Shown: one piece after another, positions 1 through 60,192 of the stretch
Layout of the letters: each line of letters opens with the position of its first letter
Position numbering within the stretch: position 1 is the first letter of the stretch
Origin: Arachidicoccus rhizosphaerae
GTDB lineage: Bacteria; Bacteroidota; Bacteroidia; Chitinophagales; Chitinophagaceae
DNA length: 60,192 bases
Assembly: GCF_900107765.1 (NCBI RefSeq)
Contig: NZ_FNQY01000025.1
Coordinates: 1-60,192 of the forward strand
Direction of reading: 5' to 3'
Position numbers and translations under genes: made by a program
The notes under the pieces: model-generated
What the model saw: only the letters and a program-made list of their open reading frames with translations
Database searches by the model: none
Told to the model about the DNA's origin: nothing

Positions 1-412
1 AGAGTTCTACCGTATGTCCCGGTGTTGTAGTGCTTGGATATGCTTCCAGTGACGCTGAACTTAAACCGGCCGAAACAGTAACATCCAAACTAGCGACAGG
101 TGAAGGATTGGCCACCGAAATATGAGCACTCCCATAAGACTCAGCTCCTCCAGAAGGTTGATTAAAACGGATGGTTGCCTGCGTGGAAGAAGAGGAAATT
201 ACGGTTCCATTGGTAACCGACCATACCGCTCCAGAATAACTGCCACTGAGCATATAAACATAATCGATTCCTGCTACCGGATTAAGTTCTCCGCTCAAAG
301 TCTGCGCTTTGCATATGGACAACGATCCCGTTAAGAGTATCAACAGCAATATGCTTCTGTAAAAATATATAAGCCCACATTTAAACTTTATGAAGAAGGT
401 TTTCTTAAACAT
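1..412 (-). CDS. N-terminus of a large secreted protein, probably RHS family (cut by window edge)
   Basis: The frame opens with ATG at 412 on the minus strand and stays open for 137 codons to the window edge. It begins with a basic stretch and a hydrophobic signal segment (about residues 15-36) ending in 'CKAQ', followed by Ser/Thr/Gly-rich beta-type sequence resembling PKD/Ig-like lead-in domains. It starts only 12 bases after the stop of the YD/RHS-like gene at 425-3601, so the two are very likely co-transcribed. In the paralogous module at 49723-59320 the corresponding large protein is an RHS toxin carrier with a similar signal peptide and Ser/Thr-rich lead-in. I infer that this is the N-terminus of such a protein, but no RHS repeat lies inside the window, so the family is inferred from context only. 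Confidence 0.6.
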   Translation of the reverse strand, partial: MFKKTFFIKFKCGLIYFYRSILLLILLTGSLSICKAQTLSGELNPVAGIDYVYMLSGSYSGAVWSVTNGTVISSSSTQATIRFNQPSGGAESYGSAHISVANPSPVASLDVTVSAGLSSASLEAYPSTTTPGHTVEL

Positions 413-424
413 AAGGCAATTAGT

Positions 425-3400
425 TTATTGGTTTACATAGTGATACCTGTGTGTCTCTAAAATATTGCCCTCATCATCCTTTATGGAAATCAGCCTTCCC
501 AGTCCGTCATACGTGTAAAATATGAGGGTTCCATCAGGCCCGCACTCACTGGTGACACCTATACCCGGTAAATATGTATAGGTCCAGATTTGCGCACCGG
601 ACAGGCCTGTTCTTAGAGCATTTAGGGCGTTTCGCATGTTAGCGTCAGATATCTGACTGTTTTTCAGGGATGCCTCATTGAGCAGCGCAAATGCAGCCGC
701 ATAACTACTGCCAATAATCTTGGCAACAGGATATAGCCCATCGTATCCCCAAATAATGGTTGTAACAATACCATCATCACCTTTTTGCTCTGTTATATGC
801 CCATAATTATCATAGGACAGGACTTCTGTTTTTTTGTATTCAGCGCCCGTTCTGTGAGAAAAATAAACAGCTCCCGGAAGCGGATAGGCTCCTAAATACC
901 GGAATTCCTGACGAGCCGTATGCATCAGAACGCCATCAGTACTGTCCTTTTGCGCAATAGGAGCGCCAATCCTATTGCCAGAGGCAAGAGTAGAAAGCAT
1001 GGTCGTTTGCGTGCCCGTATATCCGGGCACACTACTTTGAAAGGGATACCAATAATGCCGCACTTGAGTGAAGCCTCTGCTGTCCACCGTTTTGGAACCG
1101 GATGGCTGCAGATGCTGCGTTTCATATTGGTAATCAGTAACAGTAATGATTTTTTGTGCAGAATTTTGATTATCAAAGGAAGTGTCTGTTTCTTTAGTCA
1201 GCTTGAGGCCGCCACATAAAATATTATAACTGACATGCGGAAATTTATCGACACCAGTAATAGGTGGGACGTCATTAAGTAATTGTGATTCTACAGGGGT
1301 ATACCAGTTTAGATAAGTACCGGCCGCCGGCACTTGGTTGGTAATAAAAGCACTGTATTCAAAATGCTTACTTTTTTCAGGTATATAACTCCCTCCATCA
1401 TATCTGTAACTAGTCACCGACTGAAACTTAATGTTTCTCCAGGCGTCTCTTGTATCAGCTATTAAAGGGGTCATGGCTATACCCGCAGAGACTGTATTAG
1501 GATTGATATTGTAATTATAAACAGTTTTACCCAGCGGTTGATTATTCTTACCTGACAGACTATATTCTGTAACCTCAGGATAGAGGACCGCTGCTCCATT
1601 ACTGTAGGCATTATTTAAAAATGGCTTTGAATTTAGATAGGTAATTTTTTTGAACGTATCCAGGGGCTGGTTTAACCCTGTAGTATTTATATATTGCTGG
1701 TATATGAAGTTATAATCAGACTGTTGATTTTTGGTAACACCATAGCCGTTTTCATTACTGGTACCATAAGTGTATTTTTTTATAAGAGAGTCTTGGCCCT
1801 GGCTTGTAATATAATGGATTGTTTTTATACGAACACCTCCTCCATATACTATCTTATCAGGAACCACAAAAGACTCATAGCGGTTCTGCTCAAATTCAAA
1901 CCTTGCTTTGCCGCCCGTAGGATAACTGATGGTGGAAATTAGCCCAAATAAAGCCTGATATGACTGAGTGGTCTCTTCCTGATAGTCTCCCAAAGCCATC
2001 CATATAGGCGTCACACCGTTGGATCCAGTAGTGGAATCATTAGGATCAGCTGTTGGAGATCCCGTAAACCATCTATAACTACCGATTTGGTAGGGCATCC
2101 GGGGTACAATTTGATCGCCTCTGTAAGATTTTCTATAATCCCAGTAATCTGTATTATAGTTACTGTAAACACCTAAATCATCCGTATTATACGTAAATCC
2201 GTATTTAAGTCCAGGCGCATTACTATCCATACCTTTAATGGTCAGAGAGTCCAGAAAGAAGCGTTTGCAGTAATTATTGTACAGAGAAGAGGTTATAAAT
2301 GGGGGTGCAACACTTTGACTTTGTACCTGATGTTGTTTTAGGATTATTTGTTTAATTTGTCTGCCAGCCAGACGATATAAAATAGTAGTTAGCTGATTAT
2401 TTGCATCATAGCTAAGCACAACACCTCCTTCCCGAAAACTTATGGAATCCAGTCTTAATTGTTTAACATAGTTCAGTTTGACTTCACTACCTTCGCTATA
2501 GGAGGCTCCATAATTACCGGAATGTGTCCAGACGGCCTTCTGGTTGATACTTGCCTGACTGATCAGCGTGCGGTCTGGGATCATTTTAGCATCACTGGCA
2601 CCAGGCTCTTCTGTAAGCATTAAATCAAATCCTGATAATCCGGAAAAAGAATTGATTTTGAAGCCTGGTTTTAATACTTCATGGCCGGCATGTCCCTCTA
2701 AAGTGGAAGGCTCCTGCAGGGACGCATTTGTTCGGTAAACCTCCGGTTCTTTAAGATGAGCCGCGTCCATATAGTCAGGATATTCAATTACCTTCCACTG
2801 TGCATTAAAATAGGGAATAATCTGATTATACCTGGCTTGATTGTAATAGAACCTTATGGTATCGGATTTATTATAAGATATAATCTCGGTTATTTTCCAA
2901 CAGGTGGTAATATCTATCTGATTATTATTTTCATTGGTAAATTCTGTCTGAGTACTGCTACCTGTACTATATTTACCGAATAAATAACTCGTTCCGTCAT
3001 CATCAGTAATTATAAAGCTATTATCATCTGGATGAGATATTTTGACAGGCTGATAGGAGAGCGGAACAAAACCTGTATTTTGCTTATAAACAAAACTACC
3101 GCTCTTGGATAATAATGAATAAAAAAAATCATCCGGCTGTTCATCTAAATTGCCTCTTGCTGCAGATAAGAGATAGGCGCTTGTTGTACTTCCTAACTGA
3201 TTATTTGCCGGATAACCTGAGTTAAGCTTATCTTCCTCTCCCTGGATACTTCTGGTAATCCCAAGATCTGGCGAAATCGTCCATCCAGTCCCTGCTATAC
3301 CTGATAAAACAGAAGGTTTTACCTTGCCCACCTGATAGTCCAAGGTAAAAGGTAGATCTCTGCTTCCAGCTTTGGCTGTAAATAGTGGGATACTAATCTG

Positions 3401-3601
3401 TGGAGCTCCACTTACATAATCTGTGGGATAGGTCTGATACAGCATGATGCTTGCGGCCTCGGGGGAAGAGGGCACGACTTGCTGGGTAACCGTTTTTAAC
3501 AGGTCTGTACTGCTCTGTGAATGAGCTAGTATAAATGATAGACAAAAAATAATCAATAAGCAGCTATGCTTACAGGATTTTTGCTGTTTTGCTAATCTCA
3601 T
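425..3601 (-). CDS. Secreted YD/RHS-repeat-like protein lacking a toxin domain
   Basis: 1058 residues with an N-terminal signal peptide (hydrophobic segment about 13-27, ending AHSQ). The body is beta-rich with many YD-like elements, including 'KYTYGTSNENGYG', 'VLSYDNYGHITEQ' and, near the C-terminus, 'YTYDGLGRLISIKDDEGN'. It ends in 'HRYHYVNQ' without an RHS core signature or any toxin module. The right-hand protein at 49723-52854 has the same layout: shared 'IWGYxGxYPVAxIxGxS' about 110 residues from the end, a YxYD/N-x-(L/F)-x-RL element and a terminal YHY. It sits 49 bases downstream of the SEL1-T9SS gene and 12 bases upstream of the next secreted protein, so it looks like the middle of an operon. 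Such proteins are usually annotated only as 'RHS repeat protein'; they may form a shell or tether. Function is inferred, not known. Confidence 0.75.
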   Translation of the reverse strand: MRLAKQQKSCKHSCLLIIFCLSFILAHSQSSTDLLKTVTQQVVPSSPEAASIMLYQTYPTDYVSGAPQISIPLFTAKAGSRDLPFTLDYQVGKVKPSVLSGIAGTGWTISPDLGITRSIQGEEDKLNSGYPANNQLGSTTSAYLLSAARGNLDEQPDDFFYSLLSKSGSFVYKQNTGFVPLSYQPVKISHPDDNSFIITDDDGTSYLFGKYSTGSSTQTEFTNENNNQIDITTCWKITEIISYNKSDTIRFYYNQARYNQIIPYFNAQWKVIEYPDYMDAAHLKEPEVYRTNASLQEPSTLEGHAGHEVLKPGFKINSFSGLSGFDLMLTEEPGASDAKMIPDRTLISQASINQKAVWTHSGNYGASYSEGSEVKLNYVKQLRLDSISFREGGVVLSYDANNQLTTILYRLAGRQIKQIILKQHQVQSQSVAPPFITSSLYNNYCKRFFLDSLTIKGMDSNAPGLKYGFTYNTDDLGVYSNYNTDYWDYRKSYRGDQIVPRMPYQIGSYRWFTGSPTADPNDSTTGSNGVTPIWMALGDYQEETTQSYQALFGLISTISYPTGGKARFEFEQNRYESFVVPDKIVYGGGVRIKTIHYITSQGQDSLIKKYTYGTSNENGYGVTKNQQSDYNFIYQQYINTTGLNQPLDTFKKITYLNSKPFLNNAYSNGAAVLYPEVTEYSLSGKNNQPLGKTVYNYNINPNTVSAGIAMTPLIADTRDAWRNIKFQSVTSYRYDGGSYIPEKSKHFEYSAFITNQVPAAGTYLNWYTPVESQLLNDVPPITGVDKFPHVSYNILCGGLKLTKETDTSFDNQNSAQKIITVTDYQYETQHLQPSGSKTVDSRGFTQVRHYWYPFQSSVPGYTGTQTTMLSTLASGNRIGAPIAQKDSTDGVLMHTARQEFRYLGAYPLPGAVYFSHRTGAEYKKTEVLSYDNYGHITEQKGDDGIVTTIIWGYDGLYPVAKIIGSSYAAAFALLNEASLKNSQISDANMRNALNALRTGLSGAQIWTYTYLPGIGVTSECGPDGTLIFYTYDGLGRLISIKDDEGNILETHRYHYVNQ

Positions 3602-3650
3602 AATTTTTGATTATTGAATGGTTGCAAACACTAAGACCTGACTATTAAAA

Positions 3651-5096
3651 TTACCTTTTTATCACTTTTACATTCTGACTCCCCTCATCATATACAATAC
3701 GCAGGATATAGCTCTGTACACCTAGTGGCAATGATGGCTGGATGCGTATTTTATATACACCAGGATTTAGATTTTCTGGTGCCTTAGCAAACACCTTAAT
3801 GCCGTTAATCGTATATAGTTCAACAGAAACCTTGGACGCTCTTGTGACTTGAAAAGCAACATTCAGAAAACTGGCAAATGGATTAGGGTAAGCACTAGTA
3901 ATATAGGCTGCAGGTCCAGATGCGGTATTATCTGCGGTCTTGACTTTATTCTTGTTGAGGCTTAGGCTACTGTCTGCAGCTGCGCTGGAGACTGAACGGA
4001 CAAGCGCAATGAGTATTGGTTTTGACGGTTCATTACGCTCTTCAGAAAACATATAAATATTCCCAGCTAGAAATACACTATCATCTTTTCTGACAAAATT
4101 TAATGCTGCATCTTTAAACTGATAGGCAATACCATCCGCTGAACTATAATGATCTTTTCGCCTATATTTTGTTTTTCTAAAGACAAGTGAATCGTCTTTA
4201 AAATCTGCCTGAATCTTTACAGAAGCGTCCTTCTCCATCCACTTGCCTGTAATCTGGCTATTTGTGGCAGTTGTAGTTGTATCCGGGCGAAGCTCTAAGT
4301 GCAGCTTATCAGTACTAACTATATGGCGACCACTCCAGTCGTAATTGATGATATAACCCCAATAATCTCCAAATACGAGTTGTGCTTCAGGAACGACTGG
4401 TTGGATGGCAATAAATTGATTGACAGGTATTTTAGCAGGCAAAGCCGCATTATGTATTTTTGCAAGCAGCGCCTCTGCTTCCTGGCTACCGGTATATTCC
4501 GGATTCTTCGTATTGAGTTCCTGGATGGCCTGTCGATAGCCCAAAGCTGCGGCTTTTTGTAGCCAATATTTTGCAGAATCCAGATGATTAGGTACACTTA
4601 CATAATCATTCCTATAGCAGAGGGCTAACATATACATACTATTGTCTCTACCCGCATATGCCCCCTGTCTGAAGTAGTTAGCAGCCAAGTCATAATTTTG
4701 TTGGCAGCCTGTTCCTTTATAAAAACTCATACCTATGGCATAAACAGACTGAGGATCACCTAGCTCCGCTGCTTTTGAAAAATATAAAAACGCTTTTTTA
4801 TAGTTCCTGGGCAGAGAATCTCCTGATCTATAAGCCAATCCTAACCTGTAATATTTTTTAATCAGGGCTTCTTTAGAGGCTTGTTCTTGTGGCAAAGAGC
4901 GGCTACTATCTTTTGTCAATGCTTGCCTGTCAGCGGAAACAAACTGACAGAAACCTGTATAACCAATCATTAATAAAGCTCCCAGCAAAAAAGTCCTGTA
5001 AAGTAGAGGAGCTAATCTAAAAGGCCTACCGGACAATACTATTCCAGGACCTTTCTCATGAAGCGTCTGGCTCATAAGCAAAGATTTTATGAACAA
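3651..5096 (-). CDS. SEL1-repeat protein with T9SS C-terminal sorting domain
   Basis: 481 residues. A hydrophobic export segment lies at about 32-51 and ends 'TGFCQ'; the first 30 residues are long for a signal peptide, so ATG at residue 8 or a later start is possible. Residues about 78-195 hold three SEL1/TPR-like repeats (for example 'KAFLYFSKAAELGDPQSVYA' and 'AANYFRQGAYAGRDNSMYML'). A middle domain of roughly 150 residues contains 'WGYIINYDWSGRHIVS' and ends in 'RNEPSKPILIALVR'. The last 75 residues are a T9SS type A sorting domain ('AYPNPFASFLNVAF', 'LYTINGIKVFA', final 'VKVIKR'). The protein is therefore probably exported and anchored at or released from the surface by T9SS. It is a clear paralogue of 53021-54322, and both precede RHS-type genes. 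Confidence 0.8.
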   Translation of the reverse strand: MFIKSLLMSQTLHEKGPGIVLSGRPFRLAPLLYRTFLLGALLMIGYTGFCQFVSADRQALTKDSSRSLPQEQASKEALIKKYYRLGLAYRSGDSLPRNYKKAFLYFSKAAELGDPQSVYAIGMSFYKGTGCQQNYDLAANYFRQGAYAGRDNSMYMLALCYRNDYVSVPNHLDSAKYWLQKAAALGYRQAIQELNTKNPEYTGSQEAEALLAKIHNAALPAKIPVNQFIAIQPVVPEAQLVFGDYWGYIINYDWSGRHIVSTDKLHLELRPDTTTTATNSQITGKWMEKDASVKIQADFKDDSLVFRKTKYRRKDHYSSADGIAYQFKDAALNFVRKDDSVFLAGNIYMFSEERNEPSKPILIALVRSVSSAAADSSLSLNKNKVKTADNTASGPAAYITSAYPNPFASFLNVAFQVTRASKVSVELYTINGIKVFAKAPENLNPGVYKIRIQPSLPLGVQSYILRIVYDEGSQNVKVIKR

Positions 5097-5629
5097 TAAA
5101 ATATAAATAGCCCAGTCTTAGATAATGTACAAATGCAGTCCCGTTAGGCGTCACTGTACAACAATGCCACATAACTGCCCAGATACCTTCCCTTTTTTTA
5201 AACCAAAAGAAAAAAGGGTTTTGCATATGATTATACCAAAACTTTTTTATGTTTAATCTTAAAAATCTTTGTTGTAATGGAACTTGACGGCTGCATCTCT
5301 CCATTTCTTCACATAATCCTTCACAATCTTATAGCAGGAGTGTTCCAATTGCACAACGAGATTAATCCAAAAAAATAATTTTACCAAATATTTTTCTGAT
5401 TTTTTTTCACAATAGGACAAAAAAAGAGGTCAACATTATCCCTTGATGCTGTAATCCAGTAATAGTAGCAGTAACCGAGAATTTTTAAAATTCACTTTCA
5501 TAATATTCCTATTAAAACCGTACCAATATTATGGAAATATCCTTATATCAGGTTCACTCAAACAAAACAGAACTCGTTAAAATTCCGTAACTTAGGCTTA
5601 GCATTATTATTGACGTTAAAACCTGGCAT
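5097..5629. other. 533-base intergenic region between divergent genes
   Basis: AT-rich spacer between the minus-strand SEL1 gene and the plus-strand gene at 5630. It must hold promoters for both directions, but I see no convincing TAnnTTTG element. A hairpin-like pair (5190-5200 CCCTTTTTTT with AAAAAAGGG near 5210-5218) lies in the upstream region of the SEL1 gene. A short open frame overlapping the start of the SEL1 gene has no coding character. Confidence 0.5.
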
Positions 5630-6616
5630 ATGCGTACGTTAAAACCCCTGTTGCTTTTCCTGCTCTTAATAGTCATGGGAGTTTTTACCTGTCAATGGCT
5701 ATCAACAAAAAAAAAGAGCAACCAGCGCTTTATCAGAACAACAAAAGATACCATTGATATAGGAAATTATAGCTGGCAGCACATGCCTGACAATGCCATA
5801 GGTATTACCAGAGGGGATTTGAGCTATTTAATATTAGCTTACAATGCGCAATCAGTTGGTCAAAAATCAACAACAGCAGTCACTTGCCTACCTGTAGAAA
5901 ATGCCAGCGACCTTTTGACTGCTGCAAACTATCCATCCACCAGACATTATGTATATCGCAGTACAAAAACCTGGTTCAGGCAAAATAAAAAAAGCCATTT
6001 ATTCTCCAAGACAAGTATTGATATCAACAATCTAATCAGTGCTCACTTACTTGACTCAAACAGCCTACTCGTGGTATCACTAGATACTTTACAAAATGCC
6101 CTCACTTTTACCACCTTAGACACAGCTAGTCAGATTCTAGATCAACAAAGCTTTGCAGCACCTGTGAACAGTCCATACAAAACACTTTTAAACGGGGCCA
6201 GCATGCTGCAAGTGGACAGTACCCTATTTCTTTTTGCGTGGCATCAACCCATAGCCTATAAGATTAACCTGACAAGTCATCATATCAAAAGCTATACAAT
6301 AACGCCTGGCAGCAATCCACATAAATCCCAGGAAAATAACCCAGCACCTTCAAAACCCTTACAAAGCCCAATAGCACGCTATGACTTTACAAATCATTTC
6401 TTTTATATACTACGCAGTCCAACTGCGATACATTTACCTAAAAAAGAGGCCCCTATACAATATATCAGTTACCTGGATTTTTATAATAAGGATTTTAACT
6501 ATCAGTATTCTATCGCCCTCAGCAACCTGAACCCAGCTATTATAAGCGACATAGCGATATTTGAAGAGGAGTTATATATCACTGCAGGCAGAGTTTACCT
6601 ATCCGTTCCATTATAA
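5630..6616 (+). CDS. Membrane-anchored periplasmic protein of unknown function
   Basis: 328 residues. Residues 6-22 form a hydrophobic export or anchor segment (LLLFLLLIVMGVFTC). The Cys is preceded by Thr rather than Gly/Ala/Ser, so it is not a standard lipobox. The rest is soluble and polar with recurring short beta-type stretches ('SLLVVSLDTLQNALTFTTLD', 'PIQYISYLDFYNKDFNYQYS'), compatible with a beta-propeller, although I recognise no family. Its stop lies 40 bases before the ATG of the outer-membrane barrel gene at 6657, so the two form an apparent operon, and it may be the periplasmic or surface partner of that barrel. Confidence 0.65.
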   Translation: MRTLKPLLLFLLLIVMGVFTCQWLSTKKKSNQRFIRTTKDTIDIGNYSWQHMPDNAIGITRGDLSYLILAYNAQSVGQKSTTAVTCLPVENASDLLTAANYPSTRHYVYRSTKTWFRQNKKSHLFSKTSIDINNLISAHLLDSNSLLVVSLDTLQNALTFTTLDTASQILDQQSFAAPVNSPYKTLLNGASMLQVDSTLFLFAWHQPIAYKINLTSHHIKSYTITPGSNPHKSQENNPAPSKPLQSPIARYDFTNHFFYILRSPTAIHLPKKEAPIQYISYLDFYNKDFNYQYSIALSNLNPAIISDIAIFEEELYITAGRVYLSVPL

Positions 6617-6656
6617 AGTAAAAATCCATTTATTAGTAATCAATACCACCTCATCC

Positions 6657-9008
6657 ATGCATAAAAAGCGACCAAGCATTCCAAATATATGCCGAACCTT
6701 ATGGGCCGTAATAGTCATATTATTACTGGCACCAGCGAAGTCGGTAAAGGCGCAGGTATCCATACAGCGGAGTTTTTATGTAGAAGACAGCATAGACCAT
6801 ACGCCACTTGGCTTTGCTCTGATTAAATTCACTAAAATTGGCAATCCGGTACCTAAAACGATGGAATTAAGAGCCAATAGTGCAGGCATTATTGAGTTAA
6901 CAGGCATACTGGCCAAAGACTCCATAGCTTTTACCATTGAGCTGCCAGGTTATCAAAGTTACAGGGGACGCTGTCTGGCAAAAGATTTATATTTACGGCA
7001 CATTCCACTACAATCAGATACCCATGAACTCCATGGGGTTACTGTCCATGCGGACAGTAGACGCATCAGATTTAAGCCAGCAGAGATGCGGATAAACTGG
7101 AATAAATTTACAAAAAGTCCTTCGGAGCCTCTAGCCAGCGTTATTAAAAGAGTCCCCACCATCATTAATAAAAGCCCGGACAAAAATACACTATCCTTAC
7201 AAACCGGTGGCGGTAAAAAAATCGCCATATTTTTAGATGGCCGCAAACTAAGCGACCAGGAAGTTCAGTCACTACCGGCTATGATGATTGCTAAAGCTTC
7301 TCTCGTTACTTTTCCCTCAGTCTTGGATGCAGCAGATAATACCGCTATTTTATATCTAAGCAGCAATATGTTCGCCTATAATTACAGCTTTGACGAAATC
7401 AACCTTAACTACGATATAGGCAGGACCGGCCCTAGCTTTACCTTTAGGCATACCCAGAAAAAGGGCCTGTGGAGCAATAACGTCTTTATAAACGGCTATC
7501 ATTATAAAATGCCCGAGTCTTATACAAATATCAATATAGACGGACAAGATTTTCAAAGAGACACTAGTAAGTCCAGCGTAAATACGCTGCTGATCATGGC
7601 TTCCCTGACTAAAAAATCCGTCAAAAACAATCTGTTTACAATAGGTGTTTTAAGTAATCTTTTTAAAGGCGGTAGCGACAGCAGGCACCTTCAAAATGAC
7701 AATACAAGTAGCGTTAGCAGCTTTAGCAGCCATGGCAATAATACGCTTATAAATGCTACGCTATACGCTGCCTGGCGCAATAAAGCGGCTAGCGGTAACA
7801 CCTGGCAACTACACGCCAGCAGCACTTTCCAACCGAATTCAAAATCTGATTATCAACAAAAAACACCCACATCTATATATTCAAGCACCAATACCCAGGA
7901 GCAGCTATATGCTCTAAGTGGTAGATATCTACTCAAAAAGACAAAACTAGGAGATCTTGACTGGAGCAGTAGTTTCTCCTTAGGGGCTAAAGCCAGCTTT
8001 GATAAAACAGCCAATCTTTTTAATCAAAACACAAACCCGGCTACTTCCATTCAGAGCAGTCAGCAATATGCGACTTATGGCGGTGTGAGTAGTGCTATTA
8101 CAGGGGAAAAGCTGAAAATAGAAGGAAGTCTGTTAGGTAATTACGCCTGGCAAAAAGGCTATAGTTTCACCCATTTTAGCAACGGGTATATATATCCAAA
8201 ACTGGTCTTTTCCTACGCTCCTGATGACAAGCAAAGCATCTCATTATCGCTCACTGCAACAACTCTTCGGCCCAGCTTTAAAATGGCGGTAACAGACAGC
8301 AGCTATAGCAATAACTGGATGATCAGTAAGGGCAACCAAGGGCTTAGAACCGAGCATAATTATCACCTGGATTTACTTTATAATTTATCGCTGAGGCATT
8401 TTACCTTTGAAGCGGAGGGAGAGCAGATATACTACAATAACGGTATTGTCCAGGTATGGGACCTGCAAAAAACGCCTGTAATCCAGCTCACCAGTAGTTA
8501 CCAGAACCTAAATTACATAGATCGAAGTTTGTCTGTAACGACCAGTTACGACCTGGGAGATGCACTATATTTAACATGGAGTGGACAGCTGCATCATTTA
8601 AGTTTTAAACAAAAAGAATTACCTGCTGATTTTCAAAACGGATATTACTTAAGTTCACAGTTAAATATAAATTATTACAGCAAACATGCAGGTAATTATG
8701 CACTCATTGGCAGCTGGGACGGCAATCCGCTTACCTATCTTAAGCAATCAAAGACGCACCCAGAACTTAATTTCAACTACGATTACGACCTGACTAGGAC
8801 CCTTAATATATCAGCAGGACTATATGATATTTTAGGTACTGGCGGCTGGAGAAAAGTGGTTATCTATAACCGCTATAATCAGCTAACTGATGCCAATAAG
8901 CGAACCTTTAGTCTGGGGCTTACCTGGAAATTCGGGCAGTTGTTTGGCAATACACAGGCCGGCTCAGTCAATTCTGCAGCCGTTCCTAATGACACCAAAA
9001 AGTTGTGA
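6657..9008 (+). CDS. Outer-membrane beta-barrel protein, TonB-receptor-like
   Basis: I start the gene at ATG 6657 because it gives a clean signal peptide (783 residues; hydrophobic segment followed by 'SVKAQ'). The open frame extends upstream to 6561, but that would overlap the preceding gene and put 32 unlikely residues in front. After the signal peptide comes a carboxypeptidase-regulatory-like domain (about 30-115), then a plug-like stretch with 'IKRVPTIINKSPDKNTLSLQ' and 'IFLDGRKLSDQEVQSLPAMM', as in outer-membrane family barrels with reduced plugs. The rest is alternating aromatic/polar barrel strands, ending 'FSLGLTWKFGQLFGNT'. No TonB box is obvious. Role: outer-membrane transport or docking of an unknown ligand, probably with the product of the gene just upstream. 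Confidence 0.75.
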   Translation: MHKKRPSIPNICRTLWAVIVILLLAPAKSVKAQVSIQRSFYVEDSIDHTPLGFALIKFTKIGNPVPKTMELRANSAGIIELTGILAKDSIAFTIELPGYQSYRGRCLAKDLYLRHIPLQSDTHELHGVTVHADSRRIRFKPAEMRINWNKFTKSPSEPLASVIKRVPTIINKSPDKNTLSLQTGGGKKIAIFLDGRKLSDQEVQSLPAMMIAKASLVTFPSVLDAADNTAILYLSSNMFAYNYSFDEINLNYDIGRTGPSFTFRHTQKKGLWSNNVFINGYHYKMPESYTNINIDGQDFQRDTSKSSVNTLLIMASLTKKSVKNNLFTIGVLSNLFKGGSDSRHLQNDNTSSVSSFSSHGNNTLINATLYAAWRNKAASGNTWQLHASSTFQPNSKSDYQQKTPTSIYSSTNTQEQLYALSGRYLLKKTKLGDLDWSSSFSLGAKASFDKTANLFNQNTNPATSIQSSQQYATYGGVSSAITGEKLKIEGSLLGNYAWQKGYSFTHFSNGYIYPKLVFSYAPDDKQSISLSLTATTLRPSFKMAVTDSSYSNNWMISKGNQGLRTEHNYHLDLLYNLSLRHFTFEAEGEQIYYNNGIVQVWDLQKTPVIQLTSSYQNLNYIDRSLSVTTSYDLGDALYLTWSGQLHHLSFKQKELPADFQNGYYLSSQLNINYYSKHAGNYALIGSWDGNPLTYLKQSKTHPELNFNYDYDLTRTLNISAGLYDILGTGGWRKVVIYNRYNQLTDANKRTFSLGLTWKFGQLFGNTQAGSVNSAAVPNDTKKL

Positions 9009-9040
9009 AGGGGGCGAAAATTTAGGTAGTCAAAATTTTC

Positions 9041-9074
9041 AAAATCGAACAGAACCTGTTTCAAAACCGAACAC
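9041..9074. promoter_or_regulatory. Direct repeat, possible operator remnant
   Basis: Two 12-base units, AAAATCGAACAG (9041-9052) and AAAACCGAACAC (9063-9074), start 22 bases apart, about two helical turns. They lie between the barrel gene and the broken permease gene. They look like a regulator site that may have served the permease before it decayed. Confidence 0.3.
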
Positions 9075-9178
9075 ATATTTATTTAAAAAATACACAAATA
9101 TTTGTTTATCAATTGCTATATTTTTGATCTCTTTTTAGAGACCTGATAAAAAATTCCGGTCCACGAAAAAAAAATCAA

Positions 9179-9934
9179 ATAATAATAGCTATTCGGTACA
9201 TACTTAGGAGCAAAGCGTATAGCCTTGTTGAGATTATTGGCTTGACCATCGGTTTAACAGCTTTCTGGCAGGTACTTTTATTTGTCCAGAGAGAAACCAG
9301 TTATGACCATTTTCATAAAAAAGGAAATCAGATTTACAGAGCATCAACAGACATTGAAACTCAATCAGAAAAGTTGGAGACGGCCTACTATTCAGGGGCA
9401 TTGACCATTGATGCCAGACAGGCATTCCCCGAAATACCATCAGCCGGCAGAATAGCTCCTGCCAGTTTCCATTCCACAAAGACCCTTTTCTTACTATTTT
9501 GCTGATGATTATTTTGAAAAACAATACCGCGCAGACGAAAATTTCGGAAAACTATTTATTTGTTTTTCCATCTTGACGATTCTCATCTCCTGCCTCGGTC
9601 TAATAGGGTTATCATCCTACCTATACCATTTTACAAAAAAGAAAAAAAAATTGGTATAAGAAAGCTCCTTGGCGCAACTATCTCCAGCATAATAAGCCTG
9701 TTATCCAGGGAATACTTACAACCTATTTTGATGGCATTTGTATTAGCTTCTATAACAATCTGGTATCCTATGCATACCTGGTTAGAGGCTTTCCCATTCA
9801 GGCGTCCCATTCACTGGTGGATATTTTTAATTGCCGGAGGCTTTGTTATCATCATCGCATTTATGACAATAAGTATTCAAATAATTAAAGCTGCTTTAGC
9901 TAATCCAGTCCATTGCCTGAAGTCCTCTGAATAG
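9179..9934 (+). pseudogene. Decayed FtsX/MacB-type ABC transporter permease
   Basis: Three pieces of one permease are readable in shifting frames. Piece 1 (about 9179-9480) gives the family N-terminus, including 'AIRYILRSKAYSLVEIIGLT' and 'FVQRETSYDHFHKKGNQIYR', with no ATG in a suitable place. Piece 2 (about 9483-9640, another frame) gives 'YYFADDYFEKQYRADENFGK', which normally precedes the second FtsX domain. Piece 3 (to 9934, back in the first frame) gives 'IGIRKLLGATISSIISLLSR' and the usual end 'AALANPVHCLKSSE'. The frame change between pieces 2 and 3 falls in an A9 run at 9632-9640. The whole central part, about 550 residues in intact relatives of about 800, is missing. An active product is not expected. 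Confidence 0.85.
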
Positions 9935-9960
9935 ATTTCCTGCACTGAGAGTAGCCATTC

Positions 9961-10001
9961 CATACAAACGCCCGAGACAAAAGTCTTCGGGCGTTTGTAT
10001 G
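9961..10001. terminator. Bidirectional intrinsic terminator
   Basis: CATACAAACGCCCGAGAC (9961-9978) pairs with GTCTTCGGGCGTTTGTATG (9983-10001) apart from one bulged base. It separates the plus-strand pseudogene from the convergent minus-strand gene ending at 10019. Confidence 0.8.
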
Positions 10002-10018
10002 CAATGGCTGCTTATATT

Positions 10019-10708
10019 TTACCAGAGGTTAATATTAAATCCGGTTCGGATAATGGCTGTAGGGCGGGAGCGGAGGGTTCCTGCATTATCATAATAATTT
10101 TCTCTATAGGGAGAATTCTTATTATTTAAAAAGTCCATGCCTACGCTAAAAAAGAAACTGGACTGTCCAAATATTCGGTTGGTATAACCGATAGCACCTA
10201 TCAGGCTGGGCGCCGAAGCGTTTTGTCTGTCAGATTTTTCCCCTTCCTGGCTGATATATCTGGAGCTGACCAGGTTTTCCTCAAAGGATCCTTCAAAAAA
10301 TAAAAAATCAATCGGATAAACCCGCACAAAGGGAGCCACCCCCAGGTTCCAGGTCCGCCATTTACCGCCGTTATAATAATCTTTATTGTAATTATATACG
10401 GCATTAATCCCAAGACCTACATCCACATAAGGACTAAGAGAGTAGCCTATGGAAGGGTTGATTCCAAATGCACCTCCGCCATCACCAAATGAGGCAATAA
10501 AATTCCCGCCTACAAAATAATGCCGGAACTTGGCCTGCTTTTGCGCCGCTGGTTGCGGCTCATCCGGTTGCTGGTCATATTCATCCTGATTGCCATATCT
10601 GTTATCATTCTGATATTGTCCAAAACTACTGTTTACCAGTAATGCTAAAGTGATCACCAGTAAAAACTTTGGCAGTTGTCTGAAGCTTCCTTTGTTTATG
10701 TGTCGCAT
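10019..10708 (-). CDS. Outer-membrane beta-barrel protein
   Basis: 229 residues with a signal peptide (hydrophobic segment about 15-30, ending SSFGQ). A short Asp/Gln/Pro-rich linker follows (about 31-60). The remainder alternates glycine and aromatic residues as small 8-10-stranded barrels do: 'YFVGGNFIASFGDGGGAFGI', 'SPYVDVGLGINAVYNYNKDY', 'FFFSVGMDFLNNK', ending 'TGFNINLW' with a terminal aromatic residue typical of barrel insertion. Probably a monocistronic outer-membrane protein of the porin-like family; the ligand is unknown. Confidence 0.75.
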   Translation of the reverse strand: MRHINKGSFRQLPKFLLVITLALLVNSSFGQYQNDNRYGNQDEYDQQPDEPQPAAQKQAKFRHYFVGGNFIASFGDGGGAFGINPSIGYSLSPYVDVGLGINAVYNYNKDYYNGGKWRTWNLGVAPFVRVYPIDFLFFEGSFEENLVSSRYISQEGEKSDRQNASAPSLIGAIGYTNRIFGQSSFFFSVGMDFLNNKNSPYRENYYDNAGTLRSRPTAIIRTGFNINLW

Positions 10709-10746
10709 GATAATCTATTATTTATTTACCAACAAACTAAAAAACG

Positions 10747-12141
10747 CTAAAGGTCAAAAATTTTGCCGGCATTTAGAATATTATTAGGATCAAATGCCTT
10801 TTTGATGCCCCGCATTAAATTCAGTTGTGCATCATTAAAGACAATAGGCATATATTTTTTCTGAATCAGCCCGATACCATGTTCACCGCTGATGGTTCCG
10901 CCCAGACTGTGTACCAGTTTAAACAAATCCTCCAGCACAGCGGTCATTTCCGGATTTCCAAAACTATTAGGCTGTCCTTCTTTATTAATACGGATATGGA
11001 GGTTACCATCACCAGAGTGCCCGTAGCAGACTACCTTAAAATCGTGTTCCTTGCCCAATGCCTTTACCCCTTTAATGAGTTTGGGCAATTCAGCTCTTGG
11101 CACAACAGTATCTTCTTCAATGGTGTAGCCTTGCATTTTTACCGCTTCCGCTACCCGGCGACGCAATTTCCAGAGTTCTTCTTTTTGCTGTGCATCTTCA
11201 GCAAAGAAGATTTCCCCGGCCTCAAAATCACCTAACAGCACAGAAATCTCTTCCATTTCCTGCATCAATACATCCATATTATTGCCGTCCACCTCAATGA
11301 TCAGATGCGCTTCTATATCATCAGACACAGGCAGGCTGTGGCTATCGACCATTTCACTGACGATTTTAAGCGCGTTGATTTCAACCAGTTCCAAGGCACT
11401 AGGCGTAAATCCGGCTCTGAATATAGCACTCACGGCCTCACTGGCCTTTTCCACACTGGCAAAAGGCGCCAGCATTAAAAGATCATATTTAGGCAGCGGA
11501 ATGAGTTTCAAAACGATTTTGGTCACTATTCCCAGTGTTCCTTCGCTGCCCACTAAAAGCTGCGTGAGATTATATCCGGTAGAATTTTTCAGTACATTGG
11601 ACCCTGTCCAGATAATGTCACCGGTCGGCAACACGACTTCCAGATTCAACACATAATCCTTGACCACACCATATTTTACGGCTTTAGGTCCGCCGCTGTT
11701 TTCTGCAATATTGCCCCCGATAAAACAAGAGCCCTTACTGCTTGGATCGGGCGGATAAAAAAGATTCTTTTCCTTGACGGCCGTTTGCAAAACTTCAGTA
11801 ATTACACCAGGCTCTGTGGTTACCTGCAGGTTGCGCTCATCTATGGACAGGATCTTGTTAAGTCTTTCAGTTGATAAAAGAACACCTCCCAGATTGGGTA
11901 AGGCACCTCCGCTCAGTCCGGTACCACCACCTCTTGGGGTAACAGGGATTTTATGCGTATTACACAGGCGCATGATTTGGCTAATCTGCTCTGTAGATGC
12001 TGGTTTTAAGACGACCCATGGCAGATATAACAATCTTTCTGTTTCGTCATGTCCGTAATTATTTCTTGACTCTTCATCGGTCAGTACATTCCCGGCACCT
12101 ACAATACCGGTGAAAGCTTCCAATAGTTCTGCAGAAATCAT
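10747..12141 (-). CDS. glcD: FAD-linked 2-hydroxy-acid oxidase / D-lactate dehydrogenase (GlcD type)
   Basis: 464 residues, the usual length of GlcD/LDH-D proteins. The N-terminal FAD-binding (PCMH) domain shows 'VTPRGGGTGLSGGALPNLGG', 'GNIAENSGGPKAVKYGVVKD' and 'LLVGSEGTLGIVTKI'. The C-terminal FAD-linked oxidase domain has 'CYGHSGDGNLHIRI' and ends 'GTISGEHGIGLIQKKYM..FDPNNILNAGKIF'. It oxidises glycolate, D-lactate or a related 2-hydroxy acid; the substrate cannot be told from sequence. GlcE and GlcF partners are not adjacent, which fits the single-subunit Bacteroidota form. Confidence 0.85.
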   Translation of the reverse strand: MISAELLEAFTGIVGAGNVLTDEESRNNYGHDETERLLYLPWVVLKPASTEQISQIMRLCNTHKIPVTPRGGGTGLSGGALPNLGGVLLSTERLNKILSIDERNLQVTTEPGVITEVLQTAVKEKNLFYPPDPSSKGSCFIGGNIAENSGGPKAVKYGVVKDYVLNLEVVLPTGDIIWTGSNVLKNSTGYNLTQLLVGSEGTLGIVTKIVLKLIPLPKYDLLMLAPFASVEKASEAVSAIFRAGFTPSALELVEINALKIVSEMVDSHSLPVSDDIEAHLIIEVDGNNMDVLMQEMEEISVLLGDFEAGEIFFAEDAQQKEELWKLRRRVAEAVKMQGYTIEEDTVVPRAELPKLIKGVKALGKEHDFKVVCYGHSGDGNLHIRINKEGQPNSFGNPEMTAVLEDLFKLVHSLGGTISGEHGIGLIQKKYMPIVFNDAQLNLMRGIKKAFDPNNILNAGKIFDL

Positions 12142-12232
12142 GATAATGGATTTGCGTTTTTGTTATTTTGTTTATGAGATGATGATTTTTGATGTGCGGT
12201 TTGCCTTATTGTACCGGGTTGCCGGTACCGGA

Positions 12233-12949
12233 TTAGCCAAACAAAACATCCCGCATGGAGTAAATTCCTTTTCTGTCATTTAAAAATTCAGCGGCCACCA
12301 CTGCTCCTGAAGCGAAGCCTTTACGGTTATGAGCAGTATGTTTGATTTCAATGTCGTCGATGTCGCTGGTATAGGTAATGACATGCGTACCAGGCGCAGG
12401 GTCCACTCTTTTTGAAATAATGGACAGTTCCTCATTATTTGCAGCAGGCTGATTCACCCAGTCTTTTTTACGACCCAGATTTTCAAGTATCTGCCGGGCA
12501 AGACTGATGGCTGTTCCGGAAGGTGCATCTTTTTTCTGGGTATGATGGATTTCTTCCATCTGAACATCATACTCAGGATAGTCTTTCATCAGACGAGCCA
12601 GGTAAGTATTCACTTCAAAGAACAAATTGACACCAATAGAGTAGTTGCTGCTATATAAAAATGCCCCGTCCTTGTCTTTAACAGCGTCCTCCACTTCTTT
12701 TAATTTATCCAGCCAGCCCGTAGAACCAGATACCACTGGAACGCCGTTTTCAATGCATTTGATGATATTATCAAAAGCCGTTTCTGGCCCGGTAAATTCA
12801 ATGGCCACATCTGCTTTTTTAATAGCATCTGTAGTAAATTCCTGGATATTATCAATATTAACTTTAAGTACGATTTCATGTCCTTTGGCCAGTGCAATTT
12901 CCTCAATGGCATGGCCCATTTTACCATATCCTATTAATGCTATTTTCAT
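12233..12949 (-). CDS. dapB: 4-hydroxy-tetrahydrodipicolinate reductase
   Basis: 238 residues. N-terminal Rossmann motif 'IALIGYGKMGHAIEEIA' (residues 2-18), then 'ADVAIEFTGPE'. The catalytic and substrate-binding region reads 'EEIHHTQKKDAPSGTAISLA', with the conserved HH and KKDAPSGTA motif of DapB. It reduces the DapA product with NAD(P)H in the lysine and diaminopimelate (cell-wall) pathway. It is a little short (E. coli enzyme 273), as is usual in this phylum. The order parA-parB-DUF5683-dapB is a conserved Bacteroidota neighbourhood. Confidence 0.95.
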   Translation of the reverse strand: MKIALIGYGKMGHAIEEIALAKGHEIVLKVNIDNIQEFTTDAIKKADVAIEFTGPETAFDNIIKCIENGVPVVSGSTGWLDKLKEVEDAVKDKDGAFLYSSNYSIGVNLFFEVNTYLARLMKDYPEYDVQMEEIHHTQKKDAPSGTAISLARQILENLGRKKDWVNQPAANNEELSIISKRVDPAPGTHVITYTSDIDDIEIKHTAHNRKGFASGAVVAAEFLNDRKGIYSMRDVLFG

Positions 12950-13044
12950 CTAAAATAAGTTTTCAATTTTATATTGCGCTTACGAAACAATTGTTGTAAT
13001 CAGTGGTGGCTATCCGTCCAATTTACCAATGACTTATGGCCGTT

Positions 13045-13890
13045 TTATTTCAGCGTAAAGCTGACCCCGATACCCGGGATTTTTGCATACTGAAAATAAA
13101 CCGGCTTTACCTGCATGGATAGATCATCGCTCACATCAAACCCGTATAAATGTCCAAAAACGGTTGCGTCCGCAATTTGCAGTCCCCATCCCAGCAGAGC
13201 CGCCACAACAGAATAGTCCCTGTATTGCCTGAAAGTATTGCGGTAACTTTGCAGTGTAGACAGATAATTGGTTACATAATTCCCACCTTGTTCTTTATAA
13301 CTATTATAAGCATCCTGGAATTTCTGATCCAACTTGGCAAATTTGGCGGCGTCCAGCTTACCCTTCCCTCCGGATATGACCGGCATCTCCTCAAAGACCA
13401 CATTATAGGCAGTTCTGGCAGAATTATATTCCTTACTATTACTAAAATACAGATAAACCGGTATACCTACTGCGGCCACTGCCAGCGGTACCTTCCAATA
13501 CTCACGATTATAGGCCTGACCCCACCCGGGAAGAATCAGGGAACGAATCGTGGCTCCCTTGGGTGTATGCTCTTTACTGCCCGGCAGATGTAAGGAAAAA
13601 GGTCGCAGCGCTCTTTTCAGCGTGCTGTCTTGTTGTAAATGACTGGAATCCGTCTGGCTGGCTACAGGCAGCACAGCAGTGTCTGCCACTGAAACATTGA
13701 CCGAACTCGGAGCAGTTGTATCTATTACTGCCTGGGCATTTGCGCAGCAAATACCTAAAAGCATGCACCCCCCCGTACCCAGCGTTGCCACACGCTGTTT
13801 AACCAGGGTAAAGATTTTTTTTTCTATTGTCAATTTATTATTCACTACAACTGCTGCTCTAAAGAATCCACGGAGGCGAAAGGCTGTCAT
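13045..13890 (-). CDS. DUF5683 membrane protein
   Basis: 281 residues. The first ATG gives a long basic N-terminus before a hydrophobic export segment around 'MLLGICCANAQ' (about 43-53), so the true start may be later. The DUF5683 hallmark is present: 'RSLILPGWGQAYNREYWKVP', followed by a membrane segment 'AVAAVGIPVYLYFSN'. A further helix region contains 'YSVVAALLGWGLQIADATV', and the tail is beta-type. The family's function is unknown. Its fixed place between parB and dapB in Bacteroidota suggests an envelope or cell-cycle role. Confidence 0.85.
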   Translation of the reverse strand: MTAFRLRGFFRAAVVVNNKLTIEKKIFTLVKQRVATLGTGGCMLLGICCANAQAVIDTTAPSSVNVSVADTAVLPVASQTDSSHLQQDSTLKRALRPFSLHLPGSKEHTPKGATIRSLILPGWGQAYNREYWKVPLAVAAVGIPVYLYFSNSKEYNSARTAYNVVFEEMPVISGGKGKLDAAKFAKLDQKFQDAYNSYKEQGGNYVTNYLSTLQSYRNTFRQYRDYSVVAALLGWGLQIADATVFGHLYGFDVSDDLSMQVKPVYFQYAKIPGIGVSFTLK

Positions 13891-13997
13891 TCAAGGAGTA
13901 TTTTCCGCTAAATATACGGTTGAAAATCACATCTGTTCAAAGGATTTTCCCGATCCACCAAACCTTAACGTTGCCTTTGCCTTAATTTTTATTTTTC

Positions 13998-14972
13998 TTA
14001 GCCTACCTGCACATTCATGCTATCCAGCAGTTTATTTAATTCCTGTAAGGAATAATATTCAATCAGGATGCTTCCATTCCCTTTTTTGCTATGTGCCAGT
14101 TTGACCTTGGTTCCAAAATGGGATGCCAGCTGATCCTCAATTTTCTTATAGGCAGGAGGCAGGCTGGAAGGGCTGGTTGCCTTGGGCTTGTCTGTCTGAG
14201 CCCCTTCATTTTGCATCTGACGCACTAATGCCTCTGTCTGACGCACACTGAGTCCCTTATCCTTTATCTCCTTGTAGGCATATAACTGTTTATCTACAAG
14301 ATCCAGACTAATCAGCGCCCGGGCATGCCCCATGGAGATAATGCCAAACCGGACTGCCAGTTGCACATCGGGCGGTAATTTTAATAGCCGGATATAGTTT
14401 GCGACCGTACTTCTTTCTTTACCCATCCGCTCGGCGACCTGCTCCTGGGTATAGCCCAATTCATCCATCATGCGCTGATAGCTCAGGCTAATTTCAATGG
14501 CATTTAAATCTTCGCGCTGCAAGTTTTCCAGCAGGGCCAATTCCAGAATTTCTCCATCGTCCGCATTTCTGATATATACAGGAACATCCTTTAATCCGGC
14601 AATTTTAGCGGCTCTGAACCTTCTTTCACCCGCAATTAACCGGTACCTGCCGGTTGAAAGCTTGCTGACCGTTAACGGCTGGATAATATCGTGAATGGTG
14701 ATAGAAGCAGCCAGCTCTTTTAACGCTTTTTCATCAAAATCATTTCTTGGATTTCTTGGATTAACCTCAATTTCCTCCACCGCAATCCGAAGCGAAGTAG
14801 TAGCTTCTTCCACCACTTTAGGGTTCAGGTTACCGGAGGTTGTCTTCAGGTCCGCATGAATATTATCCAATAAAGAGCGGATACCTTTTCCCAGGGCTTC
14901 TTTGCCCTGTTTAGGTTTGGCTTTTGCGTTAGGATTTAAATTCAGACCTGTTTTAGGTTTTGATGTTGCCAT
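13998..14972 (-). CDS. parB: Chromosome-partitioning protein ParB
   Basis: 324 residues with a Lys-rich N-terminus. The ParB/Sulfiredoxin-like CTPase domain shows 'NPRNPRNDFDEKALKELAAS' and the box 'RYRLIAGERRFRAAKIAGL' (GERRxRA). The helix-turn-helix part reads 'LGYTQEQVAERMGKERSTVA' and 'MGHARALISL'. A short C-terminal dimerisation domain ends at residue 324. It binds parS and, with ParA, segregates and organises the origin region. It lies 103 bases downstream of parA on the same strand. Confidence 0.95.
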   Translation of the reverse strand: MATSKPKTGLNLNPNAKAKPKQGKEALGKGIRSLLDNIHADLKTTSGNLNPKVVEEATTSLRIAVEEIEVNPRNPRNDFDEKALKELAASITIHDIIQPLTVSKLSTGRYRLIAGERRFRAAKIAGLKDVPVYIRNADDGEILELALLENLQREDLNAIEISLSYQRMMDELGYTQEQVAERMGKERSTVANYIRLLKLPPDVQLAVRFGIISMGHARALISLDLVDKQLYAYKEIKDKGLSVRQTEALVRQMQNEGAQTDKPKATSPSSLPPAYKKIEDQLASHFGTKVKLAHSKKGNGSILIEYYSLQELNKLLDSMNVQVG

Positions 14973-15025
14973 GCCTTTAATTTAATTGTTCCAGATTGTC
15001 AGGGGTTTAGGTTATCATACAGCAA

Positions 15026-15042
15026 AACCGCCAGTGGCGGTT
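15026..15042. promoter_or_regulatory. Short palindrome between parA and parB
   Basis: AACCGCC (15026-15032) and GGCGGTT (15036-15042) are exact inverted arms around AGT. This is too tight for a stable RNA hairpin, so if functional it is a protein site. It may be chance. Confidence 0.25.
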
Positions 15043-15075
15043 ATCAGCTAAATAGCTACTGCTGAAATTCCTGTA

Positions 15076-15876
15076 TTATTTAATAATCTTCTTTTTTTGC
15101 GGGATTTTTGTCATATTGTTTTTCTGTAACACCTCCTTGGCCAGATTCAGGTAATTAACGGCCCCTTTGGAGTCAGAATCATATAAAACGACTGGTTTGC
15201 CAAAACTGGGCGCTTCACTCAGTCGGGTGTTTCTGTGAATAATGGTATCAAATACCAGTTCATCAAAATGTCTGCGCACTTCACTGACCACCTGGTTAGA
15301 CAGACGCAGCCGGCCGTCATACATGGTCATTAATATCCCTTCGATTTCCAAATCCGGATTTAGCCGGTTCTGCACAATTTTGATGGTATTCAGTAATTTA
15401 CCCAGCCCTTCAAGTGCAAAAAATTCACATTGAACCGGTACGACCACGCTATTGGCAGCCACCAGCGAGTTCACGGTAATCAGCCCTAAAGAAGGAGAGC
15501 AGTCAATAATGATAAAATCATATTGATCTTGAACAGGTTCCAGTACCTTTTTGAGTACGTTTTCCCGGTTTGGCGAGTTGATCATCTCAATTTCAGCCCC
15601 CACCAGATCAATATGGGAAGGGATCAGATCCAGATAAGGTACATCACTTTTTAAAATCACCTCACTGGCAGGCGTTTCGTTTACCATTACATCATACAGA
15701 CTGGTAGTAATATTATGTAAATCAAAACCAATCCCTGTCGTACTGTTTGCCTGGGGATCCGCATCAATTAATAACGTCCTGAATTCCAGCACAGCGAAGC
15801 TGGCCGCTAGGTTTATGGCTGTGGTGGTCTTGCCAACACCGCCTTTTTGATTGGCTACGCCAATGATTCTTGCCAT
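15076..15876 (-). CDS. parA: Chromosome-partitioning ATPase ParA (Soj)
   Basis: 266 residues. Deviant Walker A '[14 protein letters not shown]' at residues 11-24, '[16 protein letters not shown]' (Walker A'), '[16 protein letters not shown]' (Walker B) and '[20 protein letters not shown]' mark the Soj/ParA family. There is no N-terminal DNA-binding extension, as in chromosomal ParA. It forms the ATP-dependent DNA-bound gradient that moves ParB-parS complexes. A TATCTTTG -7 box lies 28 bases upstream of the ATG. Confidence 0.95.
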
Positions 15877-15903
15877 ATATTATAAAAATAAATTTATCCG
15901 CTT

Positions 15904-15911
15904 CAAAGATA
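15904..15911 (-). promoter_or_regulatory. Promoter -7 box for parA
   Basis: TATCTTTG on the minus strand fits the Bacteroidota -7 consensus TAnnTTTG. It is 28 bases before the parA start. The -33 element is weak. Confidence 0.55.
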
Positions 15912-15968
15912 GTATTTCTGGACGGAGTTAAAGATTCTATTTTAGGTTTTTATTGAGTAAAATTAGGC

Positions 15969-15998
15969 GTTCCACGTGAATTTTAATTTTCGTGGAAC
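15969..15998. promoter_or_regulatory. parS: parS-like inverted repeat
   Basis: GTTCCACGTGAA at 15969-15980 matches 12 consecutive bases of the Spo0J site TGTTCCACGTGAAACA. A second, inverted half, CGTGGAAC, lies at 15991-15998. It sits about 95 bases upstream of parA, a usual place for parS. It could instead be a hairpin behind the stop of the gene ending at 16002, but no T run follows on that strand. Confidence 0.5.
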
Positions 15999-16001
15999 AT
16001 T

Positions 16002-16682
16002 TTAGACCTCGGTTGTCTTCCCAACTTCAGGCAGAATAAGGGTTTTACCCGCCTGCTGAAAAAGGGATACGGCTGCAGCTGTGTCTATTTTAATGATATC
16101 AAAGGTATTATAATGAACCCCAATGATTTTATTGCACTTGATAAAATCCGAAGCGATAACAGCGTCCGTTGCATCCATGGTATAATTGCCACCTATGGGC
16201 AGTATGGCAAAATCCAATATGGACCAATATGGAATCAGTTGCATATCCATGGTTAAAGCCGTGTCGCCGGCCGCATAGAAATTACCTTCCGGACTGTTAA
16301 TGACATAGCCCAGCGGATTGCCGGCATAAGTGCCATCTGGCAAACTGGAGGAATGTATAGCGCTGACGGCTTTTAACTTGCCAAATTCAAAATCAATAAA
16401 TCCGCCCTGATTGACAGGATGCACATTTTCCACCCCCTGCGTAGGCAGCCAGTCTGCGATTTCAGCTGCCGCGATCACTGTGGCCCCCGTTCTTTTTGCA
16501 ATCGGCACCAGATCCGCCACGTGATCCCCGTGTCCGTGGGTCACGATGATATAATCCGCCTGAATGGTATCCGCGCTAATTCCATTAGCAGCCGGATTGC
16601 CCGTAATATAAGGATCAAAAAGAATGTGTTTATTATTAATTACCAGAGAAAAACTGGCATGGCCATAATAGGTGAGTTGCAT
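16002..16682 (-). CDS. UPF0173-family metal-dependent hydrolase
   Basis: 226 residues, a typical length. Metallo-beta-lactamase fold with the HxHxDH motif 'VTHGHGDHVADLVPIA', then 'AIHSSSLPDGTYAGNPLGYV' and 'NFYAAGDTALTMDMQLIPYW' (metal-binding D). The C-terminal His ('IIGVHYNTFDIIKID') completes the metal site. The biological substrate of this widespread family is unknown. It is monocistronic, with its own TATATTTG box 50 bases upstream. Confidence 0.85.
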   Translation of the reverse strand: MQLTYYGHASFSLVINNKHILFDPYITGNPAANGISADTIQADYIIVTHGHGDHVADLVPIAKRTGATVIAAAEIADWLPTQGVENVHPVNQGGFIDFEFGKLKAVSAIHSSSLPDGTYAGNPLGYVINSPEGNFYAAGDTALTMDMQLIPYWSILDFAILPIGGNYTMDATDAVIASDFIKCNKIIGVHYNTFDIIKIDTAAAVSLFQQAGKTLILPEVGKTTEV

Positions 16683-16731
16683 ATGATTGAATTTTAATAG
16701 TTATCGTAATACTCAGGTAAGCAAATATAAT

Positions 16732-16739
16732 TTTTGTCC
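16732..16739 (-). promoter_or_regulatory. Promoter -7 box for the UPF0173 gene
   Basis: TATATTTG on the minus strand, about 50 bases before the ATG at 16682. Confidence 0.5.
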
Positions 16740-16751
16740 CTGATTTAGCCG

Positions 16752-16779
16752 AATGTTTCACAATGTTTCACAGAACATT
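16752..16779. repeat. Tandem 10-base repeat between divergent promoters
   Basis: AATGTTTCAC occurs twice head to tail (16752-16761 and 16762-16771). The second copy also forms an inverted pair with AACATT at 16774-16779. It lies just upstream of the minus-strand promoter box at 16732-16739 and upstream of the plus-strand promoter, an operator-like position. Confidence 0.4.
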
Positions 16780-16834
16780 TACCGAAAATAAGGATTATAA
16801 CATTTTCAGGTAATGATAAATGCTATTTTGCCTT

Positions 16835-16842
16835 TAAATTTG
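16835..16842 (+). promoter_or_regulatory. Promoter -7 box for the metallophosphoesterase gene
   Basis: TAAATTTG, matching TAnnTTTG, 37 bases before the ATG at 16880. Confidence 0.5.
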
Positions 16843-16879
16843 ATAAGCACGAGCAAAGCACCCTTAAAAATCAAGCAAG

Positions 16880-18115
16880 ATGTATAGATTTTTACACGTC
16901 AGAATCATCCTGGCGCTTTTAATAATTATCGTTGATACCTATTTATATTTTGTCCTGCGCTTTATCACCCAGAACTATGGCCCCAAAACCCGTCTGACCA
17001 TATTCTCTGTACACTGGGGCATCAGCGTTATTAGTATCATCAGCCTGTTTTTTCTGGGAATGGTCCAAGAGGATATCCGCAGATATCTTATCACCTTACT
17101 GGTTGGTATCCTGGTCGCAAAACTGCTTACTTTAATTGTTTTACTGATCGATGAAACCAGAAGAGGTCTTTTTTGGACCGTTAAAAGGCTGGCGCCGGCA
17201 AAATCCGAGGCCGCAAAGCAGCTGCAGGAAAAGATTCCCAGGTCAACCTTTCTGGTATGGCTGGGTATGATTATCGGCGGAGGCTTTTTAAGTGTGTTCA
17301 TGTATGGTATGACCAATAAATATAATTACAGGATCCGCCGCGTGAAGCTTAAATTCAACAATTTCCCCAATAGCTTTAAAGGGCTTAAAATTGTTCAACT
17401 CAGTGATATTCATAGTGGTAGTTTTTCAAATAAAGCCGCTGTGACCAGAGGAGTGGAAATGGTTTTAAAGGAGAGACCCGATATGATATTGTTTACCGGT
17501 GACCTGGTCAACGACCGGGCCACCGAAATGGATCATTACAAGGATCTGTTCAGCCGGCTTAAAGCGCCCATGGGGGTTTATAGCACGCTTGGCAATCACG
17601 ACTATGGAGACTATGCACATTGGGATTCCGATGCAGAAAAGGCAGCTAACCTGGAAGCCTTAAAACAAGTCCATGCGGATATGGGCTGGGACCTGATGAT
17701 GAATACCCATAAAATTTTTGAGAAAAACGGCGAGCAATTCGCGCTGCTGGGCATTGAAAACTGGGGGGCCAAAGGCAATTTCCCAAAATATGGCCGGCTG
17801 GATCTGGCCTATAAGGGCACGGAGGATATCCCGTTTAAGTTGCTGATGAGTCATGATCCCAGCCATTGGGACGCAGAAATCCGCCCTAAATACGGTTTAA
17901 TTGACCTTACCCTTGCCGGCCACACCCATGGGATGCAGTTCGGGGTGGAGTTGCCGCACTTCAAATGGAGTCCCATTCAATATATGTATAAACAATGGGC
18001 AGGTCTTTATAAAGAAGGCCGTCAATATCTGTATGTCAATCGGGGCTATGGCTTTTTAGGCTACCCCGGTCGCGTGGGCATCCTGCCGGAAATAACGGTT
18101 TTAGAGTTTGTCTAA
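16880..18115 (+). CDS. Membrane-bound metallophosphoesterase (YkuE-like)
   Basis: 411 residues. Three N-terminal membrane helices (about 7-27, 44-65, 72-93) and a fourth at about 125-142 precede a calcineurin-like catalytic domain. All metal-site motifs are present in order: 'VQLSDIHSGSF' (DxH), 'LFTGDLVNDRATE' (GDxxxD), 'STLGNHDYGDY' (GNHD), 'LLMSHDPSHWD' and 'LAGHTHGMQFG' (GHTH). Relatives such as YkuE act on lipid-linked or UDP-sugar phosphates at the membrane; the substrate here is not known. Probably its own transcription unit. Confidence 0.85.
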   Translation: MYRFLHVRIILALLIIIVDTYLYFVLRFITQNYGPKTRLTIFSVHWGISVISIISLFFLGMVQEDIRRYLITLLVGILVAKLLTLIVLLIDETRRGLFWTVKRLAPAKSEAAKQLQEKIPRSTFLVWLGMIIGGGFLSVFMYGMTNKYNYRIRRVKLKFNNFPNSFKGLKIVQLSDIHSGSFSNKAAVTRGVEMVLKERPDMILFTGDLVNDRATEMDHYKDLFSRLKAPMGVYSTLGNHDYGDYAHWDSDAEKAANLEALKQVHADMGWDLMMNTHKIFEKNGEQFALLGIENWGAKGNFPKYGRLDLAYKGTEDIPFKLLMSHDPSHWDAEIRPKYGLIDLTLAGHTHGMQFGVELPHFKWSPIQYMYKQWAGLYKEGRQYLYVNRGYGFLGYPGRVGILPEITVLEFV

Positions 18116-18204
18116 ACTAAAATAACGGTATATTTACCTCAGCGGTAAACAATAAAAACAAGGTATCCTAATCAGATAGCCAGTAATAAAATCCAAATAA
18201 GACT

Positions 18205-18822
18205 ATGAAAAAAACAACAACAAGGAACACTTTGATATTAAGCTTATTAATAGTGGCAGCCAGTCTTACGACCCCTAAGTTGTGTCAATCGCAACAGGCG
18301 GCGCCTCCGGTGGCCCACATTACGCAAGCGCCAGCTTCCGCCAAGCAAATCATGGAAGCGGCTAAGGCAAAAGCCAGCGCCGAACACAAAAACGTGATGA
18401 TCATCTTTCATGCCTCCTGGTGTGGCTGGTGTAAGAAAATGGATGCCAGCATCCAGGATCCGAGCTGTAAGGACTATTTTGAAAAAAACTATGTCATTGA
18501 ACATCTGACTGTCATGGAACATGGGGCCAATGCAGCCTTAGAAAACCCGGGAGCCGAGCAGATGCTGGAAGAATACGGGGGCGGAGAGTCCGGTATACCT
18601 TACTGGCTGATTTTCTCTCCCGACGGTAAGCTGCTGGCAGATTCTAAATTCCATAGTGATGACCCGGCCAATGAAGCCAATGGGCAAAATATGGGCTGTC
18701 CCGCACAGACAACAGAGGTGGACTACTTCATCAGTGTCCTCAAAAAAACTTCCCAGATGAGTGACAGCGAGGCGGCTGCCGTGAAAGCCCGTTTTTTAAA
18801 AAATAATCCCAGCAAATCGTAG
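18205..18822 (+). CDS. Exported thioredoxin-fold protein
   Basis: 205 residues. The signal peptide (about 9-27) ends near 'KLCQSQ'. Active site CxxC is 'HASWCGWCKKMD' with Cys 73 and 76, as in the thioredoxin_7/DsbD-gamma-like group. The cis-Pro region is 'GGESGIPYWLIFSPDG'. The Trp between the two cysteines (CGWC) is typical of this periplasmic family. A probable periplasmic disulfide reductase or isomerase partner; no redox partner is encoded nearby. Confidence 0.8.
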   Translation: MKKTTTRNTLILSLLIVAASLTTPKLCQSQQAAPPVAHITQAPASAKQIMEAAKAKASAEHKNVMIIFHASWCGWCKKMDASIQDPSCKDYFEKNYVIEHLTVMEHGANAALENPGAEQMLEEYGGGESGIPYWLIFSPDGKLLADSKFHSDDPANEANGQNMGCPAQTTEVDYFISVLKKTSQMSDSEAAAVKARFLKNNPSKS

Positions 18823-18864
18823 CTCAATTAAGGGGGGAGCAGCAGGACTTTAATTTTTATTAAA

Positions 18865-18894
18865 GCCGGGCAAAAGAATGTACCTTTGCCCGGC
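18865..18894 (+). promoter_or_regulatory. rnpB promoter -7 box embedded in a perfect hairpin
   Basis: TACCTTTG at 18881-18888 fits the TAnnTTTG -7 consensus and is placed to start transcription at about 18893-18895, the predicted RNase P 5' end. The same bases are part of an exact inverted repeat, GCCGGGCAAA (18865-18874) with TTTGCCCGGC (18885-18894). The repeat may also end transcription from the gene at 18205. Confidence 0.6.
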
Positions 18895-19280
18895 TATTGA
18901 CCCGCGCTATCGCGGCCGGTACCCTTAAAAAGTACGGTCGAGGAAAGTCCGGACAGCATAGAGCAGCTTACCGGTGAAATGCCGGGGATTCTTGATAAAA
19001 GAATCACAGCCAGCACCACAGAAAATAACCGCCTTATGGCCTAAGTGGCCTGAGGTAAGGGTGAAAATGTACGGTAAGAGCGTACGGGAGAGGCTAGTAA
19101 TAGCGTCTTTGGGTAAGCCTTAAGCGCTGCAATGTCACATATAGTCGGGGTTGAAAGCGGCTCGTTTGATGTCCTGTTTACAGGGCAACCCGATGGGGTA
19201 GGCAGCTACATCAAAACAGTAATGTTTTGGGCAGATAAATGATAGTGTAGAAACAGAATCCGGCTTACGAGGTTGATAGC
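18893..19280 (+). ncRNA. rnpB: RNase P RNA (bacterial type A)
   Basis: The conserved core is unmistakable: GAGGAAAGTCCGGACAGCAT at 18940-18959, CACAGAAA around 19017-19024, GGTAAGGGTGAAA near 19053-19065, and ACAGAATCCGGCTTAC at 19253-19268. The 5' end GCTATTGACC and the 3' end GGTTGATAGC (19271-19280) can pair as helix P1. It is the catalytic RNA that matures tRNA 5' ends. A strong terminator hairpin follows. Confidence 0.97.
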
Positions 19281-19298
19281 ATTTTTACCCTAAAAGCA

Positions 19299-19347
19299 AA
19301 AACAGCAATGGTGGCAGTCCTTAAAAGACGGCCACCATTGCTGTTTT
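19299..19347. terminator. Bidirectional terminator after rnpB
   Basis: AAAACAGCAATGGTGGC (19299-19315) pairs exactly with GCCACCATTGCTGTTTT (19331-19347). It serves rnpB and the convergent acetyltransferase gene. Confidence 0.85.
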
Positions 19348-19370
19348 ATAAGCGCTGTTAAAAACCGCTG

Positions 19371-20003
19371 TTATCTGGTTGTAAAAGCCTGTTTATCTTC
19401 CTGGGTAATTTCCCTGAGTACCCGGCAGGGATTGCCAACTGCCACTACATAAGCAGGTATGTCTTTAGTTACTACGCTTCCGGCTCCGATGACAGCCCCT
19501 TCACCTATGGTAACACCCGGCATCACCGCTACCTGTGCTCCGATCCAGACATGACTGCCAATGGTAATGGGATATCCATATTCCTGTCCGCTGTTTCTCA
19601 GATCCTTATCCAGCGGGTGGCCCGCTGTATAAAACCCTACATTGGGACCGATATATACATGGTCTCCGATACGGACTTTGCCTGGGTCCAAAATCACCAG
19701 ATTCACGTTTGAATAAAAATAGTCGCCTATCTCTATATTATACCCGTAGTCACAATAAAAAGGCTGTTCAATCACGGGTTCCTTTCCTAATTTACCCAAC
19801 AGTTGCCTTAATAGGGAATGGCGCTGTTCTTTATCAATGGGCGCAGTTTGATTGTAGGTAAAACAAAGCTGTTTGGCCCTTAAAAGTTCTGATTGCAATT
19901 GCGGGTCAAGGGCAGGATTGTATAATAAGCCCGCCGCTAATTTTTGCTTTTCAGTCAGGCCGGATCCATTTCCTTTTGGCGGATGTTCGGGGCATTGTTC
20001 CAT
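19371..20003 (-). CDS. Sugar O-acetyltransferase (Maa/NodL type)
   Basis: 210 residues. The N-terminal maltose-acetyltransferase helical domain (about 20-75, 'KLAAGLLYNPALDPQLQSEL') precedes a left-handed beta-helix of hexapeptide repeats. The repeats include 'CDYGYNIEIGDYFYSNVNLV', 'GPNVGFYTAGHPLDKDLRNS' with the catalytic His, and 'IGEGAVIGAGSVVTKDIPAY'. It moves acetyl from acetyl-CoA to a hydroxyl of a sugar; the exact sugar cannot be told. It is downstream of ilvA with a gap of 35 bases and may be read from that transcript. Confidence 0.85.
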   Translation of the reverse strand: MEQCPEHPPKGNGSGLTEKQKLAAGLLYNPALDPQLQSELLRAKQLCFTYNQTAPIDKEQRHSLLRQLLGKLGKEPVIEQPFYCDYGYNIEIGDYFYSNVNLVILDPGKVRIGDHVYIGPNVGFYTAGHPLDKDLRNSGQEYGYPITIGSHVWIGAQVAVMPGVTIGEGAVIGAGSVVTKDIPAYVVAVGNPCRVLREITQEDKQAFTTR

Positions 20004-20038
20004 CTGTCTTGTTTTGTGGCTAAGATAAGCTCCCTTAC

Positions 20039-21271
20039 TTATACCAAAAAGTTAAACAAGGTATCATCCTTATTGAGCTCCGTATAATTAATATGATGCT
20101 CCTGCATTCTTTGAATCAGGGGTGCATAATCTTCTTTATTTAACAGTTCAATGCCTACAAGTGCAGTTCCATGCTCTTTATTGGTCTTATGCAGGTATTC
20201 AAAACGGGAGATATCATCCGTCGGTCCTAAAACGAGATTCAAAAATTCTCTAAGCGCACCCGGCCGTTGAGAGAATCCGATTAAAAAGTAATGCTTCAGT
20301 CCTTCGTATTGCAAGGACAATTCTTTAATCTCGGGCATCCGGTCAATATCATTATTGGAGCCGCTGACAATACAAACCACCTTTTTGCCGCGAATCTCAT
20401 CTTTGAAGTTCTCCAGCGCTGCAATTGACAAAGCGCCTGCCGGTTCTGCCACAATTGCGTCCCTGTTATACAGGTCTAATATGGTAGAACAAATCCTGCC
20501 TTCAGGCACCTGTGTAGCGATACCGCCCACCTGCTGAAACACCTCCAGGTTCAGATCGCCGATTCTTTTAACCGCAGCGCCATCTACGAAACGGTTAATT
20601 TTATCCAGCGTGACCGGCTGTCCAGCTTTTAAGGCTGCCGTTAAGGAGGCGGCACCTTCAGGTTCCGCTCCGATAATTTTGGTTTGAGCAGAATGCTTTT
20701 TAAAATATAAACCGATACCTCCGGCCAGGCCACCACCACCTACCGGAATAAATACATAATCAATATCTTTTTCATCTTCCAGAATTTCTATGCCAACAGT
20801 ACCCTGACCTTCAATAATTTTTTCATGATTAAAAGGAGGGATAAAGGTAAGGCCATGTTCCTGGGTATATATTTTTGCCGCGGCAGCACAGTCATCAAAA
20901 GTATCGCCCGTTAGAACGATCTGGAGTTCTGAACCACCGAACATTTTTGTCTGCGTTATTTTTTGTTTAGGAGTAATGCTTGGCATAAATACCACTCCTT
21001 TGATACCTAACCGGTTACAACTAAAGGCAAAGCCCTGGGCATGGTTGCCGGCACTGGCACACACAACGCCTTTGGCCCGGACATCTTCCGGCAAAGTGCT
21101 GATCATGTTATAGGCGCCCCTGATTTTATAGGAGCGTACTCTTTGCAGATCCTCTCTTTTTAAAAAGACCTGACAATCATATTTTTTGGATAAACCCTCA
21201 TTAAGCTGTAACGGGGTACGGTTGACAATGGGTTGTAGTCTTAGGGCTGCTGCTTCAAAATCGATTTCCAT
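20039..21271 (-). CDS. ilvA: Threonine dehydratase (biosynthetic)
   Basis: 410 residues from ATG 21271. An in-frame ATG at 21322 would add 17 residues with no family likeness, so I prefer the inner start. The PLP lysine motif is 'REDLQRVRSYKIRGAYNMIS', the PLP phosphate loop 'VPVGGGGLAGGIGLYF', and 'CIVSGSNNDIDRMPEI' follows. A single C-terminal ACT-like domain ('HYFLIGFSQRPGALREFLNL') is the short type of IlvA. It deaminates threonine to 2-oxobutanoate, the entry to isoleucine. It is separated from ilvC by a terminator, so it is not simply the last gene of the ilv operon. Confidence 0.95.
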   Translation of the reverse strand: MEIDFEAAALRLQPIVNRTPLQLNEGLSKKYDCQVFLKREDLQRVRSYKIRGAYNMISTLPEDVRAKGVVCASAGNHAQGFAFSCNRLGIKGVVFMPSITPKQKITQTKMFGGSELQIVLTGDTFDDCAAAAKIYTQEHGLTFIPPFNHEKIIEGQGTVGIEILEDEKDIDYVFIPVGGGGLAGGIGLYFKKHSAQTKIIGAEPEGAASLTAALKAGQPVTLDKINRFVDGAAVKRIGDLNLEVFQQVGGIATQVPEGRICSTILDLYNRDAIVAEPAGALSIAALENFKDEIRGKKVVCIVSGSNNDIDRMPEIKELSLQYEGLKHYFLIGFSQRPGALREFLNLVLGPTDDISRFEYLHKTNKEHGTALVGIELLNKEDYAPLIQRMQEHHINYTELNKDDTLFNFLV

Positions 21272-21458
21272 GCTAATCAAATATGCTTTTTTATATTGTT
21301 GCTGCGCTCTGCCTGTGAGCATCTCTGCATTTAAAATCGGACAGAGTAGGGTAGCAAATTAAGTCTGGTTCAAACAATCGAAAAGGTAATGAGTGGTCCG
21401 CAATGGATTAATCTACCCAAACGCTCACCTAACTTTTACCTGAAAAAAATAACCATAA

Positions 21459-21522
21459 AAAAGGCTGCCGTCCTTTTTATCAGCCAGGATTTTCCTGATG
21501 CTGAATACAGCGGCAGCCTTTC
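21459..21522 (-). terminator. Terminator after ilvC
   Basis: AAAGGCTGCCG and CGGCAGCCTTT pair across a 40-base loop. The loop itself contains a small hairpin (CAGGA/TCCTG). On the minus strand the second arm runs into a T-rich stretch. It ends the ilvD-B-N-C unit before ilvA. Confidence 0.75.
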
Positions 21523-21553
21523 TATTTTGAATAATATCTGTATTGAACCGGTA

Positions 21554-22600
21554 TTAGTTATTCTCTGGTCTTAAGCTTCTTACAGTCTTACCAGCCTGCC
21601 ATAATTCACTGTCACGCAGTTCTTTTAATTCTGCATCCAGTTTTTCACGGTAGTCTGCCTGACTGTTGGAGTCAATGGAACGCTGAGATTCTTTACCAGT
21701 AGCAACGCTTTCATATAAGTCATTGAATACAGGTAAGGTAGCATCACGGAATTTTTTCCACCAATCCAGCGCGCCACGCTGAGCGGTAGTAGAACAGTTG
21801 GCATACATCCAGTCCATACCGTTTTCAGCCACCAGCGGCATCAGCGACTGCGTTAACTCTTCAACGGTTTCATTGAAAGCTTCAGAAGGCATATGGCCTT
21901 TTTCACGAAGTACCTGATACTGCGCTGCGAAAATACCCTGAATACAACCCATCAGTGTACCTCTTTCTCCTGTCAGATCGCTTAATACTTCTTTTTTGAA
22001 GTCAGTTTCGAACAGATAACCGCTACCTACAGCGATACCCAGTGCGATTACTCTTTCATAAGCTTTGCCGGTTGCATCCTGATAAATAGCATATGAACTG
22101 TTCAGTCCGCGGCCTTGCAGGAACATACGACGCAGAGAAGTACCAGATCCTTTAGGCGCTACTAAGAAAACGTCCACATCAGCCGGAGGAACAATACCGG
22201 TTTGTTCGTTGAAGGTGATACCGAAGCCATGAGAGAAATACAGTGCTTTACCTGCAGTCAGGTGTTTTTTAACGGTAGGCCACAGTGCGATCTGGGCTGC
22301 ATCACTTAAAAGATAGCAGATGATGGTACCTTTCTCCAGTGCAGTTTCAATATCAAAAAGGGTCTCACCAGGTACAAAACCGTCAGCTACGGCTTTATCC
22401 CAGCTTTTAGAGTCTTTTCTCTGACCCACGATTACGTTGATTCCATTATCTCTTTGGTTCAGTGCCTGTCCAGGTCCCTGTACACCATAACCGATAACGG
22501 CTACTGTTTCATTTTTCAGCACCTCCTGCGCTTTCGCCAGAGGAAATTCTTCGCGGGTTACCACATTTTCTTCAACACCGCCAAAGTTTAATTTTGCCAT
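21554..22600 (-). CDS. ilvC: Ketol-acid reductoisomerase
   Basis: 348 residues (class I, short form). NADP-binding motif 'VAVIGYGVQGPGQALNQRDN', then 'INVIVGQRKDSKSWD' with the Arg-Lys that favours NADPH. Metal-binding and catalytic parts are visible in 'DVFLVAPKGSGTSLRRMFLQ', 'FKKEVLSDLTGERGTLMGCI' (metal-binding D and E) and 'EAFNETVEELTQSLMPLV'. It converts acetolactate and acetohydroxybutyrate to the dihydroxy acids of the valine and isoleucine pathways. Last gene of the ilv unit. Confidence 0.96.
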   Translation of the reverse strand: MAKLNFGGVEENVVTREEFPLAKAQEVLKNETVAVIGYGVQGPGQALNQRDNGINVIVGQRKDSKSWDKAVADGFVPGETLFDIETALEKGTIICYLLSDAAQIALWPTVKKHLTAGKALYFSHGFGITFNEQTGIVPPADVDVFLVAPKGSGTSLRRMFLQGRGLNSSYAIYQDATGKAYERVIALGIAVGSGYLFETDFKKEVLSDLTGERGTLMGCIQGIFAAQYQVLREKGHMPSEAFNETVEELTQSLMPLVAENGMDWMYANCSTTAQRGALDWWKKFRDATLPVFNDLYESVATGKESQRSIDSNSQADYREKLDAELKELRDSELWQAGKTVRSLRPENN

Positions 22601-22729
22601 TGTTTCTAGTTTTTTGTTTTTTTCTGATTTAATTTTCTGTTTCTGATCTAATTTCTATTCAAAAATTTTAATAGTCACCTGTATCTATAATTAATTCCTT
22701 TTGTATCCTGCCTCACCTGTATACCGATT

Positions 22730-23215
22730 TTAACTGATGAGTGCGCGAGCCCTGATGACGGCTTTTTGAGCCTTGGCGATCCCCAAATGGAGATTTTCAT
22801 GAGCCAGACAACAAATCAGCGTATTGTCAATGCTATCCATCGGAATCTGATAGGTATCAGTGGAAGAACTCACCAGCCTTTCAAACGTGCCAGCTTTGAT
22901 ATCCGCTTCAATCTGATTCAGACTGGTCGCCACCAGGTGTTTTATCTTCTCCACTTCCTCAGCGGTAGCTTCCTTTTCAGGACGGGTACCTTTACCGAAT
23001 CTTCCGGGAAAGGGTAGTTGCAGATCCTGCTTTACCTGACTGCGAATATAGCAAAGTCCCAGTGTACTTATAGCGATATGCCCCAGATTCCAGATAATAT
23101 TATTATTAAAACCTTCCGGTATCCGGTTAAGCTCTTCCAGCGTCAGATCTTCGGCCATCCGCAAAAAAATCTCCCTGGATTTGCGTAAATAGGCTAAACT
23201 AATAGCTGAACTCAT
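22730..23215 (-). CDS. DinB-family protein inside the ilv operon
   Basis: 161 residues. The DinB/YfiT four-helix bundle pattern is present: metal-type histidines in 'IIWNLGHIAISTLGL' near the N-terminus and 'LAHENLHLGIAKAQKAV' at the C-terminus. Family members bind Ni or Zn and include thiol-dependent transferases, but most are uncharacterised. It starts 27 bases after ilvN stops and is followed by ilvC, so it is transcribed with branched-chain amino acid genes. No known step of that pathway needs it. Confidence 0.8.
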   Translation of the reverse strand: MSSAISLAYLRKSREIFLRMAEDLTLEELNRIPEGFNNNIIWNLGHIAISTLGLCYIRSQVKQDLQLPFPGRFGKGTRPEKEATAEEVEKIKHLVATSLNQIEADIKAGTFERLVSSSTDTYQIPMDSIDNTLICCLAHENLHLGIAKAQKAVIRARALIS

Positions 23216-23242
23216 TTTATATTATTTTTTTTTAAAATACAA

Positions 23243-23890
23243 CTACATCGTAAAGACTTCGTCTCTTTTGTCAAGAAATTCATTTTCAATCACTTCCTGT
23301 GAAGGTTCGTGCTGTTCGAATTCTTTCAGTTTAGCATGAAAGCCCTCACTGTCCTTAATGATAGCCACCCGGGCACTGCGGACAAATTCAATTAAGCCGT
23401 AGGGAGCCAGCGCATTGAGCAACCCGTCCGTTTCTTCCCGGTGTCCTACCGTTTCAAAAACCGTATAATCACTACGGATAGCCACCGCCTGAGCGCCATA
23501 TTCTCTTAACAGACGCTCTACCTTAGCCTTTTCAGAGATGACACTGGTGGGTACCTTATACATCGCCAGTTCCTGCCATACAATATCTTCATTGACATTG
23601 TAATAAGACTTCAGTACTTCCACCTGTTTTTCAATCTGACGGTTCAGTTTACTGACCACTTCCTCTACTTCTGAGATTACAATGGTAAACCTGGATATTC
23701 CCTCAATTTCGGTAGGAGAGACATTCAGACTTTCTACATTGATCTTACGTCTGGAGAACATAATAGCGATTCTGCTTAGCAGCCCGATCTGGTTTTCCGT
23801 AAAAACAGAAATCGTAAATTCTTTTTTCTGATGTGGGGCACTGCTGCTTTCTGCGGCAGGCGCATATTTAATGGATGCTTGATTTTTCAT
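23243..23890 (-). CDS. ilvN: Acetolactate synthase small (regulatory) subunit
   Basis: 215 residues, longer than E. coli IlvH (163). The N-terminal ACT domain (about 25-95) shows 'ISVFTENQIGLLSRIAIMFS' and 'RRKINVESLNVSPTEIEGIS'. The second domain contains 'ELAMYKVPTSVI' and 'YGLIEFVRSARVAIIKDSEG'. It activates IlvB and provides valine feedback. It lies between ilvB (105 bases upstream) and the DinB gene. Confidence 0.93.
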   Translation of the reverse strand: MKNQASIKYAPAAESSSAPHQKKEFTISVFTENQIGLLSRIAIMFSRRKINVESLNVSPTEIEGISRFTIVISEVEEVVSKLNRQIEKQVEVLKSYYNVNEDIVWQELAMYKVPTSVISEKAKVERLLREYGAQAVAIRSDYTVFETVGHREETDGLLNALAPYGLIEFVRSARVAIIKDSEGFHAKLKEFEQHEPSQEVIENEFLDKRDEVFTM

Positions 23891-23995
23891 TGTTTTTAAT
23901 TTACTTCCTGTAACGGCCGGATGGATAGATTTAACTGACTGTCACAGAAATTTTTACTAAAGGTCGGATGGTGATGCCACCTGGCTGATTCAAAA

Positions 23996-25735
23996 TTATT
24001 TCAGGCGGATTTCACTCACACTGCATCCTTGCGGAACCATCGGGAATACATTGTTTTCTTTACCCACCATGACTTCCAGTACATATGCCCCATCATGATC
24101 CAGCATTTCTTTAAGGGCCGCTCTCAGATCTGCTCTCTGATCAATACTTTTACCAGGGATACCATAACCTTCCGCCACTTTAATAAAATCCGGAGAAGTG
24201 ATATTTACAAAAGAATAGCGCTTGTCATTAAAAAGCTGTTGCCACTGACGCACCATTCCAAGAAAATGATTATTTAAAATCAGCGTCTTGACAGCAGCGC
24301 CAAACTGCATAATCGTTCCAAACTCCTGAATGGTCATCTGCAGACCACCGTCTCCACAGATGGCAACAACTGTCCTGTCAGGCGCCCCGTATTTAGCCCC
24401 GATGGCAGCCGGTAACCCAAAACCCATGGTGCCCAGACCTCCTGAAGTTATATTACTGCGGGACCTTTTAAAATCCGCATAGCGGCAGGCCACCATCTGG
24501 TGCTGGCCCACATCGGTTACGATAATAGCCTCGCCGCCAGTAAGTTCATTTAATACCTTGATCACTTCACCCATAGACATCACTTCGCCAGTCGGATTGA
24601 GTTCAGGGTCTATTACTTCCTTAATCTCCTCGGCTTCCAGTTCCCGGAACTTAGCCAGCCACTCCTTGTGATCTTTGCTGTCCAATAAAGCCGTCAGCAT
24701 CGGCAGTGTTTCTTTGCAGTCACCCCAGACAGGTACAGTTACCGGTACATTTTTATCGATTTCTGCCGGGTCGATATCCAGGTGAATAATCTTCGCCTGC
24801 TTGGCATATTTATCCAGTCTGCCGGTCACGCGGTCATCAAAACGCATCCCTACTGCAATCAGTACATCACAGTCATTGGTCAATACATTAGGCGCATAAT
24901 TACCATGCATGCCCAGCATACCGACATTTAACGGATGATCAGTGGGGATGGCACTTTCTCCCAGAATGGTCCATGCAGCCGGCAAACCTGCTTTTTCTAT
25001 AAAAGCCTTAAATTCCTTTTCTGCTTCTCCCAGAATCACGCCCTGGCCAAAAATAACAAAAGGTTTTTTAGCTTCATTAATCAGTTTAGCAGCCTGTTCT
25101 ACATAGCTTTTACGCACTTTCGGAGCGGGTCTGTAACTACGGATATGATTGCAAGGCGTATACCCTTTGAAATCAAATTTCTGGATCTGCGCGTTTTTAG
25201 TAATATCAATCAATACAGGACCCGGGCGACCGGTTCTGGCAATATGGAAAGCTTTGGCCAGAACGCCGGGAATTTCATTGGCATCTGTGATCTGATAATT
25301 CCATTTAGTGACAGGCGCCGTTATATTTACGACGTCAGTTTCCTGGAATGCGTCCGTTCCTAGCAGATGAGCAAATACCTGTCCCGTAATACAAACCAGC
25401 GGCGTACTGTCAATCATCGCATCCGCAACACCTGTAATCAGGTTGGTTGCCCCCGGACCGCTAGTAGCAAAGACGACGCCTACTTTTCCCGAGCTACGGG
25501 CATAACCCTGCGCAGCGTGGATACCACCCTGTTCATGGCGCACCAGAATGTGCTCCAGTTTATCATGATAGTCATATAAGGCGTCATAGATGGGCATAAT
25601 AGCACCACCCGGATAGCCAAAGATGGTTGTTACCCCTTCGATCAGTAACCCTTCCAGCAGTGCCTGACTGCCGGTTAAGGTCGTTACCTTTTCCGTCTGG
25701 GGTGTGGCGGCTTCTTTAACTTCTAGCGTATCCAT
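23996..25735 (-). CDS. ilvB: Acetolactate synthase large subunit
   Basis: 579 residues. N-terminal TPP domain with 'VTTIFGYPGGAIMPIYDALY' and the catalytic Glu in 'VRHEQGGIHAAQGYA', then the FAD-binding-like central domain. The C-terminal TPP domain has the GDG..NN motif 'ICGDGGLQMTIQEF' to 'TLILNNHFLGMVRQW'. It condenses pyruvate with pyruvate or 2-oxobutanoate, the first common step of valine/leucine/isoleucine synthesis. Confidence 0.96.
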   Translation of the reverse strand: MDTLEVKEAATPQTEKVTTLTGSQALLEGLLIEGVTTIFGYPGGAIMPIYDALYDYHDKLEHILVRHEQGGIHAAQGYARSSGKVGVVFATSGPGATNLITGVADAMIDSTPLVCITGQVFAHLLGTDAFQETDVVNITAPVTKWNYQITDANEIPGVLAKAFHIARTGRPGPVLIDITKNAQIQKFDFKGYTPCNHIRSYRPAPKVRKSYVEQAAKLINEAKKPFVIFGQGVILGEAEKEFKAFIEKAGLPAAWTILGESAIPTDHPLNVGMLGMHGNYAPNVLTNDCDVLIAVGMRFDDRVTGRLDKYAKQAKIIHLDIDPAEIDKNVPVTVPVWGDCKETLPMLTALLDSKDHKEWLAKFRELEAEEIKEVIDPELNPTGEVMSMGEVIKVLNELTGGEAIIVTDVGQHQMVACRYADFKRSRSNITSGGLGTMGFGLPAAIGAKYGAPDRTVVAICGDGGLQMTIQEFGTIMQFGAAVKTLILNNHFLGMVRQWQQLFNDKRYSFVNITSPDFIKVAEGYGIPGKSIDQRADLRAALKEMLDHDGAYVLEVMVGKENNVFPMVPQGCSVSEIRLK

Positions 25736-25786
25736 TTTAATACTTTTTATTTATGGTAAAATAATTTGAGTGGGTTTTATTAAGGC

Positions 25787-27493
25787 TTACAACTTCTTTA
25801 AGTCCTCCGGTAATTCATCCGTTACACAGCCATAAGCGGCAGAAGCTACTGTATTGGCATATTTATAAAGTACTCCGGAACTAACTTTTAAAGCGGGTTG
25901 TTTCCATAATTTACGACGACGGTCAATTTCTTCCTGTGGTACTTTTAATTCGATTTTATTGTTAACCGCGTCAATTTCAATGATATCATCGTCCTGAACC
26001 AAGGCAATAAGGCCACCTTTATGGGCTTCCGGAGTGATATGTCCTACGACAAAGCCGTGCGTACCACCGCTAAAGCGGCCATCTGTAATCAGGGCCACGG
26101 TCTTGCCAAGTCCTGCGCCAATAATGGCTCCGGTAGGCTTCAGCATTTCGGGCATACCCGGAGCGCCGACCGGACCGGTATAACGGATCACCACGACATC
26201 ACCCGGATGTACTCTTTTAGAAGCGAGACCTTCAATCAGATGTGCTTCACCGTCAAATACACGGGCAGTACCTTCAAATCTTTCCCCTTCCTTACCGGTG
26301 ATTTTGGCAACACTACCATCTTCAGCCAGGTTACCATATAAAATCTGCAGGTGGCCTGTCGCTTTAATCGGATTTTCCAGGGGATGAATAATATCTTGTT
26401 TTTCAAAATCCAGATCCGGTGCATCGGCCAGATTTTCAGCAACCGTTTTACCGGTTACGGTTAAACAGTCGCCATGAATCAGCCCTTTAGAATACAGGTA
26501 TTTCATCACAGCCGGTGTGCCACCGTACTGGTGTAAATCTTCCATTAAATATTTACCGCTGGGTTTAAAGTCAGCCAGCATGGGTACTTTATCACTGATT
26601 GTTTGAAAATCATCCTGAGTCAACGGCACTTTAGCGGTTCTGGCAATGGCAATCATATGTAAAACGGCATTGGTGCTGCCGCCCAGGGCCATAATAACCG
26701 TCATTGCATTTTCAAACGCCTTGCGTGTCATTATATCGGAAGGCTTAATATCTTTTTCTAGTAAAAGACGGATGGCCTTACCAGCTGCTTCGCATTCTCT
26801 TTTCTTTTCTTCGCTCAGTGCAGGGTTAGAAGAAGAGTAAGGCAGGCTCATTCCCAGCGCTTCAATGGCACTGGCCATGGTATTAGCGGTATACATCCCA
26901 CCACATGCTCCGGCGCCTGGACAGGCATGCTGAACAATTCCTTTAAAGTCAGCGGGATCCAGATTGCCTGCAATTTTTTGCCCCAGCGCCTCAAAGGCAG
27001 AGACGATATTTAAATCTTCCCCTTTATAATGCCCCGGTGCGATTGTGCCACCATAGAGCATAATAGAAGGGCGGTTCAGCCTGGCCATCGCCATAACTGA
27101 ACCCGGCATATTTTTATCACATCCAGGAATGGTAATCAATCCATCATAATACTGCGCTCCGGCGTTCGTTTCAATGCTGTCTGCAATTACGTCCCTGCTC
27201 ACCAAAGAGTAACGCATCCCATCGGTACCGTTGGCCATCCCGTCACTAACCCCTATGGTATAAAAACGAAGACCGACCAGGCCGGTGTCGTTAACACTTT
27301 TTCTGACCTCTGTAGCCAGATCATTTAAGTGCATGTTACAGGGATTACCATCCCAGCCCATAGCGGCAATACCTACCTGCGCCTTTTGCAGATCTTCATC
27401 ATTCATGCCAATGGCATAATACATGGCCTGGGCACCAGGCTGCGTTTCGTCCTGGGTCAGTGTTTTAGAATATTTATTGAGATTTGATTCCAT
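25787..27493 (-). CDS. ilvD: Dihydroxy-acid dehydratase
   Basis: 568 residues. Iron-sulfur cysteines are in '[20 protein letters not shown]' and '[20 protein letters not shown]'. The C-terminal motif '[20 protein letters not shown]' is the usual active-site loop. It makes the 2-oxo acids of valine and isoleucine. It is the first structural gene after the leader peptide and attenuator at 27585-27738, so its expression, and that of ilvB, ilvN and ilvC, is probably set there. Confidence 0.96.
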
Positions 27494-27584
27494 TTTTATT
27501 ACTTGTTATATAATGAACAATTTGAATAGTCGAACGATGTTATTTGCTTTTGCCTTTGAATTTAAATTTTGAAAATCCCCAAAA

Positions 27585-27619
27585 CGAAAAAACCACTTCC
27601 TTAATGGGGAAGTGGTTTT
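27585..27619 (-). terminator. Attenuator terminator of the ilv operon
   Basis: On the minus strand AAAACCACTTCC, a 7-base loop and GGAAGTGGTTTT are followed by a short T run: an intrinsic terminator between the leader peptide and ilvD. Its 5' arm and loop edge (CCACTTCCCC, 27606-27615) can instead pair with GGGGGTGG (27656-27663) inside the leader ORF, with the two T bulged, giving an antiterminator. Confidence 0.85.
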
Positions 27620-27642
27620 CTTAATTTTATTTTGTTCGTGTA

Positions 27643-27738
27643 TTACAAAACAAATCCACCCCCTCTGAAAGAAGAAATAATGACCACCACAATAATAATG
27701 ACCACCACAGGGATTATATTTTTTACACTTGTTTTCAT
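27643..27738 (-). CDS. ilv leader peptide (Val/Ile-rich attenuator peptide)
   Basis: 31 codons plus stop, too short for ordinary gene calling. After a start of seven residues (MKTSVKN), residues 8-21 are Ile and Val apart from one Pro: I8 I9, P10, three Val, three Ile, three Val, two Ile. The peptide ends SSFRGGG..VL. Of the 31 residues, 8 are Val, 7 Ile and 1 Leu, exactly the products of the operon downstream. It starts about 30 bases after the predicted transcription start and is followed by the terminator at 27585-27619. A ribosome waiting at the Val/Ile run would leave the G-rich codons 25-28 free to form the antiterminator. The role is inferred from this architecture. Confidence 0.88.
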   Translation of the reverse strand: MKTSVKNIIPVVVIIIVVVIISSFRGGGFVL

Positions 27739-27772
27739 CTAATGAATCAGTTTGCTTTCGCTAACCGTGAAA

Positions 27773-27780
27773 CAAATGTA
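27773..27780 (-). promoter_or_regulatory. Promoter -7 box of the ilv operon
   Basis: TACATTTG on the minus strand fits TAnnTTTG. A TTG lies about 22 bases upstream. The expected start at about 27765 gives a leader RNA of about 270 bases before ilvD. The box is downstream of the leuB stop, so ilv has its own promoter. Confidence 0.7.
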
Positions 27781-27856
27781 GAAAAAAAATTAAAACAAAG
27801 AACAATGCTGAAAAAAAATATTTCCCTCAGCCTTAAAAACCAGATCCAAAAAACTT

Positions 27857-28978
27857 TTAAATAATGGTTGATTTACCCAGTTCTACTGATTTTTTATTGA
27901 TATCGGCCGGAATTTTCTGCTCGATAAAATCTTTAATCAGGTCTCCAATCACACTGGTGCCATAGTTATTGACGCTGTCAATATCCTGACTGACAAATCC
28001 TTGAGACAAGGTCCAGGCCACTGCTTTTCTAACCAGCGCTGCTTCCTCATTCATATTGAAATGTTCCAGCATCATGGCGGCGCTTAAAATAGAACCGATC
28101 GGGTTAGCAATATCCTTACCCGCCGCCTGCGGATACGAACCGTGAATGGGTTCAAATAAGGTGGTACCTGTTCCTACGGAGGAAGAAGGAAGCAGTCCCA
28201 GCGAACCGCTGAGTACACTTGCCTCATCGCTGATAATATCACCAAACATATTTTCCGTGAGTACCACATCAAACTGCTTGGGATTGACAATAATCTGCAT
28301 GGAGGCATTATCCACGAACATATAATCTACTTTGATGTCAGGATAACTGGGTGCGATATCCTGCACTACCTTACGCCATAAACGTGAGGTTTCCAGAACA
28401 TTGGCTTTATCCACCAGGGTCAGTTTTTTTCTGCGTTCAGGACGTCCGGCATACTGGAAAGCCAGATGCGCTATTCTTTCGATTTCCGGTTGGGTATAAC
28501 TGCAAAGGTCAGACGCTTCAGTCTTTTCTTCGTTGATTTTCTTTTCTCCAAAATAAATACCCCCGGTCAGTTCCCTGAAAATAACAAAATCCACGCCATC
28601 CATTTTCTCCGGTTTAAGAGGAGAGAGATGATTAAGCGCAGGATAAGTAATCACAGGACGGATATTGGCAAAAAGCTGTAAGGATTTACGCAGCTTCAGC
28701 AGGCCCTGTTCAGGACGTACTTTAGCCGTAGGGTCGTTATCATATTTAGGATCACCAATGGCTCCGAAAAGTACTGCGTCGCTTTTTAAGGCAGATTCAA
28801 TGGTGGCATCCGGTAGCGGATTACCGGTTTTGTCAATGGCAATGGCACCCATCAACTGGTAATCATATGTAAACTCATGACCAAACTGTTCGCCAACCGC
28901 ATTTAAAATCTTAATAGATTGTTCCGTTACTTCCGGGCCGATACCGTCACCTAAAATGACCGTGATATTCTTTTTCAT
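27857..28978 (-). CDS. leuB: 3-isopropylmalate dehydrogenase
   Basis: 373 residues. N-terminal 'ITVILGDGIGPEVTEQSIKI' and the decarboxylating dehydrogenase motifs 'ELTGGIYFGEKK', 'DNASMQIIVNPKQFDVVLTE', 'NMFGDIISDEASVLSGSLGL' and 'EPIHGSYPQAAGKDIANP' are all present. It oxidises and decarboxylates 3-isopropylmalate with NAD in leucine synthesis. It is the last gene of the leu cluster, 82 bases downstream of the ABC ATPase gene. Confidence 0.96.
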   Translation of the reverse strand: MKKNITVILGDGIGPEVTEQSIKILNAVGEQFGHEFTYDYQLMGAIAIDKTGNPLPDATIESALKSDAVLFGAIGDPKYDNDPTAKVRPEQGLLKLRKSLQLFANIRPVITYPALNHLSPLKPEKMDGVDFVIFRELTGGIYFGEKKINEEKTEASDLCSYTQPEIERIAHLAFQYAGRPERRKKLTLVDKANVLETSRLWRKVVQDIAPSYPDIKVDYMFVDNASMQIIVNPKQFDVVLTENMFGDIISDEASVLSGSLGLLPSSSVGTGTTLFEPIHGSYPQAAGKDIANPIGSILSAAMMLEHFNMNEEAALVRKAVAWTLSQGFVSQDIDSVNNYGTSVIGDLIKDFIEQKIPADINKKSVELGKSTII

Positions 28979-29060
28979 TATTGATATATTTTAAATCTTA
29001 TTTATGAGGTCTGTTTTTTAATTATTATTCAAAGATTTGATTGACCAGAACACAGGGCTT

Positions 29061-30602
29061 TTATCTAATGATCTCAGAAGGCTGTTTAACTTTTTCCATC
29101 CGGGCCACTTTAAAAATATGATATCCCCCCTTACCATCACCTAAAAGTTCCAGTACACTGGTCACCACCGCCGGAATTTCCGATGCATAATGACTGATAT
29201 AAATCAGGGACGCGCCCGTTTTTTTGCAATAGTCCTCCACCAATTTTACAAAGGCCTCCGTCTGCCACTGATCCAGCCCCTGACAGGGTTCGTCCAGTAT
29301 CAGTAAAGGCGGATTTTTAACAAAGGCTCTAAGTAACATGATCAGTCTTTGCTGGCCTGTAGAGATCTCAGAAAGTCTTTTTTGTTGGATCTGTGTCAGT
29401 CCAAGTACGGTTAACCAGTTATGGATGAGCTCCGTCTGTTTCTCGGAGAGTTTTCTATACAGGCCCATGGTATCAAAAAAGCCACTGGCCACCGTCTGAA
29501 AGACCGTAATATTTTTATCAAAAAAAGCGTGCAGCTCCGGAGACACAAACCCCATTTTCGCCTTGATATCCCAGATACTTTCACCGGTTCCTCTTTTTTT
29601 GCCAAATAGATAAATTTCATTGGCATAGGCTCTCGGGTTATCGCCATAAATAAGGCTTAGCAAAGTTGATTTACCGGCACCATTAGGGCCTTTCAATAAC
29701 CACCTTTCACCAGCCAGCACCTGCCAGTTGAGATCATCAAAAATGACTTTGTCTGCATAGGCAATATGCAGATGCTCCATTTTAATGATGGCGTTATCAA
29801 ATGCTGTCCCTCCATTAACGTCACTGTCTGCACCTGCCGCTTCTAAGTCTAAGGACGAAAGATCATAGCGCTGCACGGCAGGGTGAAAACCAGGCTGATA
29901 ATCTTTTAATTCACCAAAATAACTGGCATTACCCTCCATTAGTTCTAATACGTGGGTAGCCACCACTGGAAAATGATCTCTGGCACCCGTTAGTGTGATC
30001 AACTGGATGCCGCTGCGGGTTAAATTCTCCAGAAACAGATTCAGCGAAGCTCTTGCCTGAATATCCAGTCCAACAAAGGGTTCATCTAAAATCACGACAG
30101 GAGCCGGATCGAGCAGCATTTTAACCAACTGAAAGCGTTTATGCTCGCCACTGGAAAGGGTGAGCAACGTCTTATCTAAAAGGTAATCAATACCAAAGGA
30201 GGACAAATGCGCTTTGATAATTTCCGGGTTATCTATAATGGTCATCAGCTCTTCAAGCACCGTATACGCATCCTCATTATCCAGGCTGTTATAACGCTGC
30301 TGATAATAGCCATCCACCGTATTACTTCGGTTTTTGATGGTATAGCGCTGATCCACCATCTGAACTTTTCTGCCGCCGGCTGATTTGGCATCCGTCGAGA
30401 GGTTTACTTCCAGCTGGCCGGTTACAAATAATTTTCCGGCAAGGGCCATGCCCAAACTGGTCTTACCGCTGCCGGAAGGCCCGGTAATCACCAGGTTCGC
30501 CCCCTGGGGCAATTCCATATTCAGATTATCCAAACCAAACCCGCCGGGTCTGGTCAGTTTAACTTGTTTTAATATAATACTTGATGTACTCACGCTAAAC
30601 AA
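29061..30602 (-). CDS. Tandem ABC ATPase (ModF-like) within the leu operon
   Basis: 513 residues with two ABC domains and no membrane segment. Domain 1: Walker A 'ITGPSGSGKTSLGMALAG', signature 'TLSSGEHKRFQLVKMLL', Walker B 'VVILDEPFVGLD'. Domain 2: Walker A 'LLKGPNGAGKSTLLSLIYGD', signature 'EISTGQQRLIMLLRAFVK', Walker B 'LLILDEPCQGLD'. The layout matches ModF/YlmA-like soluble tandem ATPases, linked to molybdate uptake in E. coli but of unknown role in most bacteria. It begins 17 bases after leuD and precedes leuB, so it is co-expressed with leucine genes, with no transporter permease nearby. Confidence 0.8.
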   Translation of the reverse strand: MFSVSTSSIILKQVKLTRPGGFGLDNLNMELPQGANLVITGPSGSGKTSLGMALAGKLFVTGQLEVNLSTDAKSAGGRKVQMVDQRYTIKNRSNTVDGYYQQRYNSLDNEDAYTVLEELMTIIDNPEIIKAHLSSFGIDYLLDKTLLTLSSGEHKRFQLVKMLLDPAPVVILDEPFVGLDIQARASLNLFLENLTRSGIQLITLTGARDHFPVVATHVLELMEGNASYFGELKDYQPGFHPAVQRYDLSSLDLEAAGADSDVNGGTAFDNAIIKMEHLHIAYADKVIFDDLNWQVLAGERWLLKGPNGAGKSTLLSLIYGDNPRAYANEIYLFGKKRGTGESIWDIKAKMGFVSPELHAFFDKNITVFQTVASGFFDTMGLYRKLSEKQTELIHNWLTVLGLTQIQQKRLSEISTGQQRLIMLLRAFVKNPPLLILDEPCQGLDQWQTEAFVKLVEDYCKKTGASLIYISHYASEIPAVVTSVLELLGDGKGGYHIFKVARMEKVKQPSEIIR

Positions 30603-30619
30603 TTCACTTTATGTTGCTG

Positions 30620-31216
30620 CTATCCGCGTGCCTGTTCAAAGGCCCCGATTTCTTCCCGCATATTCAGCAGGTAGTCAATATCATCAAAACCGTTGATCAG
30701 ACAATCCTTTTTATAGTGATTGATATCAAAGCTTTCTTTTTCTCCCGTCGCCTCAATGGTGATGGTCTGATCTTCCACACTGACCGAAATTTCGGACTTA
30801 GGATCTTTTTCCACCTGTTCAAATATCTTTTGTAAGAAGCCTTCACTGACGGTTACTGGCACCAGAAAGTTATTCAGGGCATTATTTTTAAAGATATCGG
30901 CAAAAAAGCTGCTGACTACAACGTCAAAACCATAATCCTTGATGGCCCAGGCCGCATGCTCTCTGGAAGAGCCACAGCCAAAGTTTTTGGCTGCGACCAG
31001 GATTTTCCCGGCATATATCGGATTATTTAAAACAAAATCCTTTTTAGGCTGATCAGGATCATTATTTTCAAAACGCCAATCCCGGAACAGGTTTTCACCA
31101 AATCCTTCCCGGCTGGTTGCTTTTAAAAAGCGGGCCGGTATGATCTGATCCGTATCTATATTTTCAAGATTCAGGGGAACGACCGTAGATTTTATATGAT
31201 TAATCGCTTTACTCAT
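30620..31216 (-). CDS. leuD: 3-isopropylmalate dehydratase small subunit
   Basis: 198 residues, the standard length. The swivel domain shows '[20 protein letters not shown]' and '[20 protein letters not shown]', the two signature regions of LeuD. It pairs with LeuC to isomerise 2- to 3-isopropylmalate. It sits 82 bases downstream of leuC. Confidence 0.96.
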
Positions 31217-31298
31217 GACTTATTTAATTTACGCTTCTGTTTTAAAATTTTAAATGAAATAACCGGAAGGACTTACCTTTTATTTTTTATAAAAGGGG

Positions 31299-32699
31299 TT
31301 ATACCAGCTCTCTTACGTCACAGACCTTACCAGTCACCGCCGCGGCAGCAGCCATCAGCGGACTGGCCAGCATGGTACGGGCATTAGGTCCCTGACGACC
31401 TTCAAAATTTCTGTTAGAAGTTGAAATACAATATTTTCCTGCCGGAATCTTATCCTCATTCATCCCCAGGCAGGCACTACAGCCTGGCTGACGAAGCTGA
31501 AAGCCTGCAGCTTCCAGGATTTTATCAATTCCTTCTTCCTTAGCCTGGGCTTCTACCTGTTTACTACCTGGTACCACCCAGCAGGTAACGCCTTCAGCCT
31601 TTTGTTTGCCTTTGACAAAGGCAGCCACCTGACGCAGATCTTCAATGCGGGAATTCGTGCAGCTCCCTATAAAGACATAATCAACAGGGTGTCCTAATAT
31701 ATGCTCACCGGCAGCAAGGCCCATATATTGAATGGACTTTTCAAATGCAGGTAAATCACCGGATTTTATCTCACTCAGCTCAGGAACATGACCGGTAACG
31801 CCTATACCCATACCCGGGTTGGTACCATAGGTAATCATCGGTTCAATATCCTCTGCCTTAAAATTATATTCTTTATCAAAAACCGCATCCTCATCAGAAA
31901 ACAGCGTTTTCCACTCTGCCAGTTTTTTGTCCCATTCAGCCCCCTGGGGAGCAAATTTACGTCCTTTTACATAGGTAAAAGTTGTTTCATCCGGTGCGAT
32001 CATGCCGCAACGTGCGCCCATCTCAATACTCATATTACAAATGGTCATGCGCGCCTCCATACTCAGTGCACGGATGGCACTGCCGGCAAATTCCACGGCA
32101 TAGCCTGTGGCTCCGCTGGCAGAAATCTGACTTAAGATATATAAAACGATATCTTTAGAGGTAACACCTTTACCCAGCGTTCCGTCCACATTGATACGCA
32201 TCAGTTTGGGTTTGCTTTGCAAAAGACATTGGGTAGCCAGTACCATTTCTACTTCACTGGTACCAATACCAAAAGCAATGGACCCAAAGGCACCGTGGGT
32301 ACTGGTATGGCTGTCTCCGCATACATAAGTACATCCGGGCTGGGTTACACCCAGTTCTGGTCCGATGACATGAACAATCCCCTGAAAAGGATGCCCCAGA
32401 CCATACAGCTCAATGCCGAATTTAGCACAATTGTCTTTTAAAGTCTGCACCTGGATTCTGCTCAGCTCTTCTTTAATAGGCAGTTCCTGATGCAGTGTCG
32501 GTACGTTATGGTCTGCTGTCGCGACCACCTGCTTTGGACGGAAGACAGGCAAGCCTCTTTTTTCCAGGCCCTTAAAAGCCTGCGGACTGGTGACCTCATG
32601 AATAAAATGACGGTCAATATATAATACGGAAGGCCCATCCTGAATCTTTTTCACGACGTGGGTATCCCAGATTTTATCAAATAATGTTTTGTTGCTCAT
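31299..32699 (-). CDS. leuC: 3-isopropylmalate dehydratase large subunit
   Basis: 466 residues. Aconitase-type [4Fe-4S] ligands are '[15 protein letters not shown]' and '[20 protein letters not shown]'. The N-terminus '[14 protein letters not shown]' and '[20 protein letters not shown]' are LeuC signatures. It catalyses the isomerisation step of leucine synthesis with LeuD and lies 53 bases downstream of leuA. Confidence 0.96.
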
Positions 32700-32752
32700 A
32701 TCACTGAATAAATAAACTTAAATAATTTGAATAGAAATATCAGAATCCTGAT

Positions 32753-33901
32753 TTAAACGGTTTTAGCCAATTCAATCAAATCCTCATCGGTCACCTCTTT
32801 TTTCTCATCTGCTACAGCCAGAAACCTTTCATAAAGTACATCCACCTGATCTCTGGTAAAATCGTGCCCCAGTTTTTTAAACCGGTAGGCAAGGGCGCTT
32901 CTGCCACTTCTTGCGGTTAATACTATTTTGGAGATATCGGCACCTACTTCCAAAGGATCGATAATTTCATAGGTAGTCGCTTCTTTAAGAAAGCCGTCCT
33001 GGTGAATCCCGGAGGAGTGCGCAAAGGCATTGTCTCCGACAATGGCTTTATTGGGTTGCACCGGCATACGCATGGTATCTGACACCTGCTTGCTAAGTCC
33101 ATGCAAACGGGTGCTTTCAATATTGGTATACAGTCCCAGTTCAGGGTGTTTTTTAATGGCCATGGCCACTTCTTCTAATGAAGTATTGCCCGCTCTCTCT
33201 CCAATGCCGTTAATGGTACACTCAATTTGACGGGCACCGGCGATAACGCCTGCCAGCGAATTGGCCGTTGCCAGCCCCAGGTCATTATGACAATGGCAGG
33301 AGATGGTTGCTTTTTCAATACCTTTTACATGATTGACTAAATAAGAGATTTTTTCTGCGTATTGATGTGGCAAACAAAAACCAGTAGTATCCGGAATATT
33401 AACAACGGTGGCACCCGCTGCAATAACAGCTTCTATTAGCTGCGCCAAAAACACAATATCTGCTCTGCCGGCGTCTTCGGCATAAAATTCCACATCAGGA
33501 ACCAGGTTGCGCGCCAGCTTTACGGCAGCTACTGCACGTTCCACAATATTTTCCCGGGTGGTATTGAATTTATACTTGATATGGTTGTCAGAGGAACCGA
33601 TACCGGTATGAATACGGGGACGGCGGGCGGGCTTTAACGCCTCGGCAGCCACTTCAATATCCTTTTGCACTGCCCGGGTAAGCCCACAGACCGTAACCTC
33701 CTTTACCGCCTTGGCAATCTGTTCAACAGACTGAAAATCACCGGGACTTGAAATAGGAAACCCGGCTTCAATTATATCCACACCCAGTTGTTCGAGTTCA
33801 AGGGCCAGTTTAACCTTTTCTGAGGTATTGAGTTTGCAACCCGGCACTTGTTCGCCATCTCTGAGCGTAGTATCAAAAATATCAATTTTGTGTTCAGACA
33901 T
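32753..33901 (-). CDS. leuA: 2-isopropylmalate synthase, short form without regulatory domain
   Basis: 382 residues. The TIM-barrel catalytic domain is clear: '[20 protein letters not shown]', '[20 protein letters not shown]' (metal-binding HxH) and '[20 protein letters not shown]'. The subdomain region '[20 protein letters not shown]' follows, and the protein ends soon after. The C-terminal LeuA dimer/allosteric domain of the ~510-residue enzymes is absent. First gene of leuACD-ABC-leuB, which supports LeuA rather than homocitrate or citramalate synthase, though sequence alone does not exclude relaxed substrate use. Confidence 0.9.
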
Positions 33902-33960
33902 AATCTTAGCGTTATTTAATGGTCATTTATTTGTTAGGTAATCTTGAATAATTAAACAAA

Positions 33961-33968
33961 CAAATGTA
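33961..33968 (-). promoter_or_regulatory. Promoter -7 box of the leu operon
   Basis: TACATTTG on the minus strand, the same octamer as at the ilv promoter, about 60 bases before the leuA ATG. No leader peptide rich in Leu is visible between it and leuA. Confidence 0.6.
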
Positions 33969-34061
33969 AGTTTTTATGATCGTTTTTCTTTATTTTTCAA
34001 ATGTATTTACACTACTTTTTACAATCAAATCAAATTATGCGGTAATCTACGGTGAAAAACG

Positions 34062-34069
34062 TAGCTTTG
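34062..34069 (+). promoter_or_regulatory. Promoter -7 box for the gene at 34119
   Basis: TAGCTTTG fits TAnnTTTG, 49 bases before the ATG. No clear -33 element. Confidence 0.45.
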
Positions 34070-34118
34070 TAAGGCTCAAACCTAGTAGCATCAGGGGTTT
34101 GCTAAATTGATTATTACT

Positions 34119-35738
34119 ATGCCCAATCGAAGAAATGACGAGCTTTTTCAACTGATTAAATCGCTGGAAAAGAGTGAAAAACGCCATTTTAAGCTATTTA
34201 TAAAAAGATCCTCCGGCGCGGAGGATCTGAAAATTGTACAGCTTTTCGATGCTTTTGACAAGATGGAGGACTATGATGAGCAGGCACTGCTGCGTAAAAA
34301 TAAGTCGATTAAAAAGCAACAGCTCTCCAATATGAAGGCGCATTTATCGCGTCAGATCCTGGCTTCTCTCAGACTGCTTAAAGATGACAGCAACCTGGAA
34401 ATGTGGCTCAATGAACAAATGGCTTATGCACGGATCTTATACAGCAAGGGGCTATATATCCAAAGCCTAAAAACCCTGGAGAAAATAAAACAGCAGGCAA
34501 CCTTATACCATCAGAATGTCTCGCTATTACTGTCACTTGAACTCTCCAAGAAAATTGAGCTCTTACATGTAACCCGCTCCATGCAGGACAGGGCCGAACA
34601 GCTCTCAGAAGCTGTAAATCAGGTTACTAGCAAAATCACACTACAAAACCAACTCTCGAACCTGGCTTTGCAAATGTATGGCTGGTATATAAAAATGGGA
34701 CATGCCCGTGATCAGAAAGATGTGCTGGCCGTACAGTTGTTTTTTAAAGCGAATTTACCGGAGATCATAGAACCGCAGTTGTCCTTTTATGCTAAGATGC
34801 ATTATTACCAGGCTCACTGTTGGTATCATTTTATTTTGCAGGACCTGCGCATGTTTTACCGGTACACGCAAAAATGGTTTGATCTGTTTATCAAAGAGCC
34901 TTTGATGCAACAGATAGAACCGGTCCTTTTTGTCAAGGCCATGCACAATCTGCTCAGTGCTCATTTTGACACCAATAACCACGACAAATTTGTGGAAGTA
35001 CTCAAAGTATTTGAAGCCTTTAGTCAAAAACCAATTGCCGGCAGCAGTATCAATATTAAAATACAGGTTTTCATGTATTTGTATACTGCAGAAATTAACC
35101 GCCACTTTCTGGAAGGCAGTTTCAGTAAAGGCATTGAGCTCATACCGCTAATAGAAGAGAAGCTGGAGGCCTATAAAAGCCATCTGGATACCCATAGGGT
35201 GCTGGTATTTTATTATAAAATAGCCTGTCTTTATTTTGGTAGTGGCGACAATAGCAAGAGTATTGATTATCTCAATAAGATTATCCACCAAAAGTCAGAT
35301 CTGAGAACAGACCTGCAATGTTATGCCCGGTTATTACACCTGATTGCGCACTACGAACTGGGCAATATGGAACTGTTGGAATACCTGCTCAAATCTGTTT
35401 ACAGGTATATGGCCAATATGAAAAACTTAAATATTGTAGAAGAGGCCATTTTTGCGTTTCTAAGAAAATCATTTAAACTATCACCAGGCCGCATTATAGT
35501 AGCATTTAAGGCGTTAAAAGAACAGCTGGATAAGCTGGAAAAAAACTCCCTGGAAACCCGTTCATTTATGTATCTGGATATCCAAAGCTGGCTGGAATCC
35601 AAAATCCGCAAAGTACCCGTACAAAAAGTGCTCAGAGAACGTTATTTAGCCACCCAGCGTCAGCTACAAAAAAGAACAATTAAAGCAAAAGCTCCACAAC
35701 CCGTAAACCTGGATAAAACCAAGAAGCGAGTCTCATAA
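34119..35738 (+). CDS. Large helical (TPR-like) cytoplasmic protein of unknown function
   Basis: 539 residues from ATG 34119; the frame extends 12 bases further up to a TTG, which I do not use. There is no signal peptide or membrane segment. It begins 'MPNRRNDELFQLIKSLEKSE' with 'KRHFKLF', a start seen in a Bacteroidota-specific family annotated only as hypothetical. The rest is almost entirely amphipathic helices spaced like TPR or solenoid repeats ('SLKTLEKIKQQATLYHQN', 'AHYELGNMELLEYLLKSVYR'), and the C-terminus is Lys/Arg-rich. It is monocistronic, closed by a perfect hairpin at 35964. No function can be given. Confidence 0.75.
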   Translation: MPNRRNDELFQLIKSLEKSEKRHFKLFIKRSSGAEDLKIVQLFDAFDKMEDYDEQALLRKNKSIKKQQLSNMKAHLSRQILASLRLLKDDSNLEMWLNEQMAYARILYSKGLYIQSLKTLEKIKQQATLYHQNVSLLLSLELSKKIELLHVTRSMQDRAEQLSEAVNQVTSKITLQNQLSNLALQMYGWYIKMGHARDQKDVLAVQLFFKANLPEIIEPQLSFYAKMHYYQAHCWYHFILQDLRMFYRYTQKWFDLFIKEPLMQQIEPVLFVKAMHNLLSAHFDTNNHDKFVEVLKVFEAFSQKPIAGSSINIKIQVFMYLYTAEINRHFLEGSFSKGIELIPLIEEKLEAYKSHLDTHRVLVFYYKIACLYFGSGDNSKSIDYLNKIIHQKSDLRTDLQCYARLLHLIAHYELGNMELLEYLLKSVYRYMANMKNLNIVEEAIFAFLRKSFKLSPGRIIVAFKALKEQLDKLEKNSLETRSFMYLDIQSWLESKIRKVPVQKVLRERYLATQRQLQKRTIKAKAPQPVNLDKTKKRVS

Positions 35739-35963
35739 CTCATTAACAATAAATTACTTAAGTGCATAGCTGATCCACAGAGCGGATCAGACTGCCTCCA
35801 TTTATAAAAAATGGTTAATGCTGATGCCCCCTTTACCTTAAGATAGTGGTAATCCACCTCATTTTAACAAATAGCGCCCAACATTCAGAGGAGCTGCCGG
35901 CTGATGACACCAATTCTTCCGAAAAAAACGGGTAAGATCATACCAAAAAGGCGACGGTCAATC

Positions 35964-36020
35964 CACAACCAACAAAAAAGTACAGTACTTCAGTAGTACT
36001 GTACTTTTTTGTTGGTTGTG
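35964..36020. terminator. Perfect 26-bp bidirectional terminator
   Basis: Arms 35964-35989 and 35995-36020 are exact reverse complements of 26 bases around a 5-base loop. An A6/T6 block in each arm supplies the U run in either direction. It separates the convergent genes at 34119 and trxA. The rest of 35739-36060 shows nothing else. Confidence 0.9.
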
Positions 36021-36060
36021 CCCTCTTTTTACGGATAGGGATACCGCTGCGTTTTAAAAA

Positions 36061-36378
36061 TTAAAGATGTGCTTTAATTTTCTGATCCAATACGGATTTA
36101 GGAACTGCACCTATTTGTTTGTCAACTACTTCACCGTTTTTGATAAACAAGATAGCTGGAATGGAAGTAATACCATACTTAACGCTGACATCCGGGTTAT
36201 TATCGACATTTAATTTGCCTATTTTAACCTGACCATCGTATTCTTTAGCCAGTTCTTCAACAACGGGACCGATTGCGCGACATGGCCCACACCATTCTGC
36301 CCAAAAATCAACAACGGTTAATTTATCGTTTGCAATCACTTCATTCTGGAAGTTGGCGTCGGTAAATTCTAAAGCCAT
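36061..36378 (-). CDS. trxA: Thioredoxin
   Basis: 105 residues. Active site 'FWAEWCGPCRAIGPV' with WCGPC at residues 29-33, buried Asp 24 in 'VVDFWAEW', and cis-Pro motif 'GITSIPAILFIKNGEVV'. A general cytoplasmic disulfide reductant used by ribonucleotide reductase, methionine sulfoxide reductase and others. A TATCTTTG box is 42 bases upstream. Confidence 0.97.
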   Translation of the reverse strand: MALEFTDANFQNEVIANDKLTVVDFWAEWCGPCRAIGPVVEELAKEYDGQVKIGKLNVDNNPDVSVKYGITSIPAILFIKNGEVVDKQIGAVPKSVLDQKIKAHL

Positions 36379-36419
36379 AACTTTTACTTTTAAATTTAAT
36401 TAATTACTAGGTTGAAATA

Positions 36420-36427
36420 CAAAGATA
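36420..36427 (-). promoter_or_regulatory. Promoter -7 box for trxA
   Basis: TATCTTTG on the minus strand, matching TAnnTTTG. Confidence 0.55.
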
Positions 36428-36542
36428 ACTCCAATTTCTGATTGTCGCCTCTTTTGACATAAATGGCCCTGGAATTATAACAATTGGGTGACAGAAAGGC
36501 ATGAATGAAAAAAAATACCGTCCACTGTGTCATTTTTATGCC

Positions 36543-36550
36543 TAATTTTG
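36543..36550 (+). promoter_or_regulatory. Promoter -7 box for the osmC-like gene
   Basis: TAATTTTG fits TAnnTTTG. A start near 36557 would leave a leader of only about 13 bases before the ATG at 36570. Confidence 0.5.
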
Positions 36551-36569
36551 CCCACCAAATAGATAGATT

Positions 36570-36995
36570 ATGGCCAAAATAGAATTAATCAGGGCCGGTG
36601 CCAATTATGCCTTTGATTCCATTGATGAGAACGGAGTGATTACCAGAATGGATACCAAACCAGAAATGGGAGGGGAGGGATACGGAGCGAGACCCATGCA
36701 ATTACTACTCAATGCACTGGCCGGTTGTGCCAGCATCGACATACTGTCCATTCTGAAAAAAAGAAAACAAGAGATTACCGATTACAAGGTAACCGTGGAT
36801 GGCCAAAGAGAGGTTGGCAAAGAACCCTCTTTGTGGACGGAGATTTTCCTGACTTTCAGCATTGACGGAGATGTGGACAGGCTGAGTGCCAAAAAGGCCA
36901 TCGACCTTTCTTTGGATAAATACTGTTCCGTGGCTGCCACCCTGCGTGCAGCAGGGGCTACTATCAAATATGAACTTATTTTAAATGGTCAATAG
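36570..36995 (+). CDS. OsmC/Ohr-family protein
   Basis: 141 residues. The family's two cysteines are in 'LLNALAGCASIDILSIL' and 'SLDKYCSVAATLRAAGATIK'. The N-terminal strands resemble OsmC ('MDTKPEMGGEGYGARPMQLL') rather than Ohr. Family members reduce organic or hydroperoxides with their thiol pair, although YhfA-type members have no assigned substrate. It stands 71 bases upstream of metZ on the same strand. Confidence 0.85.
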   Translation: MAKIELIRAGANYAFDSIDENGVITRMDTKPEMGGEGYGARPMQLLLNALAGCASIDILSILKKRKQEITDYKVTVDGQREVGKEPSLWTEIFLTFSIDGDVDRLSAKKAIDLSLDKYCSVAATLRAAGATIKYELILNGQ

Positions 36996-37066
36996 TATCA
37001 TCAGGGATCATTTATAGCCGTTCATCTGAAGCCTAGCAATTATCATCACATAATATTAATCAATAC

Positions 37067-38245
37067 ATGTCAAATAGAAAATTACACCCTGAGACCGAGG
37101 CGGTCCGTCTGCAGACCCCGACAACGGCTCAACATGAACATTCCACGCCCTTATTTCTGACCAGCAGTTTTGTTTTCGACAAAGCTGATGATATGCGGGC
37201 AGCCTTTGCCGGAGAAACCGACGATAATATTTACAGCAGATACAGCAACCCGAATGTGGATGAGTTTGCGGCCAAAGTTGCGGCAATGGAAAAATGTGAG
37301 GCAGGTTATGCAGTAGCCAGTGGAATGGCAGCTGTATTCAGCTCTTTTATGGCACTTTTGAAAACCGGTGATCACCTGTTATGCTGCCGCTCTATTTTTG
37401 GTGGAACGGTTACGGTTGTAACCAAATTCTTAGACAAATTTGGAATAGAATATACTTTTGTTCCGGCTAATGATGTCAGCAGTTGGGAACAGGAAATCCG
37501 CCCCAATACCAAAATGATTTACCTGGAAACGCCTACCAATCCGCAGCTGGAATTAGTGGATCTGGAAGCCGTGGGTAAACTGGCTAAAAAACACAACATC
37601 ATTTTTAACGTGGATAACTGCTTTGCCACCCCGGTATTACAGACACCCGTTGATTTTGGTGCCGATATCGTCCTGCATTCCGCTACCAAATGGATGGACG
37701 GACAAGGTCGGGTACTTGGAGGTGTTGTCGTTGGCAAAAAAGAATTAATTCACGAGATTTACCTGTTTTGCCGTAACTCCGGACCAGCGCTGTCTGCCTT
37801 TAATGCCTGGGTGTTAAGCAAAAGCCTGGAAACTCTTTCCATCCGCATCGACCGTCATTCGGCCAGTGCTTTAAAAATAGCGGAAAAACTGGAAAAAAAT
37901 CCGCAGATTGAATGGCTGAAATATCCGTTTTTACCCAGCCATCCGCAGTATGAGATTGCTAAAAAGCAAATGAAAGCCGGCGGTGGTATCGTTTGTTTTG
38001 AGATCAAAGGTGGCGTAGAGGCGGGTGCCAAGTTCATGGACAGCCTGGAGTTATTATCGCTGACACCGAACCTGGGCGACTCAAGAAGTATCGCTTCACA
38101 TCCGGCCAGCACGACACATGGTAAGTTGACGGAAGAAGAAAGAGCCAAAGTAGGCATCACTCCGGGACTGATTCGTATTTCTGTTGGTCTGGAACATCCA
38201 GATGATATCCTATCTGATATTGAACAGGCCCTGGCCAAAATCTAA
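37067..38245 (+). CDS. metZ: O-succinylhomoserine sulfhydrylase / trans-sulfuration PLP enzyme
   Basis: 392 residues of the Cys/Met metabolism PLP family. 'STPLFLTSSFVFDKADDMRA' and 'NIYSRYSNPNVDEFAAKVAA' are MetZ-like N-terminal motifs. The PLP lysine is in 'VLHSATKWMDGQGRVLGGVV', where MetZ has HSATKxxDGQGR in place of the HSxTKYxxGHSD of MetB. It makes homocysteine directly from O-succinyl- or O-acetyl-homoserine and sulfide. No SAM riboswitch is visible upstream. Confidence 0.88.
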   Translation: MSNRKLHPETEAVRLQTPTTAQHEHSTPLFLTSSFVFDKADDMRAAFAGETDDNIYSRYSNPNVDEFAAKVAAMEKCEAGYAVASGMAAVFSSFMALLKTGDHLLCCRSIFGGTVTVVTKFLDKFGIEYTFVPANDVSSWEQEIRPNTKMIYLETPTNPQLELVDLEAVGKLAKKHNIIFNVDNCFATPVLQTPVDFGADIVLHSATKWMDGQGRVLGGVVVGKKELIHEIYLFCRNSGPALSAFNAWVLSKSLETLSIRIDRHSASALKIAEKLEKNPQIEWLKYPFLPSHPQYEIAKKQMKAGGGIVCFEIKGGVEAGAKFMDSLELLSLTPNLGDSRSIASHPASTTHGKLTEEERAKVGITPGLIRISVGLEHPDDILSDIEQALAKI

Positions 38246-38294
38246 TAAAATCAAAGGCCTATCATACGGCCAATCCTTTATGTATTAGACGATT

Positions 38295-38330
38295 AAAAGG
38301 CATGCATCCTTGAGGATACATGCCTTTTTT
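38295..38330 (+). terminator. Terminator after metZ
   Basis: AAAAGGCATGCATCC pairs with GGATACATGCCTTTT (one mismatch) around TTGA, followed by T bases. Confidence 0.85.
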
Positions 38331-38383
38331 CATGGCAGGTTTTTTGTTATAATGCTGGCAGATAACATCAAAACAGAGAATAC

Positions 38384-39073
38384 ATGACTCAAAAGCGACG
38401 CTTCATTCATTCTTTTTTCGTATTTTTTCCCTTTTGCACCTTGCTTTTTATTTCACAAGGCCCCCTTTTTGCTCAATCAGCAGATGGTATCTGGGGGTTG
38501 GACATTTCCCATCATCAGGGCAGCATTGATTGGAAGACGGTTGGGGAAAAGAAGCCTGATTTTATTTATTTTAAAGCCACGGAAGGAAGTACGCACGGCG
38601 ATGCTAATTATGAGGAAAACAGAGCCCAGGCACGTAAATATGGCATTGTATCCGGCGCCTATCATTTTTTCTCCTTTACCTCACCAGGCATCCGGCAGGC
38701 TTTGCATTTTGTCCATAGCGCCAAACTAAAAAAAGGAGATTTACCCCCGGTACTGGACGTTGAATGGATTAAGCCCATGCCTTCAGTCAGTGCTGTGCTC
38801 AGAGAGGTAACGACTTTTTTAACCACTGTAGAAAAAGAAACCGGTGTTCGACCGGTTATTTATACAGACTGTATGCTGTATAATCAATTTCTGAAAGCCG
38901 GGCTCCCCAAGCCTTATAAGTTATGGATTGCCAGCTATCAGTCCAGGCCCAGTTGTGATTGTATCTTCTGGCAAAAAAGCAACAACTACAAGATAAGTGG
39001 CATTGATGGGTATGTGGATTATAATGTCTTTATGGGCAGTAAAAGCCAGTTTCAGGCCATTAGAATCGATTAA
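38384..39073 (+). CDS. Exported GH25 muramidase (lysozyme)
   Basis: 229 residues. The signal peptide (about 8-30) ends 'PLFAQS'. GH25 motifs are clear: 'WGLDISHHQGSIDWKTVGEK' (first catalytic Asp region), 'DFIYFKATEGSTHGDANYEE', 'GIVSGAYHFFSF' and 'LPPVLDVEWIKPMP' with the DxE pair. The C-terminus has 'IASYQSRPSCDCIFWQKS' and 'DGYVDYNVFMGS' as usual. It cleaves MurNAc-GlcNAc bonds of peptidoglycan, for wall turnover or attack on other cells. It is flanked by terminators on both sides, so it is monocistronic. Confidence 0.9.
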   Translation: MTQKRRFIHSFFVFFPFCTLLFISQGPLFAQSADGIWGLDISHHQGSIDWKTVGEKKPDFIYFKATEGSTHGDANYEENRAQARKYGIVSGAYHFFSFTSPGIRQALHFVHSAKLKKGDLPPVLDVEWIKPMPSVSAVLREVTTFLTTVEKETGVRPVIYTDCMLYNQFLKAGLPKPYKLWIASYQSRPSCDCIFWQKSNNYKISGIDGYVDYNVFMGSKSQFQAIRID

Positions 39074-39115
39074 TCCTGGAAGGTATTGACAAAATATATG
39101 TAAGTGATCATGCAC

Positions 39116-39156
39116 AAATAATAAAGCCAGTCATTTGTTGACTGGCTTTATTATTT
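39116..39156. terminator. Bidirectional terminator
   Basis: Exact 18-bp arms (39116-39133 and 39139-39156) around a 5-base loop, with T/A-rich ends in both directions. It lies between the GH25 gene and the convergent prfC. Confidence 0.9.
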
Positions 39157-39196
39157 AAGGCTACCGCCTGATGGTACGTATTGCCCGCTGCTGCGA

Positions 39197-40789
39197 TTAA
39201 GCTTCCTGTCCGATTACTTCACTGGAGAAGGCGAAATGAATATCCGGATTATTGCTGATTTCCGTATTTAAAAACCATTCACTTTGCGCCAGATAGACAG
39301 GGTTGCCGTCTTTATCTTCCCCTGTATTTTGTTGTTTAAAACGCATAAAATCGGCCAGCATTTTCCCATCATTACAACTCAGCCAGCAGGCTTTGTAAAA
39401 GGGTAAGGTCCTGAATTCCACCGCAGCTCCATATTCTTGTAAAAGACGATATTGAATCACCTCAAACTGCAATTCTCCCACACAACCAATAATTTTTTTG
39501 GTACCTCCGTATTGGGTAAATAACTGCGCCACTCCTTCATCGGTTAATTGGGCAATTCCTTTTTCCATCTGCTTGGTCTTCATCGGATCCTTATTAACCA
39601 GTTCCTTGAAGATTTCAGGGGAAAAGGAAGGTATGCCGGTGAAATAAAACTTCTCACCCTCTGTTAAGGTATCTCCGATTTTAAAGTTGCCTGTATCAAA
39701 CAGACCAACCACATCACCAGGATAGGCATCCTCAATAATATCCTTACTGCGCGCCATAAAACTATAGGGATTGCTAAAGCGCAGATCCTTATCCAGACGC
39801 ACGTGTTTATAATACTTATTGCGTTCAAATTTGCCGCTGCAGACTCGCAAAAAAGCAATACGGTCTCTGTGTTTAGGATCTAAGTTGGCGTGTATTTTAA
39901 ATACAAATCCGCTGAACTTATCTTCTCCGGCCGACACCTCTCTGAGCGTCGTATTTCTATCTCTTGGAACGGGTGCAATATCAATAAAAGTATCCAGCAT
40001 TTCTTTAACCCCGAAATTATTGACAGCACTCCCAAAGAAAACAGGTGCCACCTGACCGGCCAGATAAGCTTCCGTATCCAGGTCTCCATACACTCCTTCA
40101 ATTAATTCCACATCCTCTCTTAAGGTTTCTGCATCCTTTTCTCCCAGTTTTTTATCCAGCACCGGATCTGTAAGATCTTCGATTACGACGCTTTCGCTAT
40201 CCGCTCTCGTGCCAGGTGTAAAGAGTACCAGATTCTTTTCCCTTAAGTTATAAACACCCTTGAAATCCTTACCACTATTAATAGGAAAGGTCATAGGATG
40301 CAAGGTCAGTTTTAATTCTTTTTCAATTTCTTCCAACAGATCAAAACGGTTTTTACCGTCCCTATCCATTTTATTGATAAAGACAATGACAGGTGTATCA
40401 CGCATGCGGCAGACTTCTATCAGCCTTCTGGTCTGATCTTCCACACCGTTTACGCTATCGACCACCAGCACCACGCTATCCACTGCCGTCAGTGTGCGAT
40501 AGGTATCTTCGGCAAAGTCCTTGTGCCCCGGAGTATCCAGCAAATTGATTAAAAAGTCCTTATATTCAAAGGTCATGACGGAAGTAGCCACCGAGATACC
40601 ACGCTGACGCTCAATCTCCATAAAGTCTGAGGTCGCATGTTTTTTAATCTTATTACTCTTAACGGCACCCGCAGTTTGTATGGCCCCGCCAAATAGCAAA
40701 AACTTCTCGGTCAGCGTGGTTTTACCCGCATCCGGATGAGAGATAATGGCAAAAGTCTTACGACGGTTAATTTCTTTTTCGTATTTCAT
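39197..40789 (-). CDS. prfC: Peptide chain release factor 3
   Basis: 530 residues. Translational GTPase motifs: G1 '[20 protein letters not shown]', G2 region '[17 protein letters not shown]', G3 '[20 protein letters not shown]', G4 '[20 protein letters not shown]'. The insertion and domains II-III, '[20 protein letters not shown]' to '[19 protein letters not shown]', are RF3-specific and distinguish it from EF-G. It recycles RF1/RF2 after termination. It has the best promoter match in the window, with a leader of only about 10 bases. Confidence 0.96.
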
Positions 40790-40805
40790 CTTTATAAATA
40801 GCTGG

Positions 40806-40836
40806 CAAAGTTAATTATATTTCAGGCGATAGCAAA
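40806..40836 (-). promoter_or_regulatory. prfC promoter, full Bacteroidota consensus
   Basis: On the minus strand TTTG (40833-40836), 19 bases, then TAACTTTG (40806-40813). This is the TTTG-N19-TAnnTTTG arrangement of Bacteroidota primary-sigma promoters. Confidence 0.8.
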
Positions 40837-40875
40837 GCCATAAACAGGAAAATCCTGACTGGGCCCCGATCATCC

Positions 40876-42783
40876 TTATTCCATTAACTCACTGAGTTCC
40901 AGCCAGCGCATTTCTTTTTCTTCCAAAAGTGCCAGGATTTCAGAAATCCTTTTACTATGCAGGCTCAGCTGTTCAAATTCCAGATTGCCCGCAGCAAGGA
41001 ATTCTTCCAGATTAGCTTTTTCGGCCTCCAGATCAGCTATTTCGGTTTCCAGTTGTTCAAATTCCCGTTTCTCCTTATAAGAAGGCTTTTTTACTGTATT
41101 TTCTTTTTTTGGAGACGCTATCTGTATTTCTTTTTTAATCTCCTGATTTTTAACTTCTTGCTGATCTTTAAGTAATTTTTCTTTTGCTTCCTGCTGTTTC
41201 TGGTAGAGTCTATACTGGGTATAATTACCCGGAAAATCTCTGATTGTACCTTCCCCTTCAAAAACAAAAAGATGATCCACCAACCGGTCCATAAAATAAC
41301 GGTCATGGGAGACAATCAGAATACAGCCCTGATAATCCATTAGGAAATTTTCTAATACCGAAAGTGTTGGCAAATCCAGATCATTGGTCGGCTCATCCAA
41401 AATCAAAAAATTTGGATTTCTAAACAAAATGGTCAGCAATTGCAGCCTTTTTTTCTCTCCACCGGAAAGTGATTCAATAAAAGTATATTGTTTATCCCCT
41501 GGAAATAAAAACAGCTCCAGAAACTGTGCTGCTGACAAAGACCCTCCACCGGCTAACGGAAAACTCTCAGCAATGGATTTAACGTATTCAATCACCCGTA
41601 CGTTATCTTTAATTTCCAGGCCCTGCTGGGAGAAATTACCGAAAACAACGGTTTCTCCTATATTCACCTTACCACTATCCGCCAGTTCTATTTGCTGTAT
41701 AATATTTAGTAGGGTAGATTTACCTGCTCCGTTTTTACCGACCACACCGATGCGTTCACCTTTGGTAAATGTATAATCAAATCCCTGGATAACTTTTTTG
41801 TCCCCGTAACTTTTATACACTTTTTTCAGCTCCACCACTTTGCCGCCCAGTCTGGTCATTTTAGCTTCCAGCTGTAATTGAGATTCCTCAATTTTCTGAC
41901 CGGCCTTTTCGGCTACCTTATAAAAATTGTCCTGCCTGGATTTACTCTTAGTGGTTCTGGCCTTGGGTTGCTTGCGCATCCATTCCAATTCTTTTCTATA
42001 GGTATTGCGGGCCTTTTCAATGCTGGCCTGTTCGCTTTCCATGCGGGCCGCCTTGGCCTCCATATAATATTCATAATCACCACGGTATACCTGAATATCA
42101 GAGCGGTCCAGTTCCCAGATCACCTCACAGACACTGTCCAGAAAATAACGGTCATGCGTCACTAACAGCAAGGTGACCTTCTCCTGATTTAAATAATGCT
42201 CCAGCCATTCTATCATTTCTACATCCAGATGATTGGTCGGTTCATCCATCATCAGCAGCGTGTGACCAGGTTCAAAACCGATATCAACCAGTGTCCGGGC
42301 CAGTGCGACACGTTTGCGCTGACCGCCACTGAGTGTAGACACTTTCTGATGATGTTGCCTGATATTTAATTTGGCAAAAATCTGCCCTACTTTAGCGTCA
42401 AAAGACCATCCGCCGACCTCGTCCATCCATTGAAAAGCACTGGCCAGCTGATCTGCATCCTCGGATTCCACAGCCGCTTCATAGCTTCTGATGGCCTGAA
42501 TCACCGGATGTCCGTCATGCAAAACATTTTCCAGGATAGATCCATTTTCATCAAATTCGGGCTGCTGTTCAAAAAGTGCCACTTTAACATCTTTATGAAC
42601 CCAGAGTTTGCCTTCATCCGGCACTTCCTTACCCGCCAGGATTTTAAGTAAGGTACTCTTACCCACACCATTACGGGCGATAAGGCCGATTTTATCCCCT
42701 TCATTGATATTAAATGAGATATTTTTAAACAGTGGAATAATTCCGTAACTCTTGGTAAGCCCTTCGGCAGATAAATAATGCAT
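40876..42783 (-). CDS. uup: ABC-F family ATPase, Uup type
   Basis: 635 residues from ATG 42783. The frame runs up to 42825, but the added residues have no family likeness and a promoter lies inside them. Two ABC domains: Walker A 'LIARNGVGKSTLLKILAG' and 'VVGKNGAGKSTLLNIIQQ', signatures 'STLSGGQRKRVALARTL' and 'ESLSGGEKKRLQLLTIL', Walker B ending 'LLMMDEPTNHLD' and 'FLILDEPTNDLD'. The interdomain linker is charged. The C-terminal Lys/Glu-rich coiled coil (from 'KPSYKEKREFEQLETEIADL') is the Uup mark, separating it from EttA. It acts on ribosomes or branched DNA intermediates. Confidence 0.9.
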   Translation of the reverse strand: MHYLSAEGLTKSYGIIPLFKNISFNINEGDKIGLIARNGVGKSTLLKILAGKEVPDEGKLWVHKDVKVALFEQQPEFDENGSILENVLHDGHPVIQAIRSYEAAVESEDADQLASAFQWMDEVGGWSFDAKVGQIFAKLNIRQHHQKVSTLSGGQRKRVALARTLVDIGFEPGHTLLMMDEPTNHLDVEMIEWLEHYLNQEKVTLLLVTHDRYFLDSVCEVIWELDRSDIQVYRGDYEYYMEAKAARMESEQASIEKARNTYRKELEWMRKQPKARTTKSKSRQDNFYKVAEKAGQKIEESQLQLEAKMTRLGGKVVELKKVYKSYGDKKVIQGFDYTFTKGERIGVVGKNGAGKSTLLNIIQQIELADSGKVNIGETVVFGNFSQQGLEIKDNVRVIEYVKSIAESFPLAGGGSLSAAQFLELFLFPGDKQYTFIESLSGGEKKRLQLLTILFRNPNFLILDEPTNDLDLPTLSVLENFLMDYQGCILIVSHDRYFMDRLVDHLFVFEGEGTIRDFPGNYTQYRLYQKQQEAKEKLLKDQQEVKNQEIKKEIQIASPKKENTVKKPSYKEKREFEQLETEIADLEAEKANLEEFLAAGNLEFEQLSLHSKRISEILALLEEKEMRWLELSELME

Positions 42784-42787
42784 TTTG

Positions 42788-42818
42788 CAAAGATAACTCC
42801 GGTAAACTGATATGCAAG
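42788..42818 (-). promoter_or_regulatory. uup promoter placed directly before the start codon
   Basis: On the minus strand CTTG (42815-42818), 19 bases, then TATCTTTG (42788-42795). The -7 box ends 5 bases before the A of ATG 42783, so the message would start at or very near the start codon. Confidence 0.65.
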
Positions 42819-42979
42819 TTCTCAAAACAGAATTAAAGAAATCTGTTTGATTTTAACGGTAAAGCCAGCGTCACTTATAATTAAATAACAAAATTTAAAA
42901 TATGTAAATGAATATAATCTGATTTCGTTCATTTGCTTTTTTGCAAGTCGCCATCATCAACCATTTGCAGAATACATCT

Positions 42980-42987
42980 TATATTTG
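42980..42987 (+). promoter_or_regulatory. Promoter -7 box for the ROK kinase gene
   Basis: TATATTTG, matching TAnnTTTG. It lies upstream of ATG 43015 and supports that start over the in-frame upstream codon at 42985. Confidence 0.6.
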
Positions 42988-43014
42988 GGCCAATATTTAC
43001 ACAAAAAGTTATCT

Positions 43015-43914
43015 ATGGCAATATGGGGTATCGATCTGGGAGGCACTAAAATAGAAGGCGTCATTTTATCTTCGTTAAATGACACGACACCTATTGTCCG
43101 TCAAAGAATTCCAACTGAAGGGGAGAAAGGATATGATCATATCATAGGCAGAATCGCCCAGGTACTTGAGCTATTGAAGACTAGTTCAGGCCTTGTTCCG
43201 GAGCGAATAGGAATATGCACGCCCGGTGTACTGGATCCCGGTATGCAGACCATGAAAAACTGTAATTCCACAGCCCTGAACGGTCGCCCTTTATTAGCCG
43301 ATCTGGAAAGAGTTTTACAAATCCCGGTAAAAATGGCCAATGATGCCAACTGTTTTGCCCTGGCAGAAACCCACCTGGGCGTCGTTAAACAACAGGCTCC
43401 GGATGCTAAAACTGTTTTTGGGATTATCATGGGAACAGGCGTGGGCGGCGGCATAGTCGTAGACGGGAAAATCATAGAAGGCCATCATGGCATAGGAGGG
43501 GAATGGGGGCATAATTTTCTGGATATCAGCGGGGGCCCCTGTTATTGCGGTAAAACAGGTTGCGTGGAAACTGTCATTGCAGGCCCTTCCCTTGAAAGAT
43601 ATTATGCGCAGCAGTCGGGCCAGAAAAAACTGTTGAAGCAAATGGTGGCAGACCAACATACCGATCCATATGCAGGCGAAACCTTAAATCGTTTGTATGA
43701 ACAGTTTGGCAGAGCCTTGTCCGTTGTGATTAACATACTGGACCCGGACGCCATCGTCATTGGCGGCGGTGTCGGTAATATTGAAGATTTATATACCAAA
43801 GGAAAAGAACGACTGGCATCTTATATTTTTAACGACCGGGTGGAAGTCCCTATTTTAAAACCACAACTGGGAGATAGCGCAGGTGTCTTTGGGGCCGCCG
43901 CATTAGTAGGCTAG
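43015..43914 (+). CDS. ROK-family sugar kinase
   Basis: 299 residues from ATG 43015. ATP-binding 'MAIWGIDLGGTKIEGVIL', catalytic region 'ANDANCFALAETHLG', and 'GIIMGTGVGGGIVVDGKIIE'. The ROK zinc site is 'CYCGKTGCVETVIAG' (CxCGxxGCxE) preceded by 'GGEWGHNFLDIS' with the usual EWGH. It phosphorylates glucose, fructose, N-acetylglucosamine or a similar hexose; the substrate cannot be fixed from these motifs. There is no HTH, so it is an enzyme rather than a NagC-type repressor. Confidence 0.88.
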   Translation: MAIWGIDLGGTKIEGVILSSLNDTTPIVRQRIPTEGEKGYDHIIGRIAQVLELLKTSSGLVPERIGICTPGVLDPGMQTMKNCNSTALNGRPLLADLERVLQIPVKMANDANCFALAETHLGVVKQQAPDAKTVFGIIMGTGVGGGIVVDGKIIEGHHGIGGEWGHNFLDISGGPCYCGKTGCVETVIAGPSLERYYAQQSGQKKLLKQMVADQHTDPYAGETLNRLYEQFGRALSVVINILDPDAIVIGGGVGNIEDLYTKGKERLASYIFNDRVEVPILKPQLGDSAGVFGAAALVG

Positions 43915-43996
43915 AACCAGGAAGTGTTTGCGGAACCCGGTTATTTACAACAGCAGGCTCCGCTACCTATAATATAAAGAAGAAAAGAATTAATAT

Positions 43997-44848
43997 ATGC
44001 TGCATATAGACCATTTAATTGAAGAAGCATTAAGAGAGGATATCGGCAGTGGGGACCACTCCACTTTAAGTTGCATACCTCAGGAGGCCAAAGGCAAGGC
44101 GTTACTTAAAATTAAACAGGATGGTATTCTGGCCGGCATGGAAGTGGCCGAAATTATCTTTAGAAAAATGGAAAAAGACTGTCAGTTTTTTCCCTATAAA
44201 AAAGACGGGGATAAAATGGCAAATGGTGAAATTGCTTTTGAGGTAAGTGCCCATGTACATACTATATTAAGCTGCGAAAGGTTGGTTCTTAATTGCATGC
44301 AGCGTATGAGCGGTATCGCTACTTTGACCAGGCAGTATGCCGATATCCTGGAAGGCTATCATACGCAGATACTGGATACCCGCAAAACGACACCCAATTT
44401 CCGAATACTTGAAAAAGAGGCAGTACGCATAGGCGGGGGCATCAACCACCGTTTTGGACTGTATGATATGATTATGCTTAAGGACAACCATATAGATTAC
44501 GCCGGCGGCATAGAACAGGCTGTTAACCGTGCGCATCAGTATGTCATAGCTTCTGGTCTGCCACTTAAAATAGAAGTAGAAACAAGGACGCTGGAAGACG
44601 TAAAAAAAGTGATAGAGATAGGGGAGGGCAAAGTATTCAGGGTCATGTTGGATAACTTCAGCCCTGCACAGTTAAAAGAAGCTTTGACTTTAATTGATCA
44701 CCGGTTTGAAACGGAAGCCAGCGGTGGTATCAACTTAGAAAGTTTGCGTCAGTATGCAGATACAGGAGTTGACTTCGTCAGTGTAGGCGGGCTGATTCAT
44801 CAGGCCAAGAGTCTGGATCTGAGCCTGAAGGCTGAAATTGAAAAGTAA
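43997..44848 (+). CDS. nadC: Nicotinate-nucleotide pyrophosphorylase (carboxylating)
   Basis: 283 residues. 'EALREDIGSGDHSTLSCIP' at the N-terminus, 'ERLVLNCMQRMSGIATLT', 'ILDTRKTTPNFRILEKEAVR' (DTRKTTPxxR, quinolinate site), 'LYDMIMLKDNHIDYAGGI' and 'ASGGINLESLRQYADTGVDF' are the standard NadC motifs. It converts quinolinate and PRPP to nicotinate mononucleotide in de novo NAD synthesis. First of a likely run nadC-SUI1-deoC with short gaps (51 and 15 bases). Confidence 0.95.
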   Translation: MLHIDHLIEEALREDIGSGDHSTLSCIPQEAKGKALLKIKQDGILAGMEVAEIIFRKMEKDCQFFPYKKDGDKMANGEIAFEVSAHVHTILSCERLVLNCMQRMSGIATLTRQYADILEGYHTQILDTRKTTPNFRILEKEAVRIGGGINHRFGLYDMIMLKDNHIDYAGGIEQAVNRAHQYVIASGLPLKIEVETRTLEDVKKVIEIGEGKVFRVMLDNFSPAQLKEALTLIDHRFETEASGGINLESLRQYADTGVDFVSVGGLIHQAKSLDLSLKAEIEK

Positions 44849-44899
44849 AACAAGCGGATAGGTAACCAATTTTTCTAACCCAAAATCTTCCAATGCAAT

Positions 44900-45256
44900 A
44901 TGGCCAAGCATAAAAAAGATTACAGCAACACAGCCGGCGGTTATGTATATAGTACCAACCCCGATTTTAAACTGGAAAATGAAACCGAGCAGGTCCTCAC
45001 ACCTCCTGCCAAAGAGCAGCGGTTACGCATCTGGCTGGAAACTAAAAACCGGGGCGGAAAAGCTGCCACCGTTATCAAAGACTTTAGCGGCAATGAAGCA
45101 GACCTCAAAGACCTGGGTAAAAAACTACAGAAGTTTTTAGGTACTGGCGGCGCTGTTAAGGACCGGGAGATTATAATCCAGGGTGACCAAAGAGAAAAAG
45201 TCCTGACCTTTTTAACAAAAGAAGGATTTTCAGGAACTAAAATTGCAGGAAAATAA
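44900..45256 (+). CDS. SUI1/YciH-type translation factor
   Basis: 118 residues. A short disordered N-terminus is followed by the SUI1 fold: 'LRIWLETKNRGGKAATVIKD' and 'LKDLGKKLQKFLGTGGAVKD', then 'REIIIQGDQREKVLTFLTKE'. The Arg/Gly 'KNRGGK' and 'GTGGAVKDREI' motifs match bacterial YciH and eukaryotic eIF1. It probably monitors translation initiation. It is packed between nadC and deoC. Confidence 0.9.
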   Translation: MAKHKKDYSNTAGGYVYSTNPDFKLENETEQVLTPPAKEQRLRIWLETKNRGGKAATVIKDFSGNEADLKDLGKKLQKFLGTGGAVKDREIIIQGDQREKVLTFLTKEGFSGTKIAGK

Positions 45257-45271
45257 TAATCACAATCACTC

Positions 45272-45931
45272 ATGCGACTCAATCATTTAATAGATCATAC
45301 GGTATTAAAACCGACCACGCTGATTAGCGATGTAGAGAAATGTTGTAAGGAGGCTAAGCAATACGGATTTGCATCGGTATGCATACCGCCGCCTTTTGTA
45401 AAAATGGCTAGTAGCCTGCTTAAAGAGACTAACGTCAAGGTGGGTACTGTAATCGGCTTCCCTTTTGGGTATAGTGCTATTGAAGCCAAACTTGCGGAAT
45501 CCGTACTAGCAATGGTAGATGGGGCCGATGAGCTGGACGTGGTCATTAACTTAATTGCCCTGAAAAATCAGGACTGGACTTATCTGGCAAGTGAGCTGAA
45601 TCACCTGATGCCGGTCATTAAAAAAGAGAAGAAAACCCTTAAAATTATTATTGAAAGCGGTATACTGACCGACGAGGAAATCATCAAATGCTGCCAGCTT
45701 TACGGCGTGGCAGATATTGACTTTTTAAAAACCTCCACCGGTTATGCTGAAAAAGGAGCCAGCCTGTATGCGGTAGCGTTATTCAAAGCAAATCTGCCAG
45801 CAAACATGGGTATTAAAGCCTCCGGCGGCATCAGGGATTATGCATTTGCCGCAGACCTCGTTCAGGCAGGTGCCACCCGGCTTGGCTGTAGTGCCAGCGT
45901 GGCCATCGTTACAGACCCTGCCAATACATAA
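45272..45931 (+). CDS. deoC: Deoxyribose-phosphate aldolase
   Basis: 219 residues. 'NHLIDHTVLKPTTLISDVEK', 'KVGTVIGFPFGYSAIEAKLA', 'LKIIIESGILTDEEI', the Schiff-base lysine motif 'DIDFLKTSTGYAEKGAS' and 'GIKASGGIRDYAFAADLVQA' are all in place. It splits 2-deoxyribose-5-phosphate to acetaldehyde and glyceraldehyde-3-phosphate in deoxynucleoside breakdown. It starts 15 bases after the SUI1 gene. Confidence 0.95.
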   Translation: MRLNHLIDHTVLKPTTLISDVEKCCKEAKQYGFASVCIPPPFVKMASSLLKETNVKVGTVIGFPFGYSAIEAKLAESVLAMVDGADELDVVINLIALKNQDWTYLASELNHLMPVIKKEKKTLKIIIESGILTDEEIIKCCQLYGVADIDFLKTSTGYAEKGASLYAVALFKANLPANMGIKASGGIRDYAFAADLVQAGATRLGCSASVAIVTDPANT

Positions 45932-45938
45932 AAAAATT

Positions 45939-45964
45939 GAATGTCCTAAGCAAGCCGGACATTT
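45939..45964 (+). terminator. Weak terminator after deoC
   Basis: GAATGTCC and GGACATTTTC form a 7-8-bp stem ending in T bases. Confidence 0.4.
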
Positions 45965-45988
45965 TCATCCTATTACATTCCTTCTATT

Positions 45989-47173
45989 ATGCTGAAAGAT
46001 AAAATAAAAGAACTCGCAGAAGCTTATCACAGTGAGTTTATAGATATACGCAGACATTTGCACGCCCATCCTGAGCTAAGCTATCAGGAATTTGAGACCT
46101 CTAAATTTGTGCAGCAAAAGTTAAAATCATTTCAGATTCCTTTTCAGGTCATGGCTGAAACCGGCGTTATTGGACTAATTGAAGGTAAGAATCCCACCAG
46201 TAGAGTGATCGCCTTAAGAGCAGATATGGATGCGCTGCCCATACTGGAAGCCAATACGACCTCTTATGTCTCACAAAATACCGGTGTCATGCATGGCTGT
46301 GGCCATGATGTACATACGACTTGTTTGCTTGGTGCTGCAAAAATCCTGGCTGAGACGAAGGATTTATGGGAGGGAACTGTAAAATTAATTTTTCAGCCGG
46401 GAGAAGAAAAAAATCCGGGCGGAGCCAGTCTATTGATAAAAGAAGGTGTGCTGGAAAATCCGGCTCCGGCGGGTATTATCGGCCTGCATGTGCATCCCGG
46501 ACTGCCCGCCGGCAGGCTCAGTTTCAGAAGCGGCAGAGTGATGGCCAGTGCAGATGAGATATACATTACCATTCAGTCCGAAGGCGGTCATGCCGCAGCG
46601 CCGCACCTGACCGCAGATACGATATTGATTGCATCTGAATTAATTGTCAGCCTGCAACAGTTGATCAGCCGCAACTGTGATCCGTTTTCACCTTCCGTAT
46701 TATCCATTTGTTCTTTCCAGGGAGGACACACCACCAATGTAATACCTTCCGAAGTAAAACTAAAAGGAACTTTCAGGGCCATGGATGAGACCTGGCGCTA
46801 TAAAGCACATGATCTTATTAAAAAAATGGCTGAAGGGCTGGTCAGTTCAATGGGCGCCAAAGTGGATGTTCATATCGACATAGGCTATCCCTCTGTTTAT
46901 AACCAGGCGGCCCTTACGGAAACCTGCAAAACGCTGGCGGAAGATTTTATAGGGGCCGATAAGGTGGAGGAAACAGAATTAAGAATGGGCGCCGAGGACT
47001 TCGGACATTATACGCAACATATTCCAGGCTGTTTTTACCGCCTGGGCGTACGCAATGAAGCGCGCGGTATTATCCATAATGTTCATACACCTCATTTTGA
47101 TGTGGATGAATCCGCCATCAAAACGGGCATGGCCATGATGGCCTGGCTGGGGTCCCAGACTGGCAATATATAA
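45989..47173 (+). CDS. M20D-family amidohydrolase
   Basis: 394 residues. Metal-binding motifs of the hippuricase / N-acyl-amino-acid hydrolase group: 'DIRRHLHAHPELSYQEFET', 'IALRADMDALPILEA', 'GVMHGCGHDVHTTCLLGAA', 'LIFQPGEEKNPGGASLLIKE' (catalytic Glu), 'GLHVHPGLPAGRLSF' and 'ELRMGAEDFGHYTQHIPGCF'. No signal peptide, so cytoplasmic. It removes acyl groups from amino acids or related amides; the natural substrate is not known. Confidence 0.9.
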   Translation: MLKDKIKELAEAYHSEFIDIRRHLHAHPELSYQEFETSKFVQQKLKSFQIPFQVMAETGVIGLIEGKNPTSRVIALRADMDALPILEANTTSYVSQNTGVMHGCGHDVHTTCLLGAAKILAETKDLWEGTVKLIFQPGEEKNPGGASLLIKEGVLENPAPAGIIGLHVHPGLPAGRLSFRSGRVMASADEIYITIQSEGGHAAAPHLTADTILIASELIVSLQQLISRNCDPFSPSVLSICSFQGGHTTNVIPSEVKLKGTFRAMDETWRYKAHDLIKKMAEGLVSSMGAKVDVHIDIGYPSVYNQAALTETCKTLAEDFIGADKVEETELRMGAEDFGHYTQHIPGCFYRLGVRNEARGIIHNVHTPHFDVDESAIKTGMAMMAWLGSQTGNI

Positions 47174-47221
47174 CTTACTGAGTAGCAAAGAGAAACGAAT
47201 TCCTAAAATATCATCTTTTTT

Positions 47222-47251
47222 TTTGCTTATCTGAGGCTTTTTATACCTTCG
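47222..47251 (+). promoter_or_regulatory. Candidate maeB promoter
   Basis: TTTG (47222-47225), 18 bases, TACCTTCG (47244-47251): one mismatch to TAnnTTTG. It lies 25 bases before the ATG. Confidence 0.45.
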
Positions 47252-47276
47252 TATCCACAACACATACAATATAATT

Positions 47277-49619
47277 ATGTCAGATGCTAAGAAACAGGAC
47301 GCTTTGCTTTACCACAGCAAAGGGCGTCCGGGAAAAATTGAAGTCATTCCAACAAAAGAAGCCAAAACCCAAAGAGACCTTTCACTTGCCTACAGCCCTG
47401 GAGTCGCCGAGCCTTGTATGGAGATCCATGCCAATCCGGAGGATGCCTATAAATATACGGCCAAAGGAAACCTGGTAGCAGTAATAAGTAATGGTTCTGC
47501 CGTACTGGGTCTGGGAAATATCGGCGCGCTTGCCGGCAAACCCGTTATGGAAGGCAAAGGTGTGCTGTTTAAAATATTTGCGGATATTGATGTTTTTGAC
47601 ATCGAGATCAATGAATCCGATCCTGAGAAATTTGTACAGATCGTCAAGTCTCTGGAACCTACTTTTGGAGGAATTAATCTGGAAGACATCAAGGCTCCGG
47701 AGTGTTTTTATATTGAACAAAATTTAAAAAAGCAACTCAGCATCCCGGTCATGCACGATGACCAGCACGGGACAGCCATTATCAGTGGTGCGGCCCTGCT
47801 GAATGCCCTGGAGATACAAGGTAAAAAAATTGAGGACATTAAATTTGTGATTTCCGGTGCCGGTGCTGCCGCCGTTGCTTGTGTACAGATTTATGTTGCG
47901 CTGGGTGCCAAGCATGAGCATTTTACTATTTTTGACATTGACGGTGTGCTGCATAAAGGGAGAACAGATTTAGGGGATATCCGGGCACAGTTTGCAGTCG
48001 ATAACGCCAGCTTAACACTGGCGGAAGCCATGAAAGGCGCGGATGTATTCATTGGCCTTAGCGCACCTAATGTACTAAAACCAGAAATGGTAGCGTCGAT
48101 GAATACCAAGCCCATTGTCTTTGCGATGGCCAATCCGACGCCAGAAATCTCTTACGAAGCGGCCAAGGCGGTCAGAGATGATATTATTATGGCTACTGGC
48201 AGAAGTGATTATCCTAATCAGGTAAATAATGTACTTGGCTTCCCTTATATCTTCAGAGGAGCCTTAGATGTTCGCGCCACCCAAATCAATGAGGCCATGA
48301 AACTCGCAGCAGTGAAAGCATTGGCAGAATTAGCTAAAACACCGGTTCCCGACATCGTTACCATGGCATACGGGCAAAAGAATATTATTTTCGGACCGGA
48401 TTATATTATTCCAAAGCCTCTGGATCCCAGGCTACTGGCCTCGGTATCACCTGCAGTAGCCCAGGCAGCAATAGATAGCGGCGTTGCCAAACGTCCTATT
48501 AGTGACTGGGAGGGTTATAAAGTGGAACTCAATAAAAGGCTGGGACTGGACAATCAGGTCATCCGGGCTATCGGCGGCCAGGTGCGCCGCAATCCTAAAA
48601 GAATTGTATTTGCTGAAGCGGATAATCAGAAGATCCTTAAATCTGCTTCCATCGCTTATGAGGACGGCATCTGCTATCCGATATTACTGGGAGAACGCTC
48701 TAAAATTGAATCCATCGCCAGGGACAACGGCATTAATATTGAAGATTTTCCAATTGTGGATACCAGAGACCCCAATCTGGAGGAAACCCGCCAGAAATTT
48801 GCCGCTGCCTTCTTCACTAAAAGACAGCGCAAAGGCGTTAATTATTATGAAAGCCGTAAACTCATGCGCGACCGCAACTATTTTGGCTGCATGATGGTTG
48901 AAATGGGAGAGGCGGATGCAATGATTTCCGGTTTGACCAAGAACTATGCGGATGCTATCAGGCCGGCCCTGCAAACCATCGGTGTTGAGCCTGGTGTCAA
49001 GAAGATTGCCGGTATGTATCTGCTGCTGACTAAAAAAGGTCCGTTATTTTTGGCGGACACCACGATAAACTTTAATCCGACAGCAGAGGAATTAGCCGAT
49101 ATTACGCTGATGGTGGCTAAAGAAATCCGCAACTTTAATATCACGCCCCATATTGCCATGTTGAGTTATAGCAATTTTGGAAGCAATCCCTCCGATGAAG
49201 CCAAACTTGTGGCTACTGCGACTAGGATTGTCAGAGAAAAAAATCCGGATCTGGTGGTGGACGGTGAAATGCAGGCATGGCTACCATTTAACAAGGAAGT
49301 ATTAAAGGAAAACTACGGATTCAGCCAACTGGTGGATAAAGATGTCAATACCTTGATCTTCCCTAATCTTACCGCAGGTAACGTCGCCTATAACTTGCTT
49401 AAAGAAGTGGGTGGAGCGGAACTGATTGGACCGATTTTGTTAGGGCTTAAAAAACCCGTACATGTATTACAGTTAGGAAGTTCCGTCCGCAATATTGTCA
49501 ATATGGCCAATATTGCAGTTCTGGATGCCCAGCTTAAATGTGCAGATCATTCCAACAAGGCACTCTTAGATTCTAAATACTGGCAGAAACTAAAAGCCAA
49601 AATGAACCTGATTAAATAG
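47277..49619 (+). CDS. maeB: NADP-dependent malic enzyme fused to a phosphotransacetylase-like domain
   Basis: 780 residues, the usual length of MaeB. Malic enzyme part (about 1-425): '[20 protein letters not shown]', '[20 protein letters not shown]', '[20 protein letters not shown]' and the nucleotide motif '[16 protein letters not shown]'. The PTA-like part (about 440-780) contains '[20 protein letters not shown]' and '[20 protein letters not shown]'. It decarboxylates malate to pyruvate with NADP. In this family the PTA domain is regulatory (acetyl-CoA) rather than catalytic. Followed by a strong terminator. Confidence 0.95.
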
Positions 49620-49643
49620 GTCAAATAGACTGGTATGCATTAT

Positions 49644-49680
49644 AAAAAGTGTGCAGCTCGTTATAAGCTGCACACTTTTT
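49644..49680. terminator. Bidirectional terminator
   Basis: AAAAAGTGTGCAGCT pairs exactly with AGCTGCACACTTTTT around a 7-base loop. It separates maeB from the convergent YD/RHS-like gene and marks the edge of the right-hand accessory module. Confidence 0.9.
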
Positions 49681-49722
49681 TCCAGTAAAAGGTGAAAAAA
49701 TCATCTTTTAGATAAAACAAGA

Positions 49723-52700
49723 CTAATCCCTTTCTTTATAATGATAGCCGTTATGCATTATCACTTTATTGTCTTTATCTAAAACATCTGATAGTCTATT
49801 AAAATTGTCATATTTATATTTTTTGATCACTCCATTTTCATCTGTTTCCATAGTTAGGCCTACCAGAGGTAAATAGATATAGGTCTTCACCAATACATCA
49901 GTTTTGTTTTTCAATTGTGTGCGGAGTTGGCTTAAATACGGGGAGATATCGTCATCTGTTTTATTATAAATGGCAGCAGTATCTATCAAAGGATTTATCT
50001 CATTAAAGGAGGCTCCTTTAATTTGTGCGACCGGATATTGCCCTTTGTATCCCCAGATTAAAGTCGTAGGAGTACCAGCTACGGTGTATTGCAACAGATT
50101 ATTATTTCCATCATATATGTCATACGTTGCATTTGTCGTTTCTGGGTTAATATTGCCATAACGTTCAGAAATGGAGGACAGTAAATAGGAATTAGGTCTG
50201 TTCCCAGCTATAAAATGGTTACTTATTGAGTGTTCATAATGACCTGTCATGTCTCCCTTTAAATCAGAAGTATTTACAACTTCGGCAATTCTATTGTCAT
50301 TAACCATTTGGGTATACACAACATTAGAAGCACTATAATCAAATGGATAATAATATGCAGTTGAATTAGAAGCACCTTTCGAATCCTGATAGACATTTCG
50401 GTGTATCAATCGGTATTGTGATTCGTAAATATTGGTTTCTTTCATTTTAAGCGAATCATTTAGTGAATAATTATAAACAATGGTACTATCCGGTAGGGTT
50501 TCTACATCAAATACAGGATACCAAACTAAAAGGTTATGAGGATTAATTACATAATGAGAACATTCATTACCAACAGGGTCATTTACATTAACCAAAGCAG
50601 GATACCCTGCAACCATAACACTGTAATAGATAGGCGAGCTGTGATTAGAATAGTAATTGAGCGTCCTTTTTGTTAAAACCTGATTACTATCTCTTATATC
50701 TTCTTTGGCAACGGAACCACTTTCGGGTTCTTCCGGAGATTTAAAAGAGGGGACAGAGAATATGACTGCACTTCCACTAGTAATACCAGCATTACCTAGG
50801 ATATCTTGACTATTATTGAAATAGGTATCCACAGTACCTATATTATTGTCAAGGTTATCCAGATTGTATTGAATCACTTCTGAATATCCAACACCAGCGT
50901 GGCTCCCAAGTGGATTAGAGGATAAATATTGTGAGCCGTTTATAACAGTCTGGTCATAAGTATATAGGCTATAATACCCGTCAATTAATTCTCCAGTTTT
51001 CAATACGGACAACTGCTCGTCTCTAAAAAATAATTTTGGTGAGTTATTGATTCCTCCAAAATATCCATAAGAGATTCTTTTTGAAGGGCTTATTGACCCA
51101 TTTGTATAAAAATATATAGATTTTGTACGCAGCCCTTCCCCTTTGGTTATAACATTATTTAGAGAGTCTTTGTCAGGAGCAAAATAATTATTGAAGGTAT
51201 TCAACTCATAGGTAAAACTAGTTTTTCCACCAGTAGGATAAGTAATGGAGGTTAATATACCTGCTTGGCTGTAAACAACATCCGCTCCATGGTTATTGTG
51301 ACTATCGCCAAGAGAACTTTTTAATGGAAACCTAACAGGATTAGGAATCAGCGTGATATTGGTTAACGCTCCATTATAGAATCCCCAAAAATCAGTGGCA
51401 CAGCTATTTTTATGGGGTAATTTCATTGGGTTATAGTCAAACTGGTACCAGTTGGAATCATTTTGCTTTATTTGATTCAGTTGCATTCTAAGATATGAAT
51501 ATTTACTAGTATCATTATAATAAGCTCCATTAGATATTACATGATCATTTACTGCGCTTGAGTTGATATAACTATAATCAAAACTAAATCGGTCAATGGT
51601 TTGTGCGTTTTGATTAATGATAGATAGACTATCTAGGCGCACACCTCCATTAACATCCAGCCTCGGCGAGACATGAAATGTCACTGTGGCAAACTTAGAT
51701 TTGATTTCTGTTAAATGACATTCTGGTTCCCTGAATGTAATTATAGTGGTTAGCGGGTTTATCGTATCGAATCCAATATTACAAGAAAAAAGCATACCTG
51801 TGCTGGAACCGGAAACATAACCTGTAAATGAGTTATAGCTGATACCATGGGAAGAAGCACTTTTTTGAACTACAGCGGATTGATTATTTTGTGGGAAAGA
51901 TCTATAAAGACTGTCCGATTGTTCATAATGAAAGCTGATTGTATCTTTATTTAATGATACAATTTTAGTGACCATCCATTTTTTGCTGGTAGGCTTTATA
52001 TAGGTCGGAGGAATGGTACATCCATTTTTATCGGAATTATCTGTATATACAGGTACGTATTGGGCAAATATAAACGTTTGTCCCGTTGGGATCGTGATAG
52101 CAAATGCATTTTGTTGAAATTCAATTTTATAGCCTTTTTTATTAAGAGATACAAAATTATTCGTCACGACATCGTAGATAAAATCAATAGAGTTGCCCAG
52201 GAAATTGGCTTTAAAAATATCATGTTCTGAATCAAAGTACTCATGTGTTTCAAAAAAATATTGGTATTGCTTATTGATGTTGCCATTATAAGGCATATAA
52301 TACCTGAGTGTGGTAGCCGCTCCATAAGCAGCAATGGGTGTTTGTGGAGTATAAGTCGGTGTTGTGGCGGGCATATAGGTTCCGCACGCATCATGGTTAT
52401 AATTGTACAAAACAGAAAAAGGCCCATGTATAAAGTCTGGTTGCAGCCATAAAGGATTAGCGCTAGTCCCTTTGGAATTTTGAGATGCAAGATAATAAAC
52501 ATCCGCTAAGTCATCTTTGTCCATGACAGTTTGAACGATTTGCCCTAAAGGCAAGTTCCATCCAAGACCGACCCAGCTAGCTTCTTCATTCACTTTAATG
52601 CCGCCTGTGTGATAATTGATTGTAATAGGTATAGTTAAATCGCCTTGCTCAATGGTATATAACGGAACCGTAACATCAGCAACACCAGTATATTTACCAA

Positions 52701-52854
52701 TGGGCAAATCCTCATATTTAGTGAATTGGTAGGTAGTAGGAGAGACGGGAAGCAATTTATCTTCTACCGTTTGAGAAAGTTGTGCCCTGGATGATGAAGT
52801 TAATAATAATGACAAAATAATAAGAACGTACAAGTGAATAAAATGACCTCTCAT
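49723..52854 (-). CDS. Secreted YD/RHS-repeat-like protein lacking a toxin domain (right module)
   Basis: 1043 residues with signal peptide (about 7-24, 'LLTSSSRAQ'). The N-terminal part shows 'VADVTVPLYTIEQGDLTIPI' and 'HTGGIKVNEEASWVGLGWNL', the strand-rich start typical of Bacteroidota YD proteins. 'ITYPTGGKTSFTYELNTFNN' lies in the middle, and the end reads 'PTTLIWGYKGQYPVAQIKGA' ... 'YKYDNFNRLSDVLDKDNK' ... 'GYHYKERD'. There is no RHS core and no toxin tail. It is the counterpart of 425-3601, but here it points away from the SEL1 and RHS genes and has its own promoter. Function unknown; probably a surface or extracellular partner of the RHS protein. Confidence 0.75.
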   Translation of the reverse strand: MRGHFIHLYVLIILSLLLTSSSRAQLSQTVEDKLLPVSPTTYQFTKYEDLPIGKYTGVADVTVPLYTIEQGDLTIPITINYHTGGIKVNEEASWVGLGWNLPLGQIVQTVMDKDDLADVYYLASQNSKGTSANPLWLQPDFIHGPFSVLYNYNHDACGTYMPATTPTYTPQTPIAAYGAATTLRYYMPYNGNINKQYQYFFETHEYFDSEHDIFKANFLGNSIDFIYDVVTNNFVSLNKKGYKIEFQQNAFAITIPTGQTFIFAQYVPVYTDNSDKNGCTIPPTYIKPTSKKWMVTKIVSLNKDTISFHYEQSDSLYRSFPQNNQSAVVQKSASSHGISYNSFTGYVSGSSTGMLFSCNIGFDTINPLTTIITFREPECHLTEIKSKFATVTFHVSPRLDVNGGVRLDSLSIINQNAQTIDRFSFDYSYINSSAVNDHVISNGAYYNDTSKYSYLRMQLNQIKQNDSNWYQFDYNPMKLPHKNSCATDFWGFYNGALTNITLIPNPVRFPLKSSLGDSHNNHGADVVYSQAGILTSITYPTGGKTSFTYELNTFNNYFAPDKDSLNNVITKGEGLRTKSIYFYTNGSISPSKRISYGYFGGINNSPKLFFRDEQLSVLKTGELIDGYYSLYTYDQTVINGSQYLSSNPLGSHAGVGYSEVIQYNLDNLDNNIGTVDTYFNNSQDILGNAGITSGSAVIFSVPSFKSPEEPESGSVAKEDIRDSNQVLTKRTLNYYSNHSSPIYYSVMVAGYPALVNVNDPVGNECSHYVINPHNLLVWYPVFDVETLPDSTIVYNYSLNDSLKMKETNIYESQYRLIHRNVYQDSKGASNSTAYYYPFDYSASNVVYTQMVNDNRIAEVVNTSDLKGDMTGHYEHSISNHFIAGNRPNSYLLSSISERYGNINPETTNATYDIYDGNNNLLQYTVAGTPTTLIWGYKGQYPVAQIKGASFNEINPLIDTAAIYNKTDDDISPYLSQLRTQLKNKTDVLVKTYIYLPLVGLTMETDENGVIKKYKYDNFNRLSDVLDKDNKVIMHNGYHYKERD

Positions 52855-52902
52855 AATGTCTTATGTTTTAATGAATAAACACAGTTGATTGCTATTTTAA
52901 CT

Positions 52903-52935
52903 TAAAAGTACAAAAAAATATAAAAATATGCAAAA
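52903..52935 (-). promoter_or_regulatory. Candidate promoter of the right YD/RHS-like gene
   Basis: On the minus strand TTTTG (52931-52935), 20 bases, TACTTTTA (52903-52910): one mismatch to TAnnTTTG. Confidence 0.45.
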
Positions 52936-53020
52936 TATGTAATTATTTAATTAAATTGCATATAGCTATAGAGATTAGTTGCGCTTTCTTATTTATTACA
53001 TGTTGACTAAAACGTAGATT

Positions 53021-54322
53021 ATGAGGATAACCTTATTATTATTGCTATTGTCAGTATTTTATAGTTCAGTCCTAAATGCGCAGGTAAGCATAAGAACAAG
53101 TATCACAAAAGCGCTAGAAAAACGGTCTTCAACGGCCCTAGAAGTGTACAGAGAAGGTGTAAAATATTTAAAGAATGGACCTAATGATTATGAAAAGGCC
53201 TTTTTATCTTTTAAGACGGCAGCCAATATGGGAGATGATCAGGCCTGCTTCGCAACGGCGTACTGTTTATTCAAAGGAATTGGATGTAACCAGCAATACG
53301 AACAGGCGGTGCAACTTTTTAGAGAAGGGGCAATCAAAGGTAGGGATAATTCCATGTATTTTCTGGGTTTGGCCTTTAAAAACAATTATGGAATCCAAAG
53401 AGATGAAGACTCAGCTAAATATTGGTTGGGGCGGGCAGCAACACTAGGCTATAAACAAGCTATTGAGGAGTTGAAAACGACTGAAGCGGAAAATGCAAAT
53501 AATATAGCCGCAATCCTGATGGAGAAAATTAACCGCGCAAAATCTCCAAAGCTTGCCACATTAAATGAATTTAAAAGGGTAGAGGGAGGCATCCCATCTA
53601 AAAGATTGATTGCCGGAACATATCAAGGATATACGCTACATTATGACTGGAGCGGAAAGTATTTAATCAGCAGTACGCCATTAAAATTAGTTTTGCAGGA
53701 TTTTCCAAAGGGAACTTCGGACTCCATCAGTGGGACCTGGACAGATAAAACGGTCTCTCCAATACAGCTGTCAGGGTACCTGACAGGAGACTCCGTATTA
53801 TTTGAGCATACCTCCTACAAAGTAATAGACCACTATAGTTGGGGTAAGCCCATTAATTATGATTTTAAATCTGCAACACTAAGCTTGACCCAGTCTGGAG
53901 ATAGTGTATATCTGTCAGGCATGCTGTCATTATTTTCTCCAGATAGAAACGAACCTAGCAAACCTACACTAATTGCTCTTGTCAGGAATAACGCTATTGC
54001 CAAAAGCTTACGTGATAGCCTTGGCAATCAAGAACTTGATGACATCTCTAGTTCCAGTAATGTCATCAGCAGTGTACGGGTATACCCAAATCCTTTCAGC
54101 ACAGCATTTACCTCAGAGTTTATATTGAAAGAGGATGCCTCCATACAACTTGCGCTGTATAATATGGTTGGAGATCGGGTATATACGAAGGATAAGACAC
54201 CCCTTAAAGCTGGAAAATATGCCATTTTAATAAGTCCAGGTAGATTAGCTTCTGGAATGTATATACTAAAATTGCTGTTAGAGGACGGTCGAAATGTTGA
54301 CCTAAAGGTGATTAGAAGATAA
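53021..54322 (+). CDS. SEL1-repeat protein with T9SS C-terminal sorting domain (right module)
   Basis: 433 residues. Clean signal peptide (residues 1-21, 'SSVLNAQ'). SEL1-type repeats span about 45-150 ('AFLSFKTAANMGDDQACFAT', 'AVQLFREGAIKGRDNSMYFL', 'SAKYWLGRAATLGYKQAIEE'). The middle domain (about 190-330) contains 'YQGYTLHYDWSGKYLIS' and ends 'FSPDRNEPSKPTLIALVR'. The last about 80 residues are a T9SS sorting domain ('VYPNPFSTAF', 'LYNMVGDRVYTKDK', final 'LKVIRR'). The same order and motifs occur in 3651-5096. It precedes the RHS toxin gene by 114 bases on the same strand, so it may be its export or surface partner; this is inference. Confidence 0.8.
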   Translation: MRITLLLLLLSVFYSSVLNAQVSIRTSITKALEKRSSTALEVYREGVKYLKNGPNDYEKAFLSFKTAANMGDDQACFATAYCLFKGIGCNQQYEQAVQLFREGAIKGRDNSMYFLGLAFKNNYGIQRDEDSAKYWLGRAATLGYKQAIEELKTTEAENANNIAAILMEKINRAKSPKLATLNEFKRVEGGIPSKRLIAGTYQGYTLHYDWSGKYLISSTPLKLVLQDFPKGTSDSISGTWTDKTVSPIQLSGYLTGDSVLFEHTSYKVIDHYSWGKPINYDFKSATLSLTQSGDSVYLSGMLSLFSPDRNEPSKPTLIALVRNNAIAKSLRDSLGNQELDDISSSSNVISSVRVYPNPFSTAFTSEFILKEDASIQLALYNMVGDRVYTKDKTPLKAGKYAILISPGRLASGMYILKLLLEDGRNVDLKVIRR

Positions 54323-54436
54323 CTACAGTCAACTGGCAATTGGCTGAACAGCTAGCTATTTATTGGCTAATATGTTACCTAAATCATTAATAACAGGTAA
54401 TCACAACAATCTTAAACTAATTGAAAACATTATTAC

Positions 54437-57400
54437 ATGCTTAGCAATATTAAGTCCAGAACGCTGTTTCTTAGTTTTTGCCTGGTACTCCTTTGTTTTA
54501 GTCTTACTCAAGAGGCAATCTCTCAGTGTACCTTTAGCAATTATAGCCTTACACCCTCTGGTAATATCTGCGGAACTACGACTACGATAACGATGTCTGG
54601 CTCCCAGTCGGGCGTTACTTATCAGTTAAAAAATACTTCTGGTAATCTGGGAAGCACTGTTGCCGGGACCGGAAGCTCTATTAGCTGGAGTAATGTCAGT
54701 TTGGTTAGTGGCGGAGCCAGTTATGCAGTGGAAGCTACTAAAAGTGGCTGTTCTAATAGCACAATAGTGGCCACCACCTATATTACTTCCTCCTCACCAG
54801 TTACTACAAGTGACGTTGTGATTACGGCCAGTGATGCAGTGCTTTATCAAAACGACTCCATCGTTTTTACGGTAGGTAAAGCTTCTGGATCTGGAGCGGT
54901 ATTTACCGGCTATCAGCTCTTTGATGGTTCACCCATCGGAATCCAGAGCACCAGTAATACCTTTGTTGTTAAATCTATGCCCGCACACAGCTATTCTATT
55001 TTGATAAGTTCCAGCTGTGGCTCTGCAATGGTCTCCTGCCCGACTTTTGTTGAGGGCGGGATAAGACCTGCAGATACTAGCTCGCCTACGGCATTGAGCA
55101 ATCAAAACTATATCGCCATCTGGACAGCAACAGCACCCATTACAGACCCAGATCTACTCATTACCCGCCCGCTTTCAGACGTCAAACTCTCTGTTCAGTA
55201 TTTTGACGGTCTGGGCAGACCTATCCAGACAGTTTTAAAACAAGGTTCTCTGGTAACAGCTACTAATACCAGCGCAGACCTGATTACCACCACACTCTAT
55301 GACAGTATGGGTAGACAGAATAGCACCCTGTTGCCCTACGCTGCCAGTGACGCTGCCGATGGCCATTTCCGCCCTAATGCAGAAGCTGACCAGATAAGCT
55401 GGTATAACGGCAGTAGCCCCATCTCTAAGCCCGGTCAGGGGGTAAATGCCAGAACGCTTACCGTCTTTGAACCCTCCCCTTTAAACAGAGTACAAGAGAC
55501 CTTTGCGCCAGGTGATAGCTGGCTGGGATCAGCCGGCGAACCTGCTGAAGCCAGTCGCCACTCTGTCAAACAAAAATACTGGATTAATACCGCTACAGAT
55601 GCGGTTAGAGTCTGGGATGTCAGCTATGTAACTACACCCGGTTCCGGTTTTGGCACCTATACCCTTAACCCCCTTGGCACTTACCCTGCAGGCAATCTTT
55701 ATAAGAATCTTACGGTAGACGAGCAAAACAGACAGGTAATTGAGTTTAAGGATAAAGAAGGGCATACCATCCTTAAAAAGGTTCAATTATCCGCTACGGC
55801 CGATAACGGCAGTGGCAGCCCGCATGCGGGCTGGCTCTGCACTTATTACCTTTATGATGATTTTGGTAATTTACGCTGCGTTATCCAGCCAGAAGGGGTA
55901 AGGCTACTTGAAGCGAACGCCTGGAGCTTTACGAACACGGTAGGGCAAAATATCCTAAAAGAACAATGCTTCCGTTATGAGTATGACAATAGAAACCGGA
56001 TGATTATAAAACAGGTCCCTGGTGCGGGACCTGTCTATATGGTCTATGATAACAGGGACCGGCTGGTAATGACACAAGACTCTCTAATGAGAGTAAGTCA
56101 TAAATGGCTGACTACCCATTATGATAACCTGAACCGGGCTGATACTACCTGGCTGTACAGCAGCTCCACAGCGCTTACCAGTATCCTTGCCACCGCAGCA
56201 GATACCAGTAAATACCCATATACAGCACCTACTGCTTCCACAATACTAACCGAGACGCATTACGACGACTATACAAAGCTGCCTACTGGGCTAAGTAGCA
56301 GTTATTTAGCTACCTGGAACAGCTATTTTGTTCCTGCCAGTACCACCAGCTTCCCCTATGCAGAGACGCCTACACAGAATAGCACTATTACCACCAAGGG
56401 CCTGGTGACCTGGACCAGGGTAAAGGTGCTGGACAGCACCCTTACCCTGGCAGCAGTGAACATCTATGACGATAAGGGGAGGTTAATCCAGACCCAGAGC
56501 CAGAATATTACGGGTGGGGTGGACGTTACCACCACCCAGTACAGCTGGGCTGGCTGGCCACTGGTCACTGTCCAGAAGCAAGAGGAGAAAAAGGGCAGTA
56601 CCACCCAAACTACGGTTGTGGTGACCAAAATGACGTATGATGACCTAGGTAGAGTCGTAAAGACTGAGATGAAGCAAAGCAATAGCCATGTTAAATCTGG
56701 AGCCATGCCGGCGGCCTATGCTATAGTCAGTGAAGTAGGCTATGATGCACTGGGGCAGGTTAGTGAGAAAAAAATCGGAAAAAGAAGGTCTACTACCGTC
56801 GTAAGCGGTGAAAACAGCTATACCACCACGCCGCTGGAGACCCAGGATTATGATTATAATATCCGAGGCTGGCTGCTGGGTGTAAACAGAGCTTACGTCA
56901 GGCAAAACAGCACTACGGATAGCCTAAATACAGCTACCACTACAGGCGTAATCAGTGGTGAGATGTTTACAGAGAGCTCCTCTGACTTACAGACTGTTAC
57001 GTTCCCTGACTCGCATTATTTTGGCTTTGATTTAGGCTATGACCAAAAGCAAAATGACAGAATCAATGGCATTCCCTATGACACTGCCCGTTATGATGGT
57101 AATATTACTGGTATGACCTGGAAGGGAGCTAATGATAAAAAGATCCGAAAGTATGACTTTGGCTATGACAAAATGGGCCGACTGACGTCTGCCCATTTTG
57201 GTCAGTTTACCAATTCAGTTTTCAGTAACGCTCTGGTTAAATATGATGTAACGGGCTTAACTTATGATAACAATGGTAATATTCTAACCATGAACCAGTA
57301 CGGGTTAAAACCAACTGGCAGTTCTGCTATTATCGATCAGTTGACCTATCATTATAAGCCCCAGAGCAATAAGCTGCAGTATGTCGTTGACGCAGCCAAC

Positions 57401-58690
57401 GACCAAAACAGCACACTGGGGGATTTTAAATATCCCAGTGTTACTAAGACCAGTGCGACCGTCGACTATACATATGATGGTAATGGGAATATGACCAGTA
57501 ATCAGAACAAAAATATCTCTCAGATCAGCTATAATATCTTAAATTTACCCAGTCAAATTTGGGTACCCGGTAAAGGGACTATCAGGTATTACTATGATGC
57601 TGCTGGCAATAAACTACAGAAGCGCACCTTAGATTCTACCGTTAGCCTTATAACTCCTTCAGTAACCACTTATATAGGGGGAGCCGTTTATCTAAATGAC
57701 ACATTACAGTTCTTTGGCACACAGGAAGGCAGGATAAGGTCTAACGCTGACAGTACTGGTTGGCTCTATGATTATTTCTTAAAGGATCATCTGGGTAATA
57801 CCCGGATGATGATCACGGATGATTATAATGTAAGTAGCCCCATACTGGAGGCATATAGTTATTATCCGTTTGGGTTGCAGCAAAAAGGAATAGGGTTAGA
57901 AACAAACGAAAGCTTTCATAACTACAAGAATACCTTCCAGAAACAGGAATTAAATGAGGACTTTGGCATCGATATTTATGAATTTAAATACCGCATGGAT
58001 GACCCTCAGATTGGTAGGTTCTGGCAAGTGGACCCATTGGCTGATAAATATGTTTATAACTCTACTTATGCATTTAGTGAGAACAAGGTTACTGGTAATG
58101 TGGAATTAGAGGGCCTTGAATCCGTCTCCACAAATGAAAAAGTTGTAGGTGGTGCTCTAGTTGGTGGAGCGGCTGGCGGAATTTTGGCTTCCTCTCTTGC
58201 ACTTGGCGGGGCTGTTGCAGGTTATGGTTCGCTTTCTGGACCAGGAGCACCAGCGGCCTGGCTTGTAGGCGGAGGGATTATCGTCGGAGGCTCCATTGGT
58301 GCAGGGGTTGTATGGATATGGGATAGAGTAACTGCAAATAGTTCTGATATTGGGCAACCTGGACCAGCACCGAATAAAGGGCAAGGTGGCGGTGTACATG
58401 GCGGAGAAAATCATAATAACGCATTAAATGATAGGGTTAAAGAGCTTGAAGACATGGGTGGAGCAACGAATATTCGGAAAAACCAACAACAGGTAGATAA
58501 GGATGGAATAAAGGTAGGTAGAAATAGACCTGATATCCAATATGATAAAAACGGAGTGCATCATAATGAAGAATATGATCATAAGGAGTCAAGCAGCAAA
58601 AAACACGAAAAGACGATCCGGAAAAATGATCCAAATTCAAAAATAAAGACGACCATTTTAAAAAAAATCTTACACATCACAAATAAATAA
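54437..58690 (+). CDS. RHS-repeat polymorphic toxin (DUF6443 type) with C-terminal toxin-like domain
   Basis: 1417 residues. Signal peptide (about 9-29), Ser/Thr-rich Ig-like lead-in (about 30-210), then a DUF6443-type segment from about 222 ('IAIWTATAPITDPDLLITRP', 'VQYFDGLGRPIQTVLKQGS'). RHS/YD repeats continue to about 1165. The RHS-associated core contains 'EFKYRMDDPQIGRFWQVDPL' and ends at about 1228 ('LEGLE'). The variable C-terminus has a Gly/Ala-rich hydrophobic region (about 1236-1298), a polar linker, then about 95 residues with 'GRNRPDIQYDKNGVHHNEEY' (Asp 1366, Glu 1378-1379) and a Lys-rich tail. This resembles PD-(D/E)xK-type nuclease toxins, but I am not certain of the family. 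The next gene starts 3 bases after the stop. Confidence 0.85.
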   Translation: MLSNIKSRTLFLSFCLVLLCFSLTQEAISQCTFSNYSLTPSGNICGTTTTITMSGSQSGVTYQLKNTSGNLGSTVAGTGSSISWSNVSLVSGGASYAVEATKSGCSNSTIVATTYITSSSPVTTSDVVITASDAVLYQNDSIVFTVGKASGSGAVFTGYQLFDGSPIGIQSTSNTFVVKSMPAHSYSILISSSCGSAMVSCPTFVEGGIRPADTSSPTALSNQNYIAIWTATAPITDPDLLITRPLSDVKLSVQYFDGLGRPIQTVLKQGSLVTATNTSADLITTTLYDSMGRQNSTLLPYAASDAADGHFRPNAEADQISWYNGSSPISKPGQGVNARTLTVFEPSPLNRVQETFAPGDSWLGSAGEPAEASRHSVKQKYWINTATDAVRVWDVSYVTTPGSGFGTYTLNPLGTYPAGNLYKNLTVDEQNRQVIEFKDKEGHTILKKVQLSATADNGSGSPHAGWLCTYYLYDDFGNLRCVIQPEGVRLLEANAWSFTNTVGQNILKEQCFRYEYDNRNRMIIKQVPGAGPVYMVYDNRDRLVMTQDSLMRVSHKWLTTHYDNLNRADTTWLYSSSTALTSILATAADTSKYPYTAPTASTILTETHYDDYTKLPTGLSSSYLATWNSYFVPASTTSFPYAETPTQNSTITTKGLVTWTRVKVLDSTLTLAAVNIYDDKGRLIQTQSQNITGGVDVTTTQYSWAGWPLVTVQKQEEKKGSTTQTTVVVTKMTYDDLGRVVKTEMKQSNSHVKSGAMPAAYAIVSEVGYDALGQVSEKKIGKRRSTTVVSGENSYTTTPLETQDYDYNIRGWLLGVNRAYVRQNSTTDSLNTATTTGVISGEMFTESSSDLQTVTFPDSHYFGFDLGYDQKQNDRINGIPYDTARYDGNITGMTWKGANDKKIRKYDFGYDKMGRLTSAHFGQFTNSVFSNALVKYDVTGLTYDNNGNILTMNQYGLKPTGSSAIIDQLTYHYKPQSNKLQYVVDAANDQNSTLGDFKYPSVTKTSATVDYTYDGNGNMTSNQNKNISQISYNILNLPSQIWVPGKGTIRYYYDAAGNKLQKRTLDSTVSLITPSVTTYIGGAVYLNDTLQFFGTQEGRIRSNADSTGWLYDYFLKDHLGNTRMMITDDYNVSSPILEAYSYYPFGLQQKGIGLETNESFHNYKNTFQKQELNEDFGIDIYEFKYRMDDPQIGRFWQVDPLADKYVYNSTYAFSENKVTGNVELEGLESVSTNEKVVGGALVGGAAGGILASSLALGGAVAGYGSLSGPGAPAAWLVGGGIIVGGSIGAGVVWIWDRVTANSSDIGQPGPAPNKGQGGGVHGGENHNNALNDRVKELEDMGGATNIRKNQQQVDKDGIKVGRNRPDIQYDKNGVHHNEEYDHKESSSKKHEKTIRKNDPNSKIKTTILKKILHITNK

Positions 58691-58693
58691 ATT

Positions 58694-59320
58694 ATGATAT
58701 TAGATAAATTAAATTATGTCACGCTAACGGTTTTAGATATTGATGTAAAATCTTGTCAAATAATGTTAGATAAGATCTTAAATAATGGACCGATTGTAAA
58801 ATATAAAATGTCCATAAATACAATTGAAACAGACAAAATTTATGTAGGTAATCCATTATATAATGGAATGATTAAAATATTAATATGGGAACCGAAATAT
58901 ATACCAGGCAAAACAGCTTTTTTTTCTAATATCATGGATGGCTATGCAACATTAATATACAAATTATGTTCAAGAAATCAATTATCCTGTATTTCCGTTG
59001 ATTTCACAAATACAAAATATACAAAAGATGATCGCCCTGCGTTTTTCTTTAGGTATTATAACTTTACTGACAATAAAAATATCGACAGATTTATATACGC
59101 AATTAAAGAAACCCATAAATGGGTTTTTTACGAAAACGGTGAAGTGCAACCCTTTGAGGACATATCAAATTATCAAAATAAGATTAAGCCCAAAAGGATA
59201 AATAAAGAGATTATTTTGGGTTACTTAAGAAAAGTAAACATCGATATTGAGGATGACAATTTTTGGGATTCAAAAGATGGCAAAGGTGTGTATTTTAACC
59301 AAATTATTCAAAATGACTAG
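58694..59320 (+). CDS. Putative immunity protein to the RHS toxin
   Basis: 208 residues, no signal peptide, no family I recognise. It begins 3 bases after the RHS stop, the standard place for the cognate immunity gene of a polymorphic toxin. Base composition is markedly AT-rich compared with the RHS core, as is common for exchanged toxin/immunity ends. It carries many acidic and aromatic residues ('DDNFWDSKDGKGVYF' near the end, 'FFFRYYNFTDNKNIDRF'), as seen in proteins that bind basic toxins. The function rests on position and composition only. Confidence 0.6.
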   Translation: MILDKLNYVTLTVLDIDVKSCQIMLDKILNNGPIVKYKMSINTIETDKIYVGNPLYNGMIKILIWEPKYIPGKTAFFSNIMDGYATLIYKLCSRNQLSCISVDFTNTKYTKDDRPAFFFRYYNFTDNKNIDRFIYAIKETHKWVFYENGEVQPFEDISNYQNKIKPKRINKEIILGYLRKVNIDIEDDNFWDSKDGKGVYFNQIIQND

Positions 59321-59530
59321 TTCGTTTCAATTTAACTGATTTTTGGTACATAGCAGATAGGGCTATACTGTAATACAACCCACACCTCATTATTCTGTCT
59401 AGGATCGGGGCTAGGAAAAGCAAAATAATAATCTGATGAGGCACACTACTCAGCGTACTGGTAAACGGGTAATATTTAGTATTTTCAGTACCTGCAAGTC
59501 CAAAGTAGGTTTATTTGAAGAGAGCCTAAA

Positions 59531-59889
59531 GGGAGTGTCAGATGAACTGTGTCAGTTGAGTTTTTTATTATATTCGCAGAATCGAGTGAAACGGAGGTTG
59601 GCTCTGCACCGGTGCAACCAACCAAGGGATAACTTGATCCATGAGAATGGGGCCAGTTCAGGCACACTGAGCTGGCCTTTGTGTTTTGTAAAGGTAATAA
59701 ATTATCCATTCTTTTGGCAAAATGCCTTAAAAAAACCGATTCTACGTAAGTAATACTCTACATGAGTTTTAGCCTGCCTTCAAAATGAATGGCCAGCTGT
59801 GAAATTGTCAGGCTCCAGTTTTGAAGCGGTTGGGTCCATTTCTTTTTGGCATTACGATATGCTAGGGTGTTCCTGAAAAGCTGTAATAG
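59531..59889 (-). mobile_element. 3' remnant of an IS256-family insertion sequence
   Basis: The segment contains the last 43 codons of a mutator-type transposase (59758-59889) and, downstream of it, an end resembling IS256-family inverted repeats: GGGAGTGTCAGATGAACTGT from 59531, read inward. Two inverted repeats lie between (GGTTGG/CCAACC around 59595-59623 and GGCCAG/CTGGCC around 59652-59678). The 5' part of the element is absent, because another IS begins immediately to the right. Confidence 0.65.
59758..59889 (-). pseudogene. C-terminal fragment of IS256-type (mutator) transposase
   Basis: Read on the minus strand, 43 codons to a TAG at 59758 give 'AYRNAKKKWTQPLQNWSLTI' and the end 'QLAIHFEGRLKLM'. 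This matches the usual IS256 transposase tail with KKWTxPxxNW followed by a QxxIxFxxR motif. The frame is closed by a stop just upstream (near 59890), where family likeness ends. The rest of the transposase is not in the window. Confidence 0.75.
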
Positions 59890-59985
59890 TTATCCCCATT
59901 GAGTTTCAGGGTGTGGATTATAATAAAATTGCCCTATTTTGGCACAAAAAGTGTTCAAAGTAGGGCATAACTTTTTTTATAATCC

Positions 59986-60192
59986 ATGACAAATCTACTT
60001 TTTTTTCACGAGAATCTACTGGATGAGCATTTTAGCCAAACAGATTTAGGAATTCTTTATAAAGCCATCCCTTTTGAGCAGTTATCCGCTACAATTCCGA
60101 GTCCCCGGGGTCTGGTTACCGGCCAGGGACGCAAGAGCTGGTTTGATGTCAGGGGAGGTATTGGACTGATGATCCTTAAGCACGTTATGGGC
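59986..60192 (+). CDS. N-terminus of a DDE transposase (second IS, cut by window edge)
   Basis: 69 codons from ATG 59986 to the window edge. 'LGILYKAIPFEQLSATIPSP', 'GRKSWFDVRGGIGLMILKHV' resemble the N-terminal domain of IS4/IS5-superfamily (IS1182-like) transposases. An imperfect hairpin (GCCCTATTTTG 59931-59941 with CAAAGTAGGGC 59956-59966) lies just before the gene. The left end of this IS should be between about 59890 and 59935, inside the IS256 remnant. The exact family needs the missing C-terminus. Confidence 0.75.
   Translation, partial: MTNLLFFHENLLDEHFSQTDLGILYKAIPFEQLSATIPSPRGLVTGQGRKSWFDVRGGIGLMILKHVMG

What the first reader, a model, noticed from the sequence alone, without database searches (positions are those of the whole stretch)
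27585..27780. Complete Val/Ile transcription attenuator in front of ilvD-ilvB-ilvN-ilvC
Seen in sequence: a TACATTTG promoter, a 31-codon ORF in which residues 8-21 are Ile/Val except one Pro, and an intrinsic terminator before ilvD. There is also a strong alternative pairing: GGGGGTGG (27656-27663), which is codons 25-28 of the leader ORF, pairs with CCACTTCCCC (27606-27615), the 5' arm and loop edge of the terminator, with two bulged T. A ribosome stalled on Val/Ile codons leaves the G-rich block free, so the antiterminator forms. A ribosome that reaches the stop covers it, so the terminator forms. Ribosome-mediated attenuation is well known for proteobacterial ilv operons. Here the design is compact: the antiterminator strand is inside the reading frame itself. 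I do not know of a described case in this bacterial group.
Basis: partly seen in the sequence, partly recalled or inferred. Interest (0 to 1): 0.85.

Follow-up and report, generated by a model that had tools for sequence, protein, structure and literature searches.

The report
Ile/Val leader-peptide attenuator before ilvD
A tiny gene rich in valine and isoleucine codons sits in front of branched-chain amino acid genes, and its last codons can pair with the signal that stops transcription, so a ribosome starved of these amino acids should switch the genes on; the trick is classical, but it appears little described in this bacterial phylum.

Summary
On the minus strand a -7 box, a 31-codon Ile/Val-run ORF (27738-27643) and an intrinsic terminator (27619-27587) precede ilvD-ilvB-ilvN-DinB-ilvC-ilvA. 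A leader of this kind was found in 57 of 70 ilvD loci examined from the window's family, before ilvD or further upstream (before ilvE in the 6 loci tested). Its last codons pair with the terminator's 5' arm: best complementarity lies within -24..+3 nt of the stop in 82 of 85 leaders. With a model ribosome at the last run codon, 75 of 85 hold the arm by at least 7 bp against 21.8 with shuffled ORF ends; at the stop codon 1 of 85 by at least 5 bp. In two relatives the block outlives a frame change or a stop, so RNA rather than peptide seems selected. The layout recurs with unrelated sequences in distant Bacteroidota and at his, trp and some phe genes. Conclusion: ribosome-mediated attenuation, a new member of a known kind. 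The compact layout is not new (E. coli thrL has it), and leader-peptide attenuation was suggested in flavobacteria (PMC9723704). No experiment tests the switch.

The parts
27796..27803 (-). GTTCTTTG, possible upstream (-33-like) promoter element
   Evidence: read; TTCTTTG lies within 90 nt upstream of 40 of 85 leaders against 1.8 in shuffles; with 16-24 nt to the -7 box in 36 of 85. Here the spacing is 15 nt
27773..27780 (-). TACATTTG, Bacteroidota-type -7 box (motif name recalled)
   Evidence: TAnnTT(T/C)G within 90 nt upstream of 64 of 85 leaders against 8.35 in shuffles
27643..27738 (-). leader ORF, 31 codons plus stop, MKTSVKNIIPVVVIIIVVVIISSFRGGGFVL
   Evidence: run, spacer and G-block recur in relatives
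27676..27717 (-). regulatory codons 8-21, 13 Ile/Val of 14
27656..27663 (-). antiterminator strand GGGGGTGG (codons 26-28)
   Evidence: alignment A1 columns 43-47 and 54-56
27606..27615 (-). CCACTTCCCC: part of the terminator 5' arm and loop edge, partner of the antiterminator strand
27587..27619 (-). intrinsic terminator: stem 27619-27608 / 27600-27589, loop 27607-27601, T-run
   Evidence: covariation in relatives
25787..27493 (-). ilvD, first gene controlled
   Evidence: PF00920/PF24877
20039..25735 (-). downstream genes ilvB, ilvN, DinB-like, ilvC, ilvA
   Evidence: that all lie in one transcript is inferred

Best explanation
It is a ribosome-mediated transcription attenuator of the ilv operon, with two competing pairings. 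RNA polymerase starts just upstream and a ribosome translates the leader. If charged Val- or Ile-tRNA is scarce, the ribosome stalls in the run, whose end lies 12 nt before the G-block. The G-block is then free and captures the terminator's 5' arm as it emerges, so no terminator forms and ilvD onward is transcribed. If supply is ample, the ribosome runs to the stop codon and covers the G-block, the terminator folds, and transcription ends after roughly 180 nt. Shown here: anatomy, conservation, complementarity, some covariation, spacing and fold predictions. Inferred: promoter use, translation, stalling, operon extent and regulated read-through.
For: Best complementarity to the terminator within -24..+3 nt of the stop in 82 of 85 leaders, and a run-to-strand spacer of 11-12 nt in 46 of 85. 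Unbulged pairing p<=0.05 in 55 of 85. Model ribosome at the last run codon: 5' arm held upstream by at least 7 bp in 75 of 85 against 21.8 with shuffled ORF ends; at the stop codon, at least 5 bp in 1 of 85. Covariants such as GGAAGTGG x CCACTTCC. Block kept while the peptide changes: L141 (other frame) and L014 (stop at the block). Distant leaders without selection (n=30): native pairing 16.8 against 12.1 swapped, permutation p 5e-5. Same logic at his (13 leaders in 30 loci, 13 of 13 p<=0.05).
Against: No expression data. The window's own strand is not significant alone (p=0.095), and 30 of 85 leaders do not reach p<=0.05; swapping among those similar leaders changes the score little (18.6 to 16.9). 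Compensatory evidence in A1 is modest: 3 pairs and 6 cells with double changes (26 of 500 and 1 of 500 shuffles as high), and slid versions reach as many such cells (up to 11), so only the share of paired cells and the covariation score set the true register apart. No leader found in 13 of 70 family loci and, searching 1500 nt upstream, in 41 of 80 named loci. At full length the terminator is the minimum-energy fold in 82 of 85 with the ribosome at the last run codon, so the switch must be kinetic. Without any ribosome the antiterminator is predicted in 77 of 85, so untranslated leader should read through, unlike the trp textbook case (recalled).
Confidence: 0.9

Rival explanations
1. The ORF encodes a small membrane-like peptide with its own function, and the terminator merely ends the upstream leu transcript.
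For: The run is hydrophobic, and run + P + GGG recurs at peptide level.
Against: The C-terminus differs where the RNA pairing is kept: REVV in L141, a stop at the block in L014, RETAF and PLRL in Chryseobacterium, each still complementary to its own terminator. Own promoter box. His, Trp and Phe/Tyr runs stand before his, trp and phe genes.
Confidence: 0.04
2. GGAGGTGG is conserved as a Shine-Dalgarno-like pause or initiation signal rather than as an antiterminator strand.
For: GGAGG is a Shine-Dalgarno core (recalled).
Against: Strands in other lineages and operons are not SD-like (GTGAGGCACT, CGGTGTGAGTGG, GAAACGG, GGTAAGCC, CGGGGTTCTG), yet match their own terminators. The next gene starts 150 nt after the leader's stop, past a terminator.
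Confidence: 0.03
3. Attenuation occurs but depends on a third, protective stem (classical 1:2 hairpin), so that untranslated leader terminates.
For: Before the terminator is made, the strand pairs upstream (at least 5 bp) in 69 of 85 leaders, the window's included.
Against: Shuffled upstream ORFs give 59.7 of 85, so there is little excess; once the 5' arm is made, the ORF-end strand holds it in 77 of 85.
Confidence: 0.2

Closest known systems
E. coli thr operon attenuator (thrL)
   Same: Regulatory-codon run, then a strand in the last codons and stop (GGTGCGGGCT, starting at -9) that is fully complementary over 10 nt to the terminator's 5' arm, which begins 20 nt after the ORF. The same layout.
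   Different: Thr/Ile codons and other genes; nothing beyond layout was compared.
E. coli trpL, leuL and hisL attenuators
   Same: Leader peptide, terminator, control by stalling (recalled).
   Different: In the same calculation no strong strand overlaps the stop codon; best strands start at +5 or -18 (trp), -31 (leu) and +35 (his) relative to the stop. Protector stems are recalled for these.
Bacteroid-trp RNA (Rfam RF01692)
   Same: Bacteroidetes cis-regulatory RNA (PMC2864571 table row); described as similar to the E. coli trp leader and conserved before trp in F. psychrophilum (PMC6414381 passage).
   Different: Different operon. At gathering score the window gave only RNase P RNA and 16 relatives, 12 of them trp loci, gave nothing.
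Leader-peptide attenuators suggested in Flavobacterium psychrophilum
   Same: Same phylum; 'strong clues' upstream of operons for amino-acid biosynthesis (PMC9723704, passage seen).
   Different: The passage names no operon, sequence or pairing; the supplement could not be read here.

Membership tests
ribosome-mediated transcription attenuator of an amino-acid operon | short ORF with a run of codons for the product amino acids of the operon | tested here: met
   13 of 14 codons Ile/Val before ilvD-B-N-C
ribosome-mediated transcription attenuator of an amino-acid operon | intrinsic terminator between leader ORF and first gene | tested here: met
   stem covaries in relatives
ribosome-mediated transcription attenuator of an amino-acid operon | mutually exclusive antiterminator involving the terminator's 5' arm | tested here: met
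   predicted, not probed:
ribosome-mediated transcription attenuator of an amino-acid operon | position of the ribosome decides between the two structures | tested here: met
   in silico only: antiterminator (at least 5 bp) in 85 (mid-run), 77 (last run codon) and 1 (stop) of 85; shuffled ORF ends still give 42.6 at the last run codon
ribosome-mediated transcription attenuator of an amino-acid operon | read-through rises when the amino acids are limiting | not testable with these tools
   needs RNA-seq or a reporter
classical three-stem (trp-type) attenuator | protector 1:2 hairpin that sequesters the antiterminator strand without translation | tested here: inconclusive
   69 of 85 against 59.7 in shuffles; overridden in 77 of 85
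Bacteroid-trp (RF01692) or another Rfam leader family | covariance-model match at gathering score | tested here: not met
   only sub-threshold hits to other families

The most novel reading that the evidence does not exclude
Bacteroidota control several amino-acid operons (ilv, his, trp, phe, perhaps thr) by one minimal attenuator design. The leader's last codons or its stop codon are themselves the antiterminator strand and there is no protector stem, so an untranslated leader reads through. The paired sequence has been rewired many times, and some members stack two such attenuators in tandem.
Probability: 0.55. Interest if true: 0.65.

Novelty: new member of a known kind. Interest (0 to 1): 0.5.

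Why it matters
Amino-acid gene control in Bacteroidota, a large phylum of soil, water and gut, seems little described in the library searched. A switch recognisable by eye in front of ilv, his, trp and phe genes gives testable regulation for many genomes at once. The prediction that untranslated leaders read through separates this design from the trp textbook case. The Gly-Gly-Gly ending would be a clear example of peptide sequence dictated by RNA pairing.

Tried and rejected
Peptide function and Shine-Dalgarno function of the G-block were considered and set aside (see rivals). A protector stem was sought and found little above chance. Leu-run leaders before leuA: 0 of 30 loci, one of which (L272) is only a weak match to the family. 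thrA: a leader-like Thr/Ile ORF in the own genome but no T-run terminator after it; 1 of 20 stretches (L279) gave leader plus terminator. Own phe leader (L386): no good strand near the stop. Own trp leader (L239) was not picked up by the scripts (its terminator loop is longer than they allow) and was read by eye. Rfam at a permissive threshold gave sub-threshold hits only.

What was examined and what was left out. One search found ilvD in 80 of 117 family genomes; I examined 70 (30 loci and 40 fetched); not fetched then were G047 and the lowest-scoring ones (G014 was seen later as L301, without a leader). L080 (ATT start, not leader-like) was dropped by eye from the 86 distinct ORFs, leaving 85. 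Eleven of 86 distinct ORFs were left out of alignment A1 (other lineages or not leader-like). In one search the hit in L399 was judged chance and not counted. The trp count of 15 keeps L230 and the phe count of 22 keeps L370, both of which look spurious. The phylum set is 25 loci plus 40 stretches that I chose for diversity. The 24 leaders were picked by hand; one failed, so 23 were used; one search repeats the test without selection. Searches give 29 and 30 leaders; they apply the length limit differently, which is the likely cause. I did not correct for shared ancestry of the leaders.

Full report
What is there. On the minus strand, between leuB (27857-28978) and ilvD (25787-27493), lie a TACATTTG box (27780-27773), a 31-codon ORF (27738-27643) with 13 Ile/Val in codons 8-21, and an intrinsic terminator (stem 27619-27608 / 27600-27589, T-run to 27587). 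GGGGGTGG (27663-27656, codons 26-28) is complementary to CCACTTCC(CC) (27615-27606), in the terminator's 5' arm and loop edge. The downstream genes are ilvD, ilvB, ilvN, a DinB_2 gene, ilvC and ilvA. A scan of both strands of the window for short ATG ORFs with an amino-acid run followed by a terminator returned this one only. The leader RNA folds better than 199 of 200 shuffles. Named close relatives are mostly Chitinophagaceae; that the window belongs there is inferred.

Conservation. I examined 150 ilvD loci: 70 from genomes of the window's family (70 of the 80 family genomes with ilvD) and 80 named ones, which reach into Sphingobacteriaceae and Flavobacteriales. Searching up to 1500 nt upstream, 89 of 150 had an Ile/Val/Leu-run ORF followed by a terminator, 86 distinct: 50 of 70 family loci and 39 of 80 named loci. 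Fetching further upstream for the 20 family misses gave 7 more, so 57 of 70. The leader stands directly before ilvD, or further upstream (roughly 1.0-1.4 kb in many) before another gene; in the 6 such loci tested this gene is ilvE (6 of 6 above the TIGR01122 cut-off). A common ending is the run + PALHGGG, coded by GGAGGTGG.

The antiterminator. For 85 distinct leaders (L080 dropped), the best unbulged duplex between the ORF end and the terminator 5' arm has at least 7 bp in 63, shuffle p<=0.05 in 55 and p<=0.01 in 41. The window's own is p=0.095. Swapping terminators among these similar leaders lowers the score only from 18.6 to 16.9. Sliding a 10-nt window along the leader, the best complementarity falls within -24..+3 of the stop codon in 82 of 85, and the distance from the last run codon to the strand is 11-12 nt in 46 of 85, about the stretch a ribosome covers ahead of its A site (recalled). 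In an alignment of 75 leaders the antiterminator has 90.0% paired cells against 50.8-68.3% for slid versions and a covariation score of 0.083 against at most 0.056. It has 3 pairs with double changes (26 of 500 shuffles reach this) and 6 double-change cells (1 of 500), but slid versions show 2 to 11 such cells, so that count alone does not decide. The terminator stem has 17 double-change cells (0 of 500; slid at most 9). The same-genus L004 and L007 carry GGAAGTGG x CCACTTCC, changing both partners relative to the common GGAGGTGG x CCGCCTCC.

RNA rather than peptide. In L141 the block GGGAGGTGG is read in another frame (REVV). In L014 the place of the first Gly codon is a TGA stop and the terminator carries the matching A (TGAGGTGG x CCGCCTCA). 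In Chryseobacterium the ends are RETAF (GAAACGG x CCGTTTC, read by eye, scored) and PLRL-stop (CTGTGAGA x TCTCACAG), in two tandem leaders before ilvE.

Spread. In 65 loci from a phylum-wide search (102 of 247 genomes have ilvD at the cut-off; stretches), 29 run ORFs with terminators were found; 11 have p<=0.05 and 8 p<=0.01, with unrelated blocks such as CATCGGGGCG, CGGTGTGAGTGG and GTGAGGCACT; 18 of 29 do not reach p<=0.05. Without selection, native pairing scores 16.8 against 12.1 when terminators are swapped (n=30, permutation p 5e-5, native best or tied for 12 of 30). In a hand-picked set 18 of 23 leaders match their own terminator best. Other operons in the family: his leaders in 13 of 30 loci, 13 of 13 with p<=0.05 and the stop codon inside the strand (for example GGTAAGCC), the own genome included (L173); trp leaders in 15 of 30 loci, 5 with p<=0.05, plus the own one read by eye; phe in 22 of 29 loci (no p-values computed, pairing mixed, poor in the own genome); leu 0 of 30.

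Mechanism. I folded the RNA downstream of a model ribosome. With the A site four codons before the run end, at least 5 bp hold the 5' arm before the 3' arm exists in 85 of 85; at the last run codon in 77 of 85; at the stop codon in 1 of 85, where the terminator forms in 85 of 85. With shuffled ORF ends the last-run-codon figures fall from 77 to 42.6 (at least 5 bp) and from 75 to 21.8 (at least 7 bp). At full length the terminator is usually the more stable fold (82 of 85 at the last run codon, 57 of 85 mid-run), so the decision must be kinetic, as I recall for classical attenuators. Without a ribosome the ORF-end strand is predicted to hold the 5' arm in 77 of 85, and evidence for a protector stem is slight (69 of 85 against 59.7 in shuffles). 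The promoter box TAnnTT(T/C)G is upstream of 64 of 85 leaders against 8.35 in shuffles.

Comparison with the known. The same calculation on E. coli K-12 leaders shows thrL with the same compact layout, while trpL, leuL and hisL differ. So the design is known in kind. No Rfam family matches the leader at gathering score. Ten literature searches (listings, 20 of 44 shown) showed no description of ilv attenuators in Bacteroidota in the held open-access library. Nearest are the Bacteroid-trp entry (PMC2864571, table row and passages seen), a sentence on trp in F. psychrophilum (PMC6414381, passage) and a sentence on leader-peptide attenuation before amino-acid operons in F. psychrophilum (PMC9723704, passages). 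A Bacteroides thetaiotaomicron transcriptome notes short ORFs in long 5' UTRs reminiscent of leader peptides (PMC7366714, passage). [quoted passage not shown] Subscription papers, including a 2004 survey of attenuators that I recall, were not readable, so 'undescribed' is only as good as that library.

Verdict. As a single finding it is a new member of a known kind. Its interest lies in the recurrence through the phylum of one minimal layout with rewired sequences.

Noticed in passing
L094, L100, L103, L112 (Chryseobacterium), about 1.1-1.4 kb before ilvD: Two Ile/Val leader ORFs in tandem upstream (ilvE follows in L094); in L100, read base by base, each has its own terminator and matching strand, which would make a double attenuator.
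   Followed up: partly
L099, L109, L110 (Pedobacter): A Leu-rich leader with terminator upstream (before ilvE in L099); L099 and L110 (and L102) also have an Ile/Val leader 176-179 nt before ilvD, an internal attenuator.
   Followed up: partly
L273 (own genome, G000:C12 about 11.6-11.8 kb), L275, L276, L284: Upstream of thrA: a Thr/Ile/Val-rich leader-like ORF (GTG start in the own genome) and, in L273 and L275, the element GGGCCGTTAAGGC (similar ones in L276, L284), but no T-run terminator; another mode of control is possible.
   Followed up: partly
L173 (own genome, G000:C9), his operon: MFKKAHTHHHHFLFNG leader whose last bases and stop (GGTAAGTT) pair with the terminator arm (AGCTTACC), p 0.04.
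   Followed up: yes
L239 (own genome, G000:C9), trp operon: MILNRVNIHWWWQCSKTSGSFEV leader followed by a terminator; by eye CGTCGGG can pair with CTCGGCG.
   Followed up: partly
window 22730-23215 (-): A DinB_2 family gene sits between ilvN and ilvC.
   Followed up: no
window 29061-30602 (-): A 513-aa protein with two ABC ATPase stretches between leuD and leuB; unexpected in a leu/ilv cluster.
   Followed up: no
window 18894-19283 (+): RNase P RNA, bacterial class A (RF00010).
   Followed up: no
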